DNA of 64,000 nucleotides from positions 682,001-746,000 of the forward strand of contig BQWY01000001.1 of the NCBI GenBank assembly GCA_036984305.1, in the 5' to 3' direction. The notes under the pieces are model-generated. The model saw nothing but the letters and a program-made list of their open reading frames with translations. It ran no database searches and was not told the DNA's origin. A program made the translations under genes and the position numbers. This document shows positions 1-64,000 of the stretch, piece by piece. Positions within the stretch are counted from its first letter, which is position 1, and the number at the start of each line of letters is the position of its first letter. This DNA is from Nitrospira sp. Lineage in GTDB: Bacteria > Nitrospirota > Nitrospiria > Nitrospirales > Nitrospiraceae.

Positions 1-1
1 G

Positions 2-307
2 ACCATTCGATTCTATGTGAGTCCGAAGGCGTTCGGTTTGTCAGTTGACGACCCATTTCCCGTCGGAACCACGCTAATCGTCGAGACGATTCCCGCGAGT
101 ATCCCGAGAGGCTGGGAGGTCAGGTCTTCATACGAGGCACGCGGGGTGACACGATTCGTCATGACGAAATGCGGCCACATTGACGCCGGCCTCCAAGGCA
201 ATCAGACCAGCCATGTGTGGGTCTATGGGTATCAGGGGCCGGCGAAGTATGGTTTGAGCGAAATTGTCTCTGGAGTCAGCCGATTATCAACGGGAGAGAC
301 GGCCTGA
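2..307 (+). CDS. C-terminal part of an exported P460-like protein (5' truncated)
   Basis: The frame is open from the first bases of the window, so the true start lies upstream; about 101 residues remain. The segment FYVSPKAF followed by DPFPVGTTLIVET resembles the central strand of cytochrome P460-type domains, where a residue run like NPxAxxxF is followed by PxGTxxVxE. No CxxCH haem motif occurs in the remaining part, unlike the P460 protein 750 bp downstream, so haem binding cannot be claimed. It may be a haem-free relative or another exported hypothetical protein. The assignment rests on short pattern resemblance only. The next gene starts 23 bp downstream on the same strand. Confidence 0.45.
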   Translation, partial: TIRFYVSPKAFGLSVDDPFPVGTTLIVETIPASIPRGWEVRSSYEARGVTRFVMTKCGHIDAGLQGNQTSHVWVYGYQGPAKYGLSEIVSGVSRLSTGETA

Positions 308-330
308 ACGGAGGAGATCGGAGGATGGTC

Positions 331-552
331 ATGAAACTCCAAGAGTCTCTGTTGCGCGTGGAGGATGCAGCCAAAATTCTGAGTGTGAGTCGCTGGACGA
401 TCTATCGCTGGGTGGAAGAGGGGCGGCTCGAGGCGACAAAGATCAGCCGGGGCAGCCTGCGAATCTTTCATCGGTCGGTCAATTCGCTGGTCGAGACCAA
501 CTGTGTGCAGCGTGGAATTGTCATGGAGCCTCGAGAGAGGAACCGACACTGA
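331..552 (+). CDS. Small helix-turn-helix DNA-binding protein (excisionase/MerR-like HTH_17)
   Basis: This 73-residue protein is almost entirely one winged-helix motif: LRVEDAAKILSVSRWTIYRW, then a basic wing with EGRLEATKISRGSLRIF. That is the usual layout of HTH_17/excisionase-type domains (RVxEAAxxLxVSxxTIYRWxxxGxLxAxKxGRxxRI). The start at 331 is chosen because a GGAGG at 320-324 lies six bases upstream; the ATG at 325 abuts that site. In phages such proteins are excisionases, but no integrase is visible here. It may simply regulate the adjacent exported haem/metal proteins. The target is unknown. Confidence 0.75.
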   Translation: MKLQESLLRVEDAAKILSVSRWTIYRWVEEGRLEATKISRGSLRIFHRSVNSLVETNCVQRGIVMEPRERNRH

Positions 553-585
553 GCATTGCCGAGAGGCCGTGGAGGTATTGATTAC

Positions 586-1005
586 ATGAGCGGGTTGATA
601 ACAAGCCGAGCTTTCCGGAGGCGACGCGCACGGCTAAGCGTCGCGACGATATTGGTCATGTCTGCCTATGCTGGTCAGGCTGACTGGGTATCGAGCGCGA
701 CGCCAAGCGGAGCGGACAATATGCCTCAGCACATGGTGACCGTGCAGATTGCCGGGCGTTTTTGTGAATACCAGCGTGCGGACGTCAAGGCAGCGCTTGC
801 GGACGTTTGGAGCGTCGTCACCGTCGAGTTTCTCAACGACCATGGCACACTACGCGTGTCCTACCATCCGGGGAATAAAGCGCGCGCCGACTTGATCTGG
901 GAAATGGAACGGGCGTTGTCCATAGGGTGGTTTTGCACCGCGCGCATTCAAGAAGCCGGAGATGAGGGGAACCGGGTCTTCGGATTGCTGGACCTCAAAC
1001 GATAA
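586..1005 (+). CDS. Exported protein with an HMA-like (ferredoxin-fold) domain
   Basis: A 139-residue product: a basic N-terminus and a hydrophobic segment (about residues 14-32) look like a signal peptide, followed by a small domain. The pattern HMVTVQIAGRFCEY, a helix, VVTVEFLNDHGTLRVSY, then a second helix, matches the beta-alpha-beta order of HMA-type ferredoxin folds. The two metal Cys of a true HMA (CxxC) are absent; single Cys occur in GRFCEY and GWFCTAR. GGAGG at 571-575, ten bases ahead of ATG 586, supports the start. It lies 48 bp before the P460-type cytochrome and probably shares its transcript. Function unknown; a role in periplasmic metal or haem handling is an inference. Confidence 0.6.
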   Translation: MSGLITSRAFRRRRARLSVATILVMSAYAGQADWVSSATPSGADNMPQHMVTVQIAGRFCEYQRADVKAALADVWSVVTVEFLNDHGTLRVSYHPGNKARADLIWEMERALSIGWFCTARIQEAGDEGNRVFGLLDLKR

Positions 1006-1053
1006 GGGCGTCGCGAGCGAGCCGGTTTTTTCCGTCAAACTTGGAGGATGGAT

Positions 1054-1608
1054 ATGAACACGAACAGGCGGCGGATTGTCTCAATCGTGCTGGGAGTCGT
1101 GTGTGTAAGCCTTGCCGGCATACTGACCGTGGGTGCAGGGGGCGGTCCGAAGGACGGCACGTTGCCGCTGCCCGCTGACTACAAGAGTTGGCCGAAATTT
1201 CTATCCGACGTTCAACGGCCGGATGCCAAGCAGGTTCGCGATATCTACGTGAATCAGGTCGGTGCCAAGGCCTGTCCCGTTTCGGCGTTCCCTAATGGCA
1301 CCACTATGGTCATGGAGCTCTATAAAGTTCAGATGGAGGGAGAGACGCCGGCAAGAGGACCTGACGGTAAGCTTGTCAGAGGCGATCTTGCCAAGGTTTT
1401 TATGATGGAGAAGAACGATGGCTGGGGGCAAGACGTGCCGGACAATGTGAAAAACGGCCACTGGGTCTACTCCGCCTATTCTCCAGACGGGAAGCCTGTG
1501 GCCGAGGATTTTACCAAGTGCCGCGCGTGCCATGCTCCCCTCGGGCAGAAGGACTTCGTCCACCGATATGACGAATTTTGTGCGCAGTGGTCTCACGCAG
1601 GCCACTAG
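1054..1608 (+). CDS. Exported cytochrome P460-family c-type haem protein
   Basis: A 184-residue protein with a signal peptide (RRRIVSIVLGVVCVSLAGIL), a P460-type core including FPNGTTMVMELYK, and a single haem c site CRACH (Cys156, Cys159, His160) near the C-terminus followed by KDFVHRYDEF. This order is characteristic of cytochrome P460/cytochrome c'-beta family proteins of nitrogen- and methane-cycle bacteria, where members oxidise hydroxylamine or bind NO. Which reaction applies here cannot be told. The start at 1054 rather than 1048 is preferred because GGAGG at 1043-1047 then has six-base spacing. The stop is followed by a GC-rich hairpin at 1681-1706. Confidence 0.85.
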   Translation: MNTNRRRIVSIVLGVVCVSLAGILTVGAGGGPKDGTLPLPADYKSWPKFLSDVQRPDAKQVRDIYVNQVGAKACPVSAFPNGTTMVMELYKVQMEGETPARGPDGKLVRGDLAKVFMMEKNDGWGQDVPDNVKNGHWVYSAYSPDGKPVAEDFTKCRACHAPLGQKDFVHRYDEFCAQWSHAGH

Positions 1609-1680
1609 TTCAACAGGGGGGCGTCAGGAGTTCCGAGGCTCGTGTGTGGGTCTGACCTACCTCCTCACGGGTTTCGGTTG

Positions 1681-1706
1681 AGGGGGCGGCGCTACCGCCG
1701 CCCCCT
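1681..1706 (+). terminator. GC-rich hairpin, probable terminator downstream of the P460 gene
   Basis: A perfect 10-bp inverted repeat (AGGGGGCGGC at 1681-1690, GCCGCCCCCT at 1697-1706) with a six-base loop, followed by AATGATTTG. The stem is very stable, but the downstream T run is poor, so termination may be partial. It separates the P460 gene from the next exported-protein gene. Confidence 0.6.
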
Positions 1707-1877
1707 AATGATTTGAAAGGGGTTGATGCGGCGTAATCCCCTATGGGCTTTTGCGTCGGGACTCATCGAATTCATGCACATACGCCGAGTTTCAATGATG
1801 TAGCAAGCATCGGCAATCGTGAGAATCCATGCGTAGACATGGCAGAACAGTCCACCTATAACCACGGAGCGCATGCG

Positions 1878-2237
1878 ATGCGATCTCGAGCGAGGTGTGC
1901 GGCGGCGTGGGTGCTAGTGTTGTCCAGTGTGTTGGTCGCAGTTCCCACGTGGGCCGGAGAAGATGTCGCGTTGCTGTCACTCCTGCGTGGGGAAGTCTTT
2001 AACAAGGAGTTTGAGGGATTCGACACATACTATGTCGTGATCGAGGAGGATCATGCGTTCGACAATGGGTCGCGCGAGGTCACGGCGGTGGCCGTCGGAA
2101 AATTTCTGGATAATCAGAAGCGGCTCAAGGTCCTGTTCCTGATTGCGGGGGATCATATTATTGGGGGGCAGATTCTCGAAGGGACGGATTTGCCGCCCTG
2201 TGTCGTGCAGGGGAGTCCTTCGTCTTCATCACTTTAA
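1878..2237 (+). CDS. Small exported protein of unknown function
   Basis: A 119-residue product: positively charged N-terminus (MRSRARC), hydrophobic segment (WVLVLSSVLVAV) and the cleavage-like site TWAGEDV indicate a signal peptide. The mature part is short, acidic and beta-rich, with VYYVVIEEDHAF-like strands (seen as TYYVVIEEDHAF) and the segment GDHIIGGQILEG. A related string, VIGGQLLVMK, ends the next gene's product, so the two may share a short local fold. The start at 1878 has CGGAG eight bases upstream; a longer in-frame version from 1743 has no ribosome site and no signal-peptide logic. I do not recognise the family. Confidence 0.65.
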   Translation: MRSRARCAAAWVLVLSSVLVAVPTWAGEDVALLSLLRGEVFNKEFEGFDTYYVVIEEDHAFDNGSREVTAVAVGKFLDNQKRLKVLFLIAGDHIIGGQILEGTDLPPCVVQGSPSSSSL

Positions 2238-2260
2238 CCCATCAACAAGGAGGCAGGGGC

Positions 2261-2743
2261 ATGTATCAGGCATTGGTGGTTTCGGCAGTCGTCATGATAG
2301 CGGTGCTGGCCGGTAGTCCTGCCGGCTTCGCATTGCAATCCGGGGGCGTGGAGATTGGAGACCTTGAAACAGGTTCCGTTGTCGGGCAACCGTTCCGTGA
2401 AATTCCGGTGGATTTGGAATTTCAAGTCTTGGAGGGCGTCGGGGGGAAGAGTGTGTGGTATCCTCCCGTGGCAATTCTCAAGATGGTTGGCCGGGCAGGG
2501 ACGCCGGTTCTCCTCAAGGTCAGTAATGGCACCAAGACCGAGCAGTCGTTCGGCCTCGCAGCGGAAGAGAATATTTCGGCTCCGACGACCCTCAACGTCA
2601 AGCTCACCCTCAAGCCCGGTGAAACAAAATACGTGGGTATTCCGACAAGTGATCTCACGTATGTGACGGCCGGAAGCGTACTACGGTATCACTCGCTGAA
2701 TGACAAGAACGTCATTGGGGGACAGCTTCTTGTCATGAAATAG
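2261..2743 (+). CDS. Exported, possibly cupredoxin-like protein
   Basis: A 160-residue protein preceded by a strong AAGGAGG. Residues 1-25 form a signal peptide ending FALQSG. The mature domain is all-beta in character: a long segment with PVLLKVSNGTKTEQSFGLA, a KPGETKYVGIP turn, then VLRYHSLNDKNVIGGQLLV. The sequence NGTxxxxxFxL, then PGExxxVxxP, then a C-terminal YHS-xx-GGxxLxV strand, follows the strand order of cupredoxin-like domains. The usual C-x(n)-H-x(n)-M copper ligands are not present, so it may be a copper-free relative. It lies 23 bp after the previous exported-protein gene and probably shares its transcript. Confidence 0.6.
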   Translation: MYQALVVSAVVMIAVLAGSPAGFALQSGGVEIGDLETGSVVGQPFREIPVDLEFQVLEGVGGKSVWYPPVAILKMVGRAGTPVLLKVSNGTKTEQSFGLAAEENISAPTTLNVKLTLKPGETKYVGIPTSDLTYVTAGSVLRYHSLNDKNVIGGQLLVMK

Positions 2744-2769
2744 CCAAGCCGTACCGGTATCTCCCCGAG

Positions 2770-2810
2770 ACAGGCCTCACGCGTTCCGCCTTGGGATGCG
2801 TGGGGCCTGT
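2770..2810 (+). terminator. Imperfect hairpin after the cupredoxin-like gene
   Basis: ACAGGCCTCACGC (2770-2782) pairs with GCGTGGGGCCTGT (2798-2810) through 13 positions with one G-T wobble and a 15-base loop. It lies 27 bp after the stop codon and before the TPR gene. No strong T tract follows, so it is a probable but not certain terminator. Confidence 0.55.
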
Positions 2811-2912
2811 CGTGTTCTGGCCACCGCGCACCGTTGATTCAGCGGACACGTTGATTTCACCGCGGTGCGTCTTTATAGTCGCATCAGGCCTCTGTCAAAG
2901 TGGGCAGGCGAG

Positions 2913-4013
2913 ATGCGCGTCCGGATGGCGAAAGAAGGCGGCACAGGTACACACAGGCAATCGGTGTCAGCGACAGCTCTCCGCTGGGTGTTTGTCATCC
3001 TGGTTTGCTGGGTCCCGTCCGTCTTTCTTCACACGGCTGGCGCCGCCTCATCGGAGGCCGCGAAACGCGAGTACGAACTCGGACTCCAGCGCGCGAAGCA
3101 AGGGGCCGTCGACGACGCGATCCGCGACTTCAAAAAGGCCGTCGAGCTCGATCCGCATCTCGCTGACGCGCACTATCAGCTGGGGCTGTTGCTGCTCCAC
3201 GAAAAAAAATCATCCAAAGAAGCCGCAGCGGCATTCCGACAAGCGGTGTCGGCCAATCCCAAACTGGCCGCGGCGCACCATGAGTTGGCCCTCTTGGCGC
3301 TCAACGCAGGAAACGTGCGGGAGGCCGAACAGGGTTTGGAGCATGTGATTGACCTGGCACCCCAGCGTGAGCAGGCGTATCTGGACTTGGCCAAACTGTA
3401 CGAGCGTACACATGCCAGCGAGCGGGCGGAAGTCGTCTATGCCGCACTCTTGAAAGTAGACGGCGAGCATCCGGAAGCGCTGTATCGCTTGGCCAGTTTG
3501 TCTGATGCACGGGGGGACTCGAAAGCCGCGGAGGGGTACTTGGAGCTTCTTTTGCGCATGCGACCAGGACATCCCGATGCCTGGTATCTCAAGGGACGCA
3601 TCGCCGAAAAGAACAATAATCTCACTGAGGCGGCCTCGGCCTATCGGGAGGCCTTGCGCGCGAAGCCCGATCTCATCGATGCCCGCTTCAACCTGGCGTT
3701 CATTCTCCGGAGTCAGGGCAAGCTGGAGGAGGCGGCGCGTGAATTTCTCGAAGTGATCGTCATCAAGCCCGAACATGCCGAGGCGCACATGAATCTCGGC
3801 TTAATCTATACCACGATGCACAAGCTCGACGACGCGGAACAGGAATACGAGGCGGCGGTCAATCTCAACCCCAATTTGATTGAAGCCCACTACAATCTAG
3901 GGGTGTTTTACGAGCTTCACCGAAAAGATCTGCCTCGTGCCCTCGCGCAGTATCGCCGGTATCGAGAGCTTGGCGGACGCGATGAGCGGGTGGATCGCAT
4001 TGTAGGACAGTGA
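2913..4013 (+). CDS. Exported tetratricopeptide-repeat protein
   Basis: A 366-residue product from ATG 2913 (an in-frame ATG also exists at 2865). An N-terminal hydrophobic helix (ALRWVFVILVCWVPSVFLH) serves as a signal or membrane anchor. The rest is built of about nine 34-residue TPR units, with repeated signatures such as AIRDFKKAVELDPHLADAHY and LIEAHYNLGVFYELH. TPR arrays mediate protein-protein contact. No catalytic domain is fused. The gene stands alone between the hairpin upstream and the DsbA-like gene 112 bp downstream, so the partner is unknown. Confidence 0.85.
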   Translation: MRVRMAKEGGTGTHRQSVSATALRWVFVILVCWVPSVFLHTAGAASSEAAKREYELGLQRAKQGAVDDAIRDFKKAVELDPHLADAHYQLGLLLLHEKKSSKEAAAAFRQAVSANPKLAAAHHELALLALNAGNVREAEQGLEHVIDLAPQREQAYLDLAKLYERTHASERAEVVYAALLKVDGEHPEALYRLASLSDARGDSKAAEGYLELLLRMRPGHPDAWYLKGRIAEKNNNLTEAASAYREALRAKPDLIDARFNLAFILRSQGKLEEAAREFLEVIVIKPEHAEAHMNLGLIYTTMHKLDDAEQEYEAAVNLNPNLIEAHYNLGVFYELHRKDLPRALAQYRRYRELGGRDERVDRIVGQ

Positions 4014-4125
4014 CGGCAACCAGAGTCGTGCATCCGTATAACCAATAGGGCATCCTTTGGCCACCTGGCTTGAGTATACTGTGAATGGCCGACATGAAGA
4101 CGTACGACGAAAGGAGAGTCTCGTG

Positions 4126-4770
4126 ATGCAACGTTGGGTAGGGGTTGCGGCAGGCATCGCCGTGTTCGTCCTCCTCTCCCTCGGCGTGCCAGGGGGAAAT
4201 GTGCAGGCGGCGGATGCTCCGGTATTGCGCGGCAAATTCGAAAAGGTGAACGAGCCCTCCACACACGTCAAGGGCAAGGTCAAGTTGGTGGAGTTCGCGG
4301 ATTTTTATTGTCCGCATTGCCATCATTTCGAAGAGGCGGGATTGCCGGTCTTGAAAAAGGAATTCGGCGACAAGCTCGAAGCGACCATGGTGGGCTTCCC
4401 GGTGTTTCGGCAAATGTTGCCGACTCCGTTTGAAATGTATGAGCAGGCCAAGTCGATGGGCAAGGGCGAGGAAATGAAGGCGGTGTTGTTTCGCACGATC
4501 CATGTCGACAAGGTGAAGTTCTTGGATCGGTCCCTCCGAGCCGCACTCATCAAGGAGGTGGGACTCGATCCCGTGGCGTTTGAAAAGGGGATGGAGAGCG
4601 GCAAGCCAATCAAGGCCTTGGAGGAAGGCAAGAAGTGGGGAGAGCGCATCAATCTGCAACAGACACCGACGTTGCTGCTCGACGGGAATATCAAGGTCAC
4701 GGATATCAATCCTGAGAACGTGAAGGTCGTCATCCAAAGCATCCTGGACAATGACGCGAAGAAAAAGTAA
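4126..4770 (+). CDS. DsbA-family thiol:disulfide oxidoreductase
   Basis: A 214-residue periplasmic protein. The signal peptide (GVAAGIAVFVLLSLGVPGG) is followed by the thioredoxin-fold strand VKLVEFADFYCPHCHHFEEA with the active-site pair Cys62-Pro-His-Cys65, the CPHC of DsbA. The helical insertion and the late cis-Pro segment LQQTPTLLLDG also match the family. It should oxidise or shuffle disulfides of exported proteins; several Cys-containing exported proteins are encoded nearby. AAGGAG at 4111-4116 supports ATG 4126. No DsbB-like partner is seen in the window. Confidence 0.88.
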   Translation: MQRWVGVAAGIAVFVLLSLGVPGGNVQAADAPVLRGKFEKVNEPSTHVKGKVKLVEFADFYCPHCHHFEEAGLPVLKKEFGDKLEATMVGFPVFRQMLPTPFEMYEQAKSMGKGEEMKAVLFRTIHVDKVKFLDRSLRAALIKEVGLDPVAFEKGMESGKPIKALEEGKKWGERINLQQTPTLLLDGNIKVTDINPENVKVVIQSILDNDAKKK

Positions 4771-4779
4771 GGGGTCAAT

Positions 4780-4903
4780 GGTGAACGGTGAAGAGTGAAA
4801 GACGAGAAGTACGTTAACAGGGGTGAGGCGAGAATCCCTCCCGCCTTCTGACACTGGTTCCCTTCGCGCTCCACTCCTGCTCCGTGACCCTTCACCATTT
4901 ACC
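4780..4903. repeat. Imperfect intergenic inverted repeat
   Basis: GGTGAACGGTGAAGAGTGA at 4780-4798 and TGACCCTTCACCATTTACC at 4885-4903 are inverted copies matching at 15 of 19 positions, filling most of the 189-bp gap between the DsbA-like gene and the P-type ATPase gene. The arms are purine-rich and low in complexity. No ORF is supported here. It resembles the inverted repeat between the hpnA-like and ispA-like genes in arrangement, not in sequence. Confidence 0.5.
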
Positions 4904-4959
4904 ACCCCCTTGTGAATATTCGACCTTGACTCTTCGCCGATCACCCCTTACCTGTTCTT

Positions 4960-7623
<2,664 letters not shown>

Positions 7624-7627
7624 CACC

Positions 7628-9052
7628 ATGATAACTTCACTGTGTTGTGCGCCGGCTCGCGTGCTCGCGTTGAGTGGCTTCCTCTTGACGATGTCGGCCG
7701 GTCCGCTCTGGGCGGATGACCGTCCCAACGGGTCCGCCACGGTTCTTGATCTCCAATCCCAAATCAAAGCCACGTCCGTCAGAGTGCTGCCCGCTGTCGT
7801 CAGCATTGCCGCCACCGTGGTCATTCCGGAACAAGCCTTGAGCGATGAGAGTTTGCCGTTCGGCGCATTCCGGGATATGCCGCAACTCCGACGGCAATAT
7901 GGCCAAGGGTCCGGCGTGATTGTATCCCCGGACGGCTACATCATCACCAATCATCACGTGGTGGCAGAGGCCTCCGGAGTCGAAGTGCTGCTTTCGGATC
8001 GACGACAATTTAAAGGTCGCGTCGTGGCATCCGATCCCAAAACCGACGTGGCCATCGTCAAGATTCAAGCCATTGGTCTTCCGGCCGTCGTGTGGGGCGA
8101 CTCGGGCCGACTGGCGGTCGGCGATTTTGTATTGGCCGTCGGCAATCCGCTGGGTCTCAGCCAAACGGTGACGTTCGGCATTGTCAGTGCGGTGGGACGG
8201 GCGGATGTGGGCGTGGCCGATTACGAGGACTTCATTCAGACCGACGCGCCGATCAATCCGGGCAACTCGGGCGGCGCGCTAGTCAACATCGCGGGGGAGT
8301 TGGTCGGGATCAACACGGCGATCGCAAGCCCGACCGGCGGCAGCGTCGGCGTCGGATTTGCCATCCCCAGCAACATGGTCAAGCAGGTCATGCAAAGCCT
8401 ACTAAAAACGGGCCGCGTCGTCCGCGGGTTTTTGGGAGCCGTGACGCAGGACGTCACACCGGTCTTGAGCAAAATCTTCAAGTTGCCGGACGTCAAAGGC
8501 GCAATTATCACCGACTTGCAGCCCAACGGCTCGGCGGAGCGGGCCGGCCTGCGACGCGGCGATGTCGTGGTGCGCGTGGACGGACGCGAGGTTCTGGACG
8601 GAGGCCGGCTGCGCAATCTCATTGCCTTGGCGCCGATCAGTAGCCGGCACAAGGTCGAAATCATTCGCGACGGGCGTTTGTTTCAGGCTGACCTCGTCGT
8701 CCAGGAAGCCCCCCGAGAACAGCGTCGTAAGACGGATATGATCGAAATTCGAGAGGGACAGCAAGCGCATCCCCTTGCCGGCCTCTTGGTTGATGAAGTG
8801 ACTGTGCCGATGGCTCGCCAAATGGGGCTGGCTGTGACGGCAGGACTCGTTGTGACGGATATCGAGGAGGGGTCGCTCGCCGAAGCCTCGGGCATGCAAC
8901 CGGGGGATGTTGTCCTCGAAGTCAATCACAGGGCTGTCCCTAACCTAAATGCCTACCAACGGGTCGTCGATCCGATCAAACCGACGGACCTGGCGCTCCT
9001 GCTCGTCAATCGACAGGGTACGGTGCTATACGTGCCCATTCAGGCGGAGTAA
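7628..9052 (+). CDS. Periplasmic DegQ/HtrA-type serine protease
   Basis: A 474-residue protein with signal peptide, trypsin-like domain and two PDZ domains. The triad is visible as His110 (IITNHHVV), Asp140 (DPKTDVAIVKI) and Ser214 (PGNSGGALV). PDZ1 covers roughly residues 275-370 (GAIITDLQPNGSAERAGL) and PDZ2 roughly 380-470 (GLVVTDIEEGSLAEASGM). DegP/DegQ proteins degrade or refold damaged envelope proteins. It begins five bases after the copper ATPase stop, so co-expression with metal export is likely. Confidence 0.92.
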   Translation: MITSLCCAPARVLALSGFLLTMSAGPLWADDRPNGSATVLDLQSQIKATSVRVLPAVVSIAATVVIPEQALSDESLPFGAFRDMPQLRRQYGQGSGVIVSPDGYIITNHHVVAEASGVEVLLSDRRQFKGRVVASDPKTDVAIVKIQAIGLPAVVWGDSGRLAVGDFVLAVGNPLGLSQTVTFGIVSAVGRADVGVADYEDFIQTDAPINPGNSGGALVNIAGELVGINTAIASPTGGSVGVGFAIPSNMVKQVMQSLLKTGRVVRGFLGAVTQDVTPVLSKIFKLPDVKGAIITDLQPNGSAERAGLRRGDVVVRVDGREVLDGGRLRNLIALAPISSRHKVEIIRDGRLFQADLVVQEAPREQRRKTDMIEIREGQQAHPLAGLLVDEVTVPMARQMGLAVTAGLVVTDIEEGSLAEASGMQPGDVVLEVNHRAVPNLNAYQRVVDPIKPTDLALLLVNRQGTVLYVPIQAE

Positions 9053-9390
9053 GGGGCGAAACGACAGAGGCAGCAGTCCTGTGCTCTCAGCGCGAGCCTC
9101 CTAGACACACCTCACTCCAATTCTCTCTCGCCGCGCTGTCCCTGCCGTGTGGGCTACAGGGCCACGCGACGTCGTCTGCGGCTTCCACGTGAACGATTGG
9201 CACCCGGGAGTCTTCAACCGCAGCGCTCCTGCGCTTCCACGGTTCTAACGACCCCCGCGCACCAAGTGCGTCACGCCCTTGGGCTCTCCCGCCTCCCTCT
9301 CGGGTGGATGGGAGATAGAACTTGCATTCGAGGAGCTTCGGTGCTACTTATGCGTGCCACGAAAATGACAATCGTGCCACTGGAGGGCGC
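9053..9390. other. 338-bp non-coding gap upstream of nikR with short direct repeats
   Basis: No supported gene lies here. Just upstream of nikR the octamer CGTGCCAC occurs twice in direct orientation, at 9353-9360 and 9373-9380 (period 20), and a variant GTGCTAC stands at 9341-9347. Such spacing on one helix face is compatible with a regulator site, possibly autoregulation. It does not match the GTATGA-N16-TCATAC operator known for Escherichia coli NikR. The rest shows only composition similar to neighbouring DNA. Confidence 0.4.
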
Positions 9391-9810
9391 ATGAAGGACC
9401 TGGTGCGATTCGGCGTGTCATTGGATGGACAGTTGCTGCGGGCGTTCGACCGGCTCATCGAAGCCAAGGGGTATGCGACCCGGTCGGAGGCACTGCGAGA
9501 CCTCATCCGTGCCAATCTCGTCGAGGCGGAGTGGGCTGCGAACCGGGAAACCGTTGGCTCGGTCACGATCGTCTACGATCACCATGTTCGGGACCTCAGT
9601 CGAAAACTCACCCATATTCAGCATGATTTCCAAGGGCATGTCTTAGCAGGGATGCACGTTCATCTTGATCACGATCATTGTCTCGAGGTCTTGGTCGTGA
9701 AGGGAAAGGGCGCGGAAATCCGCAAGGTCGCCGATGCTCTCCTCAGCGTCAAAGGCGTCAAGCATGGAAAATTGACGCTGGCCACCACCGGCAAGGGCCT
9801 GAGTGTGTAA
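9391..9810 (+). CDS. nikR: NikR-type nickel-responsive ribbon-helix-helix regulator
   Basis: A 139-residue protein with an N-terminal ribbon-helix-helix ([20 protein letters not shown], then the [14 protein letters not shown] helix) and a C-terminal ACT-like metal domain. The square-planar nickel ligands of NikR are conserved: His78 (IQHDF), His89 and His91 (GMHVHLD) and Cys97 (HDHCLEV). The start at 9391 has GGAGGG three to nine bases upstream; a longer in-frame start at 9322 would add an unrelated leader. The last base of its stop is the first base of the DUF3842 start codon, so the two are coupled. The TonB receptor gene downstream is a plausible target. Confidence 0.92.
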
Positions 9811-10232
9811 TGACAATCTGTATCGTCGACGGCAGAGGTGGAGGATTGGGACGTCAGTTGGTGCGGCGGCTCAGGCAATCCTCCGAAGTCCTGGGGCTCA
9901 TCGGCGTTGCTACCAATGCTGTGGCGGCGCGGTCAATGTCTGAAGCAGGGGCTACACGGGTTCTCCTCGATCACCCGAAGAGACGGAAGGTATTCGACGA
10001 AGTGGATGTCATTCTGGGTCCCCTCGGAATCGTCCTCCCCGGCTCCCTTTGCGGCGAAGTCACACCCGGGCTTGCCGCTGCCGTTTTGCATTCGCCCGCG
10101 CGGAAGTGGCTGCTTCCGATCAACCCGTTTGCTATTGAGGTTATAGGCGCGGAGGGACGAACCCTCGATGCGCTCGTCCATCAGGTCGTTCGTCGCATCG
10201 AGCGAGCGTGTGACACCGTCGCGTCGACCTGA
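9810..10232 (+). CDS. DUF3842-family protein coupled to NikR
   Basis: A 140-residue cytosolic protein beginning with a Rossmann-like strand and glycine loop (ICIVDGRGGGLGRQLV), followed by GLIGVATNAVA, ATRVLL and VDVILGPLGIVLPGSLCGEV. This matches the DUF3842 family as I recall it, a small conserved group without an assigned reaction. It starts in the stop codon of nikR (TAATG), so translation is coupled. The coupling suggests a role in metal homeostasis alongside NikR and the TonB receptor, but the sequence shows no metal ligands that would prove it. Confidence 0.75.
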   Translation: MTICIVDGRGGGLGRQLVRRLRQSSEVLGLIGVATNAVAARSMSEAGATRVLLDHPKRRKVFDEVDVILGPLGIVLPGSLCGEVTPGLAAAVLHSPARKWLLPINPFAIEVIGAEGRTLDALVHQVVRRIERACDTVAST

Positions 10233-10270
10233 TCGGGTCACGAATCCGTTCATTCCATTCATCCTGTCAG

Positions 10271-10316
10271 CGAACCACGAAGGTTCGAAGGTTGCCGGGC
10301 GGCCGGATCTCGAACC
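10271..10316. promoter_or_regulatory. Repeated CGAACC/GGTTCG half-sites upstream of the TonB receptor gene
   Basis: Three copies of one hexamer lie in the 137-bp gap before the receptor gene: CGAACC at 10271-10276, GGTTCG at 10282-10287 and CGAACC at 10311-10316. The first and second form an inverted repeat with a five-base spacer. The second and third form GGTTCGA/TCGAACC with a 21-base spacer. The arrangement is suggestive of a dimeric regulator site such as NikR, but it does not match a known NikR box. Confidence 0.4.
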
Positions 10317-10369
10317 GACGTGGGTGTCTCCCCGGACCCCCCTCGTCAAATCGAAAGGAACTTCAGGGT

Positions 10370-12430
10370 ATGCGAGGTGGGGTGACGGTGTGTGTGGTTC
10401 TGCTCGGGATCCTTGGAGGCGGTTTGAGCGCCAGTCGGGTTCAGGCTCATGACCCTGATACTGCCGAGGTGGAGGTCGAGGTGCCGGAAGTTTCGGTCGA
10501 AGCGTCGCGACCCATTGCGGCTTCCTCCCAACAATTCATTCCCGACAAGGAATATCTGCTCCAGCCGCAAGGGCGGCCCGCTCAAGTATTGCGGTTGATT
10601 CCCGGCTTCATCACCGTCGAGCATTCCGGAGGCGCCGGGAAAGCGGATCAGTATTTTCTGAGAGGTTTCGACGCGGATCACGGCACCGACGTGGCGTTCT
10701 TCACGGACGGCATGCCGATCAATTTGCGATCCCATGCGCATGGTCAGGGCTATGCGGATCTGAATTTCATCATCCCCGAAACCATCGAAGGGTTGGATGT
10801 TGCTAAGGGTGCGTATCACGCGGAGTTCGGCGATTTTGCCACCGCCGGGGCGGTCAATTTCAAAACCCGCCAGTTCGTCAATGAGGGGGTGGTCCAGGCC
10901 GCGGGCGGCCAATTCGACACGCAGCGCTATCTCTTCATGGTTTCACCGACGGTGGACAAGGTTCGGACGCTGGTTGCGGGTGAAGCGTATTACACGAATG
11001 GGCCCTTCATCAGCGACAATCGCTATTTCCGTGGCAATCTCTTGGGGAAAGCGACCTTCAACCCCACGCCGCGCTCGGAACTTGGTGTGACCGGTACATT
11101 CAACAGCTCGAAATGGAATGGGTCGGGTGAAATTCCGCTCCGAGCCGTGACCGACGGCACGATCGATCGGTTTGGATCCATTGATCCCTCCGAAGGAGGC
11201 CGCACCTTACGATCAACCGGAAGGCTGAATTATCACTACGATGATACGTCTGGTGGACAGTTTTTTGCCAATGCCTATGGGCAGTACTACGAATTCGATC
11301 TCTATACGAATTTTACGTTTTTTCTGAACGATCCGGTCAATGGGGACGGCTTCCAGCAGACAGACCATCGCACGCTGTACGGTGGCGACGTCGGCTATCG
11401 CCAATCGGGCCTGTTCCTGGGCGCACCGACGGCTGTGACGACGGGTGTGCAAGTAAGGGTGGACGACATACACGCGCGGTTGGGTCCCCAAGTTCGCCGG
11501 ACCATCCTCGGTACGACCGTCGACAGCGATATTCTGGAGGCATCCTATGCACCCTATGTGAAGGCCGAGTGGCAGCCCTTCGAGTGGATGCGCATAGTGG
11601 GCGGGCTACGCGGCGAGTTCTTCACCTTCGATGTCCAGAATCGTTGTATGGAGTGTGCCGAACAACCGGCCGGTCGCACGACGTCCGCCGCGGCGCTTCC
11701 CAAAGCCAGTCTCATTCTCGGACCATGGGCTTCGACCGAATTCTTTCTCAACTACGGGGACGGCTTTCACAGCAACGATGCCAGGGTGGCCGTTTCCGGA
11801 GCGGGCGTGCCGATCGCGCGGGCGAGGACGTATGAAGCCGGCATCCGCTCCAGGCCCTGGGGTACAGAGGGGGTGGAACTCATCGCGACAGTGTGGGCGC
11901 TGGATCTCCAGCAGGAACTGGTCTTTGTCGGTGATGAGGGGACGACCGAGGTCCGCGGGCCTTCCCGTCGCCGCGGTGTGGAAGTGGCGGCGCGAGGGCA
12001 GGTGTATGGCCCGCTCCATTTTAACGGCAGCTTCACCTGGACGAAGGCCGAGTTTACGAATGGCGATGCCATTCCACTGGCGCCGGAATACACGGCGTAT
12101 GGAGCACTGTTACTCAAGTGGCCCGAGGGACTCACGTCACAACTTCAAGCGACCTATCTGGGGGTGCGTCCGCTCACTGAGGACCGCAGCGTCAAAGCAC
12201 CCTCCTGGGTGGAACTCGACCTCTCCTCACGCTACCGACTGCCGATTACCTTGTCACACGGGCGCATGGAAGCCTTCATCTTCATCCAAAACTTGCTCGA
12301 TGCCAAATGGGAGCAGGCCACGTTCTACTTCGAATCGAGACTCCGCAACGAAACGGTCGGCGTCAATGACATTCACTTCGTACCGGGAGTTCCGAGGTTT
12401 GTCATGGGGGGGCTTTCGTGGTACTTCTAG
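10370..12430 (+). CDS. TonB-dependent outer-membrane receptor, probably for a metal complex
   Basis: A 686-residue protein: signal peptide (VCVVLLGILGGGLSA), a TonB-box-like acidic stretch (EVPEVSVEAS), a plug domain (QVLRLIPGFITVEHSGGAG, FLRGFDADHGTDVAFF, DGMPINLRSHAHGQGY) and a long beta-barrel ending in the terminal aromatic GGLSWYF, as needed for BAM recognition. His-rich plug segments are visible. AAAGGA nine bases upstream supports ATG 10370. It is downstream of nikR and DUF3842 on the same strand with repeated half-sites between, so nickel or a related metal complex is the likely substrate; this is inference from context. Confidence 0.85.
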   Translation: MRGGVTVCVVLLGILGGGLSASRVQAHDPDTAEVEVEVPEVSVEASRPIAASSQQFIPDKEYLLQPQGRPAQVLRLIPGFITVEHSGGAGKADQYFLRGFDADHGTDVAFFTDGMPINLRSHAHGQGYADLNFIIPETIEGLDVAKGAYHAEFGDFATAGAVNFKTRQFVNEGVVQAAGGQFDTQRYLFMVSPTVDKVRTLVAGEAYYTNGPFISDNRYFRGNLLGKATFNPTPRSELGVTGTFNSSKWNGSGEIPLRAVTDGTIDRFGSIDPSEGGRTLRSTGRLNYHYDDTSGGQFFANAYGQYYEFDLYTNFTFFLNDPVNGDGFQQTDHRTLYGGDVGYRQSGLFLGAPTAVTTGVQVRVDDIHARLGPQVRRTILGTTVDSDILEASYAPYVKAEWQPFEWMRIVGGLRGEFFTFDVQNRCMECAEQPAGRTTSAAALPKASLILGPWASTEFFLNYGDGFHSNDARVAVSGAGVPIARARTYEAGIRSRPWGTEGVELIATVWALDLQQELVFVGDEGTTEVRGPSRRRGVEVAARGQVYGPLHFNGSFTWTKAEFTNGDAIPLAPEYTAYGALLLKWPEGLTSQLQATYLGVRPLTEDRSVKAPSWVELDLSSRYRLPITLSHGRMEAFIFIQNLLDAKWEQATFYFESRLRNETVGVNDIHFVPGVPRFVMGGLSWYF

Positions 12431-12664
12431 CAGGCTGCTGAAGCGCGCCCCCAACCATGTCTCGGTCGTCCGTCTTCTTGCGACGTACGTAGGTTGTGCG
12501 CCTCTGTCGCCGGATTCCCTGCGACCTCGGGAACTGGCGCGTGTTGACGCGCCGGAGCTGGGTGGAAGAGAACAGGGTCCTGCCATACAAGACGAAGCAA
12601 AGATACCAAGATCGTGATTGTGCGAGCACCGGTAAAATGCGCTGCGGAAGCGAGGTCTACCCCG

Positions 12665-13255
12665 ATGATTCTCAAGCGGGAGTTTTTCGAGCGGGCGACG
12701 CTGACGGTCGCGCGGGAACTCGTCGGCAAATATCTTATCCGGGCGCAAGGTGATCGGCGATGGGCCGGGCGCATCATCGAGGTCGAGGCCTATGTTGGTC
12801 CGGAGGATAAGGCCTGTCATGCCTCGAAGGGACGTACGCCCAGAACCGAAGTCCTGTTCGGACCGGCAGGTCGCGCCTATGTGTATCTCTGCTATGGGAT
12901 GCACGAGTTGTTGAATGTGGTGACGGAGCGAGACGGATTCCCCGCTGCGGTACTCCTGCGCGCGATCGAGCTGGATGGCCTGCTCGTGGATGGTCCAGGT
13001 CGTGTCACTCGACGACTCGACATCGGCCGGTCGATGAACCGTCTCGATTTAACGCTCGGGGCCGAACTCTGGTTCGAGGATCGAGGTGACCTTATGGCGG
13101 GAGGGAAGGTCAAAGCCTATCCGCGTATCGGTGTGGCGTATGCGGGCAGTTGGGCGAAAAAGCCGTGGCGCTTTAGACTGGAACAGGAGCTGTCCGGCCG
13201 CGCTCGAGTCCGATTTTCGAACGCTAACTCGGGAAATAAAAAGGGCAGCCTGTAG
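12665..13255 (+). CDS. 3-methyladenine DNA glycosylase (AAG/MPG family)
   Basis: A 196-residue protein of the size expected for bacterial AAG enzymes. Diagnostic segments are LVGKYL, the catalytic-Glu strand IIEVEAYVGPEDKACHA, the nucleotide-flipping and binding strand GRAYVYLCYGMHELLNVV and the cap AAVLLRAIE. It excises alkylated purines to start base-excision repair. ATG 12665 (MILKREFF) is preferred over GTG 12614. The last codons and the stop lie inside a terminator stem at 13238-13265, so gene and terminator overlap. Confidence 0.88.
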   Translation: MILKREFFERATLTVARELVGKYLIRAQGDRRWAGRIIEVEAYVGPEDKACHASKGRTPRTEVLFGPAGRAYVYLCYGMHELLNVVTERDGFPAAVLLRAIELDGLLVDGPGRVTRRLDIGRSMNRLDLTLGAELWFEDRGDLMAGGKVKAYPRIGVAYAGSWAKKPWRFRLEQELSGRARVRFSNANSGNKKGSL

Positions 13256-13265
13256 CTGCCCTTTT
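13238..13265. terminator. Bidirectional intrinsic terminator overlapping the glycosylase stop codon
   Basis: AAAAAGGGCAGC (ending 13249) pairs with GCTGCCCTTTT (13255-13265) around the loop CTGTA. An A run precedes the left arm and a T run ends the right arm, so it can work in both directions. It serves the glycosylase gene (+) and the convergent small exported-protein gene (-), whose stop is 25 bp away. The glycosylase stop TAG (13253-13255) is in the hairpin itself. Confidence 0.88.
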
Positions 13266-13289
13266 CGCGCCCTTCTGACAAGAGAGAGT

Positions 13290-13655
13290 TTACTTCACGC
13301 CCATGCTGGCATCCGCCTTAGTGGCCGAGGTCACGGGCGGTGCAATCTGAATCTGCGGTCCAGACACCTTCGGGAGGCGGCCGGCACCCTGCTCTTCCAC
13401 AATACGGGCGTTATCCGTCTTCATCAGTTTTTGCTGCGAGTGCTTAATTGAGTCCGCCGACTTGGTGATGGCGGCCTCACCCCGGCCGTCCTTTTGGCCT
13501 GGATCGTTCGCAGTCGGCTGCCCATTGACCGGGCTGCCGTCATTCTTCATTGGATACCCCTCGTGCTTTGGTAGCAGGGCAGGGTTGGCGAACGTGACGG
13601 ATGCCGCGAACAGCACACCCGATACCATGGCACCGGCAGACAGAAGAATCTTCAT
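13290..13655 (-). CDS. Small exported hydrophilic protein
   Basis: A 121-residue product with a clear signal peptide (MKILLSAGAMVSGVLFAA, cleavage near TFANP) and a mature part rich in Lys, Gln, Asp and Pro without obvious secondary-structure motif. The segment KSADSIKHSQQKLMKTDNAR is helical in character. AAAGGAG stands eight bases before the start. It ends against the bidirectional terminator. I do not recognise the family. Confidence 0.7.
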   Translation of the reverse strand: MKILLSAGAMVSGVLFAASVTFANPALLPKHEGYPMKNDGSPVNGQPTANDPGQKDGRGEAAITKSADSIKHSQQKLMKTDNARIVEEQGAGRLPKVSGPQIQIAPPVTSATKADASMGVK

Positions 13656-13928
13656 GGCCTCAACTCCTTTGAAGTGAAGGATTAAGGATGGATCAACAGG
13701 TCTCGTGATCAAAAATAGGCCACACCAAAACCGAGGCGGGATCATAGCCAGGTAGGAGGGGGGGTGTCAAGAGTTTTGGGCGTGGAGTTCTCAAATCGTC
13801 TACGCGCGATGCTCCCATCCGTAGCGTCTGACCTGGTCGTGATCTGCTCAATCCAGAATTGGGGCTGATGAGAGTAATCCTGCGCGAAAGGCTCGGGTTA
13901 TGGGGGGAAGTCCGCCGGAACCAGAGGA

Positions 13929-15740
13929 TCAATGCTGGGGGCGGGGAGGGCGGCGGCTGCGGCCGCGGTGGCGGAAGTGCGGCCGCCGAACGATGCCCGG
14001 CAGGCGGATGGTCGTCGTCGTCCCCTCGCCCTCGGCGCTGGCGATTCCGATATGGCCCCCATGTTCCTCAATGATCTTCTTCACACTGGCGAGGCCCAGG
14101 CCCGTGCCGCTGCGTTTGGTACTGAAGAAGGGCTCGAACACTTTGCTGAGGTGCTCGGGCGGAATCGGGGACCCGTCATTGCGAATGGCGATCTGAATTT
14201 CCTGCCCGCGACCCGCGCGGTGCTGCGAGAGCTTGATGTGCAGTTCGCCGCCTGGGACCATCGCCTCGACGGAGTTCTTGAAGATACTCAGGAGGACCTG
14301 CTGCATCTTGGCCTCGTCGCATTTGACCGGGGCCAAGTGAGGTCCATAGTCCTTGGTCACTTGTATGCGGGTGACTTCGAGTTCCGTAGCCACGACGGCC
14401 AGTGCACTTTCCACGACCTCGGTCACGCGGCACAGTCGTCGGTTCAATTCCAACGGTTTGGCGAAGTCGAGAATCTCATTCAGCAAGGCCTCGATCCGTA
14501 TCAGGTCGCGCATGGCCTTTTCAATGCGCGTTTGTGGGTCGAAGTCCAGTATGCCTTCTCCGGTGACTTCCTCCAACTGTGCCCGGATGGAAGCCAGCGG
14601 CTCTCGCAATTCGGTAGCCAAAAAGGCGCTGAACTCGCCGATGGCGGCCTGGCGCTCCTGCTTGCGGATGGTCGGTTCCAGGGTCTCGACGGTCGGGTTG
14701 GGAGACGGTGCCGTGGCAGGCCCACCCGTCGAGGGCGGGGGAGCTGCCGGTGGCGTAGCGGGCTTCTGCAGTAATTCGACCAGCTTGAGAAGCAAGGGCT
14801 CGATCGTGGCGGCATCCGCGAGGGCGTAGCGCTGTTCTTCCTTTGATGCGAAGGTCACCGTGCCGCCGACCTGTCCGCGCACAAAAAATGGGACGACCAA
14901 AGAGGAATGGAACCGGTCCTTGTACAGGTGCTTGTGATCGGCAAAGCGGCCTTGGGTCGAAGCCAGGTCGTGATCGATACGCGGCTTGCGATGTCGAACC
15001 GCCCACCCGGAGGCAGAGGCCTCCAACGCAAGCCGTTGTCCGGGCTTGAGGTCCCGTTTCCCGTCGGGCTTTTGTTCTCCGGCCATCGCGATCACTTCGA
15101 CCGATGCCGCCATGGGATCGTAATGGGTGACCCACGCGCGGTCGAATGCCAGCAGCGAGATCGACTCGTCCAGCCACGCCGCGATTTGTTCCTGATTGTC
15201 CGGGGTCGCGTATGACGAGGAGACGGCAAGGCTCTCCATCCCGTCCTTCTGTGCGGCAATCGGCTCCTGGGCCACGAGCGGCCGGCTGAGAATAACGCTG
15301 CCGTCGAACAGAAGATCTTTTTCAAGATTCTTGGTGATACCGTCGCATGCACCTTCGATGAAGGCCCGCTCCTTCTTGGCGAACGAGGCGCCGTCCTTCC
15401 GCCCAAGCACCAACACACCATAGGACCGTTGTCGGTAGCGCAAGGGGACGGCAAAGAGCGTTTTAGATGACGGCGTCATCAATCGCAGGCGGACGCCCTG
15501 CCCATCCTGCTCAGTCGTGTCCAAGGTCAGATTGCGCAAGGTCCCGGACAGCGTCCGCAAAATCGTGTGCACTTCGCGCGCCGTCAACCCTTTGGCACCG
15601 TGAGCGACTAGCGGGCCTCCCTCCCGATGATAGATGGCCGCCAACGCCGTGTCGGCAGGAAGGTCGTTCAGGACTGCGGTCAACGTGCGCTGCAGGTGCG
15701 TGTGCTTGTGCTGGAGTGCGGCTTCGGACGTCATGGTCAA
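13929..15740 (-). CDS. GAF-domain histidine-kinase-like protein lacking the phospho-acceptor His
   Basis: A 603-residue cytosolic protein without membrane segments. Two GAF-like regions (about residues 15-145 and 185-320, the second with SGWAVRHRKPRIDHD and SLVVPFFVRGQVGGTVTFAS) precede a Pro-rich linker (about 327-350), a dimerisation helix and an HATPase_c domain. The ATPase boxes are intact: N box SIFKNSVEAM, G1 IRNDGSPIP, F box FEPFFSTK and G2 GTGLGLAS. The H box reads AFLATELREPLASI: the residue aligned with the phospho-His is Thr376, and the usual Asn is Glu380. It may be a pseudokinase, an adaptor for another kinase, or phosphorylate elsewhere. No response regulator is adjacent. Confidence 0.8.
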   Translation of the reverse strand: MTMTSEAALQHKHTHLQRTLTAVLNDLPADTALAAIYHREGGPLVAHGAKGLTAREVHTILRTLSGTLRNLTLDTTEQDGQGVRLRLMTPSSKTLFAVPLRYRQRSYGVLVLGRKDGASFAKKERAFIEGACDGITKNLEKDLLFDGSVILSRPLVAQEPIAAQKDGMESLAVSSSYATPDNQEQIAAWLDESISLLAFDRAWVTHYDPMAASVEVIAMAGEQKPDGKRDLKPGQRLALEASASGWAVRHRKPRIDHDLASTQGRFADHKHLYKDRFHSSLVVPFFVRGQVGGTVTFASKEEQRYALADAATIEPLLLKLVELLQKPATPPAAPPPSTGGPATAPSPNPTVETLEPTIRKQERQAAIGEFSAFLATELREPLASIRAQLEEVTGEGILDFDPQTRIEKAMRDLIRIEALLNEILDFAKPLELNRRLCRVTEVVESALAVVATELEVTRIQVTKDYGPHLAPVKCDEAKMQQVLLSIFKNSVEAMVPGGELHIKLSQHRAGRGQEIQIAIRNDGSPIPPEHLSKVFEPFFSTKRSGTGLGLASVKKIIEEHGGHIGIASAEGEGTTTTIRLPGIVRRPHFRHRGRSRRPPRPQH

Positions 15741-15783
15741 GGTACGATGAGGACGGCGATTCTAGCGAATGATTGTCGCCGGT

Positions 15784-16179
15784 TCAATTCACAATGCGAG
15801 GTGGCTGTCGGGGACCCTCTCTCGTTTCCACGTGCACTTCAGTTGTACGCCATGGGGCCAGGAGCGTGCTCACGAGACTGATGACGATGGCGCCGCCGAT
15901 GGCCGGCCACCAGCCGGTAATGACAAAGTCGGTCACCAGCCCCGCGGCGAGCTTGAGGAGCACCGCGTTGATGATGACCATGAAGAGCCCGAAGGTCAAC
16001 AGAATTATCGGAAGCGATACGATATACAGAAAAGGCCGGATGATTGCATTCAGAAAGGCAAGCACGATCACGGCCGCGAGTCCGGCTGACCAGGTCCGCA
16101 CTTCAATCCCTGGCACGATGTGAATAGCCAGGAAGACGGCTACCCCGGTGACGAGCACGCGTGTCAGGAAGTTGTACAT
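15784..16179 (-). CDS. Four-helix membrane protein of the phage-holin-like family (PF04020 type)
   Basis: A 131-residue integral membrane protein with four hydrophobic segments, including VLVTGVAVFLAIHIVPGI, the signature LAFLNAIIRPFLYIVSLPI and a glycine-rich last helix. LNAIIRP.L..LSLPI is typical of the widespread PF04020 family, named after mycobacterial phage holins but found in chromosomes with no phage context. The start at 16179 removes a 20-residue non-hydrophobic leader. It lies 25 bp after the DUF5666-like gene on the same strand. Function unknown. Confidence 0.8.
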   Translation of the reverse strand: MYNFLTRVLVTGVAVFLAIHIVPGIEVRTWSAGLAAVIVLAFLNAIIRPFLYIVSLPIILLTFGLFMVIINAVLLKLAAGLVTDFVITGWWPAIGGAIVISLVSTLLAPWRTTEVHVETREGPRQPPRIVN

Positions 16180-16204
16180 GAAAATAGACCCGATCCGACT
16201 CTTC

Positions 16205-16534
16205 CTACTTGGAGGCGCCTTTACCCTTGGGACTGGCAAAGAGCACTTCGGTGGCCGTCATGTCCGCGCCCTTGCCGGTCGCTTCGACGACCACCCGATC
16301 GCCGACTTGCGGCCGTGTCGCCGTCGTGTCCTTTCCGCGTGGCCGAAATTCGGTCTTCTCCGTCACACGAACCGACATCGCTTGACCTTTTTGAGTGGTA
16401 ATGTCGAGCTGGGTCTCCGACACGGCCGTGACGGTCCCCATGATATGCTCTCCGGTGCCATGAGCATGCGCTGGCACCGCCGTCAGCAGGAAGGTACAAC
16501 TGAAGAAAATGAGCCAGATAGCCCGTGCAATCAT
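16205..16534 (-). CDS. Exported DUF5666-like small beta-barrel protein
   Basis: A 109-residue protein with a signal peptide (AIWLIFFSCTFLLTAVPAHAH) and a single OB-like domain: IMGTVTAVSETQLDITTQKG, VRVTEKTEF, then VGDRVVVEATGKGADMTATEV. The pattern GxVxxVxxxxLxI and VGDxVxVEGxxxxxxxxAxxI is shared with DUF5666-type domains. A His-Gly-Thr-Gly-Glu-His start to the mature chain might bind metal. It follows the cytochrome c gene by 72 bp on the same strand. Role unknown. Confidence 0.7.
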   Translation of the reverse strand: MIARAIWLIFFSCTFLLTAVPAHAHGTGEHIMGTVTAVSETQLDITTQKGQAMSVRVTEKTEFRPRGKDTTATRPQVGDRVVVEATGKGADMTATEVLFASPKGKGASK

Positions 16535-16606
16535 TGCATCCCATCCTTTCTTTCCGGTCGCGCCGAACGCCCGTGCTCGATCGAGCCGGAATAGATATTG
16601 TATGTC

Positions 16607-17233
16607 TCAGTGGTGGTGCCCGCCGTCAGCCCCGCTCAAGAACGCATCCGCCGCCGCGGCATCGTCCAGGTCGTGCCGCGACTTGGGATTCAACTTCTTC
16701 ATCTCTTCCAATTCAGCCGGTGTAATTTTGGGCAGGTGCCGAATGAAATGAACCAGTTTCCAGCTATCAAGATCCTTATCGGGGTCACCCTCCCCCCAAC
16801 CGGGCATGGCGGTGAAGCGGATGCCGTAGTGAATGACCCAAAACAGTTCGCCGTCCTTCAGACCCTGGGTGTCGGGCGAGCGCAGATCCGGAGACGGTGG
16901 GTAGACGTTCCTGCCGATCGGCGTGTCGCCGCTGCCGTTGTTGGCGTGGCAGATGGCGCAATGATCGGCGAAATGGGCTCGCGCATCGGCAATGATGTCG
17001 GGCGAGGGTTCCAGCGGGTTCGGTGCGTCGCGCCGCGCCTCAGGAATCGCCAAATGCCGAATCAACCGGGCGCCGAAATTTTCGATCGCACCGGGCGTTG
17101 CGCCCTTGGCGGCAAACCCGCTGGTGAAGTTGTCGTATGCAAACCAGCCCACGGCCGCGATCGGCAAGACGATCACAATCAGCGTGAGATAGAACCAGAC
17201 TCTCAACGGGTTCAAGTATGCCGGAAGCCCCAT
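16607..17233 (-). CDS. Membrane-anchored monohaem cytochrome c
   Basis: A 208-residue protein with one N-terminal membrane helix (VWFYLTLIVIVLPIAAVGWF) and one haem c site, Cys92-Ala-Ile-Cys95-His96, followed by NNGSGDTPIG. A likely sixth ligand is the Met of IRFTAMPGWG. The C-terminus ends in DGGHHH, a natural His-rich tail. The ORF continues upstream to 17734, but the section before 17233 lacks codon character and the chosen start has a GA-rich ribosome site. Class I cytochrome c domains of this type carry electrons in the periplasm; the partner is unknown. Confidence 0.85.
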   Translation of the reverse strand: MGLPAYLNPLRVWFYLTLIVIVLPIAAVGWFAYDNFTSGFAAKGATPGAIENFGARLIRHLAIPEARRDAPNPLEPSPDIIADARAHFADHCAICHANNGSGDTPIGRNVYPPSPDLRSPDTQGLKDGELFWVIHYGIRFTAMPGWGEGDPDKDLDSWKLVHFIRHLPKITPAELEEMKKLNPKSRHDLDDAAAADAFLSGADGGHHH

Positions 17234-17379
17234 CCGTCGGTCCCCCTCGTGCGTACCCCATTGCTCTGCTGCAGTATATCGGGACTCGCACTCGATCGCT
17301 ACTGGGGGCGGCGAGCACACGTGCATCCATTGGCAACTCTGATTGACTCGGAGCACCCCGCTTCTTCCGGCCTTCGCGG

Positions 17380-18237
17380 TTACCGGTCCACGATGACGGG
17401 CGCGAGCCGGCCGTGGAAGCGGAGGATAGCCAGGACGGTGATGGGGAGATACATCAAGAGGCCTGTTGTGCCGAGGAGCCCTTCTCCGATCCAAAAGGTC
17501 ACCGCGAGGTTGAACACCAGCACACCATAGTACAGGCCGCAGCCGAGCAGCACGTTGCCGGTGGTCTGCAGAGAAGCCGTCGAGAATGTGGCGGCGGCGG
17601 GCAACTGAGCGTCGATGACACGATACACGGCGAGCGAGATCAATGCGACGACGGCCCACCCGAGGTAGTTTGAAAGTGGTACACCGAAGTGAATGCCGCT
17701 CTCGGGATAGAAGTAGATCTTGCCCAGGAACCATCGATCGCCTCGAAGGGCGACTGGGTCAATGACGACGTCGATCAACGCAAAGAAGAATGCCGTCAGT
17801 CCAATGACCCGCCATGAGCGGCGAGTCGGCGAATCGAACCTGAGTGCAGGCACGCCGGCGCTGCCATCACTCGATGGGCTCGCGTGGGCCGGCAAGAGAA
17901 ACCAGAGCGCCAGGCAATAGCTGGCAAACAACAGGAAGGGAAACGACAATGGGTCCATGACCGGGACGTTCCAGAGATACAGTTCCTCCCCTTCCGTCGA
18001 GCCGTTATAGAAGTACCAGCCGAACGGAAAGCCGTTGCGCGTCGACGACAGCTCGCACAGCAAGGCGGTGAGCCATGTATTGAAGAAGAACAACCACGTT
18101 CTCGTCCACCCCAACAGCCGCCACGAGCACAATAGAAACGCCGCGAGAAAGGCGAAGACGTAGGGACGGAGCAGGATCGTTTTGAAGAGGAGGGCGACTA
18201 TTTCCACAGCGCCTTTGCCACGGTCGTCATCTGTCAT
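17380..18237 (-). CDS. Carotenoid-biosynthesis membrane protein (DUF422/CruF-like)
   Basis: A 285-residue protein with about seven transmembrane segments. The pattern NGFPFGWYFYNGSTEGEELYLWNVPVMDP (read as FPFGWYFY, then LWNVPVMDPLSF) and FFALIDVVIDPVALRGDRWF is the signature of the DUF422/CruF family, where CruF-type members hydrate the psi-end of carotenoids. It lies 62 bp after the hpnA-like gene and near a prenyl diphosphate synthase, so the neighbourhood deals with isoprenoids. The precise carotenoid step cannot be read from sequence. Confidence 0.8.
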   Translation of the reverse strand: MTDDDRGKGAVEIVALLFKTILLRPYVFAFLAAFLLCSWRLLGWTRTWLFFFNTWLTALLCELSSTRNGFPFGWYFYNGSTEGEELYLWNVPVMDPLSFPFLLFASYCLALWFLLPAHASPSSDGSAGVPALRFDSPTRRSWRVIGLTAFFFALIDVVIDPVALRGDRWFLGKIYFYPESGIHFGVPLSNYLGWAVVALISLAVYRVIDAQLPAAATFSTASLQTTGNVLLGCGLYYGVLVFNLAVTFWIGEGLLGTTGLLMYLPITVLAILRFHGRLAPVIVDR

Positions 18238-18299
18238 GCGTCAATCGTGACAGAATCAATTCTTCCGAATAACGTGTGACATGTGACGAAGCTCCTTCC

Positions 18300-19286
18300 T
18301 TACGCATAGCTATGCTCACGGAACCACCGCACAGCCTTTTCCAGCGCGATCTCCACCGGCGGTTGGGGCAGGCCGAGCTCACGGACGGCTTTCGAGCAAT
18401 CGTAGTGCATCGTGTATTTCGCCATCTTCACGCCTTCGAGCGGAATGCGTGGAGGCCGATGCGTCACGAAGTCGGCGATCCACTTGTTCGCATAGGCCAG
18501 AGGGAGAATGGCCAATCGCGGAAGTTTGATCGTGGGTGCCGGCACCCCTGTGATGTGGCTCAATAGCGCGAAGATGTCCCGCAGCATGAGATTTTTGTTG
18601 CCGAGGATGTAGCGCTCGCCTTGCCGCCCTCGCTCCATCGCAAGGAGATGCCCCGCCGCCACGTCGTCCACGTCGATGAGATTCATCCCGGTTTCGATGT
18701 AGGCCGGCATGCGGCCTTTCATGAAATCGACGATCATCTGCCCGGTCGGGGTGGGCTTGATGTCACCGGCCCCGACGGGCGCACTGGGATTCACGATGAC
18801 GACCGGGAGTCCCTGCGTCGCGAGCCGGTGCACTTCCTGCTCGGCCAGAAATTTCGATCGTTTGTAATCGCCGGCCATCTGTTCCAACGACACTGGTGTT
18901 GTTTCCGTACCGGGCCCTCCCTCCGGGGGCAGGCCGATAGCCCCAATGGTGCTGGTATAGATGGTGCGCTCGATGCCCACCTCTCCGGCGGCCTCGAGCA
19001 AATTGCGGGTTCCGGCCACATTGATGTCATAAAAGATCGATGGATTGTTGGCCCATAGGGCGTAATGTGCGGCGACGTGATAGAGTCGTTGGCAGCCCTT
19101 CAAGGCCCGGATGAGGGACGCCTTGTCCCGTAAATCTCCCTGCACCGGCATGACGGGCAATTCCTGAATATTGCGAAGATCGCTACCGGAGCGGGCGAGC
19201 ACGCGGACGTCTTGGCCGGCCGCGACCAGTGCGCGGGCCACGGCCCCCCCGACGAAGCCGGTGGCGCCTGTGACGAGGGTGGTCAT
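18300..19286 (-). CDS. hpnA: Hopanoid-associated sugar epimerase (extended SDR)
   Basis: A 328-residue NAD-dependent epimerase/dehydratase with the Rossmann motif TGATGFVGGAVA at the N-terminus, the active-site YKRSK, and segments GDLRDKASLIRALKGCQRLY and NLIDVDDVAAGHLLAMERG that fit the HpnA subfamily linked to hopanoid gene sets. HpnA is thought to act on the sugar part of hopanoid side chains, though its reaction is not settled. No squalene-hopene cyclase gene is in the window. It is downstream of the prenyl diphosphate synthase gene. Confidence 0.85.
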   Translation of the reverse strand: MTTLVTGATGFVGGAVARALVAAGQDVRVLARSGSDLRNIQELPVMPVQGDLRDKASLIRALKGCQRLYHVAAHYALWANNPSIFYDINVAGTRNLLEAAGEVGIERTIYTSTIGAIGLPPEGGPGTETTPVSLEQMAGDYKRSKFLAEQEVHRLATQGLPVVIVNPSAPVGAGDIKPTPTGQMIVDFMKGRMPAYIETGMNLIDVDDVAAGHLLAMERGRQGERYILGNKNLMLRDIFALLSHITGVPAPTIKLPRLAILPLAYANKWIADFVTHRPPRIPLEGVKMAKYTMHYDCSKAVRELGLPQPPVEIALEKAVRWFREHSYA

Positions 19287-19290
19287 GGGA

Positions 19291-19429
19291 AGTGCTCAGT
19301 GCTGAGTCCTGAGTGCTGAATGCAAACAGTACGATGGATCAGATGAGCAAGCCAAGGGAGATCGGGGTGAAAGGTCTGGCCCGGCGTGATGGCGTTCAAC
19401 TTAGCACTCAGCACCCAGCACCCAGCACT
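19291..19429. repeat. Imperfect inverted repeat between hpnA-like and ispA-like genes
   Basis: AGTGCTCAGTGCTGAGTCCT and its continuation to 19320 is an inverted, degenerate copy of AGCACTCAGCACCCAGCACC and its continuation (19403-19429). Both arms consist of repeated GTGCTGAG-like octamers. The repeat starts just after the hpnA-like start codon side and ends on the ispA-like stop codon, filling the whole 141-bp gap. It could fold into a long RNA hairpin or be a repetitive intergenic element. Confidence 0.6.
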
Positions 19430-20324
19430 AGTTCTTGCGGGCGGTGATGTAGCGGGCGATGTCGCGCAACGGATCGGCCTTTGCGCCGAAGGATGAGAGG
19501 CGACCGATCGCACGATCCACGCATTCGTTGGCCAGCCGTCGAGCTCCGTCGACCCCGAAGAATGTTGGATAGGTTTTCTTCCCACGCTCGGCATCCGTAT
19601 TGGGGTTCTTCCCCAATTCTTCGCGGGTGCCCGTGACGTTGAGCACATCGTCGGCGATTTGAAACGCAAGCCCGATGTCTTCCGCGTATCCGGTCACATC
19701 TTTCAACTGCGTCGCCGTTGCTCCTCCCGCGATCGCCCCCATCCGGACCGCGGCGCGGATCAACATCCCGGTCTTGTGCTTGTGAATGGTCTGGAGCGTC
19801 GCCAGATCGATGTCCTGGTTTTCGGCCTGAATGTCCAACACCTGTCCGCCAACCATGCCGGCGTGCCCGGACCCGATGGCAAGCTCTCGAATCAGCTGGA
19901 CTCGACGGGCATCGAGGATCCCATCACAGTCTTGCGGGCTCGTACAGAGTTCAAAGGCCAACGTCAGCAGCGCATCGCCCGCCAGGATCGCGATGGCCTC
20001 GCCATAGACCTTGTGATTGGTCGGCTTCCCCCGGCGAAAGTCGTCGTTGTCCATGGCGGGCAGGTCATCATGGATCAACGAATAGGTATGGATCAGTTCG
20101 AGCGAGGCGGCGATCGGCATGATGCCCGGTGAATCGAAGCCCAACGCCTCCGCGGCGGCGATCGTGAGAATGGGCCGCACGCGTTTGCCACCGGCGGACA
20201 CACTGTACCGAATCGACTCGTGCAGCGTAGTCGGCGACGTCGTCGCGACCGGCAAGACGCGGTCCAGGTAACGGTCGATGGCTTCTCGTTTTCCCTCGAG
20301 ATAGCGGCGGATGTCGATGGACAT
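19428..20324 (-). CDS. ispA: Farnesyl/geranylgeranyl diphosphate synthase
   Basis: A 298-residue all-alpha prenyltransferase, the same length as IspA. The first Asp-rich motif is HDDLPAMDND (Asp86-Asp87...Asp92), with GGKRVRP before it and KTGMLIRAAVRMGAIAGG later. The second motif reads ADDVLNVTGT, with Asn where the fifth position is often Asp. The enzyme condenses isopentenyl diphosphate with allylic diphosphates to C15 or C20. It is first in a - strand run with HpnA and the carotenoid protein, so it likely supplies hopanoid and carotenoid precursors. ATG 20324 gives a family-like start. Confidence 0.88.
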   Translation of the reverse strand: MSIDIRRYLEGKREAIDRYLDRVLPVATTSPTTLHESIRYSVSAGGKRVRPILTIAAAEALGFDSPGIMPIAASLELIHTYSLIHDDLPAMDNDDFRRGKPTNHKVYGEAIAILAGDALLTLAFELCTSPQDCDGILDARRVQLIRELAIGSGHAGMVGGQVLDIQAENQDIDLATLQTIHKHKTGMLIRAAVRMGAIAGGATATQLKDVTGYAEDIGLAFQIADDVLNVTGTREELGKNPNTDAERGKKTYPTFFGVDGARRLANECVDRAIGRLSSFGAKADPLRDIARYITARKN

Positions 20325-20420
20325 AGATCGGCTGGTCGCTTGCACGAGCACGGTTAGACGCGCGAGACTAGCAACAAGTTCGTCATGCTGTCAAACAAGC
20401 TCGTGGTCACCAGGCGGTCC

Positions 20421-20450
20421 TTGTTTTTCCGCCGGATGCTTGGCTATACT
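20421..20450 (+). promoter_or_regulatory. Sigma70-type promoter for the zinc-knuckle gene
   Basis: TTGTTT (20421-20426), 18-base spacer, TATACT (20445-20450). Initiation about seven bases later would fall near 20457, only three bases before the ATG at 20460, so the transcript may be almost leaderless. Confidence 0.5.
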
Positions 20451-20459
20451 GCGCCACTT

Positions 20460-20735
20460 ATGGGATTTCCGCGTATTGGTGGTGGGGATTGGGAACCGCT
20501 GCTCCTGGGTATCGAACCCCGCAAGTGTAAAGTCTGTGGACAAGGTCTGTACCGGGATCAGACGCTCTTTCGGGGCGGGTGGTCGCGCTGCACGGTATGC
20601 GACGAATTCGTGCACTATAGTTGTCTGGCCAGCGGCCGCGTGTCGTTTTTGAAACGACGTCCGCGCGTGTGCAAGAAGTGCGCGGAAATGACGCCGACGT
20701 CATCCACCACCAAACCCGGCAATCAAGCTGCCTAA
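20460..20735 (+). CDS. Small zinc-binding protein
   Basis: A 91-residue protein whose centre is a Cys/His array: CKVCGQG, CTVCDEFVHYSC and VCKKC, with spacing like a PHD/C1-type finger (C-x2-C...C-x2-C-x4-H-x2-C...C-x2-C). This could bind two zinc ions. An upstream in-frame ATG at 20385 would place the start ahead of a good promoter, so ATG 20460 is preferred. It heads a run of poorly characterised genes. I do not know its role; protein or nucleic-acid binding is possible. Confidence 0.65.
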   Translation: MGFPRIGGGDWEPLLLGIEPRKCKVCGQGLYRDQTLFRGGWSRCTVCDEFVHYSCLASGRVSFLKRRPRVCKKCAEMTPTSSTTKPGNQAA

Positions 20736-20748
20736 TCCGTCCCAGCCA

Positions 20749-21084
20749 ATGACACGCGAGATGTCTGCTGTCCGACCCACCTGGAACGCCTGGTTCACGA
20801 CCGCCGTGCGATCCGTGCTTGCGCCGCTGCTGTTCCTGTGGAGCGGATTTTTCACGGGCGACTTCGTGCTCAGCGGGGCCTATACCTGGCCGCGGACGAG
20901 CCGCATCTTCGTGTTGACGGCCACCCTGCTCATTCTCGGATACGAATTTGTGTACAAGGCCCAACGGTCCGATGCGGAGCATCAGGCCGATGTACACGCA
21001 AGGCGTGCGGTATTGACCGCCTGCGTGCTCCCCTACGTCGCCGGTGTCGTGCTCCTCTTGATCATTGTGTTCGTGGTCCGATAG
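20749..21084 (+). CDS. Small membrane protein of unknown function
   Basis: A 111-residue protein with three hydrophobic segments (SVLAPLLFLWSGFFTG, IFVLTATLLILGYEFVY and VLPYVAGVVLLLIIVFVV) separated by a charged loop with KAQRSDAEHQADVHARRA. It follows the zinc-knuckle gene by 13 bp and probably shares its transcript. No family recognised. Confidence 0.65.
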   Translation: MTREMSAVRPTWNAWFTTAVRSVLAPLLFLWSGFFTGDFVLSGAYTWPRTSRIFVLTATLLILGYEFVYKAQRSDAEHQADVHARRAVLTACVLPYVAGVVLLLIIVFVVR

Positions 21085-21142
21085 CTGATCCTCCGACGCG
21101 AGCGTCGGAGACACGTTTCACCTCGCAAGGCCCCCGATTGCT

Positions 21143-21517
21143 ATGGCCCAGATTTTTCACAGCGGGGCGTTCGTCCAACAATGTTTCGCCGTCCATCCCC
21201 TCTGCTTGAGCGTCAAGCGCTATGAAGGCAGCGATCGGATGGTGCTCACGTGCACGTCGTGCAACATGTCGCATCGTCTGACCGTCGGAGAGGTGTTGGC
21301 GCGTCTGATGGTCGTCCCATCGGAATCGGGAGTCCCCCTCACGCCCGAATCCTCGGTGTCTCCGGCTGAACAATTGGCCCATTGCGCGGCGGAACACGCA
21401 CCGGCCTTGTCTGTGCGGGCGGTCGACGTGGTGGAAGAGTTGATCGGGCTGCGCTGTGGCGAGTGCCGGCGCGTATACGAACTCACAATTCCCGCTATTG
21501 AAACACATCAACGCTAA
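21143..21517 (+). CDS. Small protein with two CxxC knuckles
   Basis: A 124-residue soluble protein with LTCTSCNMSHRLTVGEVLARL and GLRCGECRRVYELTI, two CxxC pairs about 65 residues apart that could form one zinc ribbon. The segment between is low in structure. It lies in the same + strand run as the zinc-knuckle and membrane proteins and ends nine bases before the next gene. Function unknown. Confidence 0.6.
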   Translation: MAQIFHSGAFVQQCFAVHPLCLSVKRYEGSDRMVLTCTSCNMSHRLTVGEVLARLMVVPSESGVPLTPESSVSPAEQLAHCAAEHAPALSVRAVDVVEELIGLRCGECRRVYELTIPAIETHQR

Positions 21518-21526
21518 CGCGCGGTC

Positions 21527-22210
21527 ATGGTGGCCTGCTTGCAGGGCTTCTCCATCAGGGGGAAGCCGACGGGGCGGTCCCTTGTGACTGCGGATCCGAT
21601 CCAATTTGACGCGCGAGAAATCGCGTTGTTGGGCGATCCCGCGCTCTTTCGCCTCAAAGCCCAGGTTGACGCCAAACTGCGACGCACCTTGGAAGCGGTG
21701 CACGCGGAGTTGCGCGACGAATGCCGGACTACCGCGCTCCAGGCCCCGGACGAGTTCGATCCCGACAAGATGCAGCTTGTCAAGGGCGAACACCTCGAGC
21801 ACCATCCGTACCAGTATCTGGACTATCCGAAACACTTCCACGGCGAGACGACATTTACGTTTCGCACGTTGGTGTGGTGGGGTCATCACGTGGTGTTCGC
21901 ATGGCTTCTGGAAGGCGGCCACCTGCCTCTTTATAAGCGCCGATTGCTGGCACGCTATCAGGATCTAGTCGGACAGGAGCTGGAAATCAGTCTGGCGCCG
22001 AGTCTGTGGGAATGGAAGCGCGGGGAGGGGTACACGCTGCCGCTTTTGTCGGATCGCAGGTCTCACGCTGCGGCGGTGATCGAACGACGGAGCAGCCTCA
22101 AGGTCAGTCGCGTCGTGCTCACGGACGATGCCGATATCGGCGCCGGTCGCCTGCCTGACCTCGCACGAGCCGCGTTTCGTGGCATGCTCCCGATCGTCGC
22201 GCGTGAATAA
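21527..22210 (+). CDS. Conserved-looking protein of unknown function
   Basis: A 227-residue soluble protein. It is rich in aromatic and His residues in the middle (GEHLEHHPYQYLDYPKHFHG, then FRTLVWWGHHVVFAWLLEGG), which suggests a binding pocket, possibly for metal. A shorter start at GTG 21581 is possible. The gene follows the CxxC protein by nine bases. No family recognised. Confidence 0.6.
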   Translation: MVACLQGFSIRGKPTGRSLVTADPIQFDAREIALLGDPALFRLKAQVDAKLRRTLEAVHAELRDECRTTALQAPDEFDPDKMQLVKGEHLEHHPYQYLDYPKHFHGETTFTFRTLVWWGHHVVFAWLLEGGHLPLYKRRLLARYQDLVGQELEISLAPSLWEWKRGEGYTLPLLSDRRSHAAAVIERRSSLKVSRVVLTDDADIGAGRLPDLARAAFRGMLPIVARE

Positions 22211-22228
22211 GGCAGCGTCGTAGCGGGT

Positions 22229-22257
22229 TTGTCACGGGGCGTCAAAATCGTTAGACT
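22229..22257 (+). promoter_or_regulatory. Sigma70-type promoter upstream of the lipoprotein gene
   Basis: TTGTCA (22229-22234), 17-base spacer, TAGACT (22252-22257), about 105 bp before the lipoprotein ATG, leaving a leader of roughly 100 bases. The match is good at -35 and moderate at -10. Confidence 0.45.
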
Positions 22258-22361
22258 AGCCCGCAGAATCCATGAGAATGCTCCCCGAGTCGTCCGGACA
22301 GGAAATCGGGGAGGCGGGCGTGGCGGTCCTGGGCCGTGTGGTGTGACGTAGGAGGAGCGTT

Positions 22362-23006
22362 ATGATCCGACGTGCAGGTCGACGGTTGGGCGTGGGGGCC
22401 GTAGTGGCAAGTGCGATGCTGTGGCTCGGCGGGTGTGCGGGGAGCAACGAGATTGTCAACTTGGACTTGCACGTCCGTCCGATGCCGCAGGAAGTGGCAG
22501 CCGACGAGACGGTGAAGATCGTCGTGGAGGCCTTTCAGGATGAGCGGCCGGATCAGTCACGGCTCGGACTGCGTACCCATGTGGGCGGTGGCGCCACCCA
22601 TTTTAACGTGCCCGGAGGCAAACCCGGCGAAGCTGTCGCAGAGGCCCTGGCGGATTATCTTCGGCACAAGGGATGGCAGGTGGGTGTGAAGAAGCCGGGG
22701 CTGACGGCCGCGGAAGGTCGGACAGACATCCTGCTCTCCGGAAGTATCCGCGAGCTGTGGGCAACCGCCAAGAGCCGGTTCTTCTCAACCAAGTTGGCCG
22801 TGAAAAGCAGTATCGTGGTCAAAGCCACCAATGCCGCCGACGGCAGTTCAACCAGTATTACCTTGGATGGAGCTGCCACTGATTCGGTGTGGTTTTTCAC
22901 GCCCGCAAAGTTGCAAGATTTGACCAATTCCGTGTTGAAAGACAGTTTCCACAAACTGATGATCGATTCTCGAATCGAGAATCGATCATGGCGCCTGCGC
23001 AACTAA
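22362..23006 (+). CDS. YajG-like lipoprotein
   Basis: A 214-residue protein with a lipobox (MLWLGGCAGS) after a basic N-terminus, so it should be diacylated and membrane-anchored. The body (ADETVKIVVEAFQDERPD, then RLGLRT, EAVAEALADYLRHKGWQV and DILLSGSIRELW) fits the YajG/DUF4410-like lipoprotein pattern: a beta strand, a helix with Y/F-L-xxxG, then an ILxGxI strand. GGAGGAG precedes the start. The 3' end of the gene contains a 31-bp palindrome (22959-22989). Confidence 0.75.
   Translation: MIRRAGRRLGVGAVVASAMLWLGGCAGSNEIVNLDLHVRPMPQEVAADETVKIVVEAFQDERPDQSRLGLRTHVGGGATHFNVPGGKPGEAVAEALADYLRHKGWQVGVKKPGLTAAEGRTDILLSGSIRELWATAKSRFFSTKLAVKSSIVVKATNAADGSSTSITLDGAATDSVWFFTPAKLQDLTNSVLKDSFHKLMIDSRIENRSWRLRN
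22959..22989. repeat. 31-bp near-perfect palindrome inside the lipoprotein gene
   Basis: ATGATCGATTCTCGA (22959-22973), one central A, then TCGAGAATCGATCAT (22975-22989): 15-bp perfect arms. It encodes codons near the end of the lipoprotein (MIDSRIENRS), so the protein reads through. Its length is far above chance and it is not followed by a T run, so it is not an obvious terminator. Confidence 0.9.
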
Positions 23007-23051
23007 GCGGGGTGGCGCGGTGCGAGAATCGGCCGAACCGGCGATGGTGAC

Positions 23052-24113
23052 ATGCGTGAACGGCGATGGGAGTCCGCCCAAGCCCTGTCTTTCGGTGAGG
23101 TGCTCGATTTAGGAGATCGACTCACCAAGCTCGGGTTGAAGCCGGCACTTCCGAATCAAGACATCATCTGCTACATCGAGGAATGGACGGTGTCCGGACC
23201 GGAGGACTTCGACCGGCTCGATCCGTGGGCCACCGAGGACGTGACTCTCGTTCACGTGCGCGATGGGTGGCAAGGGGATTTTTTTCTTTTGGCGGGCGGA
23301 TATCACACCGCCTATCAACGTCACCAGGCGGTCGGTACGTACTGCTCCGTCAGTCACCCATGGCAGATGCCGCCTCCATTGGTTCGCCATGACCGGAGAG
23401 GCATGTTTTGGTTGGGGTTCCGGCATACCCACTCTTTCGTCCGGGTCCGTCTGAAGACGAACGACGTGGTGACGCCGGGTGAGACCAGGCTGGACTACGA
23501 ACGGCAATTATGGCTCGACGAGCGGTGGCGTGCCTTCGGGGCGGCAATCCAGGTGCTGGACTTGCCGGTCGTCGCCGAGATCGAACGGGAAGCCGTGACC
23601 TTGCATCCCGCCGACGACCAGGTGCCGTTTTTTTGTTCCTGGCCTGACGCCTTCGGTCCGTGCCAGTTCGAGTACAATTCGTCCGACGCGTTCGAATTTC
23701 TGGTGCCCGCGAGCAAACTCGCCGCGACCTGTGGGTCTGGCCCGGTCTCGGTGCGCACCTATTTGACCGGATTCTCGGAAGCGGCGCTCAAAGAGTTCGA
23801 GCACGTCGCGCCGGGGGCGCGCTACTGCTACCGCTGTTCCACGCACACGCCACTGAACGAGATTCCGGAGATGTTGGCGACCATACGACCAGATGGCCGG
23901 TTGTATGCCACCCTGTGTGAATTCCCGACGCAGGAATTGCTTCCCTCCGGTGGGGATGCCTCCGCAATTGTCGGGCTGGTTGGGGGACCTCAGGGCTACC
24001 AGATCGAGGTTCGCCTCAATCGCGCCCCCTTGCCTGAAGTCGATATGTCGCCGTGGGTTCAACGGGTGATCGGTGTGCCGGCAGTGTATGCCCCGCTGCC
24101 TCCCTTTGTATAG
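23052..24113 (+). CDS. Protein of unknown function
   Basis: A 353-residue soluble protein without signal peptide or membrane segment. It is rich in Trp and aromatic residues (GYHTAYQRHQAVGTYCSVSH, FFCSWPDAFGPCQFEY) and has a Cys pair in RYCYRCSTHTPL. ATG 23052 lies 45 bp after the lipoprotein stop. No known motif or family was recognised. Its codon character and length support a real gene. Confidence 0.6.
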   Translation: MRERRWESAQALSFGEVLDLGDRLTKLGLKPALPNQDIICYIEEWTVSGPEDFDRLDPWATEDVTLVHVRDGWQGDFFLLAGGYHTAYQRHQAVGTYCSVSHPWQMPPPLVRHDRRGMFWLGFRHTHSFVRVRLKTNDVVTPGETRLDYERQLWLDERWRAFGAAIQVLDLPVVAEIEREAVTLHPADDQVPFFCSWPDAFGPCQFEYNSSDAFEFLVPASKLAATCGSGPVSVRTYLTGFSEAALKEFEHVAPGARYCYRCSTHTPLNEIPEMLATIRPDGRLYATLCEFPTQELLPSGGDASAIVGLVGGPQGYQIEVRLNRAPLPEVDMSPWVQRVIGVPAVYAPLPPFV

Positions 24114-24220
24114 TCGTGCTCCCTTCCAACTGGCCGTCACTCCTCTCGTTCATGCCTCTCGCATTGTTCCGCATTGGGACTTGCTGGACATCACACGATC
24201 TCGCGGTACTATAGAGATCC

Positions 24221-25321
24221 ATGGTCTCCACACTCCGAGCCTTCCTGGCCAAGCCGTACATGGCTGCGGTGTTTTTCTTCGCCGGCGTCGGTTATGACAC
24301 GCTGACGCTCACCCGCATCGACCGCCTGCTGGATAATTTGGTCCTGCTGCTGTATCTCAGCCTGCTAGGCGCGCTGATCGTCTTGTTGGGGCGGGACGAT
24401 ATTCGCCGGTTGGCTGAGAACGTCTTGCCGGATCATCCTAGGCTCGTACGCTGGCTCGCCTTGGCGTATCCCTATACGCCGATGGCGATTCAATTTCTGC
24501 TGGGTGGACTGTTCAGCGCGTATGCCATTTTCTATTTCCGGAGCGCTTCGCTCACCGGGTCGGGAATCTTTCTGGGGCTGATGGTCGCCCTGCTCGTAGC
24601 CAACGAATTCCTCAAGACGAAGCTATCCAATATCACGGTGGTCTTGGCTTTCTATGCCACCGTCTGTCTCAGCTTTTTTACGTTTTTTCTCCCGGTGATG
24701 ACCGGAATGATGGGTGCCGTGATGTTCCTCGTTGGGGCCGCCTTGACGGTCGGGGTGGTCATGCGGCTCCTCCAACTCGTGGCCAAGGGGAATCCCGCGT
24801 GGACCTCGCAGCGCACGGTCAAAACCGCCTGGCCGGCGTTTACGGCCATCGGTCTTTTGGTGGGGTTCTACTTCATGAACTGGATTCCGCCGGTGCCCCT
24901 CTCGATGAAATTCGGCGGGGTCTATCACGAAGTTCGGCGGACAGAGGAGCATTTCGAACTGACCTTCGAAAAACAGTGGTATCAGTTTTGGAAGCGTTCC
25001 GACAATCCGTTCCCAGCCGACGAGCCGGTCTACTGTTTTACGGCTGTCTTCGCGCCGGTGCGGTTGGAGACGACCATCTATCAGCACTGGTACTTCCGGT
25101 CTCCCGGAGGAGATGCCTATGCCCACGCTGACAAGATTCCGATCAAAATTTCCGGCGGACGGGCAGGAGGCTATCGCGCCGTGACGTTCAAGCAGCGGCT
25201 CGATGTCGGAGACTGGCGCGTGGATGTGGAATCGGCGGACGGTCGGGTGCTCGGGCAGGTCAAATTCCGAGTCGAGCCCATGTATGGACGCCCCACGGAC
25301 CTCGTTACGCTCTCGTACTAG
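24221..25321 (+). CDS. Membrane protein with C-terminal DUF2914 domain
   Basis: A 366-residue protein. The first 220 residues have about seven hydrophobic helices, e.g. LVLLLYLSLLGALIVLL and NITVVLAFYATVCLSFFTFF. The last 120 residues are soluble and beta-rich: VYCFTAVFAPVRLETTIYQH, then WYFRSPGGDAY, ISGGRAGGYRA and GDWRVDVESADGRVLGQVKF. That C-terminal pattern is the DUF2914 domain, here fused to a membrane part. Its function is not established. Confidence 0.8.
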   Translation: MVSTLRAFLAKPYMAAVFFFAGVGYDTLTLTRIDRLLDNLVLLLYLSLLGALIVLLGRDDIRRLAENVLPDHPRLVRWLALAYPYTPMAIQFLLGGLFSAYAIFYFRSASLTGSGIFLGLMVALLVANEFLKTKLSNITVVLAFYATVCLSFFTFFLPVMTGMMGAVMFLVGAALTVGVVMRLLQLVAKGNPAWTSQRTVKTAWPAFTAIGLLVGFYFMNWIPPVPLSMKFGGVYHEVRRTEEHFELTFEKQWYQFWKRSDNPFPADEPVYCFTAVFAPVRLETTIYQHWYFRSPGGDAYAHADKIPIKISGGRAGGYRAVTFKQRLDVGDWRVDVESADGRVLGQVKFRVEPMYGRPTDLVTLSY

Positions 25322-25729
25322 ACCGGGCCTACGGAACACTCGCCAACTGGAACCTCGAGGCCACAGATCGGTTCGGACCATATCGCAATGACCGGGTACC
25401 ATGCGATGGGCGCTCCAAGCATTCAGGGCCTCCAATCGATTCAAACATCCTGACACCGGCCTGCCCGCCGACCTCACCGCAAAAGCTTACGTGTACGGCG
25501 TAGACACTTCCGGATCACCACTGGAGGATTTCAGAAGGATAGGCGTGGCTCCGCATCGATAAGATCTGGAGCGGCATATTGCCAAGCGAAGAAGTATGGC
25601 TTTTCCAGGGCTCGCAATTTCACAAAGGGGCGTATGGATCCCGGCCGACTATTGACGTGGCCGTGGATCTCCACTTGACCTGGCGTCAGAGGAGCACGTA
25701 GGTTCGGGGACAGGCCCTCGAGGACTTGG
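25322..25729. other. 408-bp gap without a confident gene
   Basis: No + strand gene is supported between the DUF2914 protein and the DUF1499 protein. A - strand frame from 25827 to 25531 encodes 98 residues with some protein-like character (LRAPLTPGQVEIHGHVNSR), but it overlaps the DUF1499 start in antisense and has no ribosome site, so it may be a gene remnant or chance. Nothing else stands out. Confidence 0.5.
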
Positions 25730-26110
25730 ATGTCGTCCGAAACCGGATTGATCAATGGAAATCTGAAGCCGTGCCCAAGCAGCCCCAACTGCGTGTCGAC
25801 CCAAGCTGAGGACGACCAGCACCGCATTCAGCCCTATCGGTACCGTCGTGACCGAGCGCTCGCCATTGACGCCTTGAAGCAGGCGGTGGGATCGATGAGG
25901 GGGGCTCGGCTCGCGGAAGAGCACGACAGCTATTTGCGGTTTGAATTTACCAGTCGGTGGTTTCGTTTCGTCGACGACGTCGAATTCCTGTTCGACGATC
26001 GGACACACACGGTTCAGTTTCGATCCGCGTCGCGTACCGGTTACAGCGATCTCGGCGTGAATCGCAAGCGGATGGAAGACATCCGTGGCAAGGTAGAGGG
26101 GCTGCTGTAG
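25730..26110 (+). CDS. DUF1499-family protein
   Basis: A 126-residue protein with the family pattern LKPCPSSPNCVSTQA near the N-terminus, a middle helix, then YLRFEFTSRWFRFVDDVEF and the end motif FRSASRTGYSDLGVNRKRME. This is the DUF1499 domain; no reaction is known. There is no signal peptide. The ribosome site is weak, and the start is fixed by the conserved CPSSPNCV close to the N-terminus. Confidence 0.85.
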   Translation: MSSETGLINGNLKPCPSSPNCVSTQAEDDQHRIQPYRYRRDRALAIDALKQAVGSMRGARLAEEHDSYLRFEFTSRWFRFVDDVEFLFDDRTHTVQFRSASRTGYSDLGVNRKRMEDIRGKVEGLL

Positions 26111-26141
26111 ACGCTCCATTTTTAGGAAGGACGAGGCCGGT

Positions 26142-26753
26142 ATGACGCATGAAAAGCCCGCAAAGACGCAGTTTCCGGTGCACGACCTCATTCGACGGAG
26201 ATGGAGTCCGCGTGCGTTTGCCGACCGTGCGGTCGATCCCGCAACCCTCGGCAGCCTGCTCGAGGCGGCCCGCTGGTCGGCCTCGTCGAACAATGCGCAA
26301 CCTTGGCGATTTCTCATAGCGACGAGGGATCAACCGGAACACTTCGCCGCCATGCTCGATTGTCTCGCGCCAGGAAATCAAACGTGGGCCGGCCACGCAC
26401 CGGTGTTGATGTTGTCGGTCGCGCACCTGCACTTTGACGATCAAACGGTCAATCGCCATGCGCTGCATGATGTGGGGCAGGCCGCGGCCACCCTGGCGAT
26501 TCAAGCCACGGCCATCGGGTTGGTCATCCACCAAATGGCGGGTTTTTCGATCGACAAGGCGCGCGAGACGTTTCGCATACCAGACCAGTACGAGCCCGTC
26601 GCCGCGATCGCCGTGGGTTATCAGGGTGACGCGGCCGGGCTGCCCGATCGCCTGCGGGTGCGCGAACTGGCGCCGCGAGAGCGCGAGTCGCTGAACTCGA
26701 TTGTCTTTGCCGGTGCCTGGGGGCACACGGCCGATTTCCTGGCGGAAGGATAG
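26142..26753 (+). CDS. Nitroreductase-family flavoprotein
   Basis: A 203-residue protein matching nitroreductases: RRRWSPRAFADRAVD, LEAARWSASSNNAQPWRFLI (FMN contacts), a middle His-rich helix and YEPVAAIAVGYQGD. These FMN enzymes reduce nitro compounds or quinones with NAD(P)H, usually as dimers. It lies 31 bp after the DUF1499 gene and 62 bp ahead of an FNR-type reductase, so it may be co-transcribed with both. The natural substrate is unknown. Confidence 0.88.
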   Translation: MTHEKPAKTQFPVHDLIRRRWSPRAFADRAVDPATLGSLLEAARWSASSNNAQPWRFLIATRDQPEHFAAMLDCLAPGNQTWAGHAPVLMLSVAHLHFDDQTVNRHALHDVGQAAATLAIQATAIGLVIHQMAGFSIDKARETFRIPDQYEPVAAIAVGYQGDAAGLPDRLRVRELAPRERESLNSIVFAGAWGHTADFLAEG

Positions 26754-26815
26754 AGGTCGTCCGATTCGCTCGCAACTCACTCGGGAGAAGACACAGGAGG
26801 ACGGAGCCGGTTGTC

Positions 26816-27550
26816 ATGCAAGCGTTAACGGCACAGATTGTCGGTAAGAATGATTTGACACACGACGTGCGCCAAATCGAACTCCAGTTGGTGTCGCCGG
26901 CCCACATCGAATTTCAGCCCGGCCAGTTTGTTTCCTTCGAGATTCCGGTGGAGGGTAAACCGCATCCGCTCACGCGAGCGTATTCGATTGCGTCGCCTCC
27001 ACATGTCCGCGACCGCATCACGTTGCTGTTCAACCGGGTGGACCACGGACCGGGCTCGCGGTTTCTGTTCGGACTTAAGGTCGGCGACCACGTCCAGTTC
27101 AAGGGCCCGGCCGGGACGTTTCGTCTGCGAGACGACGGTGCGCGCGACCTGCTTTTTGTGGCTAGCGGCACCGGGATTGCCCCGCTCAAATCCATGCTGT
27201 ATGCCAAATTGGATCGGGACGCCTTGCCGGCCGTGACGCTGTTTTGGGGTTTGCGCAGTCAGCGGGATCTTTACTATGAGGAGGAGTTACAAGACTTGGC
27301 AACGCGGCATCCCAATTTTCGATATACGATCACTCTCTCGAGGCCTGAGCCGGGCTGGTCGGGTCGAACCGGCCGAGTCACCACGCTGGTGAGCGAACGC
27401 ATCGATGCGGTCGGTAACCTGGCCGTGTATTTGTGCGGCAATGGCGCCATGATCAAAGATGTGACGGACTTCCTTCGCACCAAAGGACTGTGCCCGATTT
27501 ATCGCGAGAAGTGGTACGACGAGCCCGAGGAACCTGCGGCAGGTCAGTGA
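26816..27550 (+). CDS. Ferredoxin-NADP reductase-family FAD oxidoreductase
   Basis: A 244-residue protein with the FAD motif RAYSIAS (Arg54-Ala-Tyr-Ser57), the NAD(P) loop VASGTGIAPLKSML (Gly118-Thr-Gly) and the terminal VYLCGNGAMI. No iron-sulfur domain is fused, so it must pass electrons to a separate partner such as a ferredoxin or the adjacent nitroreductase. AGGAGGA precedes the start. Converges with the zinc-ribbon gene, overlapping by seven bases. Confidence 0.87.
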   Translation: MQALTAQIVGKNDLTHDVRQIELQLVSPAHIEFQPGQFVSFEIPVEGKPHPLTRAYSIASPPHVRDRITLLFNRVDHGPGSRFLFGLKVGDHVQFKGPAGTFRLRDDGARDLLFVASGTGIAPLKSMLYAKLDRDALPAVTLFWGLRSQRDLYYEEELQDLATRHPNFRYTITLSRPEPGWSGRTGRVTTLVSERIDAVGNLAVYLCGNGAMIKDVTDFLRTKGLCPIYREKWYDEPEEPAAGQ

Positions 27551-27759
27551 GCCTTTCCCGACTTGTTGGGAGACGCCGGGTCAGTTTTCCACGTAATGGT
27601 GTGTTGAAAGACGCACTTTGGACAGGTGTAGTGCAAGAACAATCCGCTGGCGACGAGGCGTTTGTTCATCGGCACCTTGCACCAGGTGCACGTGCGATCG
27701 GGCAGCGGGCCGTCCGGTTGCGTACTTGCGGGGGAAGGTTTTGGCGTGGCCTCTGACAT
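27544..27759 (-). CDS. Small zinc-ribbon protein
   Basis: A 71-residue protein with RTCTWCKVPMNKRLVAS and HYTCPKCVFQHTITW, a CxxC...CxxC zinc ribbon with 19 residues between. The short start at 27759 avoids an upstream leader of poor character. Its stop overlaps the FNR gene end by seven bases, tail to tail. Role unknown. Confidence 0.65.
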   Translation of the reverse strand: MSEATPKPSPASTQPDGPLPDRTCTWCKVPMNKRLVASGLFLHYTCPKCVFQHTITWKTDPASPNKSGKAH

Positions 27760-27886
27760 GAGGGCATTGTGTCCAACGGGTCGCTGCTTTGTCAACGCGT
27801 TCACACGGCCCCCTTCGCCTGTCATGCCGCACGGGAGTCGATCGGTTGTAGACAGCGGCGAGTCATCCACGTATAGTCACGGCTCT

Positions 27887-28228
27887 GTGTCAACGCCTTC
27901 GACACTCCACGACATCTTGCGTGTCTTGCCGAGCCGTCTCGATTCCGAGGCGGCGGAAGGATTGGCGGCCGTCTACCAGTTTGACCTCAGCGATCCGCAG
28001 GGGGCGCAATACCATCTGACGATAGCCGATGGCAGGTGCACGGTGACGCAAGGGGCGCATCCAGATCCGCATGTGACCTTGTCGATGTCCGGGGAGGATG
28101 CGGTCAAGATCCTGAGTGGTCAGCTCAGCGGTCAGATGGCGGCCATGAGCGGACGGCTGAGTGTGAGCGGGGACTTGGGGTTGGCGATGCAGTTACGAGG
28201 CCTGTTCCCATCGGTCGGGAAGCCGTAA
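27887..28228 (+). CDS. SCP2 sterol-carrier-domain protein
   Basis: A 113-residue single-domain protein from GTG 27887 (in-frame ATG 27824 would add 21 residues). The SCP2 pattern is clear: AVYQFDLSDPQGAQYHLTIA, DGRCTVTQGAHPDPHVTLSM, DAVKILSGQLSGQMAAMSGR, LSVSGDLGLAMQLRGLF. SCP2 domains bind lipids and hydrophobic ligands in a tunnel. With hopanoid and phosphonolipid-type genes nearby a lipid ligand is plausible, but nothing specifies it. Confidence 0.85.
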   Translation: MSTPSTLHDILRVLPSRLDSEAAEGLAAVYQFDLSDPQGAQYHLTIADGRCTVTQGAHPDPHVTLSMSGEDAVKILSGQLSGQMAAMSGRLSVSGDLGLAMQLRGLFPSVGKP

Positions 28229-28277
28229 CTCGTCGGAGGCGCCGGACCGGTTCTCCTTCCATCCGCAAATCGGGCCA

Positions 28278-31200
28278 TCATGCCCGCGACGGATGCGACT
28301 CGGTCGCGGGAGCTGGCTCGGCCGCCCGTCCGGGCGCCTTTGTTTCCCCTCCAGGGGTCGCGCCCTCGAGCGGGTCCTCTCGCATTGCCCGGGGATAGCG
28401 CTCTTCAAGTATCGTATACAGCAGCGGAATCAGAAACAGCGTCAGGATCGTGGACACGCTCAGTCCGCCGATGACCGCGCGGGCCAACGGGGCGTTGGTT
28501 TCCCCTCCCGTCCCCAAGCCCAGCGCAAGTGGCAGCAATCCAACCACCGTAGCCAGAGACGTCATCAGAATCGGCCGCAGCCTCGTGCGGGCGCCGCGAA
28601 GGACGGCGGCATGAAGCTCCATCCCGCGGCGTCGAAGCACGTTGGTGTAATCCACCAACAGGACACCGTTCGATACCACGATGCCCAACATCATGATCGC
28701 GCCCATAAAGGATGTCATGGACAGCGTCGTGTTCGTGAGGAACAGTATCAGCAAGACACCAGGGAAGCCCATCGGGATGGCGAACATGATGATGAACGGG
28801 TCGATCAACGATTTGAATTGGGCGGCCATCACCATATAGACGAGCATGAGCGCCAATGCGGTCGCGAAGATCAAGCCCTCGAACGTCTCGCGCTGCTGCT
28901 CAATTTGGCCGGCTAAGCGAACACTGAAACCCGGCGGAAGTTGGAGGTCTGCGAATCGCCGTTCCAGTTCTTCCCCGATGGTCCCCAGATCCCGCCCCAC
29001 GGGATTGGCCGTAATGTGCACGAGTCGTTGAAAATATTTTCGTTCGATCTGCACCGGTCCAGCATTGAAGTGGGTCGATGCCACGTTCTTCAACAGCACC
29101 GGCGTGCCGCTGCGGCTTTTCAGCAAGATGTTGTCCAAGTCCGTGAGGCTCTTGCGATACGGTTCGGCCAGCCATGCGCTGATAAAGTACTCGTTCCCTG
29201 TTTTAGGATCGGTATAGATAATGGGATCGGTTTGCCCGTTCCCATTGAGGGAATACAGGACGGTGTTCGCGACGTCGGCTTCGCTGATCCCCAGGAGGGC
29301 GGCCTTCTCTCGATCGACGGTGATATCCAATTCGGGATAGTTTTCCTCTCGGCTCACCTCGATGTCCGCCAACCCCTGCACCTCGTGCATGATCGACTCG
29401 ACCTGTTTGATCACCGTGCGGGCCGTTTCCAATTCGTACCCATAGATTTCCACGTCGACAGCCTTCTGGGAGCCGAAGCTCGTGACCCGTTTGACGAGTC
29501 CGCCGGGATCGAAAAACATGGCCACTCCAGGAAACAGCTTTTGCACCTTGGGCCGGATCTCGTTCATGATCTCCACCTGGGAGCGTGTGCGTCGATCCGG
29601 CGAGGAGAGATAGACGCTGATCTGCGAGCTGTGCGGCCCTGCGTTCCGATTGAACAGCGATCCGCGCCCCTGAGTCAGGACGCCCGTGCTCGATACCATC
29701 GTCTCCAGTTCGCCGGGACGCGTGGTCTCCTGAATCACGCGCTCGATCTCGGCCACCTGACGTTCCGTGAGTTCGACCCGTTGGCCCACCGGAGCCCGGA
29801 GGTACACCCGAAACTGGCTTTCGTCATTGACCGGGATGAACTCCGTACCGATCAGCGGGAGCAGGAACAACGATGTCACGAACACCACGAGGATTGTCGC
29901 CAGCACGCTGCGGCGGTGGGCCAGCGCGACCCCCAGTGCCCGCTGATATCCGGTATCGAGACGTTCAATGGAACGTCGGCTCCACGCGCTGAACCGGGCC
30001 CAAGCGCCTGCGGGAACCGACGATGCCTCCGGCTCGGGTTTGAGGAATCGATAGCATAAGGCCGGCGTCACCGTGCGGGAGATGAAGAACGAGGTGAACA
30101 GCGCAATGGCGATCGTGTACGTCAGCGGTAGAAGAAGCAGTCGGCCGATGCCGATGACGAACAGCAACGGAAGGAATACCACCACCGTCGTGACGGTTGA
30201 CGCGAAGATCGGCATGGCGACTTCGCGCGCTGCCTCGAGAATGGCCATCCATCGATTGGGGTTGGTGTTGAGATGCCGTTGAATGTTCTCCAGTTCTACG
30301 ATCGAATCGTCGACCAGCCGTCCGATTCCAAGGGCAAGCCCGCCGAGCGTGAAAATGTTCAGCGTTTGGTCGGTCAGGTACAAGAGGATGAACGTCACGA
30401 GAATCGACAGTGGGATCGCCACCGAGACGATGATGGTGGCGGTGACGTTTCGAAGGAAGAACAGAATGACGGCGGCGGCCAGCACCGATCCGTGGAGGGC
30501 TTGTTCCGCCAGATTGCCGATCGCCTGTCGGATGTAGACCGATTGATCGAACGAAATCGTGAGCTCGACCCCTTCGGGAACCCCGACCATTTTGTCGAGT
30601 TGCGCACGGAGGCCGTCCACCACGGCCACGGTGTTGGCGATGGGCTGCTTGTTCACTCGCAGATAAACGGCACGCTTCCCATTGGTGCGGACAATGTTGG
30701 TTTGAATGTCGGACGAATCGGTGACCGTGCCCAAATCACGTACTCGCACCGGCGATCCCTGCTGATCCAGCTTCACGATCACGTCGTTGATCGGTTCGAC
30801 CGTCTTGAATTGGTTGTTCGTGAACACGTTGTAGTCGAGGACCCCGGCCTTGATGTCGCCCGACGGCAGGATGACGTTCGAGGCCTTCACCGAATTGACA
30901 ACATCGAGAATGGAGAGCCCGCGTGCATACAAGAGACTGGGATCGAGATTGATGTTGATCTGACGGATACGGCCTCCTTCCACGGTGGCCGCGGCGACGT
31001 TGTTGACCTGTTCGATCTGCGGTGCGATGGTATTGAAAGCCAGATCGTAGAGGGCTCGCTCGTCAAGGTTGTCGCTCGAGACGGTAACGAAGGCCACGGG
31101 GATATTGGACACATCGAATTTGACCACGAACGGTTGGAGGACACCGGGGGGCAGCTGATTGAGAATTTGCGTGATCCGCTGCATCACTTCCATCTGCCCG

Positions 31201-31508
31201 ACGTTGATGTCGGCGCCCCAGTTGAACCATACCTGTACGGCACCAAGCCCGTACTTGGCGAAGGATTCGACGTGCTCGACATTGGAGGCGGAACTGACGG
31301 CTTTCTCGATCGGATAGACGACGCTCTTCTCGATATCGATCGGCGGAGCGCCTTTATAAATGGCACCGACGAAGACGACCGGGACCTGGATGTTCGGAAA
31401 CAGGTCGACCGGCAGACGTTGCAGCGAGACGACGCCCAATACCACCAGGGCTAACGACAGCATCAGGAAGCCGATACGGTTGCGCAGCGCAAGGAGGGTC
31501 AGCCACAT
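28278..31508 (-). CDS. RND-family efflux permease (HAE-type)
   Basis: A 1076-residue inner-membrane transporter: helix 1 (IGFLMLSLALVVLGVVSL), a large periplasmic loop (LPVDLFPNIQVPVVFV...), helices 2-6 with the proton-relay pair in LGIGRLVDDSIVELENI, a second periplasmic loop and six more helices. HAE/AcrB-type RND pumps form trimers and export drugs, lipids or metals by proton exchange. The membrane fusion protein and TetR regulator genes lie upstream on the same strand. No TolC-like outer-membrane channel gene is present in the window. A C-terminal low-complexity tail (GRAAEPAPATES) ends the protein. Confidence 0.92.
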   Translation of the reverse strand: MWLTLLALRNRIGFLMLSLALVVLGVVSLQRLPVDLFPNIQVPVVFVGAIYKGAPPIDIEKSVVYPIEKAVSSASNVEHVESFAKYGLGAVQVWFNWGADINVGQMEVMQRITQILNQLPPGVLQPFVVKFDVSNIPVAFVTVSSDNLDERALYDLAFNTIAPQIEQVNNVAAATVEGGRIRQININLDPSLLYARGLSILDVVNSVKASNVILPSGDIKAGVLDYNVFTNNQFKTVEPINDVIVKLDQQGSPVRVRDLGTVTDSSDIQTNIVRTNGKRAVYLRVNKQPIANTVAVVDGLRAQLDKMVGVPEGVELTISFDQSVYIRQAIGNLAEQALHGSVLAAAVILFFLRNVTATIIVSVAIPLSILVTFILLYLTDQTLNIFTLGGLALGIGRLVDDSIVELENIQRHLNTNPNRWMAILEAAREVAMPIFASTVTTVVVFLPLLFVIGIGRLLLLPLTYTIAIALFTSFFISRTVTPALCYRFLKPEPEASSVPAGAWARFSAWSRRSIERLDTGYQRALGVALAHRRSVLATILVVFVTSLFLLPLIGTEFIPVNDESQFRVYLRAPVGQRVELTERQVAEIERVIQETTRPGELETMVSSTGVLTQGRGSLFNRNAGPHSSQISVYLSSPDRRTRSQVEIMNEIRPKVQKLFPGVAMFFDPGGLVKRVTSFGSQKAVDVEIYGYELETARTVIKQVESIMHEVQGLADIEVSREENYPELDITVDREKAALLGISEADVANTVLYSLNGNGQTDPIIYTDPKTGNEYFISAWLAEPYRKSLTDLDNILLKSRSGTPVLLKNVASTHFNAGPVQIERKYFQRLVHITANPVGRDLGTIGEELERRFADLQLPPGFSVRLAGQIEQQRETFEGLIFATALALMLVYMVMAAQFKSLIDPFIIMFAIPMGFPGVLLILFLTNTTLSMTSFMGAIMMLGIVVSNGVLLVDYTNVLRRRGMELHAAVLRGARTRLRPILMTSLATVVGLLPLALGLGTGGETNAPLARAVIGGLSVSTILTLFLIPLLYTILEERYPRAMREDPLEGATPGGETKAPGRAAEPAPATESHPSRA

Positions 31509-31654
31509 AGGTCAGATGTCGGAGGTAAGAAGTGAACAGTGAGGAGCACGAAGGAGGGCGGTTGGGTGCTCGCTGTCTTCCATCGGATGGATGCCGCGTA
31601 TCGGGAAGACGCTAGGTGGTGGCATGAGGTTGCTCCCCTGCTTGATTGCACTGC

Positions 31655-32842
31655 TCACCCTTCACGTTTCACGGGCTCGAGCTGCTGCACCTTGACCGGG
31701 GTATCGTCGTGCACCAGATCTTTGCCCGAAATGATCAGCTGCTCGCTTCCAGTGAGGCCTCCGGTGACTTCGACGAAATTACCCGACCGATTCCCCAATT
31801 CAATCGGCACGCGGTGCGCTGTTCCGCCTTCGACGATGTAGACGAACTGGGCGTCTTCGAGGCGTGTCACCGCTTCGAGCGGGATCTGTAGCGCGTCCGC
31901 GTGCGTTCCGACGTTGATCTCGACCCGCGCAAACATGCCACCCTTCAGAGCGTGGTCGGCATTCGGCAGGTCCACCTCGACGGCCATGGTGCGCGTATTT
32001 CGGTTCAGCGCCTGTACGATTCGGGTCACGGTGCCCTCGAAGACGCGATCGGGGTAGGCTTCCGCGCGCACTTCTGCCGGCTGGCCCATCTGAATGAGTG
32101 GAACGTCCTTCTCGACGACCTCGATCATAGTCCGCACGGTTTCAATGTCGTGCAAGCTCATGATGCCGCGAGACATCGTGGACGTACTGGCCGTGGCTCC
32201 GGTCACCGAGGCTCCGGGGTCCAAGTTACGCTCGGCAACGAATCCGTCGAATGGGGCACGAATGTAGCTGTAGGTCAAATTCGTCTCGGCCTGCTGCAAG
32301 GCCACCTCCATTTGACGGACTTGTGCGCGGAACGATTCCTGCTGGGCGATGGCGCCATCGTAATTCACCTGGGCCGTATCCAGGTCCTGCTGCGAGACGA
32401 ATTGGTCTTTGATCAGCGCCTTCATGCGTTCGAGCGTCAGTTGCGCGTTGTAGACAGATGCTCTCTGTTGCGCCACCCTCGCCTGGGCCGCCGTGAGATT
32501 GGCCTTGGCCTGGTTGAGTGCGTGCACGTAATCAGTGTGATCGATCTCGATCAACAGTTGGTTGGCTTTCACGAAGTCGCCCTTATCGACGTAGATTTTG
32601 GAGATATACCCGTCGACACGGGAGAAAATATTGACGACCTGGTTCGGTGAAATGTCGGCGGTGTAGCTCAGGCGAATGTTCATGTCGGTCCGAATCGGAG
32701 TCGCCGTCCCGACCGTGATGATGCGACTCTTGCGGACATCCTGTTTCGCCCCGGTGCTCAAACGAAACACAACGAGTCCCAGCAGTGCCACGAACACGAT
32801 GAGGCCCAGCACGACAATCGGGTGACGAGTGAGGCGGCTCAT
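31655..32842 (-). CDS. RND efflux membrane fusion protein
   Basis: A 395-residue periplasmic adaptor: N-terminal membrane helix (IVVLGLIVFVALLGLVVF), lipoyl/biotinyl half-motifs (VDGYISKIYVDKGDFVKANQ, and YSYIRAPFDGFVAERNLDPG), a coiled-coil hairpin between them (about residues 105-200) and the beta-barrel. Its start codon overlaps the TetR stop by four bases (ATGA). With the RND gene 146 bp further on, it forms a complete inner-membrane and periplasmic pump pair. Confidence 0.9.
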   Translation of the reverse strand: MSRLTRHPIVVLGLIVFVALLGLVVFRLSTGAKQDVRKSRIITVGTATPIRTDMNIRLSYTADISPNQVVNIFSRVDGYISKIYVDKGDFVKANQLLIEIDHTDYVHALNQAKANLTAAQARVAQQRASVYNAQLTLERMKALIKDQFVSQQDLDTAQVNYDGAIAQQESFRAQVRQMEVALQQAETNLTYSYIRAPFDGFVAERNLDPGASVTGATASTSTMSRGIMSLHDIETVRTMIEVVEKDVPLIQMGQPAEVRAEAYPDRVFEGTVTRIVQALNRNTRTMAVEVDLPNADHALKGGMFARVEINVGTHADALQIPLEAVTRLEDAQFVYIVEGGTAHRVPIELGNRSGNFVEVTGGLTGSEQLIISGKDLVHDDTPVKVQQLEPVKREG

Positions 32843-33528
32843 GGCGCGCTGCCTGCCTCCTGAATAGGCGCTGTGTCTGGCTGTATCAAACCGACGAGAA
32901 ACATCTCGACGTATTCTTGCACCATGTCCTCGTGTGTGCGGTGCATGGGCAGGCCGAAAATATCGTGTAGGAGGCGATGGTGGACAATGATGCCGAAGAA
33001 TGCGCGGGCCGCCAGCAGGGGATCGACTTTACGAAACGCCCCGTCCGCGGTCCGCCGGCGGATATAGCCGGCCAGGAGGTCATAAAATATGCGGTACTGC
33101 TGCTGGAAGAACATTTTGGACATCTCATGGCCTTCCAAGGCACTGAAGAGCAAGAGTCTGAGCAACGTCGGATCCGCCCCTTTCCGAATGCGGAAGCTGG
33201 CCAGGGTCGTGAAGAGCCGTCGGTCGTCCTGCTTGAGCGCAGCCTCCTCCACGGCCTGCCGCAGTTCGAAATATTGAGCCTTCTCGGCAAGGATCGCACT
33301 GTACAATGCGTGCTTGGTCGGAAAATGTTTGAAAAGGAGCGCCTCGCTGACGCCGGCGGCCTTGGCGATGTCCTTTGTAGTGGTACCGCTAAAGCCCTTG
33401 GCGGCGAACAAGGAAGCGGCGGCCCCGATGAGGCTGGCCTGTCGGTCTTGCGCGGAGGTGCGCCGACCGTTCCTGTGAGAAGGGGCCGATGAAGCGATTC
33501 TCTTGGTAAGTAAGCGCTTACTCACCAT
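32839..33528 (-). CDS. TetR-family regulator of the RND operon
   Basis: A 229-residue protein: HTH region SLFAAKGFSGTTTKDIAKAA, then GVSEALLFKHFPTKHALY, the TetR signature, and a C-terminal ligand domain. A 22-bp palindrome (33505-33526) covers codons 2-8 if translation starts at ATG 33528, which implies autorepression or a later start. The stop overlaps the adaptor gene start by four bases, so regulator, adaptor and pump are one operon. Confidence 0.88.
   Translation of the reverse strand: MVSKRLLTKRIASSAPSHRNGRRTSAQDRQASLIGAAASLFAAKGFSGTTTKDIAKAAGVSEALLFKHFPTKHALYSAILAEKAQYFELRQAVEEAALKQDDRRLFTTLASFRIRKGADPTLLRLLLFSALEGHEMSKMFFQQQYRIFYDLLAGYIRRRTADGAFRKVDPLLAARAFFGIIVHHRLLHDIFGLPMHRTHEDMVQEYVEMFLVGLIQPDTAPIQEAGSAP
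33505..33526. promoter_or_regulatory. Palindromic operator at the TetR start codon
   Basis: GGTAAGTAAGCGCTTACTCACC: ten of 11 base pairs match, with the inner 14 bases AGTAAGCGCTTACT (33509-33522) perfect. The size and symmetry suit a TetR dimer. It lies directly after the annotated start codon, so binding would block early transcription of the efflux operon, and possibly affect the divergent gene at 33664. Confidence 0.75.
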
Positions 33529-33663
33529 GTTAGCCTATCAAACCGTCGCTTCAGGGACAAGTAAATCGACTCGTACGGGCGGATCCCTACGCGCAATGGC
33601 AAGGAAACATACAGGGATGCGGCTTTATTGACAGCTGCTGGAATGGCTGGGTAGGGTGGCCCC

Positions 33664-34275
33664 ATGACGAACGGCCCTAATCCACACGCTTCCCCAAACC
33701 ATCCTGGTCGTCCAGTCAGGATGGCTCGAGTGGGTCTGTCCCTTCTGTTCCTGTGCCTATCTTCCTTCTGGCCTGCATGGGCGCTCAACTTGGGGCCTGC
33801 TCCGGCGGGATACAGCTGGGTGGAGTTCAAGGAGGTCAATGCCGCCTATCTCAAGCCGAATGGATGGTATCAGGCGATACGCAGTGACGAGGAGGTGGCG
33901 ACTCTGTTCATCTCCAAGGAAAACATGGAACAGCTGGGAAGCTATCGGACGGGCCTTTCCGTCAACGTCATCCGTAACGTTCGGCAGCGCGCAGGAGTGA
34001 CTCCTTCCCAATTTGCGCAGCGAACCGTCGCCAAGACTGCGGCCTCCAAAGAAGTGCTCTCGCAATGGACCACCCCGAAAAGTGGCGGAACGCTCAACGT
34101 GGGATTTCGCTATCGCGATCCATCGCCGTTTCCTGCGCTATTGATTCACACCGTTCTCCTGGCCGACGACCGTGCCGACCTCCTTCAAATCCTCGTTTTT
34201 GGAGCTCCGGAAAGCGAATGGGAGAAGGCTTGGAAGCACGGAGAGCAAATGATGTCCGATATGCTGATCGGGTAA
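33664..34275 (+). CDS. Exported protein of unknown function
   Basis: A 203-residue product with a signal peptide preceded by a polar leader (hydrophobic core LSLLFLCLSSFWPAWAL, about residues 25-41); ATG 33721 would remove the leader. The mature part has a small alpha/beta composition (WVEFKEVNAAYLKPNGWYQ, LFISKENMEQLG, TLNVGFRYRD, LLIHTVLLADDRADLLQILV). The NGW-x(n)-FxSKE pattern occurs in periplasmic PsbP-like proteins, though this is uncertain. It is followed closely by the RCC1 lipoprotein gene (three bases between). Confidence 0.65.
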   Translation: MTNGPNPHASPNHPGRPVRMARVGLSLLFLCLSSFWPAWALNLGPAPAGYSWVEFKEVNAAYLKPNGWYQAIRSDEEVATLFISKENMEQLGSYRTGLSVNVIRNVRQRAGVTPSQFAQRTVAKTAASKEVLSQWTTPKSGGTLNVGFRYRDPSPFPALLIHTVLLADDRADLLQILVFGAPESEWEKAWKHGEQMMSDMLIG

Positions 34276-34278
34276 CGC

Positions 34279-35454
34279 ATGTCGACTCCGTCTTCTTCAC
34301 GCAGTCGGATGCCGGGAAGACCAATGTCCGCCCGGGATGCACGAAAGGGTCTGGTGGCGGTGACCCTTCTGCTGGGCCTGGGCTGCACGGCACCCGCGCC
34401 GCCCGTGCCGACTCCCTCTCTGCAGGGCGTCACGACTCTTGCATCGGGATGGACGCATTCATGTGCCCTGACCAAGGACGGACGCGTCCGCTGCTGGGGC
34501 AATAATCAGGACGGCCAACTTGGGGACGGCACCAGAGTGTCGCAACATACGCCGGATCTCGTCGTCGGCCTTTTGGGGTCGGCTCGAGACGTGACCGTGG
34601 GAGAGCGTCACACCTGCATTCTCACCGCGTCTGGAGGTGTGAAATGCTGGGGGAGCAATGAGGCGTCACAACTTGGGGACGGGACCCGGACGGATCGAGT
34701 CAGTCCAACTGAGGTCCATGAACTCCCGAGCGGCGTACGCATGGTGGCGGCGGGCGAACGCCATACCTGTGCGATGAGCGAACGTGGGGAGGTCCATTGC
34801 TGGGGCGGCAATCGTCATGGACAGCTGGGCGATGGGTCGTTCGACACGCGTGCCCGCGCCATCCGAGTCGTGGAGCTAGAGCCGGGCATCAGAGGTCTTG
34901 CAGTGGGATGGCGCCATACGTGCGTGCTGACAGCCTCAGGCGGCGTGAAATGTTGGGGTGCCAATCAAGACGGTCAGTTAGGCGATCGAACGGTGGTAGA
35001 CAAAGCCATTCCCGTGGATGTGTTCGGGCTCACGAGCGGGGTCGCGATGATTGCAGCAGGCGCACGTCACACCTGCGCCGCGCTCGATGCGGGTGGCGTG
35101 CGTTGCTGGGGGGCGAATGACCGGGGCCAGCTCGGCAACGGAACCACCGATCCTGTCGCTACGATCGGAGGACCCATACCTGGGCTGACGGAAGTGCGCG
35201 CTCTTTCAGCTGGATGGCAGCATACGTGTGCCCTTGCCGGCAAGGCAGTCTTCTGCTGGGGGGACAATGAAAAGGGGCAGGTCATCGACACGGGCACCAG
35301 ATTGATCGTCCCTACACCGGTGGAAGCGCCACTTGGACAAGCGGAGGTCTTACGTGTGGCTGCCGGTGGTCACCACACCTGTGTGCTCGTGAGCGAAGGT
35401 GACTTCTCGTGCTGGGGCGATAACGAGTACGGTCAGTTGGGGAAGGAAGAATGA
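34279..35454 (+). CDS. RCC1-repeat beta-propeller lipoprotein
   Basis: A 391-residue protein with a lipobox-like LLLGLGCTAP and seven RCC1 repeats of about 50 residues. Each has the core HTCxLxxxGxVxCWGxNxxGQLGDG, e.g. HSCALTKDGRVRCWGNNQDG and RHTCVLTASGGVKCWGANQD. Seven repeats make a complete propeller. Each blade carries two Cys about 12 residues apart, so seven disulfides are likely in the oxidising periplasm. Secreted RCC1 propellers act as binding scaffolds; the ligand is unknown. It starts three bases after the preceding exported protein's stop. Confidence 0.88.
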   Translation: MSTPSSSRSRMPGRPMSARDARKGLVAVTLLLGLGCTAPAPPVPTPSLQGVTTLASGWTHSCALTKDGRVRCWGNNQDGQLGDGTRVSQHTPDLVVGLLGSARDVTVGERHTCILTASGGVKCWGSNEASQLGDGTRTDRVSPTEVHELPSGVRMVAAGERHTCAMSERGEVHCWGGNRHGQLGDGSFDTRARAIRVVELEPGIRGLAVGWRHTCVLTASGGVKCWGANQDGQLGDRTVVDKAIPVDVFGLTSGVAMIAAGARHTCAALDAGGVRCWGANDRGQLGNGTTDPVATIGGPIPGLTEVRALSAGWQHTCALAGKAVFCWGDNEKGQVIDTGTRLIVPTPVEAPLGQAEVLRVAAGGHHTCVLVSEGDFSCWGDNEYGQLGKEE

Positions 35455-35556
35455 GCGGGCTCACGACGTTGTCGCAGGACGGTCAGACTGACGTCAGAAC
35501 GCAACGATCAGCTCGTTCGATCCAGGCTGTACATTCAAGCATTGCACGTGTACCGG

Positions 35557-36117
35557 TTAGTGGGAATCGCTGAACCTGACGATAATGCCCCCCATCAGAT
35601 CACCCTGACGAAAATCCTTCTTCGGCGATTTGGGATGGGTGTTGTGGCAATCTGCGCATGTTTGAGCAATGGCAAAATCAGCGACGATTCCTTTGAACTG
35701 ATTTCCATCGGCAAAGGTGAGGACCCTTGTCTCCGGATGAGCAGCCAATGTCCGGAGGGCTTCGGCTTCGGCTTGCGTCCGTGGGCGATTGGTTTCGTAG
35801 ATCGGCGTGAGCCCGATCATCCCCAGCTCGAAGTCCTTGATCTCGAAGCCCACCGCCTTGACGAATTGAGCCGGGAGCATGACGGCGTGCTCATCCGCGA
35901 TCCATTCTTCCTTTGCTGCGACCCCGCTGCGTTTCGTGTGTTCCACGACGCCCTGCGTGTACACGGTGCGGAAGGCCGTGGCCGTTGCCAAGACGTAGCG
36001 AGCGGCCTGCGCGCGCGGATCCTCTGATGGTGGGGACCAGGGCGTCGTCATCCCCTTCGCGCATCCGACGACCACGAGAAGAATTATCATGCCGGAGAGC
36101 GGCCACGGTCTACGCAT
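35557..36117 (-). CDS. Tll0287-like haem c lipoprotein
   Basis: A 186-residue protein with lipobox LLVVVGCAKG (Cys19) and a sensor-like domain similar to Tll0287/DUF3365: a long helix bundle region, PAQFVKAVGFEIKDFELGMIG, then the haem site Cys154-Ala-Asp-Cys157-His158 followed by NTHPKSPKKDFRQGDLMGG. TCADCHNTHPxSPKxDFxxGDxxGG is very characteristic of this family. It is probably a membrane-tethered redox or gas sensor or electron carrier. It lies 15 bp after the aldo/keto reductase stop and probably shares its transcript. Confidence 0.87.
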   Translation of the reverse strand: MRRPWPLSGMIILLVVVGCAKGMTTPWSPPSEDPRAQAARYVLATATAFRTVYTQGVVEHTKRSGVAAKEEWIADEHAVMLPAQFVKAVGFEIKDFELGMIGLTPIYETNRPRTQAEAEALRTLAAHPETRVLTFADGNQFKGIVADFAIAQTCADCHNTHPKSPKKDFRQGDLMGGIIVRFSDSH

Positions 36118-36132
36118 CGCTATCGCTCCGTA

Positions 36133-37233
36133 TCAGGCTCGGTCGCGAGGGCCGAATCGTTCCTCGACCTTCTCCCGATCACAACTCCAAGACGCGCCGG
36201 TCTTGTAGCCCTCGAAGCGACCGTCGGCATACGCCGCCACGTGGGCTCGAAGGGCGGCCATTTCTTCGGATTTCATGGCGACGAATCGCTTGGCGTGGCC
36301 TGCGTTCTCTCGCAAGTGGTCCAGACTGTCCACGCCGCTCACGATGGTGGCCACGGGAAGACTCCAGACATACTGCAACCCTTCCTCGGCCCGTAGGACC
36401 CCGTCTTTGATCGGCTGTCCTTTCCCGCAGAGCGTCTTCATTGCAATCGGAGCAATACCTTGTCGGAGGAGTTCCGGCAGTACCAGCTGTTCGAAACTCC
36501 GAAACGACGCATCGAACACGTTCAGGGGCATCTGGCACGTATCGAAGGGAAATTGTTGTTTCAACACACGAGCATGCACGTCGGGGTCTTTGTGACCGGT
36601 AAACCCTACAAATCGGACTTTCCCCTGTTGCTTGGCCTCTAGAAGCGCCTCGGCCACGCCGCCGGGGGCAAACAGGATGTCATGATCGTCCTGACAGTTC
36701 ACTTCGTGAATTTGCCAGAGGTCGAGATAGTCGGTGCCGAGGCGGCGAAGGGACTGTTCGAGCTGCCTCATGGCCACGGCTTTTCCACGTCCATGCGTGC
36801 ACACCTTGGTCATCAGGAACACGCGGTCGCGCTTGCCTTTGAGGGCCTTGCCCATGACTGTTTCGCTGCGCGTCTCGTTGTATTCCCACGCATTGTCGAA
36901 AAAAGTGACTCCAAGGTCGATCGCCTCATGCGCGATGCGGAGGCCGTCTTCCTCGGACCGGCGAATGAAATGCGCCCCGCCCAGGGCCATCATCGACACG
37001 CGGACGCCCGTCTTGCCCAGTAGTCGCGTTGGGATGGGAGCGCGATCGTCAGAGGAAGGATCGGCGGCAAGAAGATTTCTCTGCCAGATCTGGTGTGGGC
37101 CGAAGACCGCGGTTGATCCCAGAATTCCCAGCCCGGCAAGCATTTGCCGCCGTGTCACCGATGGGATCACGAATCGAGAACCTTGTACGCTGCGTTTCAT
37201 TCGGACGTTCATGTCTAGGTTTTCCCGCAGCAT
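36133..37233 (-). CDS. Tat-exported aldo/keto reductase
   Basis: A 366-residue protein. The leader contains VTRRQMLAGLGILGSTAVFG, a twin-arginine signal. The aldo/keto reductase barrel has the catalytic residues Asp and Tyr in FFDNAWEYNE, Lys in FLMTKVCTHG and His in LDLWQIHEV. GGGAGGG eight bases ahead supports ATG 37233. A folded, cofactor-loaded enzyme exported by Tat and encoded with a haem c lipoprotein suggests periplasmic redox chemistry, but the substrate and electron donor are unknown. Confidence 0.85.
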   Translation of the reverse strand: MLRENLDMNVRMKRSVQGSRFVIPSVTRRQMLAGLGILGSTAVFGPHQIWQRNLLAADPSSDDRAPIPTRLLGKTGVRVSMMALGGAHFIRRSEEDGLRIAHEAIDLGVTFFDNAWEYNETRSETVMGKALKGKRDRVFLMTKVCTHGRGKAVAMRQLEQSLRRLGTDYLDLWQIHEVNCQDDHDILFAPGGVAEALLEAKQQGKVRFVGFTGHKDPDVHARVLKQQFPFDTCQMPLNVFDASFRSFEQLVLPELLRQGIAPIAMKTLCGKGQPIKDGVLRAEEGLQYVWSLPVATIVSGVDSLDHLRENAGHAKRFVAMKSEEMAALRAHVAAYADGRFEGYKTGASWSCDREKVEERFGPRDRA

Positions 37234-37469
37234 GCGCCCGTCCCTCCCATTAGGTCAATAGCGGGAATGGCCATGGCGATCCAACATGGTTGGTCGGTGG
37301 GGATCGTCGAACGTGGATCGTGTGACCTGGGTGGTGTAAGCGGGTCAGAGGTGTGGGCGGCGTCCCCGAGCCAATGACGGAACGGGTCGCGTTGAGGGTG
37401 CTGATGAGACGAAGCGATGTTGGCGATGAGGTCAGGACCCCCGAAATTGATCGGGGAGAGGGGATGGCA

Positions 37470-39170
37470 CTACCGCCGAATATGGGCCCAGGCTTTTTGA
37501 TATTCCTCGAAGGAGTCGACTTCCATCCAACCTTTGTAGATCGGCACGGCGCTCACGCTGTGCCCGGCGTCGATGAGTTCCTGGATCATGTCGGTAAATG
37601 CCGCCTTGGCCAGGCTCGGCGATTCGTGGAAGGGTTTGTTGACATAGGTGGCGAGAACGTGTCGATAGGTCTCGGTCAATGTGCGAATGGCTTTCTCTGA
37701 GAACATCGCCATTCCAATGAACTCTCCGTGCGCGTTGTCGTGAGAGAGGTGCTGCCCGATCTTCACGATGCGATGCTCGTCCTCCGGCATGACGAATCGG
37801 GAGAGGTAGCTCTTCCCCGGGGCTTGCTCGAAGGAGACGAGATCCGGGTTGAGATGCGCACCCTTTGGGCGCGCCTGATGCTGGTCGTACCACGCGAGGT
37901 CGACGACAAGGGCGATGTCGGCCGGGCTTTTGAGGAGTTTTTCCAGAATCGCGACGTCGAACAGGATGTCGCCGTACATCAAAATGGTGCGCGCCGTGAG
38001 CTCGTTTTCGGCGCAAAAAATGGAGAACAGCTCGCCCGTACTCTCGTATTGATCGTTGTCGTAATAGCGGATGTTCGGCAGCGAGATCGCTTCTTTCTTG
38101 TATCCGCGGACGAGCGCGATTTCCTTGATATTGCAGTCGTTGAGTGCGGCGATCTGCCGTTCCAGGATCGTCTTGCCCTTGATGTCGAGCAAACACTTTG
38201 GCTTGTCCTCGATCAATGGCAGCAGTTGCTTCTCGAACCCGGCGGCCGCGATGACGGCGGTAATCTTTCCGCCGCCGACGGGTAGGAATTGCTTCTCGTC
38301 TCGCTCCATCTCAGGGACGCCGACAATCTCGTAGACTTCCGGCAACGTGACAATGCGGTCGTTGGCCGCACCGGGTCGGGTATCCTGCTTGATGAGGTCA
38401 AGCGCCTCGCGCATGCCTCGGATGGCGGCGCGCACCGGCTGGTTGGCGTAGATGATGATCTTCGCACCTGCGGCCTCGAGTTCGGCGGCGGTGGTCTGAT
38501 CGAAGATTGTCGGCACAACGACGAGCGGTACCCGGCCGGAAAATGCCTTGTACACCGCCTTGAGCTCATCGAAGGCCTTGGACTTGGAGTGGATCAGCAC
38601 GGCGTCGGCGCCCGCCTCTGCGTAGGCCTCCGCCCGCTTCAACGCTTCTTCCTGTCCCCATCCGGCGATAAGCGCCTCGGTGCGCGCGATTAGCATGAAT
38701 TCGGGATGGAGTTGCGCCGCCTTGGCCGCCTTGATCTTGCCGCAGTGTTCCTCGATTGGAATCAATTCGCGGCGCACGCCGGCGTAAAAGCTACAACGCT
38801 TGGGATAGACGTTGTCCTCGATGCAAATGGCGGCCACGCCGGCCCGCTCGCGGTCGTTGACCGCGCGCATGACGTTCAGCGCGTTGCCGTAGCCCGTATC
38901 GCAGTCGGCAATAATCGGAATCGATACGGCCTCCGCGATGTTACGTTCGACGGCCAGTTGTTCGCTGGAATCGATGAAACTGGCGTCAGGGATGCACTTG
39001 AGTGAGGCCGAGATGGCAAAGCCACTTGCCCAAATGGCGTCGAAGCCCGCGCGCTCGATCAATCGGGCGCTCAGCGCATCGTGCGCGCCCACGGCTTTGA
39101 TGGCGCCGGGTCGTTTCAGCAGTGCGCGGAGCGTGACGGCTGGATGAACGGGAGACATGGCGACGCGCAT
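37470..39170 (-). CDS. PEP mutase fused to a nucleotidyltransferase domain (phosphonate biosynthesis)
   Basis: A 566-residue fusion. Residues 1-290 are a PEP mutase/isocitrate-lyase-superfamily barrel: SGFAISAS, the metal motif DCDTGYGN (89-96), the gating-loop motif, LIARTEAL and LIHSKSK. The gating motif reads EDNVYPKRCS (118-127), where typical PEP mutases have EDKxxxKxNS: Lys is Asn120 and Asn is Cys126. Residues 300-566 are a LicC/PntC-like nucleotidyltransferase, but its nucleotide signature reads AAGFEKQLLP (309-318) in place of AAGxGxRL. The expected reaction is PEP to phosphonopyruvate. The next phosphonate genes lie on the opposite strand. Confidence 0.85.
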   Translation of the reverse strand: MRVAMSPVHPAVTLRALLKRPGAIKAVGAHDALSARLIERAGFDAIWASGFAISASLKCIPDASFIDSSEQLAVERNIAEAVSIPIIADCDTGYGNALNVMRAVNDRERAGVAAICIEDNVYPKRCSFYAGVRRELIPIEEHCGKIKAAKAAQLHPEFMLIARTEALIAGWGQEEALKRAEAYAEAGADAVLIHSKSKAFDELKAVYKAFSGRVPLVVVPTIFDQTTAAELEAAGAKIIIYANQPVRAAIRGMREALDLIKQDTRPGAANDRIVTLPEVYEIVGVPEMERDEKQFLPVGGGKITAVIAAAGFEKQLLPLIEDKPKCLLDIKGKTILERQIAALNDCNIKEIALVRGYKKEAISLPNIRYYDNDQYESTGELFSIFCAENELTARTILMYGDILFDVAILEKLLKSPADIALVVDLAWYDQHQARPKGAHLNPDLVSFEQAPGKSYLSRFVMPEDEHRIVKIGQHLSHDNAHGEFIGMAMFSEKAIRTLTETYRHVLATYVNKPFHESPSLAKAAFTDMIQELIDAGHSVSAVPIYKGWMEVDSFEEYQKAWAHIRR

Positions 39171-39236
39171 GATGCGAAAGAAGGACGAGTCTTGTCAATG
39201 AGAAGTTGGGAGACGGTTCTTCCCGTATCCCTGGGG

Positions 39237-39794
39237 CTAGAATCCAGCTGGGGCACCTTCGTTGAGTTGCGGAGCCCACACCTGGCTTTCGAAAAAGATG
39301 ACGCCTTCTTCGTCATGGATTTTGTACCGCAGCGTCACGTCGGTTTCCTCGCCATGCCAATTGTGAAAGCGGACGGATCCCATCGCGATTTGCCCCGGCG
39401 TGCGATCGAGTTCTCCGTATCGGTTCTCGAGGTATTTCATAATGGCGTCGTGCACAGTCTTGCTGCGATAGCGGACGGCGACGCGCGCAAACCGATCCTT
39501 GGCCGTATAAAATCGCATGGAATCGACAGGCACCGTGCCCAAAGCAGGTGTGATGCCGATCAGTTCGTAGGCTTTCAGCCGGCCGGTATCCTCGACCTTG
39601 TGGAAGGTTTCCGACTCCTTGAAGGTGGCGCCCCATGGAATGCCTTCGAAATCACGCGTATCGTGCTCGATCGGGACGGCTCCCGCGGGGATCGATGAAA
39701 GCAGCAGGGCGGTGAGTCCGGCCAGCAGGCCGTGGTACAACGTACGCGCCCATGTAGGGCGAGTGTTGCTACTCCGCACTGTCCGTGATTCCAT
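39237..39794 (-). CDS. Exported protein, tandem paralogue 1
   Basis: A 185-residue product with a signal peptide (LYHGLLAGLTALLLSSIPAG) and a mature domain containing DFEGIPWGATFKE, KDRFARVAVRYRSKTVHDAI, MKYLENRYGELDRTPGQIA and EETDVTLRYKI. The upstream gene encodes a clear relative. FxGIxWGAxxxE and YLExRxGxLDxTPGQ are shared. The family looks like small periplasmic proteins of unknown function. Its start overlaps the upstream copy by 26 bp. It lies inside the phosphonate locus without obvious biochemical link. Confidence 0.75.
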   Translation of the reverse strand: MESRTVRSSNTRPTWARTLYHGLLAGLTALLLSSIPAGAVPIEHDTRDFEGIPWGATFKESETFHKVEDTGRLKAYELIGITPALGTVPVDSMRFYTAKDRFARVAVRYRSKTVHDAIMKYLENRYGELDRTPGQIAMGSVRFHNWHGEETDVTLRYKIHDEEGVIFFESQVWAPQLNEGAPAGF

Positions 39795-40302
39795 CGTTGA
39801 ATCGTGGGGCGAGCGTGCGGCTGTCGAAGAACACGAATCCTCGTTCGCTGCGCCCTTCGTAGGTTAGATTGATTTCGGTCTCAGGCCCCCTCCAATTATA
39901 CTGCTGGTTCAGACCGCGGACCATCTGTCCTGGGGTCTTGTCCAATGGTCCGAACCGTGTCTCCAAATACGCCAGCACCTGTTTGTGGACCGCTTCACCT
40001 TTGTAACGAACGGTCACCCGAGCGAACTTTCCTTCGACCGTCACCAGCAGCAAACTGGCGACGGGAATCGTGTCCAGTGCGGGCGATGAATCTTTGATTT
40101 CATATTCGCCGACGCGCGGCCCGGCGTAGGTTTGCTTCAGTTCAGGCCGACCCTTGAGAGAGGCTCCCCACTCGATGCCTTGGAAGCCCTTGGGGTCGTT
40201 GTGCAACTCCGCGGTCGCGAATGCGGGCGACGTCGTGGTCCATCCCCAGCCGATCAGTCCCAAAAGCCCGATGGCAAGCCGCGTGGAACGCATACTTGGC
40301 AC
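39769..40302 (-). CDS. Exported protein, tandem paralogue 2
   Basis: A 177-residue product with a signal peptide (LAIGLLGLIGWGWTTTSPAF) and the same domain as the gene after it: GFQGIEWGASLKG, GKFARVTVRYKGEAVHKQVL, AYLETRFGPLDKTPGQMV and ETEINLTYEG. About one third of positions agree by eye. It is transcribed away from the phosphonopyruvate decarboxylase gene, from the shared 98-bp divergent region 40303-40400. Function unknown. Confidence 0.75.
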   Translation of the reverse strand: MPSMRSTRLAIGLLGLIGWGWTTTSPAFATAELHNDPKGFQGIEWGASLKGRPELKQTYAGPRVGEYEIKDSSPALDTIPVASLLLVTVEGKFARVTVRYKGEAVHKQVLAYLETRFGPLDKTPGQMVRGLNQQYNWRGPETEINLTYEGRSERGFVFFDSRTLAPRFNDGITDSAE

Positions 40303-40345
40303 GCTAGCACAATCCGCAAAAGTCTCACAACTGCCGTTCTGTGCA

Positions 40346-40375
40346 TTGAGTATCCACGCCGGTCTTCGCTATAAT
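40346..40375 (+). promoter_or_regulatory. Sigma70 promoter of the phosphonate operon
   Basis: TTGAGT (40346-40351), 18-base spacer, perfect TATAAT (40370-40375). A start near 40382 leaves an 18-base leader with GGAG at 40393-40396 before ATG 40401. It drives the decarboxylase subunits and probably the genes to 45999, which are largely overlapping. Confidence 0.75.
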
Positions 40376-40400
40376 CCGCCCTCTTACGAACCGGAGAGTC

Positions 40401-40898
40401 ATGATCGACAGCGACGTCTTTGTGCAAGCGCTTCAGGATATCGGCGTGGAGTTTTTCACCGGCGTGCCGGATTCCATCCTTGGTGGGATCATCGCGACGT
40501 TGATGGAGCGTCGGCTGTATGTGCCGGCCAATCGGGAAGACGAGGCAGTGGCGATGGCTGCCGGCGCGTACATGGCGGGGAGGGTCCCGGCCGTCCTCAT
40601 GCAAAATTCAGGGTTGGGCACCTCGCTGAATACGATCATTTCTCTGAACCTCATTTACCAGCAACCCTGCATCATGATCGTGTCGTGGCGCGGATATCAG
40701 GGGAAGGATGCCCCGGAGCACTTGGTCATGGGCGAAACGATGCCGCAGTTGCTTGACTTGATGAAAATTCCCCATCGGACGCTGACGGAAGCCACGATGG
40801 CGCAGGATCTGAAATGGGTGGCCGAGACGTTCATGACGCGACGTATCCCCGTCGCCCTCATCATTCAAAAGGGAGTTGTGCATAGCCTGCACCCGTGA
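40401..40898 (+). CDS. Phosphonopyruvate decarboxylase, N-terminal (alpha) subunit
   Basis: A 165-residue thiamine-diphosphate PYR domain: FFTGVPDSILGGIIATLMER, the catalytic-Glu segment PANREDEAVAMAAGAYMAGR, VLMQNSGLGTSLNTIISL and a helix ending HRTLTEA. This is the N-terminal half of AepY-type enzymes, which convert phosphonopyruvate to phosphonoacetaldehyde. Here it is a separate polypeptide, as in sulfopyruvate decarboxylase ComDE. The stop overlaps the GTG that could start the beta subunit. Sulfopyruvate as substrate cannot be excluded by sequence alone; the PEP mutase and AEP transaminase favour phosphonopyruvate. Confidence 0.87.
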   Translation: MIDSDVFVQALQDIGVEFFTGVPDSILGGIIATLMERRLYVPANREDEAVAMAAGAYMAGRVPAVLMQNSGLGTSLNTIISLNLIYQQPCIMIVSWRGYQGKDAPEHLVMGETMPQLLDLMKIPHRTLTEATMAQDLKWVAETFMTRRIPVALIIQKGVVHSLHP

Positions 40899-40948
40899 GA
40901 CGCGCAGCGAGCGGTGCAGCGGGGCGATGGGGCGATCATGACGAAGCT

Positions 40949-41533
40949 ATGAGTATGAGACCCGAACAAGGAGCCATGCAAAGTCGGGCGCAGGCCATGG
41001 AGGCCTTGCTCTCCCTCATGACGGATCAACCGGTCATCGTCTGCAACGGGTTTCCATCGCGCGAGGTGTGCAAGATCGCCGATCGTCCGACGCATTTTTA
41101 TATGATCGGATCGATGGGAGTGGCTGCGGCGATCGGTCTCGGGGTGGCTCTGAACAAGCCCAGCAAGAAGGTTGTCGTGTTCGACGGCGATGGGAACGTG
41201 CTGATGGGAATGGGGACACTGGCCACTGTGGGAGCGGTCAAACCCAAGAACTTCGTCCATGTGGTGTTCGATAATGAAGTCTACGGGACGACCGGCAATC
41301 AGCCGACCTATGCTCGGGTGGTACGGCTGGACCAGGTTGCGAAAGCCGCCGGCTATGTCAACGTCGAACGGGTGCACGAGCGTGAGGATTTGGTATACGA
41401 GTTCAAGGACATGCTGAGCAAGGATGGCCCGAGCTTTCTGCTGGTGAAAGTCAACGAACTCGTGGAGGAGGCCGGGCGGATTCCTCACGACCCTCCGGTT
41501 ATCACCCAGCGATTCAAGAAAGCCATTGAATAG
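40949..41533 (+). CDS. Phosphonopyruvate decarboxylase, C-terminal (beta) subunit
   Basis: A 194-residue thiamine-diphosphate-binding PP domain: MIGSMGVAAAIGLGVAL, the cofactor motif VVFDGDGNVLMGMGTLATVG, then FVHVVFDNEVYGTTGNQP and a C-terminal helix with GPSFLLVKVNEL. It pairs with the alpha subunit upstream. An in-frame GTG at 40895 overlaps the alpha stop; ATG 40949 is preferred because the extra 18 residues (RAASGAAGRWGDHDEA) lack family similarity. The two domains are fused in most AepY enzymes, so this is the split form. Confidence 0.87.
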   Translation: MSMRPEQGAMQSRAQAMEALLSLMTDQPVIVCNGFPSREVCKIADRPTHFYMIGSMGVAAAIGLGVALNKPSKKVVVFDGDGNVLMGMGTLATVGAVKPKNFVHVVFDNEVYGTTGNQPTYARVVRLDQVAKAAGYVNVERVHEREDLVYEFKDMLSKDGPSFLLVKVNELVEEAGRIPHDPPVITQRFKKAIE

Positions 41534-41655
41534 CGTCATGCGTCGTACGTCATCCGCCAAACGAAGATCGAGACAAGTAATTGCAAGGTCGGTGTACGGT
41601 TGTCTCCAGTATTCGCGATTGACGCTTGTCGAATGACGATTGAGGGAGTCTTACG

Positions 41656-42750
41656 GTGATCCTGCTTAATCCCGGACCAGTCAACGTCAGCGAACGCGTT
41701 CGAAGGGCGCTGCTTCAGCCCGATATTTGTCATCGCGAGGGAGAGTTCACCGAACTCCTCCGTCGCGTTCAGCACAAGCTGCTGAAGGCGTTTGTTCCCG
41801 GGGCTGAATCGGAGTATGTCGCGGCGGTCATCTCGGGTTCCGGAACGGCGGCCGTGGAAGCGGCAGTGCTCTCGTCGGTGCCTCATGGCAAACGAGTGCT
41901 GGTGCTTAACAACGGGGTCTACGGGGAGCGGCTATCGCTCATCGCCAACGGCCAAAAAATCGCCGTGCCAGAGGTCAAGATGGATTGGGGTAAGCGGCCG
42001 ACGGCCGAACTGATCAAACAGGCGCTGAAAGTCCGTCCGGAGGTTCAGACCGTGGCGATGGTCCACCATGAGACCACGACCGGCCTGATGAATCCCGCCG
42101 AAGAGATTTCCGAGGCGGTCGACAGCTTGGGGCGCGTGTTCGTGCTCGACTCAGTGAGCGGATTGGGCGGGGAGCCGCTCAATATCGCTGGATCCCACAT
42201 GTATCTCGTCGCAGGGACGGCGGGGAAGTGTATCCAGGGCTTCCCCGGTGTGTCGTTCGTTCTCGTTCGTCGGGGCTTTCTCGATCGCATGCGGACCTAT
42301 CCCAAGCGCAGCTGGTACCTCAGCCTGCCGCAATATGTGGACGAGCAGGGAAACGGTGCGGTTCCGTTCACGCCAGCCGTGCAAATCTATTACGCTTTCG
42401 ACGAGGCGCTGAATGAATTGCTCGAGGAGGGTGTGGCCAAGCGCATCCAACGGCTGAAGCGGGCCGCGACTCTAATACGCCAGAAAATGAGCGATCTGGG
42501 CGTGAAGGCGTTGCTCCCGGCGGATGTCCAGTCCAATTCTCTTACCTCCTATCTGCTGCCCGACGGTCTTGCGTATGACGTGCTGCACGATCGGCTGAAA
42601 GAGCGCGGCTATGTCATTTACGCCGGACAGGGCGCGTTGGCATCGAAGATTTTCCGTATCGCCAACATGGGGGCGCTGACCGAGTCGGACCTGCAAGGCT
42701 TTCTCACAGCCTTCCAAGAGGTGTTGGAAGCGGCCGTGGTTTCTCGGTGA
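41656..42750 (+). CDS. 2-aminoethylphosphonate transaminase (class V, PhnW-like)
   Basis: A 364-residue PLP enzyme: MILLNPGPVNVSERVRRAL, GSGTAAVEAAVLSSV, the PLP-binding Asp165 (VLDSVSGLGG) and Lys191 in VAGTAGKCIQGFPG. These fit AEP:pyruvate aminotransferases. In a biosynthetic locus it would run toward AEP by aminating phosphonoacetaldehyde. GTG start at 41656 has GAGGGAG seven bases upstream. Its stop overlaps the next gene's GTG start by four bases. Confidence 0.88.
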   Translation: MILLNPGPVNVSERVRRALLQPDICHREGEFTELLRRVQHKLLKAFVPGAESEYVAAVISGSGTAAVEAAVLSSVPHGKRVLVLNNGVYGERLSLIANGQKIAVPEVKMDWGKRPTAELIKQALKVRPEVQTVAMVHHETTTGLMNPAEEISEAVDSLGRVFVLDSVSGLGGEPLNIAGSHMYLVAGTAGKCIQGFPGVSFVLVRRGFLDRMRTYPKRSWYLSLPQYVDEQGNGAVPFTPAVQIYYAFDEALNELLEEGVAKRIQRLKRAATLIRQKMSDLGVKALLPADVQSNSLTSYLLPDGLAYDVLHDRLKERGYVIYAGQGALASKIFRIANMGALTESDLQGFLTAFQEVLEAAVVSR

Positions 42751-43469
42751 AGGCACTCCTCCTCGCAGCCGGAGTCGGCAAGCGGCTTTGGGCCATCACA
42801 CAGTATCGTCCCAAGTGTCTCATTGAGTTCGGCGGCAAATCTCTGCTGGTCCGTCACCTTGAAACGCTGGCTTCGCTCGGAGTGCGGCGGACGACCATCG
42901 TGGTCGGCTATAAGCAGGAAATGATTCGAAAGGCGGTGGGCGAGGTCTATGCCGGCGTCTCGCTCGACTACGTGGTGAACGACCAATACCATCGTGGCAG
43001 TATCTCTTCGCTCTGGATGGCGCGCCGATCGCTGGACGATGACGTTGTCATCATGGATGCCGATGTTTTGTATCATCGCGAGATCATGCGGCGCCTGCTG
43101 CGGGCCACACACCCGACGTGCCTGTTGATGGACGAAAGCGTCAAGCAAACGGGCGAAGAATGCATGGTGGTGGTGCGTGGCGGGCGCGTCACCGCTCTCA
43201 CGAAACGGATGCCCTCTGCGTACGATTATGCCGGAGAGGGCGTCGGGTTTCTGAAGGTCCAGCATTCGGACGCCGACCAGCTCGTGGCCTCGCTCGAGGC
43301 CCATATCGAGCGCGACGAGTGGGACATGGAATACGAAGACGGGTTGCGTGAGTTCTTTTCGGCCGTTACGGTCGGGCATGAAAAAATCGGCGGGCTCCCG
43401 TGGACCGAGATCGACTTCCCCGAGGATGTCGAGAAGGCCACACGGGAAATCCTCCCCAAACTGGACTAA
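42747..43469 (+). CDS. LicC/PntC-like cytidylyltransferase, likely CTP:AEP cytidylyltransferase
   Basis: A 240-residue nucleotidyltransferase with the intact signature LLAAGVGKRLWAI (Gly9-x-Gly11-x-Arg13), RPKCLIEFGGKSLL, VVNDQYHRGSISSLWMAR and the metal Asp in VIMDADVLYH. NDxYxxxxxxxSL is characteristic of the LicC choline-phosphate cytidylyltransferase group, to which the CMP-AEP-forming PntC belongs. It is coupled to the AEP transaminase by a four-base overlap, which favours AEP as substrate. Of the three nucleotidyltransferase domains in the locus it is the only one with a complete GxGxR loop. Confidence 0.82.
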   Translation: MKALLLAAGVGKRLWAITQYRPKCLIEFGGKSLLVRHLETLASLGVRRTTIVVGYKQEMIRKAVGEVYAGVSLDYVVNDQYHRGSISSLWMARRSLDDDVVIMDADVLYHREIMRRLLRATHPTCLLMDESVKQTGEECMVVVRGGRVTALTKRMPSAYDYAGEGVGFLKVQHSDADQLVASLEAHIERDEWDMEYEDGLREFFSAVTVGHEKIGGLPWTEIDFPEDVEKATREILPKLD

Positions 43470-43522
43470 CCTTTTCCGACGCGCTAGAGTACTCAGGATC
43501 CCCCGGAGAGAGTGCACGTTCG

Positions 43523-44983
43523 ATGAGTCACAGCGCCGTTCAACGACTAACCCAGACGCGTGCGGTTACCTCAGCCATCCTGTTGACCGCCCGGAACGTG
43601 TTTACGCACACGGTGGTACCAGCCCATGGTTCCATAGGGCCGTTGACGCGTATTGCCGGATTGACGCTTTTTCAGCGCTGTCTCTTGACCCTGCAGCGTT
43701 GCGGCCTCAGCCAAGTATTCATCCTGTCCGGTGACGAGGCGGAATCGCTGAAAGCGGTCCTGGCCGAGGGGCCTGCGATCACAATGGGCATTCGCTGGAT
43801 TCCGGTGCGGGAGTTTCCTCCGGAGGATCCGCGCACCTGGGAGACCTTGGCGGCCGACGCCACGGGCGCATGCGTCGTTGTTGGTCCTCAGGTTGCGTTC
43901 TCGCGAGGCCTGATCGAGACCCTCCGGGGGATGGGGCAGGTTGATGATTTGGTGGTGGTCCTTCGCGACGAGGACAGAAGTCGCTCCAGTGCCGGTCCCC
44001 AGGATCGCGGGAATCTGCGTAAGCATGAAAGCCTCATGCGCCTGGCGGGGATCGTCCGCGCCGGGGCTGCCAAACCTTCGCATGTGGCTGGCGTAGCCAG
44101 CGAGGTGGTCCTTGTGCCGGCCGGCGGGTTCGTCAAGGGGAGCGCCCTTGCCGAACTGTTGCTGACGCGGGGGCGAGAAGACCAGGCCGGTGATACGCCG
44201 ATGGCACGGTTGGTGGAAGCTGCGGCGGCCGATGGACGTGTAAGCGTGGTCGAGGCTCGGGCAGGGTCCACCACGTGGGCCCGGGAGGTGCATGAGGCCG
44301 GCGATGCGAAGTGCGTGGAGCGAGCCTTATACGGATCGCTCAAGAGCAATTTTGAAGGCGTGGTCGACAAGTATTTGAATCGCCGCCTGTCGCCGCTGTT
44401 TACAAAGATATTCCTGGCCTTGAAGATGACGCCGAACGCCATCACCGTGTTGGCGACGATGATCGGTTTGATCGGTGCCGTCTGTTTTGCGCAGGGATCC
44501 TATGTGGCTGGGTTGCTCGGGGCGTTGCTCTTCCAGTGGTCGGCGGTCATCGATTGCTGCGACGGCGAGGTGGCGCGGTTGACGTTTGCCGAATCGCCGT
44601 TCGGCGCGAAACTCGACCTGTGGCTGGATAACCTCGTCCACGTGGCGATTTTCGCGGGACTCGCGTATGGTGCCTACCATCATTCACCGGCTGGACTCGA
44701 TCCTCGGCTCGTCCTATGGGGCGGGGTCGCCGCAGTGGCCGCGAACGTGGTGTCCTTTTTCTCCGTCACGCGGCTGACGGTGCGCCAGCATGACGGGGCC
44801 CGCTCGCCCTGGGTCGATTTTCTACTCAAAAACGTGGCCACGAGGGATTTCTCGCTGATCGTGCTGGTCTGCGCGGTCATAGGACAGCTTCCCTGGTTTC
44901 TCATGGTTGCAGCCGCCGGTTCGGCGCTCTTCGCTCTGGTCACCCTGGTGCTCTTGTTCTTCGTCCGGCCCACTCGAGAGTGA
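43523..44983 (+). CDS. CDP-alcohol phosphotransferase with degenerate nucleotidyltransferase domain
   Basis: A 486-residue protein. Residues 1-270 resemble a sugar-nucleotidyltransferase fold (TLFQRCLLTLQRCGLSQVFI, ALAELLLTRGRED), but the expected GxGxR loop is replaced by LLTARNVFTHT. Residues 290-486 are a polytopic CDP-alcohol phosphotransferase with a perfect catalytic motif, Asp344-x2-Asp347-Gly...Ala-Arg...Gly361-x3-Asp365-x3-Asp369 (DCCDGEVAR, then GAKLDLWLD). The layout recalls bifunctional IPCT-DIPPS enzymes. In this locus it probably transfers AEP from CMP-AEP to a lipid or polyol alcohol. Its stop overlaps the next gene's start. Confidence 0.85.
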   Translation: MSHSAVQRLTQTRAVTSAILLTARNVFTHTVVPAHGSIGPLTRIAGLTLFQRCLLTLQRCGLSQVFILSGDEAESLKAVLAEGPAITMGIRWIPVREFPPEDPRTWETLAADATGACVVVGPQVAFSRGLIETLRGMGQVDDLVVVLRDEDRSRSSAGPQDRGNLRKHESLMRLAGIVRAGAAKPSHVAGVASEVVLVPAGGFVKGSALAELLLTRGREDQAGDTPMARLVEAAAADGRVSVVEARAGSTTWAREVHEAGDAKCVERALYGSLKSNFEGVVDKYLNRRLSPLFTKIFLALKMTPNAITVLATMIGLIGAVCFAQGSYVAGLLGALLFQWSAVIDCCDGEVARLTFAESPFGAKLDLWLDNLVHVAIFAGLAYGAYHHSPAGLDPRLVLWGGVAAVAANVVSFFSVTRLTVRQHDGARSPWVDFLLKNVATRDFSLIVLVCAVIGQLPWFLMVAAAGSALFALVTLVLLFFVRPTRE

Positions 44984-45999
44984 TGTGGCTTAGGCTCTTT
45001 TTCCTTCTGGTCGGGACGCTCACCCTTTCGATTCTCGTCTGGCATATCGGTCCCTCGCGCATCTGGGCGGCAATGACCCAGGTCGGTCCATTCGGACTAT
45101 TGCTGGTGCTCCTGCCTTCTCTGGCGATGTACCTCTTCGAAGCGTACGGTTGGAAACTCACGCTCGGTGCCTATGCCGACGCCGTATCATTTCTCAAGTT
45201 GCTCGCCATTCGGACGGCCGGCGAAGTGGTCAATATGACCACGCCGACAGCTTACGTGGGCGGTGAGCCCCTGAAGGCCTATCTCCTGAAACGCGACAAG
45301 ATCCCGTTTGTCGACGGCTTTGCCTCGGTGATCCTCGCGAAGACTGTCATGTCGATCGCGCAAGTCTTATTTATCTTGATCGCGTTGGCGTTAGCCGTAT
45401 GGATGGTCGGGCACGAACATTCCACGGCGCAGCTCGTGATGGCCTCGGTGATTAGTGCCGGGCTGCTGGGGTTCGGCATCGTCGGGGTTATTGTCGTACA
45501 ACGTTGGGGTCTTTTCACGGGAGCACTGGGAATTCTGCGGAGGGCCAATCTTCGGATTGCCTATCTGGAAGCACGCGCAAGCAAGTTTCACGACCTGGAC
45601 CGCACGATCTTGAATTTCTACTCGAGAGATCGACGGCGATTTCTGCTCTCGACCGGATGCTTTTTCATTGGCTGGCTCTGCGAGGCGCTGGAAGTCTGGG
45701 GCATGCTGGCGCTGTTGGGCCAGCCGGTCACCGTCGGAGCATCGGTTGCGATTGGGGGCTTGTCGTCCATGATCAAAGGCGGGACGTTTTTCATCCCCGG
45801 CAGTCTCGGTACGCAAGACGCCGGGAACCTCGTGCTGGTTACCGCGTTTGGCTATAGCGAAGTGGCCGGCATAACCTTTGCCCTCCTGCGACGATTCCGT
45901 GAGATTGTCTGGATTGTTATCGGACTCGCGTGTCTCACTGTGGCCAATTGGCGACCACCCGCGTTGGGAGAGGGGGAAGCGCCTGGAGGGCTGAATTAA
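44980..45999 (+). CDS. Flippase-like integral membrane protein (UPF0104/LPG-synthase TM family)
   Basis: A 339-residue protein with about eight hydrophobic segments. Typical signatures are LLPSLAMYLFEAYGWKL, TPTAYVGGEPLKAYLLKR, FASVILAKTVMSIAQVL, SSMIKGGTFFIPGSLGTQDA and RRFREIVWIVIGL. The GGEPxKxYLL and FFxPGxLGxQ pattern is the UPF0104/YbhN family, related to the membrane part of lysylphosphatidylglycerol synthase, often with lipid biosynthesis. It overlaps the phosphotransferase stop by four bases, so it may flip or position the phosphonolipid product. That role is inference. Confidence 0.8.
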   Translation: MMWLRLFFLLVGTLTLSILVWHIGPSRIWAAMTQVGPFGLLLVLLPSLAMYLFEAYGWKLTLGAYADAVSFLKLLAIRTAGEVVNMTTPTAYVGGEPLKAYLLKRDKIPFVDGFASVILAKTVMSIAQVLFILIALALAVWMVGHEHSTAQLVMASVISAGLLGFGIVGVIVVQRWGLFTGALGILRRANLRIAYLEARASKFHDLDRTILNFYSRDRRRFLLSTGCFFIGWLCEALEVWGMLALLGQPVTVGASVAIGGLSSMIKGGTFFIPGSLGTQDAGNLVLVTAFGYSEVAGITFALLRRFREIVWIVIGLACLTVANWRPPALGEGEAPGGLN

Positions 46000-46522
46000 C
46001 GGTCTTCCAACCCTATCTTCGTGATCGCTGTTTTTTTGGTGGACCTTCCTGACAGTTGAAGGCACCGCCTTACCCTCACGTCACTTCCTGAGCTTAACGC
46101 GTGTGAAGACCCCTTCAGGGGTCAGGGGGCGTCGCTATCCAGTTGATGTTACGGGATGTGTGCTCCCCATACTGGCAAGCTATACTTGCTAAATAGTGCA
46201 GAGGGAAGGAGACGGAAGAAGTGAAGCCGGCAATGAGAATGATTGTCGCCGGCCGTGGGAAGGCGATTCGGCCCGACCCGTCTCATCTTGAGCCACCACT
46301 CGAGAAGGTGCCGGATTATATCTCGAACATGAGTACTGACAAGGATCGCCAGGTTGCAGGCGGGATTCTGTCAAATGCGCATTCTGAAGGCCAGGGCACG
46401 GGCTGCGTGTAAACCTTCTAGCCGGGGCACTCACGATCCTAACGGGCCCGATACCCGGGACGTATTCCGGCTGAAAGGGGATCGCCAATATCCGAGACCA
46501 TTCGACACGAGGAACGCAACCG
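46000..46522. other. 523-bp gap between the phosphonate operon and the glycosyltransferases
   Basis: No gene is confidently supported. A 6-bp-stem hairpin GACCCC-TTCA-GGGGTC (46108-46123) could help end the operon. A TATACT hexamer occurs near 46182-46187 without a strong -35. A 63-codon frame from GTG 46221 has a ribosome-like AAGGAGA but no recognisable protein features. Confidence 0.4.
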
Positions 46523-47674
46523 ATGAGAATCGTGATCGACGTCACCGCATTACTGCCTTGCATGACGGGGATAGACACCTATCTCATGCAGTTAGTGACG
46601 CACCTGGTTAAGGGGAATCCGGAACACGACTACTTGCTGTGCCACAACTACGAAGACCGTCGTCTGTTCGCGGGCAATCTCTCCCAACCCACACTGCGCC
46701 TTGCCGTAAGCACGCGACATCGGCCGGTTCGCCTGTTTTCACAGCAATGCCTGCTACCTGCCGCTGCTGTCGCCTGGAGAGCGGATGTCGTACATTCTCC
46801 GTCGTTCATCATGCCTTGTATCCGGGGATCCGCGCGACATGTGCTGACTGTCCATGACATGACCTCATTCTCTCACCCGCAGTGCCACATTGCGTTGCGG
46901 AGAAGCGGATTGTACAAGCGGATGGTATTGGCCAGCCTGCGCCGAGCGCATGCCGTGATCGTTCCGTCTCAAGCGACCCGGCAGGCAATCCTCGAGGTTT
47001 TCACGAACATTCCACCAGAACGGATCCATGTCACCCCCTACGGAATTGGCGAAGAGTTCAAACCATACAATCATGCCGAGATTCGCGACATCTTGACGAG
47101 GCTGAAACTTCCACAGCCCTATATTCTTTACCTGGGTACGATCGAGCCGCGGAAGAATCTTTCAACGCTGGTAGAGAGTTACCGGAGGCTTGTCTTGAGT
47201 GGTGCGATTAAAGAACACCTCGTTCTCGCGGGAAGACTAGGATGGAATTACCATAGTCTTCTCGAACAAATTGATGATCCGGCGCTGTGTGGCAGGGTTC
47301 ATCTCGTGGGCTATATTGATCAAGAAGCACTGCCGGCTCTCTATGCCGGCGCCAGGCTTTTTGTCTACCCATCATTATATGAGGGTTTCGGATTTCCTCC
47401 CCTCGAAGCAATGGCCTGTGGCGTGCCAGTGATCAGCGCACGGAACTCCTCGCTGGTTGAAAACCTGGAGGGTGCTGCTGAGTTGGTGGATTCAGGCGAT
47501 ATCGTTGGATTGTCGCACGCCATGCGATGTGTGCTGACCGACGATGACATGCGGGCCATGCTGCGCACGAGGGGGCTGGAACGGGCGAGCCATTATCGAT
47601 GGGACCGCACGGCGAAGGAAACGGTGAAGGTCTACCAATCGGCCATGACCGTGCCAGCGGAAAACCGGTACTAG
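46523..47674 (+). CDS. Family-4-type glycosyltransferase (GT-B)
   Basis: A 383-residue GT-B enzyme: N-terminal MRIVIDVTALLPCMTGIDTY with the loop for acceptor binding, VVHSPSFIMP, VLTVHDMTSFSHP and a C-terminal domain with LYLGTIEPRKNLSTLVESY, LVLAGRLGW and the EX7E motif in LYEGFGFPPLEAMACGVPV. It uses a nucleotide-sugar donor with retention; which sugar is not shown. It may decorate the phosphonolipid or an exopolysaccharide. The next glycosyltransferase gene follows within 12 bases. Confidence 0.87.
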   Translation: MRIVIDVTALLPCMTGIDTYLMQLVTHLVKGNPEHDYLLCHNYEDRRLFAGNLSQPTLRLAVSTRHRPVRLFSQQCLLPAAAVAWRADVVHSPSFIMPCIRGSARHVLTVHDMTSFSHPQCHIALRRSGLYKRMVLASLRRAHAVIVPSQATRQAILEVFTNIPPERIHVTPYGIGEEFKPYNHAEIRDILTRLKLPQPYILYLGTIEPRKNLSTLVESYRRLVLSGAIKEHLVLAGRLGWNYHSLLEQIDDPALCGRVHLVGYIDQEALPALYAGARLFVYPSLYEGFGFPPLEAMACGVPVISARNSSLVENLEGAAELVDSGDIVGLSHAMRCVLTDDDMRAMLRTRGLERASHYRWDRTAKETVKVYQSAMTVPAENRY

Positions 47675-47685
47675 GAACCCTCGTC

Positions 47686-48621
47686 GTGCGGCCACCGACC
47701 GGAGTGCAAGAGGGGAACGCTCCAGACGCGACTGTTCCGCTGTCGATCATCATCGCCACGACCAAAGCGTGGCCGGAAATCGAAGCCTGCCTTGAGTCCG
47801 TGCATAAGCAAGCGGAGATGATCGGCGCTGAAATCATAGTGGGCGACGGCCATGGGGAAGGACTGCCGCCCGATATGGCCACTCGTTATCCAGCCATCAG
47901 ACGAATTGAATGTGCGGGAGAGTCGGTGTTTGTACTTCGACAGCAGGCGATGGCGCGAGCTGCCGGTGCTATCGTAGCGGTAACGGAGGATCATTGCACG
48001 GTTACCCCAGATTGGTGCGAGCAGATACTGCAAGCGCACCGGGATTATCCGGAAGCCGCCGCCATCGGCGGCGTGGTCGAGAATGGAGCGACGACCCGAC
48101 TCATTGATTGGTCCAATTTTCTTGTCGTCTTTGGTCCATTCACGGCTCCGATCGAAAACGGTGCACAACCGGCGATTTCACTCCAAGCCAACATCTCCTA
48201 TAAACGTCGCGTGGTCTCACAGGCGACAACGGGGTTGGGCATGATGGAATTCTTGTTCAATCGTCACTTGCAGGAACAAGGTGAAGTCCTTATCGCGGAC
48301 GATCGGCTCGTCGTATCGCACAATCAAACCTGGGGCTTTTGGGGTACGTTCGCGGCCCATTTTCACAACGGCCGATCTATCGCCGGCTTTCGGCTTGAGC
48401 GGATGTCATGGCTCCAGCGGCTGCTTCGGATCGGGGGCTGTGTGGTTCTTCCGATCCACTTGCTGCGCGTCACGATCTGGCCGGTCATTCGAAAGAAACG
48501 GCTGTCACGGCCGGCATTGAGAAGCTTGCCGTTGACAGCTGTGGTGGTGACCTGCCACGCGGTCGGCGAGTGCATCGGATATGTGTTTGGGCCGGGCCGC
48601 AGCCCACAGAAGTTGGCATAG
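47686..48621 (+). CDS. Family-2-type glycosyltransferase (GT-A)
   Basis: A 311-residue protein: VPLSIIIATTKAWPEIEACL, GAEIIVGDGHGEGLP, GAIVAVTEDHCTVTPDWCEQ (in place of the usual DxD, here TEDH) and PEAAAIGGVVENGA. Towards the C-terminus there are hydrophobic segments (GGCVVLPIHLLRVTIW). GTG 47686 is the first plausible start after the preceding gene's stop; the open frame upstream overlaps that gene. It probably works with the GT-B enzyme on a glycan or glycolipid, unspecified. Confidence 0.75.
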   Translation: MRPPTGVQEGNAPDATVPLSIIIATTKAWPEIEACLESVHKQAEMIGAEIIVGDGHGEGLPPDMATRYPAIRRIECAGESVFVLRQQAMARAAGAIVAVTEDHCTVTPDWCEQILQAHRDYPEAAAIGGVVENGATTRLIDWSNFLVVFGPFTAPIENGAQPAISLQANISYKRRVVSQATTGLGMMEFLFNRHLQEQGEVLIADDRLVVSHNQTWGFWGTFAAHFHNGRSIAGFRLERMSWLQRLLRIGGCVVLPIHLLRVTIWPVIRKKRLSRPALRSLPLTAVVVTCHAVGECIGYVFGPGRSPQKLA

Positions 48622-48755
48622 AGCTATCGGCCTGGCCTCTTGCGCGTTAGCCCCTCACCCATCATAGCTGTCAGTTGCGGACTCATCCTGTCACGGCGCA
48701 AGGCCACATCCAGGGGATTTCCGTTGCCTAGGGGAAGGGGTACCTTCGCGAGTGT

Positions 48756-49079
48756 CTAAAACCCAACCACATGGTCGATGATACTGCGTTCCAGGAAAGA
48801 AACGAGGCGGGCTTTGTGCTCGGGGGACATACTCACGATGCGACCGCCGACGTAGGGTGCGCGGAGATAGGTGACGACGAGGGCACAGCGGGCCGACTGG
48901 CAAGAGTCCAGCATCACATCGAGTTGCACCATCTCGCCGACCCGGACCGCAGCGTGCGTGCGGAGCTGAAGGCCCTTTTCGGTCAAATCCAGAACCTCGC
49001 AGTCGACCACCTCGAGGCCGTGATGAAGTCGTCCGGGCCGTTCGATGCCGATGCGAAATTGCTGGACCTGTTCCTTCAT
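48756..49079 (-). CDS. PilZ-domain protein
   Basis: A 107-residue single PilZ domain: an N-terminal R-x(n)-R region (IERPGRLHHGLEV), the motif LDLTEKGLQLRTHA (D/NxSxxG, here D-L-T-E-K-G), and MVQLDVML. PilZ binds cyclic-di-GMP and regulates motility, secretion or polysaccharide synthesis; the RxxxR pair is only partly visible, so binding is not sure. Its start overlaps a 58-residue membrane-protein stop by four bases. It lies after the glycosyltransferases, convergent with them. Confidence 0.75.
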   Translation of the reverse strand: MKEQVQQFRIGIERPGRLHHGLEVVDCEVLDLTEKGLQLRTHAAVRVGEMVQLDVMLDSCQSARCALVVTYLRAPYVGGRIVSMSPEHKARLVSFLERSIIDHVVGF

Positions 49080-49252
49080 GAGCGGCCTCGAGCCGGTCCG
49101 AGCCTTGTGGATTGCGGATTACGGTGCTCGCATGGGTAGGGATGAAGAGTGCCCCTCACGGGAATCGGAGTCGGGTGCTCGCTGACTACCAAGGCGGCGA
49201 TGATTCCGAGAGGGAAGCAACTCAGAACCAGGAGAATCAGTAAGAGTGACAT
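49076..49252 (-). CDS. Small single-helix membrane protein upstream of PilZ
   Basis: A 58-residue protein: a hydrophobic N-terminal helix (MSLLLILLVLSCFPLGIIAA) and a polar, basic tail. AAGGAG seven bases before ATG 49252 is a clear ribosome site, and the stop overlaps the PilZ start (ATGA), so the pair is translationally coupled. A Cys at residue 12 is not in a standard lipobox. A longer frame to 49423 lacks a ribosome site and protein character. Its role is unknown; it may anchor or partner the PilZ protein. Confidence 0.65.
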   Translation of the reverse strand: MSLLLILLVLSCFPLGIIAALVVSEHPTPIPVRGTLHPYPCEHRNPQSTRLGPARGRS

Positions 49253-49916
49253 GGCACCGCTCCTTTTCAAGGTGTACCTGGCTTCGGTGCAAGGGCGGGA
49301 CCGGCTACGTGCCCATAAAGTAGGGGATCGGCAACGTGTTGATGTAGAAGGGGCGTGCAGATCGACTGCGCGAGCTAGATCGATCGAGAAGCTTTGGTAG
49401 GCTACATATGCCGCCGAGAACACCGCAAAACGGCGCGCCTCTCGCAGGAATTTCCTCCCCCGAACGATGAGAGCTCGACAACATACAGGATCGGCAATAA
49501 GTCAAGGGCCTTCTGGCGTATGAGTAGGACTCCGACGCGAGCCGTGTGAACAGGGGTCTCTTTGTTGTACCTAACCTGGGTGGGAACAGAAGTTGGTACG
49601 AGCGGGCAGCTGTTGGTGCCTCTGGAGCGAACGCTATTGTGAGGGTCTAGGTTCGAGGGTCGCAGGTGAATGAATCCTGGGCGGAGATCATGGAGACAGT
49701 AACTGTAACTTCATTGCGTTGGCGTACGAGTTATCGCCGAGCCGCCAATAGATGCCTCCGAGATGGTCGTGCCGTCCTAGCGTCGATAAAGAACAAATTA
49801 GATATCAATATCTTAAGAATATGCGATATATAAACATATCATTTGAATATATTATGATATATATATTTATATCAATTAAAATATTTATGATATAGCTAAT
49901 AGTAATAATCTGAACT
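49253..49916. other. 664-bp gap including an AT-rich island
   Basis: The left 540 bp has ordinary composition and no supported gene. From about 49790 to 49912 the sequence is extremely AT-rich in a GC-rich chromosome, with many TGATATA/TATATCA half-sites. These include an inverted pair TGATATA (49855-49861) and TATATCA (49868-49874), a further TGATATA at 49888-49894 and a near-palindrome around 49798-49812. It lies directly upstream of the mobile-mystery A gene, so it probably holds the promoter and operator of the pair and marks imported DNA. Confidence 0.65.
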
Positions 49917-50393
49917 ATGAAAAGGCACCAACTCAACGTTACAGATGAAATTGCTCTCGCGCGCTTGCAGCCAAAAGCACAAGAGAAGTTTGGAGATCGC
50001 TCACCAGGAGAGTGGATTCGGGTGCTGCGCGGCTACTTCCGTATGACGCAGCGGGATCTCGCTGCGCGAGCCCATATCTCACAACCGCATCTAGCGGGCA
50101 TTGAATCGGGGCGGGTCGATCCCCAATTGAGCACCTTAAGACGAATTTGTGACGGGCTCGCATGCGATCTCGTTGTCGAACCACGACCACGGAAGCCGCT
50201 CAAAGAACTCTTGCACGGCCAGGCACGCAGTGTGGCCTTAGCACGACTCAAACAAACGATGGGGACAATGGCGTTGGAGAATCAAGCTCCTGACGAGGAG
50301 CTTTTCGAAAAACTTCTTGAACGAAGAACCAGCGAAATCTTGAACGACAAGCGGGAGCGGCTTTGGAAAACACGGAACAGTAAGGATGTCTGA
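49917..50393 (+). CDS. Mobile mystery protein A-type HTH regulator
   Basis: A 158-residue protein with an Xre-like helix-turn-helix: IRVLRGYFRMTQRDLAARAH, ISQPHLAGIESGRVDPQLST and LRRICDGLACDLVVEPRPR. It matches mobile mystery protein A as I recall it, always encoded before a Fic-domain protein B. It probably represses the pair and may act as antitoxin. Its gene overlaps the Fic gene by eight bases. No ribosome site is evident before ATG 49917 in the AT-rich leader. Confidence 0.8.
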   Translation: MKRHQLNVTDEIALARLQPKAQEKFGDRSPGEWIRVLRGYFRMTQRDLAARAHISQPHLAGIESGRVDPQLSTLRRICDGLACDLVVEPRPRKPLKELLHGQARSVALARLKQTMGTMALENQAPDEELFEKLLERRTSEILNDKRERLWKTRNSKDV

Positions 50394-50997
50394 CGAGACG
50401 CTACCGGCCGGTGTGACGGCAGGTCGAGACATGTCCGGATTGCTTCGGCCAGAACTCACCACCGTGAATGCCCGCAACGCGGCAGAGGCGGAACGAATTG
50501 ACGAGGCCTATGTGAAATATGTGCATCGTGCCAGGAGAAAGAAGCCTGGCTCCAGATGGCTCACCGATGAACAGGTCCGAAACGTGCACAAGGCCATGTT
50601 CGGGTCGATTTGGGACTGGGCTGGAAAGTATCGCACCACCCGGGTCAACATTGGGGTTGAGCCACACAAGATTCCAGAACAGATCCAGTTGCTATGCGGC
50701 GACTTTCAGCACTGGGATGCGTCCAGCATGGCGGTGTTGGAGGTCGCTGCTCGGCTTCAACACCGCTTGACCTGGATCCATCCATTCAGGAACGGCAATG
50801 GGCGGCATGCCAGGCTCATCACAGACATCTTTCTGCATGCGCGAGGATATGCACTCCCACAATGGCCGCAGATCCAACTCATGGCACATGGGGAACAGAT
50901 CCGAGACGCCTATGTGGCAGCCATGAAACTCGCCGATCTAGGAGATTTCGGACCCTTGGCACAATTTATCGAAGAGTGCCTGCCTAAGACGTCTTGA
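50386..50997 (+). CDS. Mobile mystery protein B-type Fic-domain protein
   Basis: A 203-residue protein with a Fic core: LTDEQVRNVHKAMFGSIWDW, AARLQHRLTWIHPFRNGNGR (active motif HPFRNGNGR at 132-140, catalytic His132). The canonical position with Asp or Glu after F is Arg-Asn here, as in HPFxNGNGR members of this group. Fic proteins transfer AMP or other nucleotidyl groups from NTPs to target proteins. Paired with the HTH protein upstream it may be a toxin-antitoxin-like module; the target is unknown. Composition is close to its neighbours, but the leader is not. Confidence 0.83.
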   Translation: MSDETLPAGVTAGRDMSGLLRPELTTVNARNAAEAERIDEAYVKYVHRARRKKPGSRWLTDEQVRNVHKAMFGSIWDWAGKYRTTRVNIGVEPHKIPEQIQLLCGDFQHWDASSMAVLEVAARLQHRLTWIHPFRNGNGRHARLITDIFLHARGYALPQWPQIQLMAHGEQIRDAYVAAMKLADLGDFGPLAQFIEECLPKTS

Positions 50998-51169
50998 GTG
51001 CAGGTGGGTAGATCACCTGTCGGCCAGCGTACGTACATGCACCGAGCAATCATTCGAAAACCCGATCCACATGAAGACAACGTGTCATTCGCATCTGAAC
51101 ATTCAGATCTGGCTGCGGGGAGCTGCAACTCGTCGCTCCTGTTTCCCAAGAACCTGAGGTATTGTTAGA

Positions 51170-53185
51170 ATGCGTCGCATGTCCCCATTAATCCACGTGT
51201 TTTGGCTTCTGCTGGCCCTTTTGGGAGCCGTTGCGCTTGCCTTCGTTGCCGGCGTCATCAACCCTCACGAAAAAGTGAATGGATTGTGGTTGGTCATCTC
51301 GGCGGGATGTATCTACGTGCTTGCCTATCGCTTCTATGGCCGGTGGCTGGCGGGACGGGTTCTGGAGCTGAACAACCGGCGTGTGACTCCGGCGGTGCGA
51401 CTGGACGATGGCGTCAACTATCATCCAACCAACAAAACCGTGCTCTTTGGGCACCATTTTGCAGCGATCGCGGGCGCGGGACCGCTGCTCGGGCCGGTAT
51501 TGGCCGCGCAATTTGGCTTTCTCCCCGGCTTTCTCTGGCTCGTGATCGGCGCGGTGTTGGCCGGCGCGGTGCAGGATTTCGTCATCCTGGTTGCCTCGAT
51601 GCGGCGCAACGGCCGCTCGCTCCCCGAAATCGCGCATGATGAGCTCGGAACGGTCACTGGAACGGCCACGGCTGTCGCGGTGCTGTTTATTGTGGTCGTC
51701 GCGCTTGCAGGGTTGGGTTTCGCGGTCGTGAACGCCCTCTATCAGAACGCGTGGGGCACCTTCACGATTGCCATGACGATTCCCATCGGGCTTGTCATGG
51801 GGTTCTATCTGCAACGCCGTCCCGGCTCGGTGGCGGAGGTGTCGATTCTCGGGGTGGTGTTGCTGCTTGCGGCCGTGTTGTTCGGTCGGGTGATCGCGCG
51901 ATCGTCGTTCGCCGGTCTGTTCGAGTTCGATGCGTCGACACTCGTGTGGCTCCTGGCGGGCTATGGCTTTGTGGCTTCCGTGCTGCCGGGCTGGATGCTG
52001 CTGGTGCCGCGCGGCTTTCTCTCGACGTTCATGAAGTTGGGCGTGGTTTTTCTGCTCGGATTTGGGGTGATCCTCATGGCGCCGACCATCGAAATGCCGC
52101 GCGTGACGATGTTTGCCGATGGTGGCGGACCCATTATCCCTGGCACGTTATTTCCATTCTTATTTATCACGATCGCCTGCGGCGCCGTGTCTGGATTTCA
52201 CTCCCTGGTGTCTTCCGGGACTACGCCGAAGATGATCGAGCAGGAGTCACAAGCCGTGGTGGGCTATGCGGCGATGCTATTGGAAAGTTTCGTGGGCGTG
52301 ATGGCCTTGATTGCCGCCTGTGTTTTGGTGCCGGGCGACTATTTGGCGATCAATACAGTGCTCTCCGCAGACGCATTGGCAGCCATGGGTTTCCCGACGG
52401 CTCGCATTGCCGAGCTCTCGCAACTCGTAGAAGTGGACGTTGCGGGGCGGCCGGGCGGTGCGGTGTCTCTTGCAGTGGGGATGGCGTCGATCTTTGCGGC
52501 CCTCCCGGGCATGTCAGGTCTCATGGCCTACTGGTATCAATTCGCGCTGGTGTTCGAGGCGTTGTTCATTCTGACGACGATCGATACCGGGACCAGAATC
52601 GCCCGCTATCTGATTCAAGAGATGGTCGGGCGGATCTATGCGCCGTTCCGTCAGATCACCTGGTGGCCTGGAGTGTTGGGAGCCAGCGGCCTCGTAGTGG
52701 GATCGTGGGCCTATCTTATCGGCACCGGCAGTATTTCGACCATTTGGCCCATGTTCGGTGCGGCCAATCAACTCCTGGGGACACTGGCGCTCTGCATTGG
52801 AACCACGGTCTTGATTAAGATGTGGAAGTCGTCCTATCTGTGGGTGACGGCGTTGCCAATGGTCTTTGTAGGTGCGATCACTATGACCGGGGCGTACGAG
52901 ATGTTCGGACTATTCCTCGAGAAGGCGAAGGCACTTGCGGCAGGGCAGGCGTTCGCGCTGTATCTGGATGCGGTGCTGGTGGCACTGGTAGCGATCCTAG
53001 GACTAATCGTGATAAGCGATAGTGTGAAACAGTGGTATGGCTATGTAGTCCTGAAGAAGCCGTTCGTCAGCAGCGAGGTGGTCGTGCTGGCGGGGGGCGG
53101 TTCATCTGGCCGGGTGCAACCGGCGATCCATGCCCACGAAGACGAACGACGCTTCTGCCTGCCGTCCGATACCGGCTGCTGTTGA
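51170..53185 (+). CDS. cstA: CstA-family carbon-starvation/peptide transporter
   Basis: A 671-residue polytopic membrane protein with about 16 hydrophobic helices. Signatures include YHPTNKTVLFGHHFAAIAGA, LGPVLAAQFGFLPGFLWLVI, VISAGCIYVLAYRFYGRWLA, FHSLVSSGTTPKMIEQESQA and RYLIQEMVGR. CstA/YjiY proteins import pyruvate or peptides during nutrient limitation. The C-terminal region (GGGSSGRVQPAIHAHEDERR, ending CC) is soluble and unusual. YajQ starts 17 bases later. Confidence 0.92.
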   Translation: MRRMSPLIHVFWLLLALLGAVALAFVAGVINPHEKVNGLWLVISAGCIYVLAYRFYGRWLAGRVLELNNRRVTPAVRLDDGVNYHPTNKTVLFGHHFAAIAGAGPLLGPVLAAQFGFLPGFLWLVIGAVLAGAVQDFVILVASMRRNGRSLPEIAHDELGTVTGTATAVAVLFIVVVALAGLGFAVVNALYQNAWGTFTIAMTIPIGLVMGFYLQRRPGSVAEVSILGVVLLLAAVLFGRVIARSSFAGLFEFDASTLVWLLAGYGFVASVLPGWMLLVPRGFLSTFMKLGVVFLLGFGVILMAPTIEMPRVTMFADGGGPIIPGTLFPFLFITIACGAVSGFHSLVSSGTTPKMIEQESQAVVGYAAMLLESFVGVMALIAACVLVPGDYLAINTVLSADALAAMGFPTARIAELSQLVEVDVAGRPGGAVSLAVGMASIFAALPGMSGLMAYWYQFALVFEALFILTTIDTGTRIARYLIQEMVGRIYAPFRQITWWPGVLGASGLVVGSWAYLIGTGSISTIWPMFGAANQLLGTLALCIGTTVLIKMWKSSYLWVTALPMVFVGAITMTGAYEMFGLFLEKAKALAAGQAFALYLDAVLVALVAILGLIVISDSVKQWYGYVVLKKPFVSSEVVVLAGGGSSGRVQPAIHAHEDERRFCLPSDTGCC

Positions 53186-53202
53186 CAACCTGAGGAGGGG
53201 CG

Positions 53203-53700
53203 ATGGCCGACCAATATTCGTTCGATGTCGTGTCGGAAGTGAATATGCAGGAAATGAAGAATGCGATCGATCAGGCTACGAAGGAGATCAAACAGCGCTT
53301 TGATTTCAAAGACTCCAAGACGGAACTCACCTTGAAAGAGAAGGAAAAGGAGTTGGTCGTCGTGTCCGACGACGAGTATAAATTGAACGCCGTGAACGAG
53401 ATCGTGAAGACGAAATGTGTGAAGCGTGGCGTCTCGCTGAAGGCATTGAACTACGGTACGATCGAGCAGGCGCTGGGTGGTACGGTGCGGCAGATTGTAA
53501 AGATCCAAAGCGGCTTGACGACGGAGAAAGCCAAGGAGATTACGAAGGCGATCAAGGACTCAAAACTCAAAGCCCAGGCACAGATTCAGGGCGAACAGGT
53601 GCGCGTGTCCAGCAAAAGTAAGGACGAGTTACAGGGTGCGATCGTTTTCTTGAAGGGTAAAGATTTTGAAATCGACCTGCAATTTACCAACTATCGGTGA
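53203..53700 (+). CDS. YajQ-family cyclic-di-GMP/nucleotide-binding protein
   Basis: A 165-residue protein with the family's typical start MADQYSFDVVSEVNMQEMKN, FDFKDSKTELTLKEKEKEL, LKALNYGTIEQALGGTVRQI and QIQGEQVRVSSKSKDELQG. YajQ proteins have two ferredoxin-like domains, and members bind c-di-GMP or RNA and act with regulators. GAGGAGGG precedes the start. The next frame starts inside its last codons. Confidence 0.92.
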   Translation: MADQYSFDVVSEVNMQEMKNAIDQATKEIKQRFDFKDSKTELTLKEKEKELVVVSDDEYKLNAVNEIVKTKCVKRGVSLKALNYGTIEQALGGTVRQIVKIQSGLTTEKAKEITKAIKDSKLKAQAQIQGEQVRVSSKSKDELQGAIVFLKGKDFEIDLQFTNYR

Positions 53701-54859
53701 TTTCCCGCCTCATTTCTTGGGCATCCGTGTACGGTACTGGTCCCTACTCGCCTTCGCGCTGGTTTTGCTGCTGACCGGTTGTGGCGGGAGCGATGCAATC
53801 GTCGTCATCGCCGCTCATCCCACGAATCCAAACATTCTCTACGTCGTCACCAACGACTATGTCTACAAGACTCGTGACGGCGGCCGGACCTACGAGAACG
53901 TCTCCCGAGGCGTGACCCATTCGCGTGTCATCTCTATGGCGATCGACCCCGTTTATCCAGCGACCGTCTATGCCGGCACGAAGGGCGACGCGCTGTTCAA
54001 AAGTCACAACGGTGGCCAGACGTGGGTGTCCAAACGGAAGGGTTTGGACGAGATCACGATCAGCTCGGTAGTCAATCAGTTGCTGTTCGATCCGAACGAC
54101 ACCAATCACCTGATTGCCGCGACGACGATGGGCGTGAAGGATTCCAAAGATGGTGGCGACACGTGGGTGAAGCGCATGGAGGGGATGAATGAAGTCCTGA
54201 TGGTCGTGTCGGTGGCAATCGATCCGAAGCGGCCGAATATTTTTTATGCGGGAACCAGCGGCGGCGTATATCGGAGTTTTTCCGGCGGCGAAATGTGGGA
54301 AAAAGCTAACACGGGGCTCGTGCCGCCGGAGGTCCTGAAGTCGAGTCGCGCACTCAACGTCTCCATGTTGCTGGTCGATGTCTTTGAGCCGGACACGGTG
54401 TATGCCGCCACGTTGAACGGCATGTACAAGTCGACGGACAAAGCCAGCTCGTGGACCCGAATCGGTGCATCACTGACCGATCCGATTATTCCCGTGATGA
54501 TATTGGATCGGACGAAACGGGGCACGCTCTATATCGGAGGGCGATTTGGGATTCTACGCAGCACGGACGGGGGGGCGACGTGGCAGCCAATAAACCAAGG
54601 GTTGACAAGTCTCAACGTGCGATCGCTCGTGCAGAGCCCGATTGATCCCAAAGTTTTCTATCTCGGTACGAATGGAAGCGGGTTATACAAGAGCGAGAAT
54701 GCTGGGGAGACCTGGGTGGCAATGCCGGAGGTCAAGGAGACAGTGTCGCGGAAGCCCAGTCAGACTCCGACCCGAGCCACCTCGAAATCCAGTCGTGGCT
54801 TAACGGTTGAGCGAGGAGTCGCCGACGTCTGGCCCGACCCGTGTTGGCGTGCTGGATGA
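53666..54859 (+). CDS. BNR/YCF48-like beta-propeller lipoprotein
   Basis: A 397-residue protein. After a short leader there is the lipoprotein signal LLAFALVLLLTGCGGSD, then six to seven propeller units with KTRDGGRTYENVSRG, FKSHNGGQTWVSKRKGL, SKDGGDTWVKRMEG, STDGGATWQPINQG and SENAGETWVAM, the sialidase-type Asp box SxDGGxTW. The true start may be TTG 53717, because ATG 53666 overlaps yajQ and puts 16 extra residues before the signal. Its 3' end overlaps the convergent repeat-tailed gene by 60 bases. Probably a periplasmic binding or scaffold protein. Confidence 0.8.
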   Translation: MKSTCNLPTIGDFPPHFLGIRVRYWSLLAFALVLLLTGCGGSDAIVVIAAHPTNPNILYVVTNDYVYKTRDGGRTYENVSRGVTHSRVISMAIDPVYPATVYAGTKGDALFKSHNGGQTWVSKRKGLDEITISSVVNQLLFDPNDTNHLIAATTMGVKDSKDGGDTWVKRMEGMNEVLMVVSVAIDPKRPNIFYAGTSGGVYRSFSGGEMWEKANTGLVPPEVLKSSRALNVSMLLVDVFEPDTVYAATLNGMYKSTDKASSWTRIGASLTDPIIPVMILDRTKRGTLYIGGRFGILRSTDGGATWQPINQGLTSLNVRSLVQSPIDPKVFYLGTNGSGLYKSENAGETWVAMPEVKETVSRKPSQTPTRATSKSSRGLTVERGVADVWPDPCWRAG

Positions 54860-55762
54860 CCCTCCGGCGTTCTCCGTGATTCCAATGCCGAAGCCGGTGC
54901 TATTAGGCAGCGTAGTATGGCCGCCTGCCGGCCCTACGTATTCGGGAAGCGAGGTGTCCTGTGAGGCGTCACCGGCTCTGACAGGCAGATCGGATTGTCC
55001 CTCAAGGGCAGTCCCGGTTGTGCTGCGCAGTGTGGAATCGCCGGTTGGACTCTTGCCGTACCAATTGGGGAGGTCGGTGTCCTGAATGTTCACACCGGTC
55101 CGAGCCGAGCTGGGCGGTCGGTGAGGCTTAAAGTCTCTGAGGATCCCTTCGCGGTCTTCCTCGAGTTCACGTGCCTCTCGGGCGGAAATCTCAGGATCGG
55201 TACCGTCCAATCGGTACATACCTTTCTCGAAGCGTTCGAGTCGGGTCTCGATGATCCGGAGATCGCGACGGGTTTGTGCGACTTGGCGAACCATCTCGCC
55301 CAGTGAATACTGACGTGCAACGGTGCCTCGGTTATAGATCCCCGATGCTTGAATGGACTGCAGGATGTTACCGGCCTCCGCTTCCAGCTGCCTAACACGG
55401 TCGATCTCGGCGGGGTCATCGACGCAACAATCGAGAAAATCGTTGTACCGACTTAGAAACTGAGTCGATTCAGCTTGAATCTCCTCGATGGGAATCGGAC
55501 GTAGCGTCGGTTGCTTCCCGCCCCGTCGACCAGTCTGCTTGGCGGAGCTGTCGACGAGTGGCGCACACCCGGTCTCGGGGTCGGCTTGAATCTGTTGGTC
55601 GGCTGGCCGATCCGGACACCAATAGATGACGGCAGGCTGACCGGATGGCGGAGTAGACGATTGCGCCGTTACGGTAGCGGGGCCTTGCCAGACCATGAGG
55701 CAGGCGGTCAGAGACGCAACGGACAAGGCCTGTCGACATGATTGTTGGGGTGGGCAAGGCAT
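54800..55762 (-). CDS. Exported protein with helical core and repeat-rich tail
   Basis: A 320-residue product with a signal peptide (ALSVASLTACLMVW), a central helical region (about residues 90-220, e.g. RVRQLEAEAGNILQSIQ and RRDLRIIETRLERFEKGMY) and a C-terminal repeat tail. The tail has about six degenerate units of 13-16 residues: DTDLPNWYG, DSTLRSTTG, QSDLPVRAG, DTSLPEYVG, HTTLPNSTG and DSSLNR, consensus D-S/T-x-L-P-x3-G. The shorter start at 55762 fits the signal peptide. The tail overlaps the end of the convergent propeller gene by 60 bases. Function unknown. Confidence 0.65.
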   Translation of the reverse strand: MPCPPQQSCRQALSVASLTACLMVWQGPATVTAQSSTPPSGQPAVIYWCPDRPADQQIQADPETGCAPLVDSSAKQTGRRGGKQPTLRPIPIEEIQAESTQFLSRYNDFLDCCVDDPAEIDRVRQLEAEAGNILQSIQASGIYNRGTVARQYSLGEMVRQVAQTRRDLRIIETRLERFEKGMYRLDGTDPEISAREARELEEDREGILRDFKPHRPPSSARTGVNIQDTDLPNWYGKSPTGDSTLRSTTGTALEGQSDLPVRAGDASQDTSLPEYVGPAGGHTTLPNSTGFGIGITENAGGSSSTPTRVGPDVGDSSLNR

Positions 55763-55931
55763 AGTAGAGCCATTGTCCCTCGACACTCTGGACCGGTCAA
55801 GGAAGCGCTGTTTTTTCGCTGCCGGGCCGACCCTTGTAATGGTAAGTCGGCTTTCAGTAGGGTGATGGTGCTGATCGTACCGGCACATTAAAAGGGTGAA
55901 GTGCATATACCGGGGCCGTGAAGAGGAGCGT

Positions 55932-57224
55932 ATGCAGCTGGCTGCCATTGAGGAGATTGGAAAGTTTGTCGGTCAGGAAGTGACGATCCGGGGGTGGCTT
56001 CGCAGCCGCCGAGACAGCGGGAAGTTGCATTTTCTCGTGGTGCGGGACGGCACAGGCGATGTCCAAGCCGTTGTGAGCAAGGCGTCTGTTGGGGAAGAGC
56101 AGTTTGCAAAATCGGCGCAACTCACGCAGGAATCCTCGCTTGTGCTTCGTGGCCGCGTCAAAGCCGAGCCGCGCGCCCAGGGTGGGTACGAACTGCAGGT
56201 GACCGCCATCGAGCCGTTCCAGATCGCCGAAGCATTCCCCATTCAACCGAAAGATCACGGCGTTGGATTCTTGATGGAGCATCGACATCTGTGGCTGCGG
56301 TCCAGCCATCAGCATGCGATCATGCGGATTCGACACGAGATCATTCGCGCGTGTAGGAATTTTTTAGACGAGCGCGGATTCATTCTCGTCGACTCTCCGA
56401 TTTTCACTCCAAACGCGTGTGAAGGCACGACCACCCTGTTTCAGACTCAATATTTCGATGAGACGGCCTATCTTACGCAAAGCGGTCAGCTCTATAGCGA
56501 GGCCACAGCGGCGGCGTTCGGCAAGGTCTATTGCTTCGGTCCTACGTTTCGAGCGGAAAAATCGAAGACACGCCGACACCTCATGGAATTTTGGATGGTC
56601 GAGCCGGAGGTAGCATGGGCCGAATTGGCCGACGTCATGGTCTTGGCCGAGGACTTTATCAGTTACGTTGTGACGCGCGTGCTCGCGCACCGCAAGGCCG
56701 AACTACTGGTCCTCGGGCGCGATCTCGCCAGACTCGAGTGCATCCAGCCTCCGTTTCCTCGACTGACCTACACGGAGGCCGTCGAGATTCTGCAGGGGAA
56801 GGGCAATGCGACCCAATTGGGTGACGACTTTGGTGGCGATGAAGAGACCATCCTCTCGAAGGAGTTCGATCGGCCTGTGATCGTGCATCGCTATCCAGCG
56901 GCGATGAAGGCGTTTTACATGCAGAACGATCCGTCGCAGCCGGAACTGGCACTCTGTATGGATGTGTTGGCGCCGGAAGGGTATGGCGAGATCATTGGTG
57001 GCGGACAACGTGTTCATGAGTACGACAAGTTAGTGGCGCGTATTCGAGAGCACAACCTACCCGAAGAAGCGTTTCGATGGTACGTAGATCTTCGTCGGTT
57101 CGGTTCGGTTCCGCACGCGGGATTTGGTATGGGAATCGAACGAGTCGTGGCCTGGATCTGTGGCATTGAGCACGTGCGTGAAACGATCCCATTTCCCCGA
57201 ATGTTGTACAAGCTCTATCCATAG
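55932..57224 (+). CDS. asnS: Asparaginyl-tRNA synthetase
   Basis: A 430-residue class IIb aminoacyl-tRNA synthetase. The N-terminal OB domain ([32 protein letters not shown]) binds the anticodon. Motif 2 appears as [20 protein letters not shown] and motif 3 as [34 protein letters not shown] and [11 protein letters not shown] distinguish AsnRS from AspRS. AAGAGGAG precedes ATG 55932. The presence of AsnRS means Asn-tRNA is charged directly at least in part. Confidence 0.93.
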
Positions 57225-57502
57225 GTATTTATACCCGTCATAATCTGGAGCAGCGCCATGTTTGACCATGCATAGTGCTCGTCGTTTCCCGCCCGCTCAG
57301 TTGATTGACTAATGTTTCGTTCTTACGATTTGACTCCGGGGCTCCTCTCGGAGATGCAGTTGGGTTTTCTGATCGCCTATCTCCCTGGTGGTGTATTGTG
57401 GAACGCTATACTCCTCATGATGGTCATTTTCTGATCCACGACTATCCCCTTGACAAAGTATGATTAGCCATGCCACAATCTCCCACATCACGGGAGGGCG
57501 TC

Positions 57503-58390
57503 ATGGCTAAGAAGAAAGTCCAGTCCATTTTTGAAGTCGTTTCCAAGTACAACAGCGAAGAAAAATGCATTGCCCATCTGGAGCGCATTCGATGGCCGAA
57601 GGGGCTGGAATGCCTCCACTGCCAGAGCAAGCGCGTGATGAAGTATCAAGCCAAGGGCAAAACCGGCAAAGAGCGCACACTGTACGAGTGTGTGGATTGC
57701 CGCTATCAGTATTCCGTGACCGTCGGCACCATCTTCCATGATTCGCATTTGCCCCTCGTGAAATGGTTCCTGGCGATCTACATGATTTGCTCGGCTAAGA
57801 AGGGCATTGCCGCCAAGCAATTGCAGCGCGAGCTTGAAATCGGTTCTTACAAGACTGCCTGGTATATGGCCCACCGCATTCGCTTGGCTATGCATGACGA
57901 TCCTGACTTCTGCCGGAAGTATTCGGGGATTGTCGAAATTGACGAGACTTATATCGGTGGCAAAGGATCAGGTCCACGCGGGCGATCGCTCGCCAGAAAA
58001 GTTCCTGTAGTGGGGATAAAAGAGCGCACTTCAGGAAAGATCCGATTGCGCGTGCTACAGGATGCAACAAAGCGAAGCCTCCGTGATTTCATTCGCCAGA
58101 ACATTCAGCCAGGATCGGAAATGCATACCGACGAATTCGCGTCCTATCTCTGGCTCGACAGTTCGGAATATGCCCACAAGTGCGTGAACCACTCGGTTAC
58201 CTATGTCCAAGACGGCGTGCATGTGAACGGCGTTGAGAACGTCTGGAGCCTCTTTAAGCGCGGCATCATGGGCATCTTCCATCGCGTCTCAGAGAAGTAC
58301 TTGCCGCTCTATCTCGACGAATTCTCATTCCGGTTCAACAATCGTGATGCTGAAGCCATGATGGACCGCGTCCTTACGACGTGTAGCTAG
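57503..58390 (+). CDS. IS1595-family (ISXO2-like) transposase
   Basis: A 295-residue protein. An N-terminal zinc ribbon (GLECLHCQSKRVMKYQ and YECVDCRYQYSV) binds the ends. The catalytic domain has VEIDETYIGGKGSG, MHTDEFASYLWLD and VNGVENVWSLFKRG, the D-D-(E/N) style of IS1595 elements. GGGAGG before ATG 57503 favours that start over ATG 57470. The frame is intact, so the element may still be active. Its stop codon overlaps that of the convergent DUF3800 gene by four bases. Confidence 0.9.
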   Translation: MAKKKVQSIFEVVSKYNSEEKCIAHLERIRWPKGLECLHCQSKRVMKYQAKGKTGKERTLYECVDCRYQYSVTVGTIFHDSHLPLVKWFLAIYMICSAKKGIAAKQLQRELEIGSYKTAWYMAHRIRLAMHDDPDFCRKYSGIVEIDETYIGGKGSGPRGRSLARKVPVVGIKERTSGKIRLRVLQDATKRSLRDFIRQNIQPGSEMHTDEFASYLWLDSSEYAHKCVNHSVTYVQDGVHVNGVENVWSLFKRGIMGIFHRVSEKYLPLYLDEFSFRFNNRDAEAMMDRVLTTCS

Positions 58391-59259
58391 GAAGAGTGCT
58401 CGGCACGATTAGTCTCTTTCCTATGGCGAATTCGCTTTTCAGCCTCAGCGGCCCATCTGCTGAAGTCATTAGAAGTCGGGTAAGTTACCATGATGGGCCG
58501 CTGTTCCTTCAGCATTTCAAATATCTCTGATGGAAGTCCGGCGTGATTTCTCCTTATTTCTCCAACCAGCAAGTCAGCGGCTTGCAACGGTGCCATATGC
58601 TTTCGATCTCCGAAGCCTACATTGCCAAGCATGCCTTCTTTGTCGAACAAAGCCTTCGAGCCTAGGAATACTTGCCCTATTCCATTTCTCTCCTCAGCTT
58701 TTTGATCGAACATAATGTCCCAAGGCGTTGGTGGTAAGACATTTCTCGCCGCACGAGCAGCCACAAGTAGACTTATGCAATTAGCAAAACAAAAATTTAG
58801 GGGCGTCAAAATTTCTCGTTTGTGTGCCGGAATAGCTTCATTAAATGCCTTCATCGAAAAAGCTACTCCGACTGCAAATGCGGCGCAATCACATGCGATC
58901 CTCGCCAACTTCCTAATATGATCCAATCTTTTTTCATGCGACCAGTGCGCGGCATAGTTCTTAGGACTGTGCCAGAAATCTGTATAGTGAAAATCACCAT
59001 TCGCGGAGGCTGGTAAGGCTTTTCTCCATTCATACTCAAGGCGATTCCATCCCTCATATGTTCCGACCCACCCAGCTACAGCAATAGTGTCTTCCTTATA
59101 CGATTCGTCAAAATAGCCACTATGCGGCTTGTCGATGTGACGAGAAATGAACTTTAAACTTATCGCCACTAGATACCTAAGATGATATTCGCCAGGGCTT
59201 ATTAAAAAGAGACGAGCAAACCGCTCAACTCCAATACAACCAGTTCCTGAGGGGGTCAT
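58387..59259 (-). CDS. DUF3800-domain protein
   Basis: A 290-residue protein from ATG 59259 (TTG 59271 is also in frame). The domain has GYFDESYKEDTIAVAGWVGT (an RNase H-like first strand with Asp), DIMFDQKAEERNG and the last conserved strand HMAPLQAADLLVGEIRR. DUF3800 proteins share an RNase H-like core with Asp residues and are often linked to mobile elements or defence islands; activity is not known. It converges with the transposase with overlapping stop codons, and its composition differs from its surroundings. Its start codon is inside a perfect hairpin (59251-59269). Confidence 0.8.
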   Translation of the reverse strand: MTPSGTGCIGVERFARLFLISPGEYHLRYLVAISLKFISRHIDKPHSGYFDESYKEDTIAVAGWVGTYEGWNRLEYEWRKALPASANGDFHYTDFWHSPKNYAAHWSHEKRLDHIRKLARIACDCAAFAVGVAFSMKAFNEAIPAHKREILTPLNFCFANCISLLVAARAARNVLPPTPWDIMFDQKAEERNGIGQVFLGSKALFDKEGMLGNVGFGDRKHMAPLQAADLLVGEIRRNHAGLPSEIFEMLKEQRPIMVTYPTSNDFSRWAAEAEKRIRHRKETNRAEHSS

Positions 59260-59269
59260 TTTGACCCCC
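59251..59269. repeat. Perfect hairpin over the DUF3800 start codon
   Basis: GGGGGTCA (59251-59258), loop TTT, TGACCCCC (59262-59269). The 8-bp GC-rich stem spans the ATG of the DUF3800 gene on the - strand, so it could hide the start site in mRNA or be part of the element's end structure. Confidence 0.7.
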
Positions 59270-59403
59270 AATTCTTGGTATTCTTAACGTCTGAAATCAT
59301 GACCAAAACGTCCTCCCTTTGTCAACGGGATAAGGCCGTTCTGATCTGTAGGACGATTTGAGGATGCATGACATAAGATAATGAAAAAATATTGAAATAT
59401 CTG

Positions 59404-59431
59404 TTGACAGGCCTTTGTTTGAGTGTATACT
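59404..59431 (+). promoter_or_regulatory. Strong sigma70 promoter of the dcw cluster
   Basis: Perfect TTGACA (59404-59409), 16-base spacer, TATACT (59426-59431). Initiation near 59438 rules out the ATG at 59392 as the rsmH start and leaves the repeated TGGG boxes just downstream of the start point. Confidence 0.8.
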
Positions 59432-59442
59432 CCGCCACTACG

Positions 59443-59466
59443 TGGGAAAAAGTGGGTGAAAAGGGT
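59443..59466 (+). promoter_or_regulatory. MraZ-box-like TGGG repeats
   Basis: TGGGA (59443-59447), TGGGT (59453-59457) and AGGGT (59462-59466) recur at nine to ten bases, right after the promoter. MraZ, the dcw regulator, binds TGGGN repeats separated by five bases near its own promoter, so this fits an MraZ site. No mraZ gene lies upstream here. Confidence 0.6.
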
Positions 59467-59478
59467 TTAGCCACTTCT

Positions 59479-60381
59479 GTGCAGGGAGAACCGCATGTTC
59501 CGGTACTGTCCCGGGAAATCATCGATTGGATGCCAGGGGGGCAGGGTGCTGTCTATGTGGACTGCACGGTGGGATATGGCGGCCTTGCAAGTCGATTGCT
59601 ATCCGAGCGCTCGCTGGACGCACGCTTAATTGGTATCGATCGGGATCCGCTGGCCCTTCTGGCCGCCGCGAAGCGATTGGAAGCATTCGGAGCGAGGGTC
59701 ACGTTGATCGCCGGAAATTTTTCGAGACTGGGGTTGCATCTGGAGCAGGCTTGCGTGGGCCTCGTCGATGGAATCATTTTGGATTTGGGAGTGAGTTCTC
59801 CTCAGCTCGACAGCGCGGAACGAGGGTTCAGTTTCACGATGAGAGGCCCTTTGGATATGCGAATGACCGGCGCTGAAGGGCGGACGGCTGGCGACCTAGT
59901 AAATTGCCTGCCAGAAGTGGAGCTGGCAGATGTGATTTTTCAATATGGGGAAGAGCGCTATGCGCGCCGCATCGCCCGCGGCATTGCCCGTGCTCGAGAG
60001 CAAGCTCCTCTCTTGACGACGGTCGACCTTGCGGAGGTTATCCGCCGGGCTGTGCCGCCGGGCTATCGTCATGGGCGTCTGCATTGCGCCACGCGTACCT
60101 TTCAGGCCCTTCGCATCGCCGTCAATCGTGAATTGGATGAACTGGCGGAGGTGCTCCCCCAGGCCCTGCAGGCGTTAAAGCCGGGGGGCCGGCTGGCTGC
60201 CATCTCGTTTCACTCCCTTGAGGACCGGATCGTCAAGCATGCGTATCGAAATTGGTCCACCGGCGAACGGCCCCTCGCTCGGCTGCTTACCAAGAAGCCC
60301 ATCCAATCGTCTGACCAGGAGTGTGCCGAAAACCCACGTGCCCGGAGCGCGAAATTGCGCATAGCGGAGAGGTTGTCATGA
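59479..60381 (+). CDS. rsmH: 16S rRNA m4C1402 methyltransferase RsmH (MraW)
   Basis: A 300-residue SAM-dependent methyltransferase: HVPVLSREIIDWM, YVDCTVGYGGLASRLLSE (SAM loop), LIGIDRDPLALLAAAKRL, IILDLGVSSPQLDSAERGFS and the end LKPGGRLAAISFHSLEDRIV. It methylates C1402 of 16S rRNA. GTG 59479 is favoured because it lies after the promoter and gives MQGEPHVPVL, the usual family start; GTG 59452 is the alternative, inside the TGGG repeats. Its stop overlaps ftsL (ATGA). Confidence 0.9.
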   Translation: MQGEPHVPVLSREIIDWMPGGQGAVYVDCTVGYGGLASRLLSERSLDARLIGIDRDPLALLAAAKRLEAFGARVTLIAGNFSRLGLHLEQACVGLVDGIILDLGVSSPQLDSAERGFSFTMRGPLDMRMTGAEGRTAGDLVNCLPEVELADVIFQYGEERYARRIARGIARAREQAPLLTTVDLAEVIRRAVPPGYRHGRLHCATRTFQALRIAVNRELDELAEVLPQALQALKPGGRLAAISFHSLEDRIVKHAYRNWSTGERPLARLLTKKPIQSSDQECAENPRARSAKLRIAERLS

Positions 60382-60716
60382 ACCGACGACTATACAAGCC
60401 TCTATTGGTAGTGGCGCTGTTGGCATTCTTATTGGGCTATGTCTGGGAGCGGGTGGATATCGTGCGGGTGGGCTATAAACTGGAGCAATTGAAAGCTCAG
60501 AAGCTCGCGCTGGAGCGGGAGCGCGATGAATTAAGCGTGAGGCTAGCGGCACTGAGTTCGCCTGATCGAATCGCCCGGGCAGCTCGGGAGAGATTGGGGC
60601 TGGCGCCGCCACAGCCAGGACAGGTCGTGGTCGTTCATCGTGCGGATTCCCATCAGCCAGATTTGGAGGGTGGGCCTTCGATCGAGGTTCAAGTGGCTCG
60701 CCGCGAGTCCAGATAG
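60378..60716 (+). CDS. ftsL: Cell-division protein FtsL
   Basis: A 112-residue bitopic protein: short basic cytoplasmic N-terminus, one membrane helix (LLVVALLAFLLGYVWERV), then a coiled coil (KLEQLKAQKLALERERDELS) and a polar tail. Size, topology and position between rsmH and ftsI identify FtsL, though its sequence is poorly conserved. It pairs with FtsB and FtsQ at the septum. Start overlaps the rsmH stop by four bases. Confidence 0.8.
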   Translation: MNRRLYKPLLVVALLAFLLGYVWERVDIVRVGYKLEQLKAQKLALERERDELSVRLAALSSPDRIARAARERLGLAPPQPGQVVVVHRADSHQPDLEGGPSIEVQVARRESR

Positions 60717-60731
60717 GGTAGCGAGGCTGTT

Positions 60732-62486
60732 GTGCATCGGTGGCGTCGTAGGGTCGCCATAGCCGGATTAATGGTCGGGTTTGCACTTGTGCTGGCCCGA
60801 CTGGTCAATCTGCACATTCTCCAGGCCGCGGAACTCACGCAACGTGCGGAACGTCAACACTGGAAGGCCGTCACGCTGGAAGGCTCGCGTGGAACGATTT
60901 ACGATCGCAACGGCAAGGTCCTGGCCATTAACGTGGAAGTGCCCTCTGCTTTTGGCGTACCGACTGCGCTCGGCGATTTGCGAACCATTTCCCGCCGCTT
61001 GTCTCCCGTTTTGAACCTCCGTCCGCGCGATCTGGAGAAGAAGCTGAGACAGGATCGGCACTTTGTATGGCTGGCTCGCAAGCTCGACCCCGAGCAGGGG
61101 CGGAGATTGCAGGCGCTGGAGCTCGACGGAATTGGCGTCGTCATGGAGGGACGCCGGTTCTATCCCAAAGGTCCATTATTGGCTCATGTGCTGGGATTTG
61201 CCGGGATGGATGGCGAGGGATTGGAAGGCATCGAGCGCCGGTATGACAAATACTTGCGTGGCGACAAGCAAATCATGCTGTTGGAGCGCGATGCCCTCGG
61301 GAGGACCGTTCTCCCTCGCGGCGTTCAGGAGTCAGGCCCGGATGCCGGGCGGCATGTCACGCTGACCGTCGATGAAGTCGTCCAATACATTACGGAGCAG
61401 GAACTCGAAGCGGCTGTCGAATCGACGCGAGCCAAGGGCGGGATGGCCGTCGTCATGGAGCCCAACAGCGGCGCAATCCTGGCTATGGCGGTGAATCCAA
61501 GATTCGACCCCAACGTCGTCAAGTCGCTAAGCCCCGACCGATGGCGGAACCGCACCATCGCCGACACCTTCGAGCCCGGTAGCACGATGAAGGTGTTCAT
61601 GGGTGCAGCCGCGCTTGAAGAGCACGTGGCATCCCCGACCACCTCGTTCTTTGGGGAGTTTGGCCAAATGACGGTCGCCAACACGGTGATTCACGACCAC
61701 GAAAAAATCGGATGGATGACGTTCGCGGAGATGATCCACAAGTCCAGCAACATCGGAGCGGCCAAAGCCGCCATGCGACTCGGCGAGCAACGGCTGTATG
61801 CCTATTTGCGCAAGTTTGGCTTTGGGGAGCGAACGGATGCGGATTTGCCCGGGGAAGTGTCGGGCCTCTTGAGGCCGACCAAACAATGGGGTCGGCGAAG
61901 CTTGGCCTCGATCGCCATGGGGCAGGAAATCGGGGTGACGGCTCTGCAGTTGGCCTCGGCGATTTCGGCCATCGCGAATGGTGGGTCGCTGATGAAGCCC
62001 TACGTGGTGTCTGAAGTGCATGATTCGAAGGGGCGGGTGCTGGCGCAAATGGGACCGCAGTTGCGGAGACAGGTCGTATCGCAGGCCACCGCACAAGCCA
62101 TGACCACGATCCTGGAAGGTGTGGTGACCGACGGCACTGGCACGAAGGCGGCTGTTCCTGGCATTCGAGTGGCGGGAAAGACCGGGACGGCGCAAAAGGT
62201 CGATCCTCGGACCGGTGCCTACTCATCGACGATGGTGGTCGGCTCGTTTGTGGGCTTTGCGCCAGCCGAGGATCCACGTGTCACCATCGTCGTCGTTGTC
62301 GATGAACCGCAGGTCGATGCCTGGGGCGGTGCCGTCGCCGCACCGGCATTTCGTCGGATCGCCGAGCAGGTCCTGCCGCATCTTGGCGTGACCTCCAGTC
62401 CGATTGTGAAAATTGCCATGGCGACGACCGAGTCGCCTCTCTGTTCAGGGATGGGAACGCAGGGTGACCGCTGCCGAGTTGATTGA
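60732..62486 (+). CDS. ftsI: Septal peptidoglycan transpeptidase FtsI (PBP3)
   Basis: A 584-residue penicillin-binding protein: N-terminal membrane helix (VAIAGLMVGFALVLARLVNL), a pedestal domain starting LEGSRGTIYDRNGKVLA, and the transpeptidase with SxxK (FEPGSTMKVF, Ser284), SxN (KSSNIG) and KTGT (GKTGTAQKV). It cross-links septal peptidoglycan with FtsW. GTG start at 60732. A hydrophilic tail follows the last strand. Its end overlaps the murE start by 23 bases. Confidence 0.92.
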   Translation: MHRWRRRVAIAGLMVGFALVLARLVNLHILQAAELTQRAERQHWKAVTLEGSRGTIYDRNGKVLAINVEVPSAFGVPTALGDLRTISRRLSPVLNLRPRDLEKKLRQDRHFVWLARKLDPEQGRRLQALELDGIGVVMEGRRFYPKGPLLAHVLGFAGMDGEGLEGIERRYDKYLRGDKQIMLLERDALGRTVLPRGVQESGPDAGRHVTLTVDEVVQYITEQELEAAVESTRAKGGMAVVMEPNSGAILAMAVNPRFDPNVVKSLSPDRWRNRTIADTFEPGSTMKVFMGAAALEEHVASPTTSFFGEFGQMTVANTVIHDHEKIGWMTFAEMIHKSSNIGAAKAAMRLGEQRLYAYLRKFGFGERTDADLPGEVSGLLRPTKQWGRRSLASIAMGQEIGVTALQLASAISAIANGGSLMKPYVVSEVHDSKGRVLAQMGPQLRRQVVSQATAQAMTTILEGVVTDGTGTKAAVPGIRVAGKTGTAQKVDPRTGAYSSTMVVGSFVGFAPAEDPRVTIVVVVDEPQVDAWGGAVAAPAFRRIAEQVLPHLGVTSSPIVKIAMATTESPLCSGMGTQGDRCRVD

Positions 62487-63969
62487 GCCGATTGAAGCAG
62501 ATTTGAGAGTCGTGAGTCGGACGGGCAGTCTTGCCGTGCCCGTCGCGAATCTTACCGACGATTCCAGGCGCGTATCGCCGGGGACGCTGTTTGTTGCCGT
62601 GAAAGGCGAGCGTGTCGATGGGCATCGTTTCATCCCGCAGGCGGTACGGGATGGCGCGGCCGCGATTGTGGCGCAGGACGACCCGGGGCGGCTGACGATT
62701 CCCGTCGTTCGCGTGGCCGACAGCCGGCGCGCGGTGGGTCTCTTGGGAAGCAGCTACTTCGGAAATCCATCGGCCGGGTTGCGCATGATCGGTGTGACGG
62801 GAACGAATGGGAAGACTACGATTACCTACCTCTGTCGTGCGATTTTGGAATCGATCGGTCGCCGAGTCGGCGTGATCGGCACCGTCGCGTACGAAATCGG
62901 CGGGGAGCGGGTACCGGCTTCACACACGACGCCGGGTGCGTTGGAACTCCAGCAACTTCTGGCGCGAATGGTGAGCGCCAATCTAGATAGCGTGGCAATG
63001 GAAGTGTCGTCGCATGCACTGGCTCTGGATCGCACCATCGGATGTGAATACGACGTCGCGGTATTTACGAATTTGACGCAGGACCATTTGGACTTTCATC
63101 GGGACATGGACGACTACTTTGCCGCCAAACTCCGTTTATTCACCGGCTTGCACGATCAGGGGCGCAAGCCCAAGACCAAGCGCGCGATCGTCAACCTGGA
63201 CGATCCCCGCGGCGTCCGCATCAAACAGGCGGTCACGGTCCCTGTATGGACCTATGGACTTAACCCGGCGGCGGATTTGCGAGCGGAAGACGTGCAGCTT
63301 TCGGTCTCCGGCACCACCTTCTCCCTCGTGACGCCGGTCGGGCGCGCACGGGTCATGAGCAACCTGGTCGGAGAGCACAATATTTACAACGCATTGGCGG
63401 CGATCGGCGTCGGTCTGCACGAGGGGATTTCTTTGGAGGCCGTGTGTCGGGGTGTGGCGGCGGTCGGCAATGTGCCGGGGCGCTTCGAGCGGGTCGATGC
63501 CGGGCAGGCGTTCACCGTCGTGGTGGACTACGCGCATACCGAAGACGCGTTGGTGAATCTCCTGGCGGCGGCGCAGCGCCTCAAGACTGGACGGATCATT
63601 ACTGTGTTCGGCTGCGGCGGGGATCGGGATCGTACCAAACGCCCGAAGATGGGACGGGCTGCGGTGGAGGGGAGCGATGTGGTCGTCCTGACGTCTGACA
63701 ATCCGCGTACCGAGGATCCCGACGTCATCCTGCGCGACGTTGAAGTCGGGGTCAAGGAAGCGCTTCACCGTGCACCGCACGTCCACTATCGCATGGTTGC
63801 CGACCGTCGAGAGGCGATCCACGCGGCGGTACGGGAAGCGCAACCGGGCGACATGGTGCTGATCGCGGGAAAAGGCCATGAGGATTATCAGATCATCGGA
63901 ACCACGAAGCATCACTTCGACGATCGCGAGGTGGCACAGGACGCGATTCGGTCGATCAGAGTGTGGTAG
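62464..63969 (+). CDS. murE: UDP-MurNAc-tripeptide synthetase MurE
   Basis: A 501-residue Mur ligase: N-terminal UDP-binding domain (VSPGTLFVAVKGERVDGHRF), ATP loop IGVTGTNGKTTITYLCRA, MEVSSHALALDR, FTNLTQDHLDFH and the C-terminal DNPRTEDPDVI. The DNPR motif indicates meso-diaminopimelate as added amino acid, hence a Gram-negative-type wall. GTG 62464 gives the family-like start VTAAELIE and overlaps ftsI by 23 bases, so translation is probably coupled. Confidence 0.93.
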   Translation: MTAAELIEPIEADLRVVSRTGSLAVPVANLTDDSRRVSPGTLFVAVKGERVDGHRFIPQAVRDGAAAIVAQDDPGRLTIPVVRVADSRRAVGLLGSSYFGNPSAGLRMIGVTGTNGKTTITYLCRAILESIGRRVGVIGTVAYEIGGERVPASHTTPGALELQQLLARMVSANLDSVAMEVSSHALALDRTIGCEYDVAVFTNLTQDHLDFHRDMDDYFAAKLRLFTGLHDQGRKPKTKRAIVNLDDPRGVRIKQAVTVPVWTYGLNPAADLRAEDVQLSVSGTTFSLVTPVGRARVMSNLVGEHNIYNALAAIGVGLHEGISLEAVCRGVAAVGNVPGRFERVDAGQAFTVVVDYAHTEDALVNLLAAAQRLKTGRIITVFGCGGDRDRTKRPKMGRAAVEGSDVVVLTSDNPRTEDPDVILRDVEVGVKEALHRAPHVHYRMVADRREAIHAAVREAQPGDMVLIAGKGHEDYQIIGTTKHHFDDREVAQDAIRSIRVW

Positions 63970-63973
63970 CGCG

Positions 63974-64000
63974 ATGATCTACGGAGTCTGCGAATTTATG
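63974..64000 (+). CDS. Start of the next dcw gene (cut by the window end)
   Basis: Only 27 bases remain after murE. ATG 63974 opens a frame (MIYGVCEFM), and a second ATG at 63998 has GGAG eleven bases before it. In dcw order murF is expected here, but nothing in these few codons identifies it. Confidence 0.3.

Follow-up and report, generated by a model that had tools for sequence, protein, structure and literature searches.

A proposed variant of phosphoenolpyruvate mutase with a lyase-type cysteine in its gating loop in Nitrospira

Phosphoenolpyruvate (PEP) mutase is the entry point to nearly all known biological phosphonates. A gene of Nitrospira sp. raises the question of whether a protein with a lyase-type cysteine in its gating loop can fill this position. 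The gene (37470..39170, minus strand) lies in the 64,000-nucleotide stretch of contig BQWY01000001.1 that we analysed, here called the window, and encodes 566 residues from an ATG start. The N-terminal 300 residues (38271..39170, minus strand) form a barrel of the PepM/ICL superfamily. The C-terminal half (residues 303-566; 37473..38264, minus strand) is a MobA/LicC-like nucleotidyltransferase (PF12804, 3.3e-9) that resembles CTP:phosphocholine cytidylyltransferase (1JYK, E 1.6e-9). We propose, with a probability of about 0.83, that its product is a true PEP mutase, converting PEP to phosphonopyruvate, of a divergent, early-branching clade that has the lyase Lys-Arg-Cys in its gating loop where mutases have Lys-x-Asn, and that it feeds a 2-aminoethylphosphonate (AEP) pathway.

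The gating-loop motif, EDNVYPKRCS, spans residues 118-127 (38790..38819, minus strand), inside the interval 38780-38825 given for it in a preliminary description of this DNA; the surrounding translation reads AICIEDNVYPKRCSFYAG. Relative to the Mytilus PEP mutase, Cys126 takes the place of Asn122, Asn120 that of Lys116, and Lys124 that of Lys120. The other mutase motifs listed in that description, DCDTGYGN, LIARTEAL and IHS (as LIHS), were all found in the translation. Among profile models the highest score came from TIGR02320 (residues 14-283, 2.5e-80, 269.5 bits, compared with 257.4 bits for phosphonopyruvate hydrolase (PPH) and 197.2 bits for prpB), and PF13714 matched the same domain at 3.2e-58. 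The TIGR02320 score falls short of the curated cut-off of 319.55 bits, and the loop does not match EDK-x5-NS, the signature by which surveys define a valid PepM. By the published operational definition, which combines motif and model cut-off, the variant is not a PepM.

The altered loop is widely conserved. The motif ED[N/Q]x[FY]PKRCSF is fixed in the 90 relatives compared, from Nitrospirota, Binatota, Planctomycetota, Acidobacteriota and Myxococcota; the motif was not used in assembling this set by homology or in aligning it, and some genomes in it are counted twice. At the third motif position (116 in the Mytilus numbering used below for alignment positions) 89 rows have Asn and one has Gln, and positions 120, 121 and 123 are Lys, Arg and Ser throughout; the Cys at 122, the ninth motif position, is found in 90 of 90 rows by construction, since the variant grouping is defined by its CSF ending. 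The alignment agrees with the initial placement of Asn120 and Cys126 at the mutase Lys116 and Asn122 positions. A protein search of GTDB, in which the closest relatives were Nitrospira and Nitrospiraceae records, gave 79 loci, nearly all of them with ED[N/Q/S]x[FY]PKRCSF (Ser occurs in one truncated relative) and the remaining handful with canonical EDKxFPKxNS. Carriers of the variant include Nitrospira moscoviensis and metagenome-assembled genomes (MAGs) of the other four phyla just named, and a search of a plasmid collection gave no relative above 60% identity. Within Nitrospirota, 41 of 396 genomes have the variant motif, and a reversed-pattern control over the same genomes gave zero matches. 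Silent codon differences between genomes within the motif indicate selection on the residues. A variant pepM with 57% identity in the PepM domain also occurs, together with a phosphonate cassette, on a contig from a MAG that bears the title Klebsiella pneumoniae (L057); the species label is very probably wrong. The mutase of a Bradyrhizobium guangzhouense plasmid (L172, aepX) has EDSCFPKMNSF, which shows that the EDK Lys can vary outside the variant clade too.

A hallmark motif changed at two positions, in a protein that is a fusion, could signify that the PepM domain is dead or vestigial and that selection acts only on the attached nucleotidyltransferase. We regard this as highly improbable, since all 90 variants retain D58, D85, D87, E114, K120, R159 and H190, the motif is kept despite silent codon variation, and the genomes retain phosphonopyruvate decarboxylase (Ppd) yet have no other mutase.

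The active-site residues were compared across the superfamily. W44, D58, D85, D87, E114, K120, S123, R159, E161 and H190 are of the mutase/PPH type in all 90 variants, and S46 is kept in 79; D58, D85, D87, E114, K120 and R159 are common to variants, mutases, PPH and lyases. The lyases instead have Y/F44, G123, H124, D161 and E190. Position 48 is F or L in variant and mutase/PPH and A, Y or G in lyases, and at position 124 the variant has the Phe of the mutases, where PPH has Leu and the lyases His. No variant departs from the mutases in the metal ligands, in the catalytic Asp58, Lys120 and Arg159 or in the phosphonyl ligands Ser123 and His190. The Mg ligands are described in PMC7916636, where Arg159 and His190, and as a hypothesis Asn122 and Ser123, are said to bind the phosphonyl group. 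The variant has the lyase state at positions 121 (Arg), 122 (Cys) and 160 (Thr, residue 164), so that one could picture a C-C lyase, or an enzyme of other C-C, C-P or C-S chemistry, in which Cys126 serves as the lyase Cys does. The lyase combination of K(K/R)CGH, Glu190 and Asp161 is absent from the variant, which has KRCSF, His190 and Glu161. Because the Gly-His after the Cys and the Glu of the lyases are missing, replaced by Ser-Phe and His, a lyase role for Cys126 is unlikely, and we consider the lyase or other-chemistry explanation as a whole very unlikely.

The maximum-likelihood tree of the superfamily (77 rows, motif masked) points the same way. Lyases are split from mutases, PPH and variants by a 100/100 branch, and this branch, with the residue comparison, rules out placement of the variant among the lyases; it sits on the mutase/hydrolase side. 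On the lyase-rooted tree canonical mutases and PPH form one 100/98 clade, and the variants lie below it as a grade. A second tree with long branches removed gave the same picture. A single variant clade is not rejected by the AU test (p 0.35 and 0.28 on the two trees), and we therefore treat an ancestral position as probable and do not claim strict paraphyly. We read the variant as, most probably, a PEP mutase clade that branched off early. Given the basal position of the variants on lyase-rooted trees, a lyase-like ancestor seems to have passed the Cys on; the earlier label of a lyase-type Cys is right descriptively and probably also historically, the residue being kept and not newly gained. 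The AlphaFold2 model (pLDDT 88.6; only moderate, about 76, in the gating loop, residues 121-130) has its best structural match in the PEP mutase 5UNC (Z 40.0, rmsd 1.5 over 289 residues), followed by 1PYM (38.7), PPH (38.0) and the lyases (PrpB, at most 35.0).

Most authors hold that Asn-to-Thr at position 122 separates phosphonopyruvate hydrolase from mutase (PMC7916636), and Asn-to-Cys could accordingly alter the reaction. The variant might then be a hydrolase, or another consumer of phosphonopyruvate, with a loop change that admits water, as Thr is held to do in PPH, and with pyruvate and phosphate as products. PPH departs from the mutases at this same loop position, is the second-closest solved family (235 bits, Z 38) and in most PPH-like rows also has Thr160. 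The variants, however, have Cys and not Thr at 122 and lie outside the PPH rows, which form a single 100/100 clade. Such an enzyme would also drain the substrate of the decarboxylase in genomes that have no other mutase, its gene neighbours are biosynthetic (cytidylyltransferases and a CDP-alcohol transferase), and it would have been swapped with a canonical PEP mutase about nine times on the cassette tree described below. We give this explanation very little weight. Four proteins from alphaproteobacterial plasmids (L175, CP050295; L166; L167; L169) have EDKxFPKVTS and group with PPH; because of this grouping, the annotation of one of them as 'phosphoenolpyruvate phosphomutase' is probably a misannotation.

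The genes next to the variant pepM are those of a phosphonate locus, as had been stated at the outset. On the plus strand follow ppdA (40401..40898; TIGR03297 2e-38, profile 1-156) and ppdB (40895..41533; TIGR03297 3.7e-52, profile 167-358), for the alpha (N-terminal TPP) and beta (C-terminal TPP) halves of Ppd, a phnW-like 2-aminoethylphosphonate aminotransferase gene (41656..42750; TIGR03301 5.6e-103, 345 bits with a cut-off of 360.8) and a stand-alone gene for a PntC-like AEP cytidylyltransferase (42747..43469). The top PDB match of the last is 6PD1, the Treponema PntC (E 1.2e-16), which supports AEP activation. Then come a CDP-alcohol phosphotransferase with a long N-terminal part (43517..44983; PF01066 2.7e-9; start codon inferred) and a flippase-like membrane protein of the LPG synthase TM or HpnL type (44980..45999; PF03706 1.8e-30; TIGR03476 2.8e-45). 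Curated cut-offs are missed at this locus by the TIGR02320, Ppd and PhnW models alike. The product of ppdB scores slightly better with the sulfopyruvate decarboxylase beta model TIGR03846 (7.4e-56, also below its cut-off), which could be taken as a sign of C-S chemistry, but such a reading is at odds with a CDP-alcohol transferase and with PntC-like enzymes for nucleotidyl activation, and a sulfonate pathway of the ComDE kind was set aside in view of these enzymes. The division of Ppd into alpha and beta genes (40401-41533), both under curated cut-offs, is itself as in the sulfopyruvate decarboxylase ComDE. Between pepM and ppdA lie hypA (39237..39794, minus strand), for a conserved protein of unknown function, and hypB (39769..40302, minus strand), which is divergent from ppdA. 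The two are adjacent and paralogue-like, had no match in Pfam and are conserved neighbours of the phosphonate cassette in Nitrospira with either mutase type, hypA at about 30-59%. Close to the cassette, a putative lipoprotein (34279-35454, plus strand) has RCC1-type repeats (GxxHTC...CWG).

The strongest evidence on function comes from the distribution of the two mutase types. Pattern searches of the 396 Nitrospirota genomes found the variant motif in 41, canonical EDKxxPKxNS in 97 (one or two of these, outside the order, look like chance) and both in none; such searches can miss mutases with other motifs. Among the 144 genomes of the family and order, 40 have the variant, 94 the canonical form, 10 neither and none both, where an overlap of 26 would be expected if the two were independent (hypergeometric 1.6e-26, an indication of scale only, as the genomes are related). 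Another phylum has three genomes of each type and none with both. Profile searches likewise found variant and canonical mutase together in no genome examined, and a hidden second canonical mutase, looked for in this way in the variant genomes, was not found.

The ppdA-ppdB-phnW-ntp2-cdpPT-flippase cassette recurs with unchanged gene order in genomes of the canonical type, accompanied in Nitrospiraceae by hypB-hypA, and the ppdA/B and phnW of these genomes are mostly 62-84% identical to those of the window. Such genomes have no pepM beside hypA; a canonical PepM-nucleotidyltransferase fusion is located elsewhere. On a tree of ppdA, ppdB and phnW (50 rows) the mutase type switches about nine times, at least seven of these switches being forced by well-supported branches, so that shared ancestry alone is ruled out as the source of the mutual exclusion. 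One mutase has repeatedly taken over from the other while the pathway stayed, as functional equivalence predicts and different chemistry does not. The option of a different C-C or C-P chemistry, left open in the preliminary description, is thus not needed and is disfavoured, because the variant is exchanged with a canonical PEP mutase in one pathway and stands apart from the lyases. The other option, that of a divergent mutase clade overlooked by surveys that rely on the motif, is the one backed by the exchange, by the mutase-side position on the tree and by the EDKx5NS filters of the surveys. Co-occurrence with the decarboxylase, proposed as a check, was found: a Ppd-like enzyme is encoded in 36 of 39 genomes searched, nearly all of them variant carriers. 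The variant pepM of several Binatota and of some deep Nitrospirota is not linked to ppdA and ppdB, which lie elsewhere in the genome. The variant, as the sole mutase of its genomes, thus has its expected partner, by genomic association.

Some genomes have parts of the cassette and no detected mutase. Four near-complete Nitrospiraceae genomes (G060, L163; G143, L164; G220; G295) keep ppdA-ppdB-phnW and lack PepM of either type, and the trio alone is therefore no proof of a mutase partner. In these four and in G307 PepM was not found and the CDP-alcohol transferase is also absent, a joint absence that counts in favour of the mutase reading; in the four it fits a loss of phosphonate transfer that left the trio with no obvious substrate. 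Three further genomes, 90-95% complete (G214, G235, G371), have the CDP-alcohol transferase and no detected PepM, perhaps through genome incompleteness.

From its active-site residues, its phylogeny, its structure and its genetic interchangeability we predict that the variant works like PepM. The standard reaction would likely apply, in which Mg-bound PEP transfers its phosphoryl group via a metaphosphate-like intermediate that is recaptured at C3; the mechanism is the one that PMC7916636 summarises for the Mytilus enzyme, carried over here by analogy. Arg163, His194 and Ser127 would hold the intermediate, and Cys126, in the mobile loop at the Asn122 position, would come near the phosphonyl group on closure. 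The phosphonopyruvate formed would be decarboxylated by PpdAB and the product transaminated by the PhnW-like enzyme. The resulting AEP could be activated as CMP-AEP by the PntC-like enzyme, the fused nucleotidyltransferase or both, and the CDP-alcohol phosphotransferase may then move it to a lipid or glycan. Cys126 is most likely a retained ancestral residue that the mutase reaction tolerates or has adapted to, and not a new nucleophile. A bolder version, which we think unlikely, is that the clade preserves an early step in the evolution of PEP mutase (from lyase EDQ..KRCGH through ED[N/Q]..PKRCS to canonical EDK..PKxNS) and that the Cys also takes part in C-P bond formation, for example as acid/base or transient phosphoryl ligand, with a loop chemistry unlike that of Mytilus.

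A genuine mutase of this kind would have escaped the surveys. Rice et al. 2019 (PMC6697681) kept only EDKXXXXXNS sequences and discarded the rest, 22 of which were fusions; members of the variant clade may be among them. Two later surveys, one marine (2022, PMC8931226) and one of actinomycetes (2025, PMC12723261), applied the same strict EDKx5NS test, and such filtering excludes the variant clade, about 30% of the PepM-bearing genomes in its order. A lake study with KEGG orthology reported pepM in Nitrospirota (PMC10734540), and orthology-based annotation can therefore find some Nitrospirota mutases. A literature search of open-licence papers found no description of a PEP mutase with ED[N/Q]..KRCS, and thus no prior account of EDN...CS mutases, which would have spoken against novelty. 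As the variant fills the canonical slot in its order and occurs in several phyla yet fails the filter, probable phosphonate producers, Nitrospira moscoviensis among them, go uncounted. With the variant as a natural intermediate one could examine how a C-C lyase scaffold turned to C-P bond formation, and the natural swaps between variant and canonical enzymes form a set on which to test which loop residues are essential.

The closest solved relative is the Streptomyces platensis PEP mutase (5UNC; 283 bits, Z 40.0, 50% identity over 289 residues), which has the same metal and phosphonyl ligands but is a stand-alone protein with EDKRFPKVNS in place of EDNVYPKRCS and a nucleotidyltransferase fusion. 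The Mytilus edulis PEP mutase (1PYM/1M1B; Z 38.7, 37% identity) has the fold and catalytic residues in common with the variant, and differs in having N122 and K116 where the variant has Cys and Asn. The canonical Nitrospira fusions (such as those of G145 and G189) resemble the variant in domain order, size and the downstream cassette of the genome, with a mutually exclusive distribution; they are only 33-36% identical to it, have EDKLFPKTNS, belong to the Mytilus-type clade and are encoded away from the cassette. The Variovorax phosphonopyruvate hydrolase (2DUA/2HRW; 45% identity) has the same fold and also differs from the mutases at that loop position, but has EDKTFPKDTS and belongs to its own 100/100 clade. 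The 2-methylisocitrate and isocitrate lyases (PrpB/ICL) have the gating-loop KRC and Thr160 in common with the variant, and unlike it have CGH, Y/F44, D161 and E190, Z values of at most 35 and a separate clade. Downstream, the stand-alone cytidylyltransferase matches the Treponema denticola PntC (6PD1; PMC6697681), which is fused to an aminotransferase, whereas in the window phnW and the cytidylyltransferase are adjacent genes.
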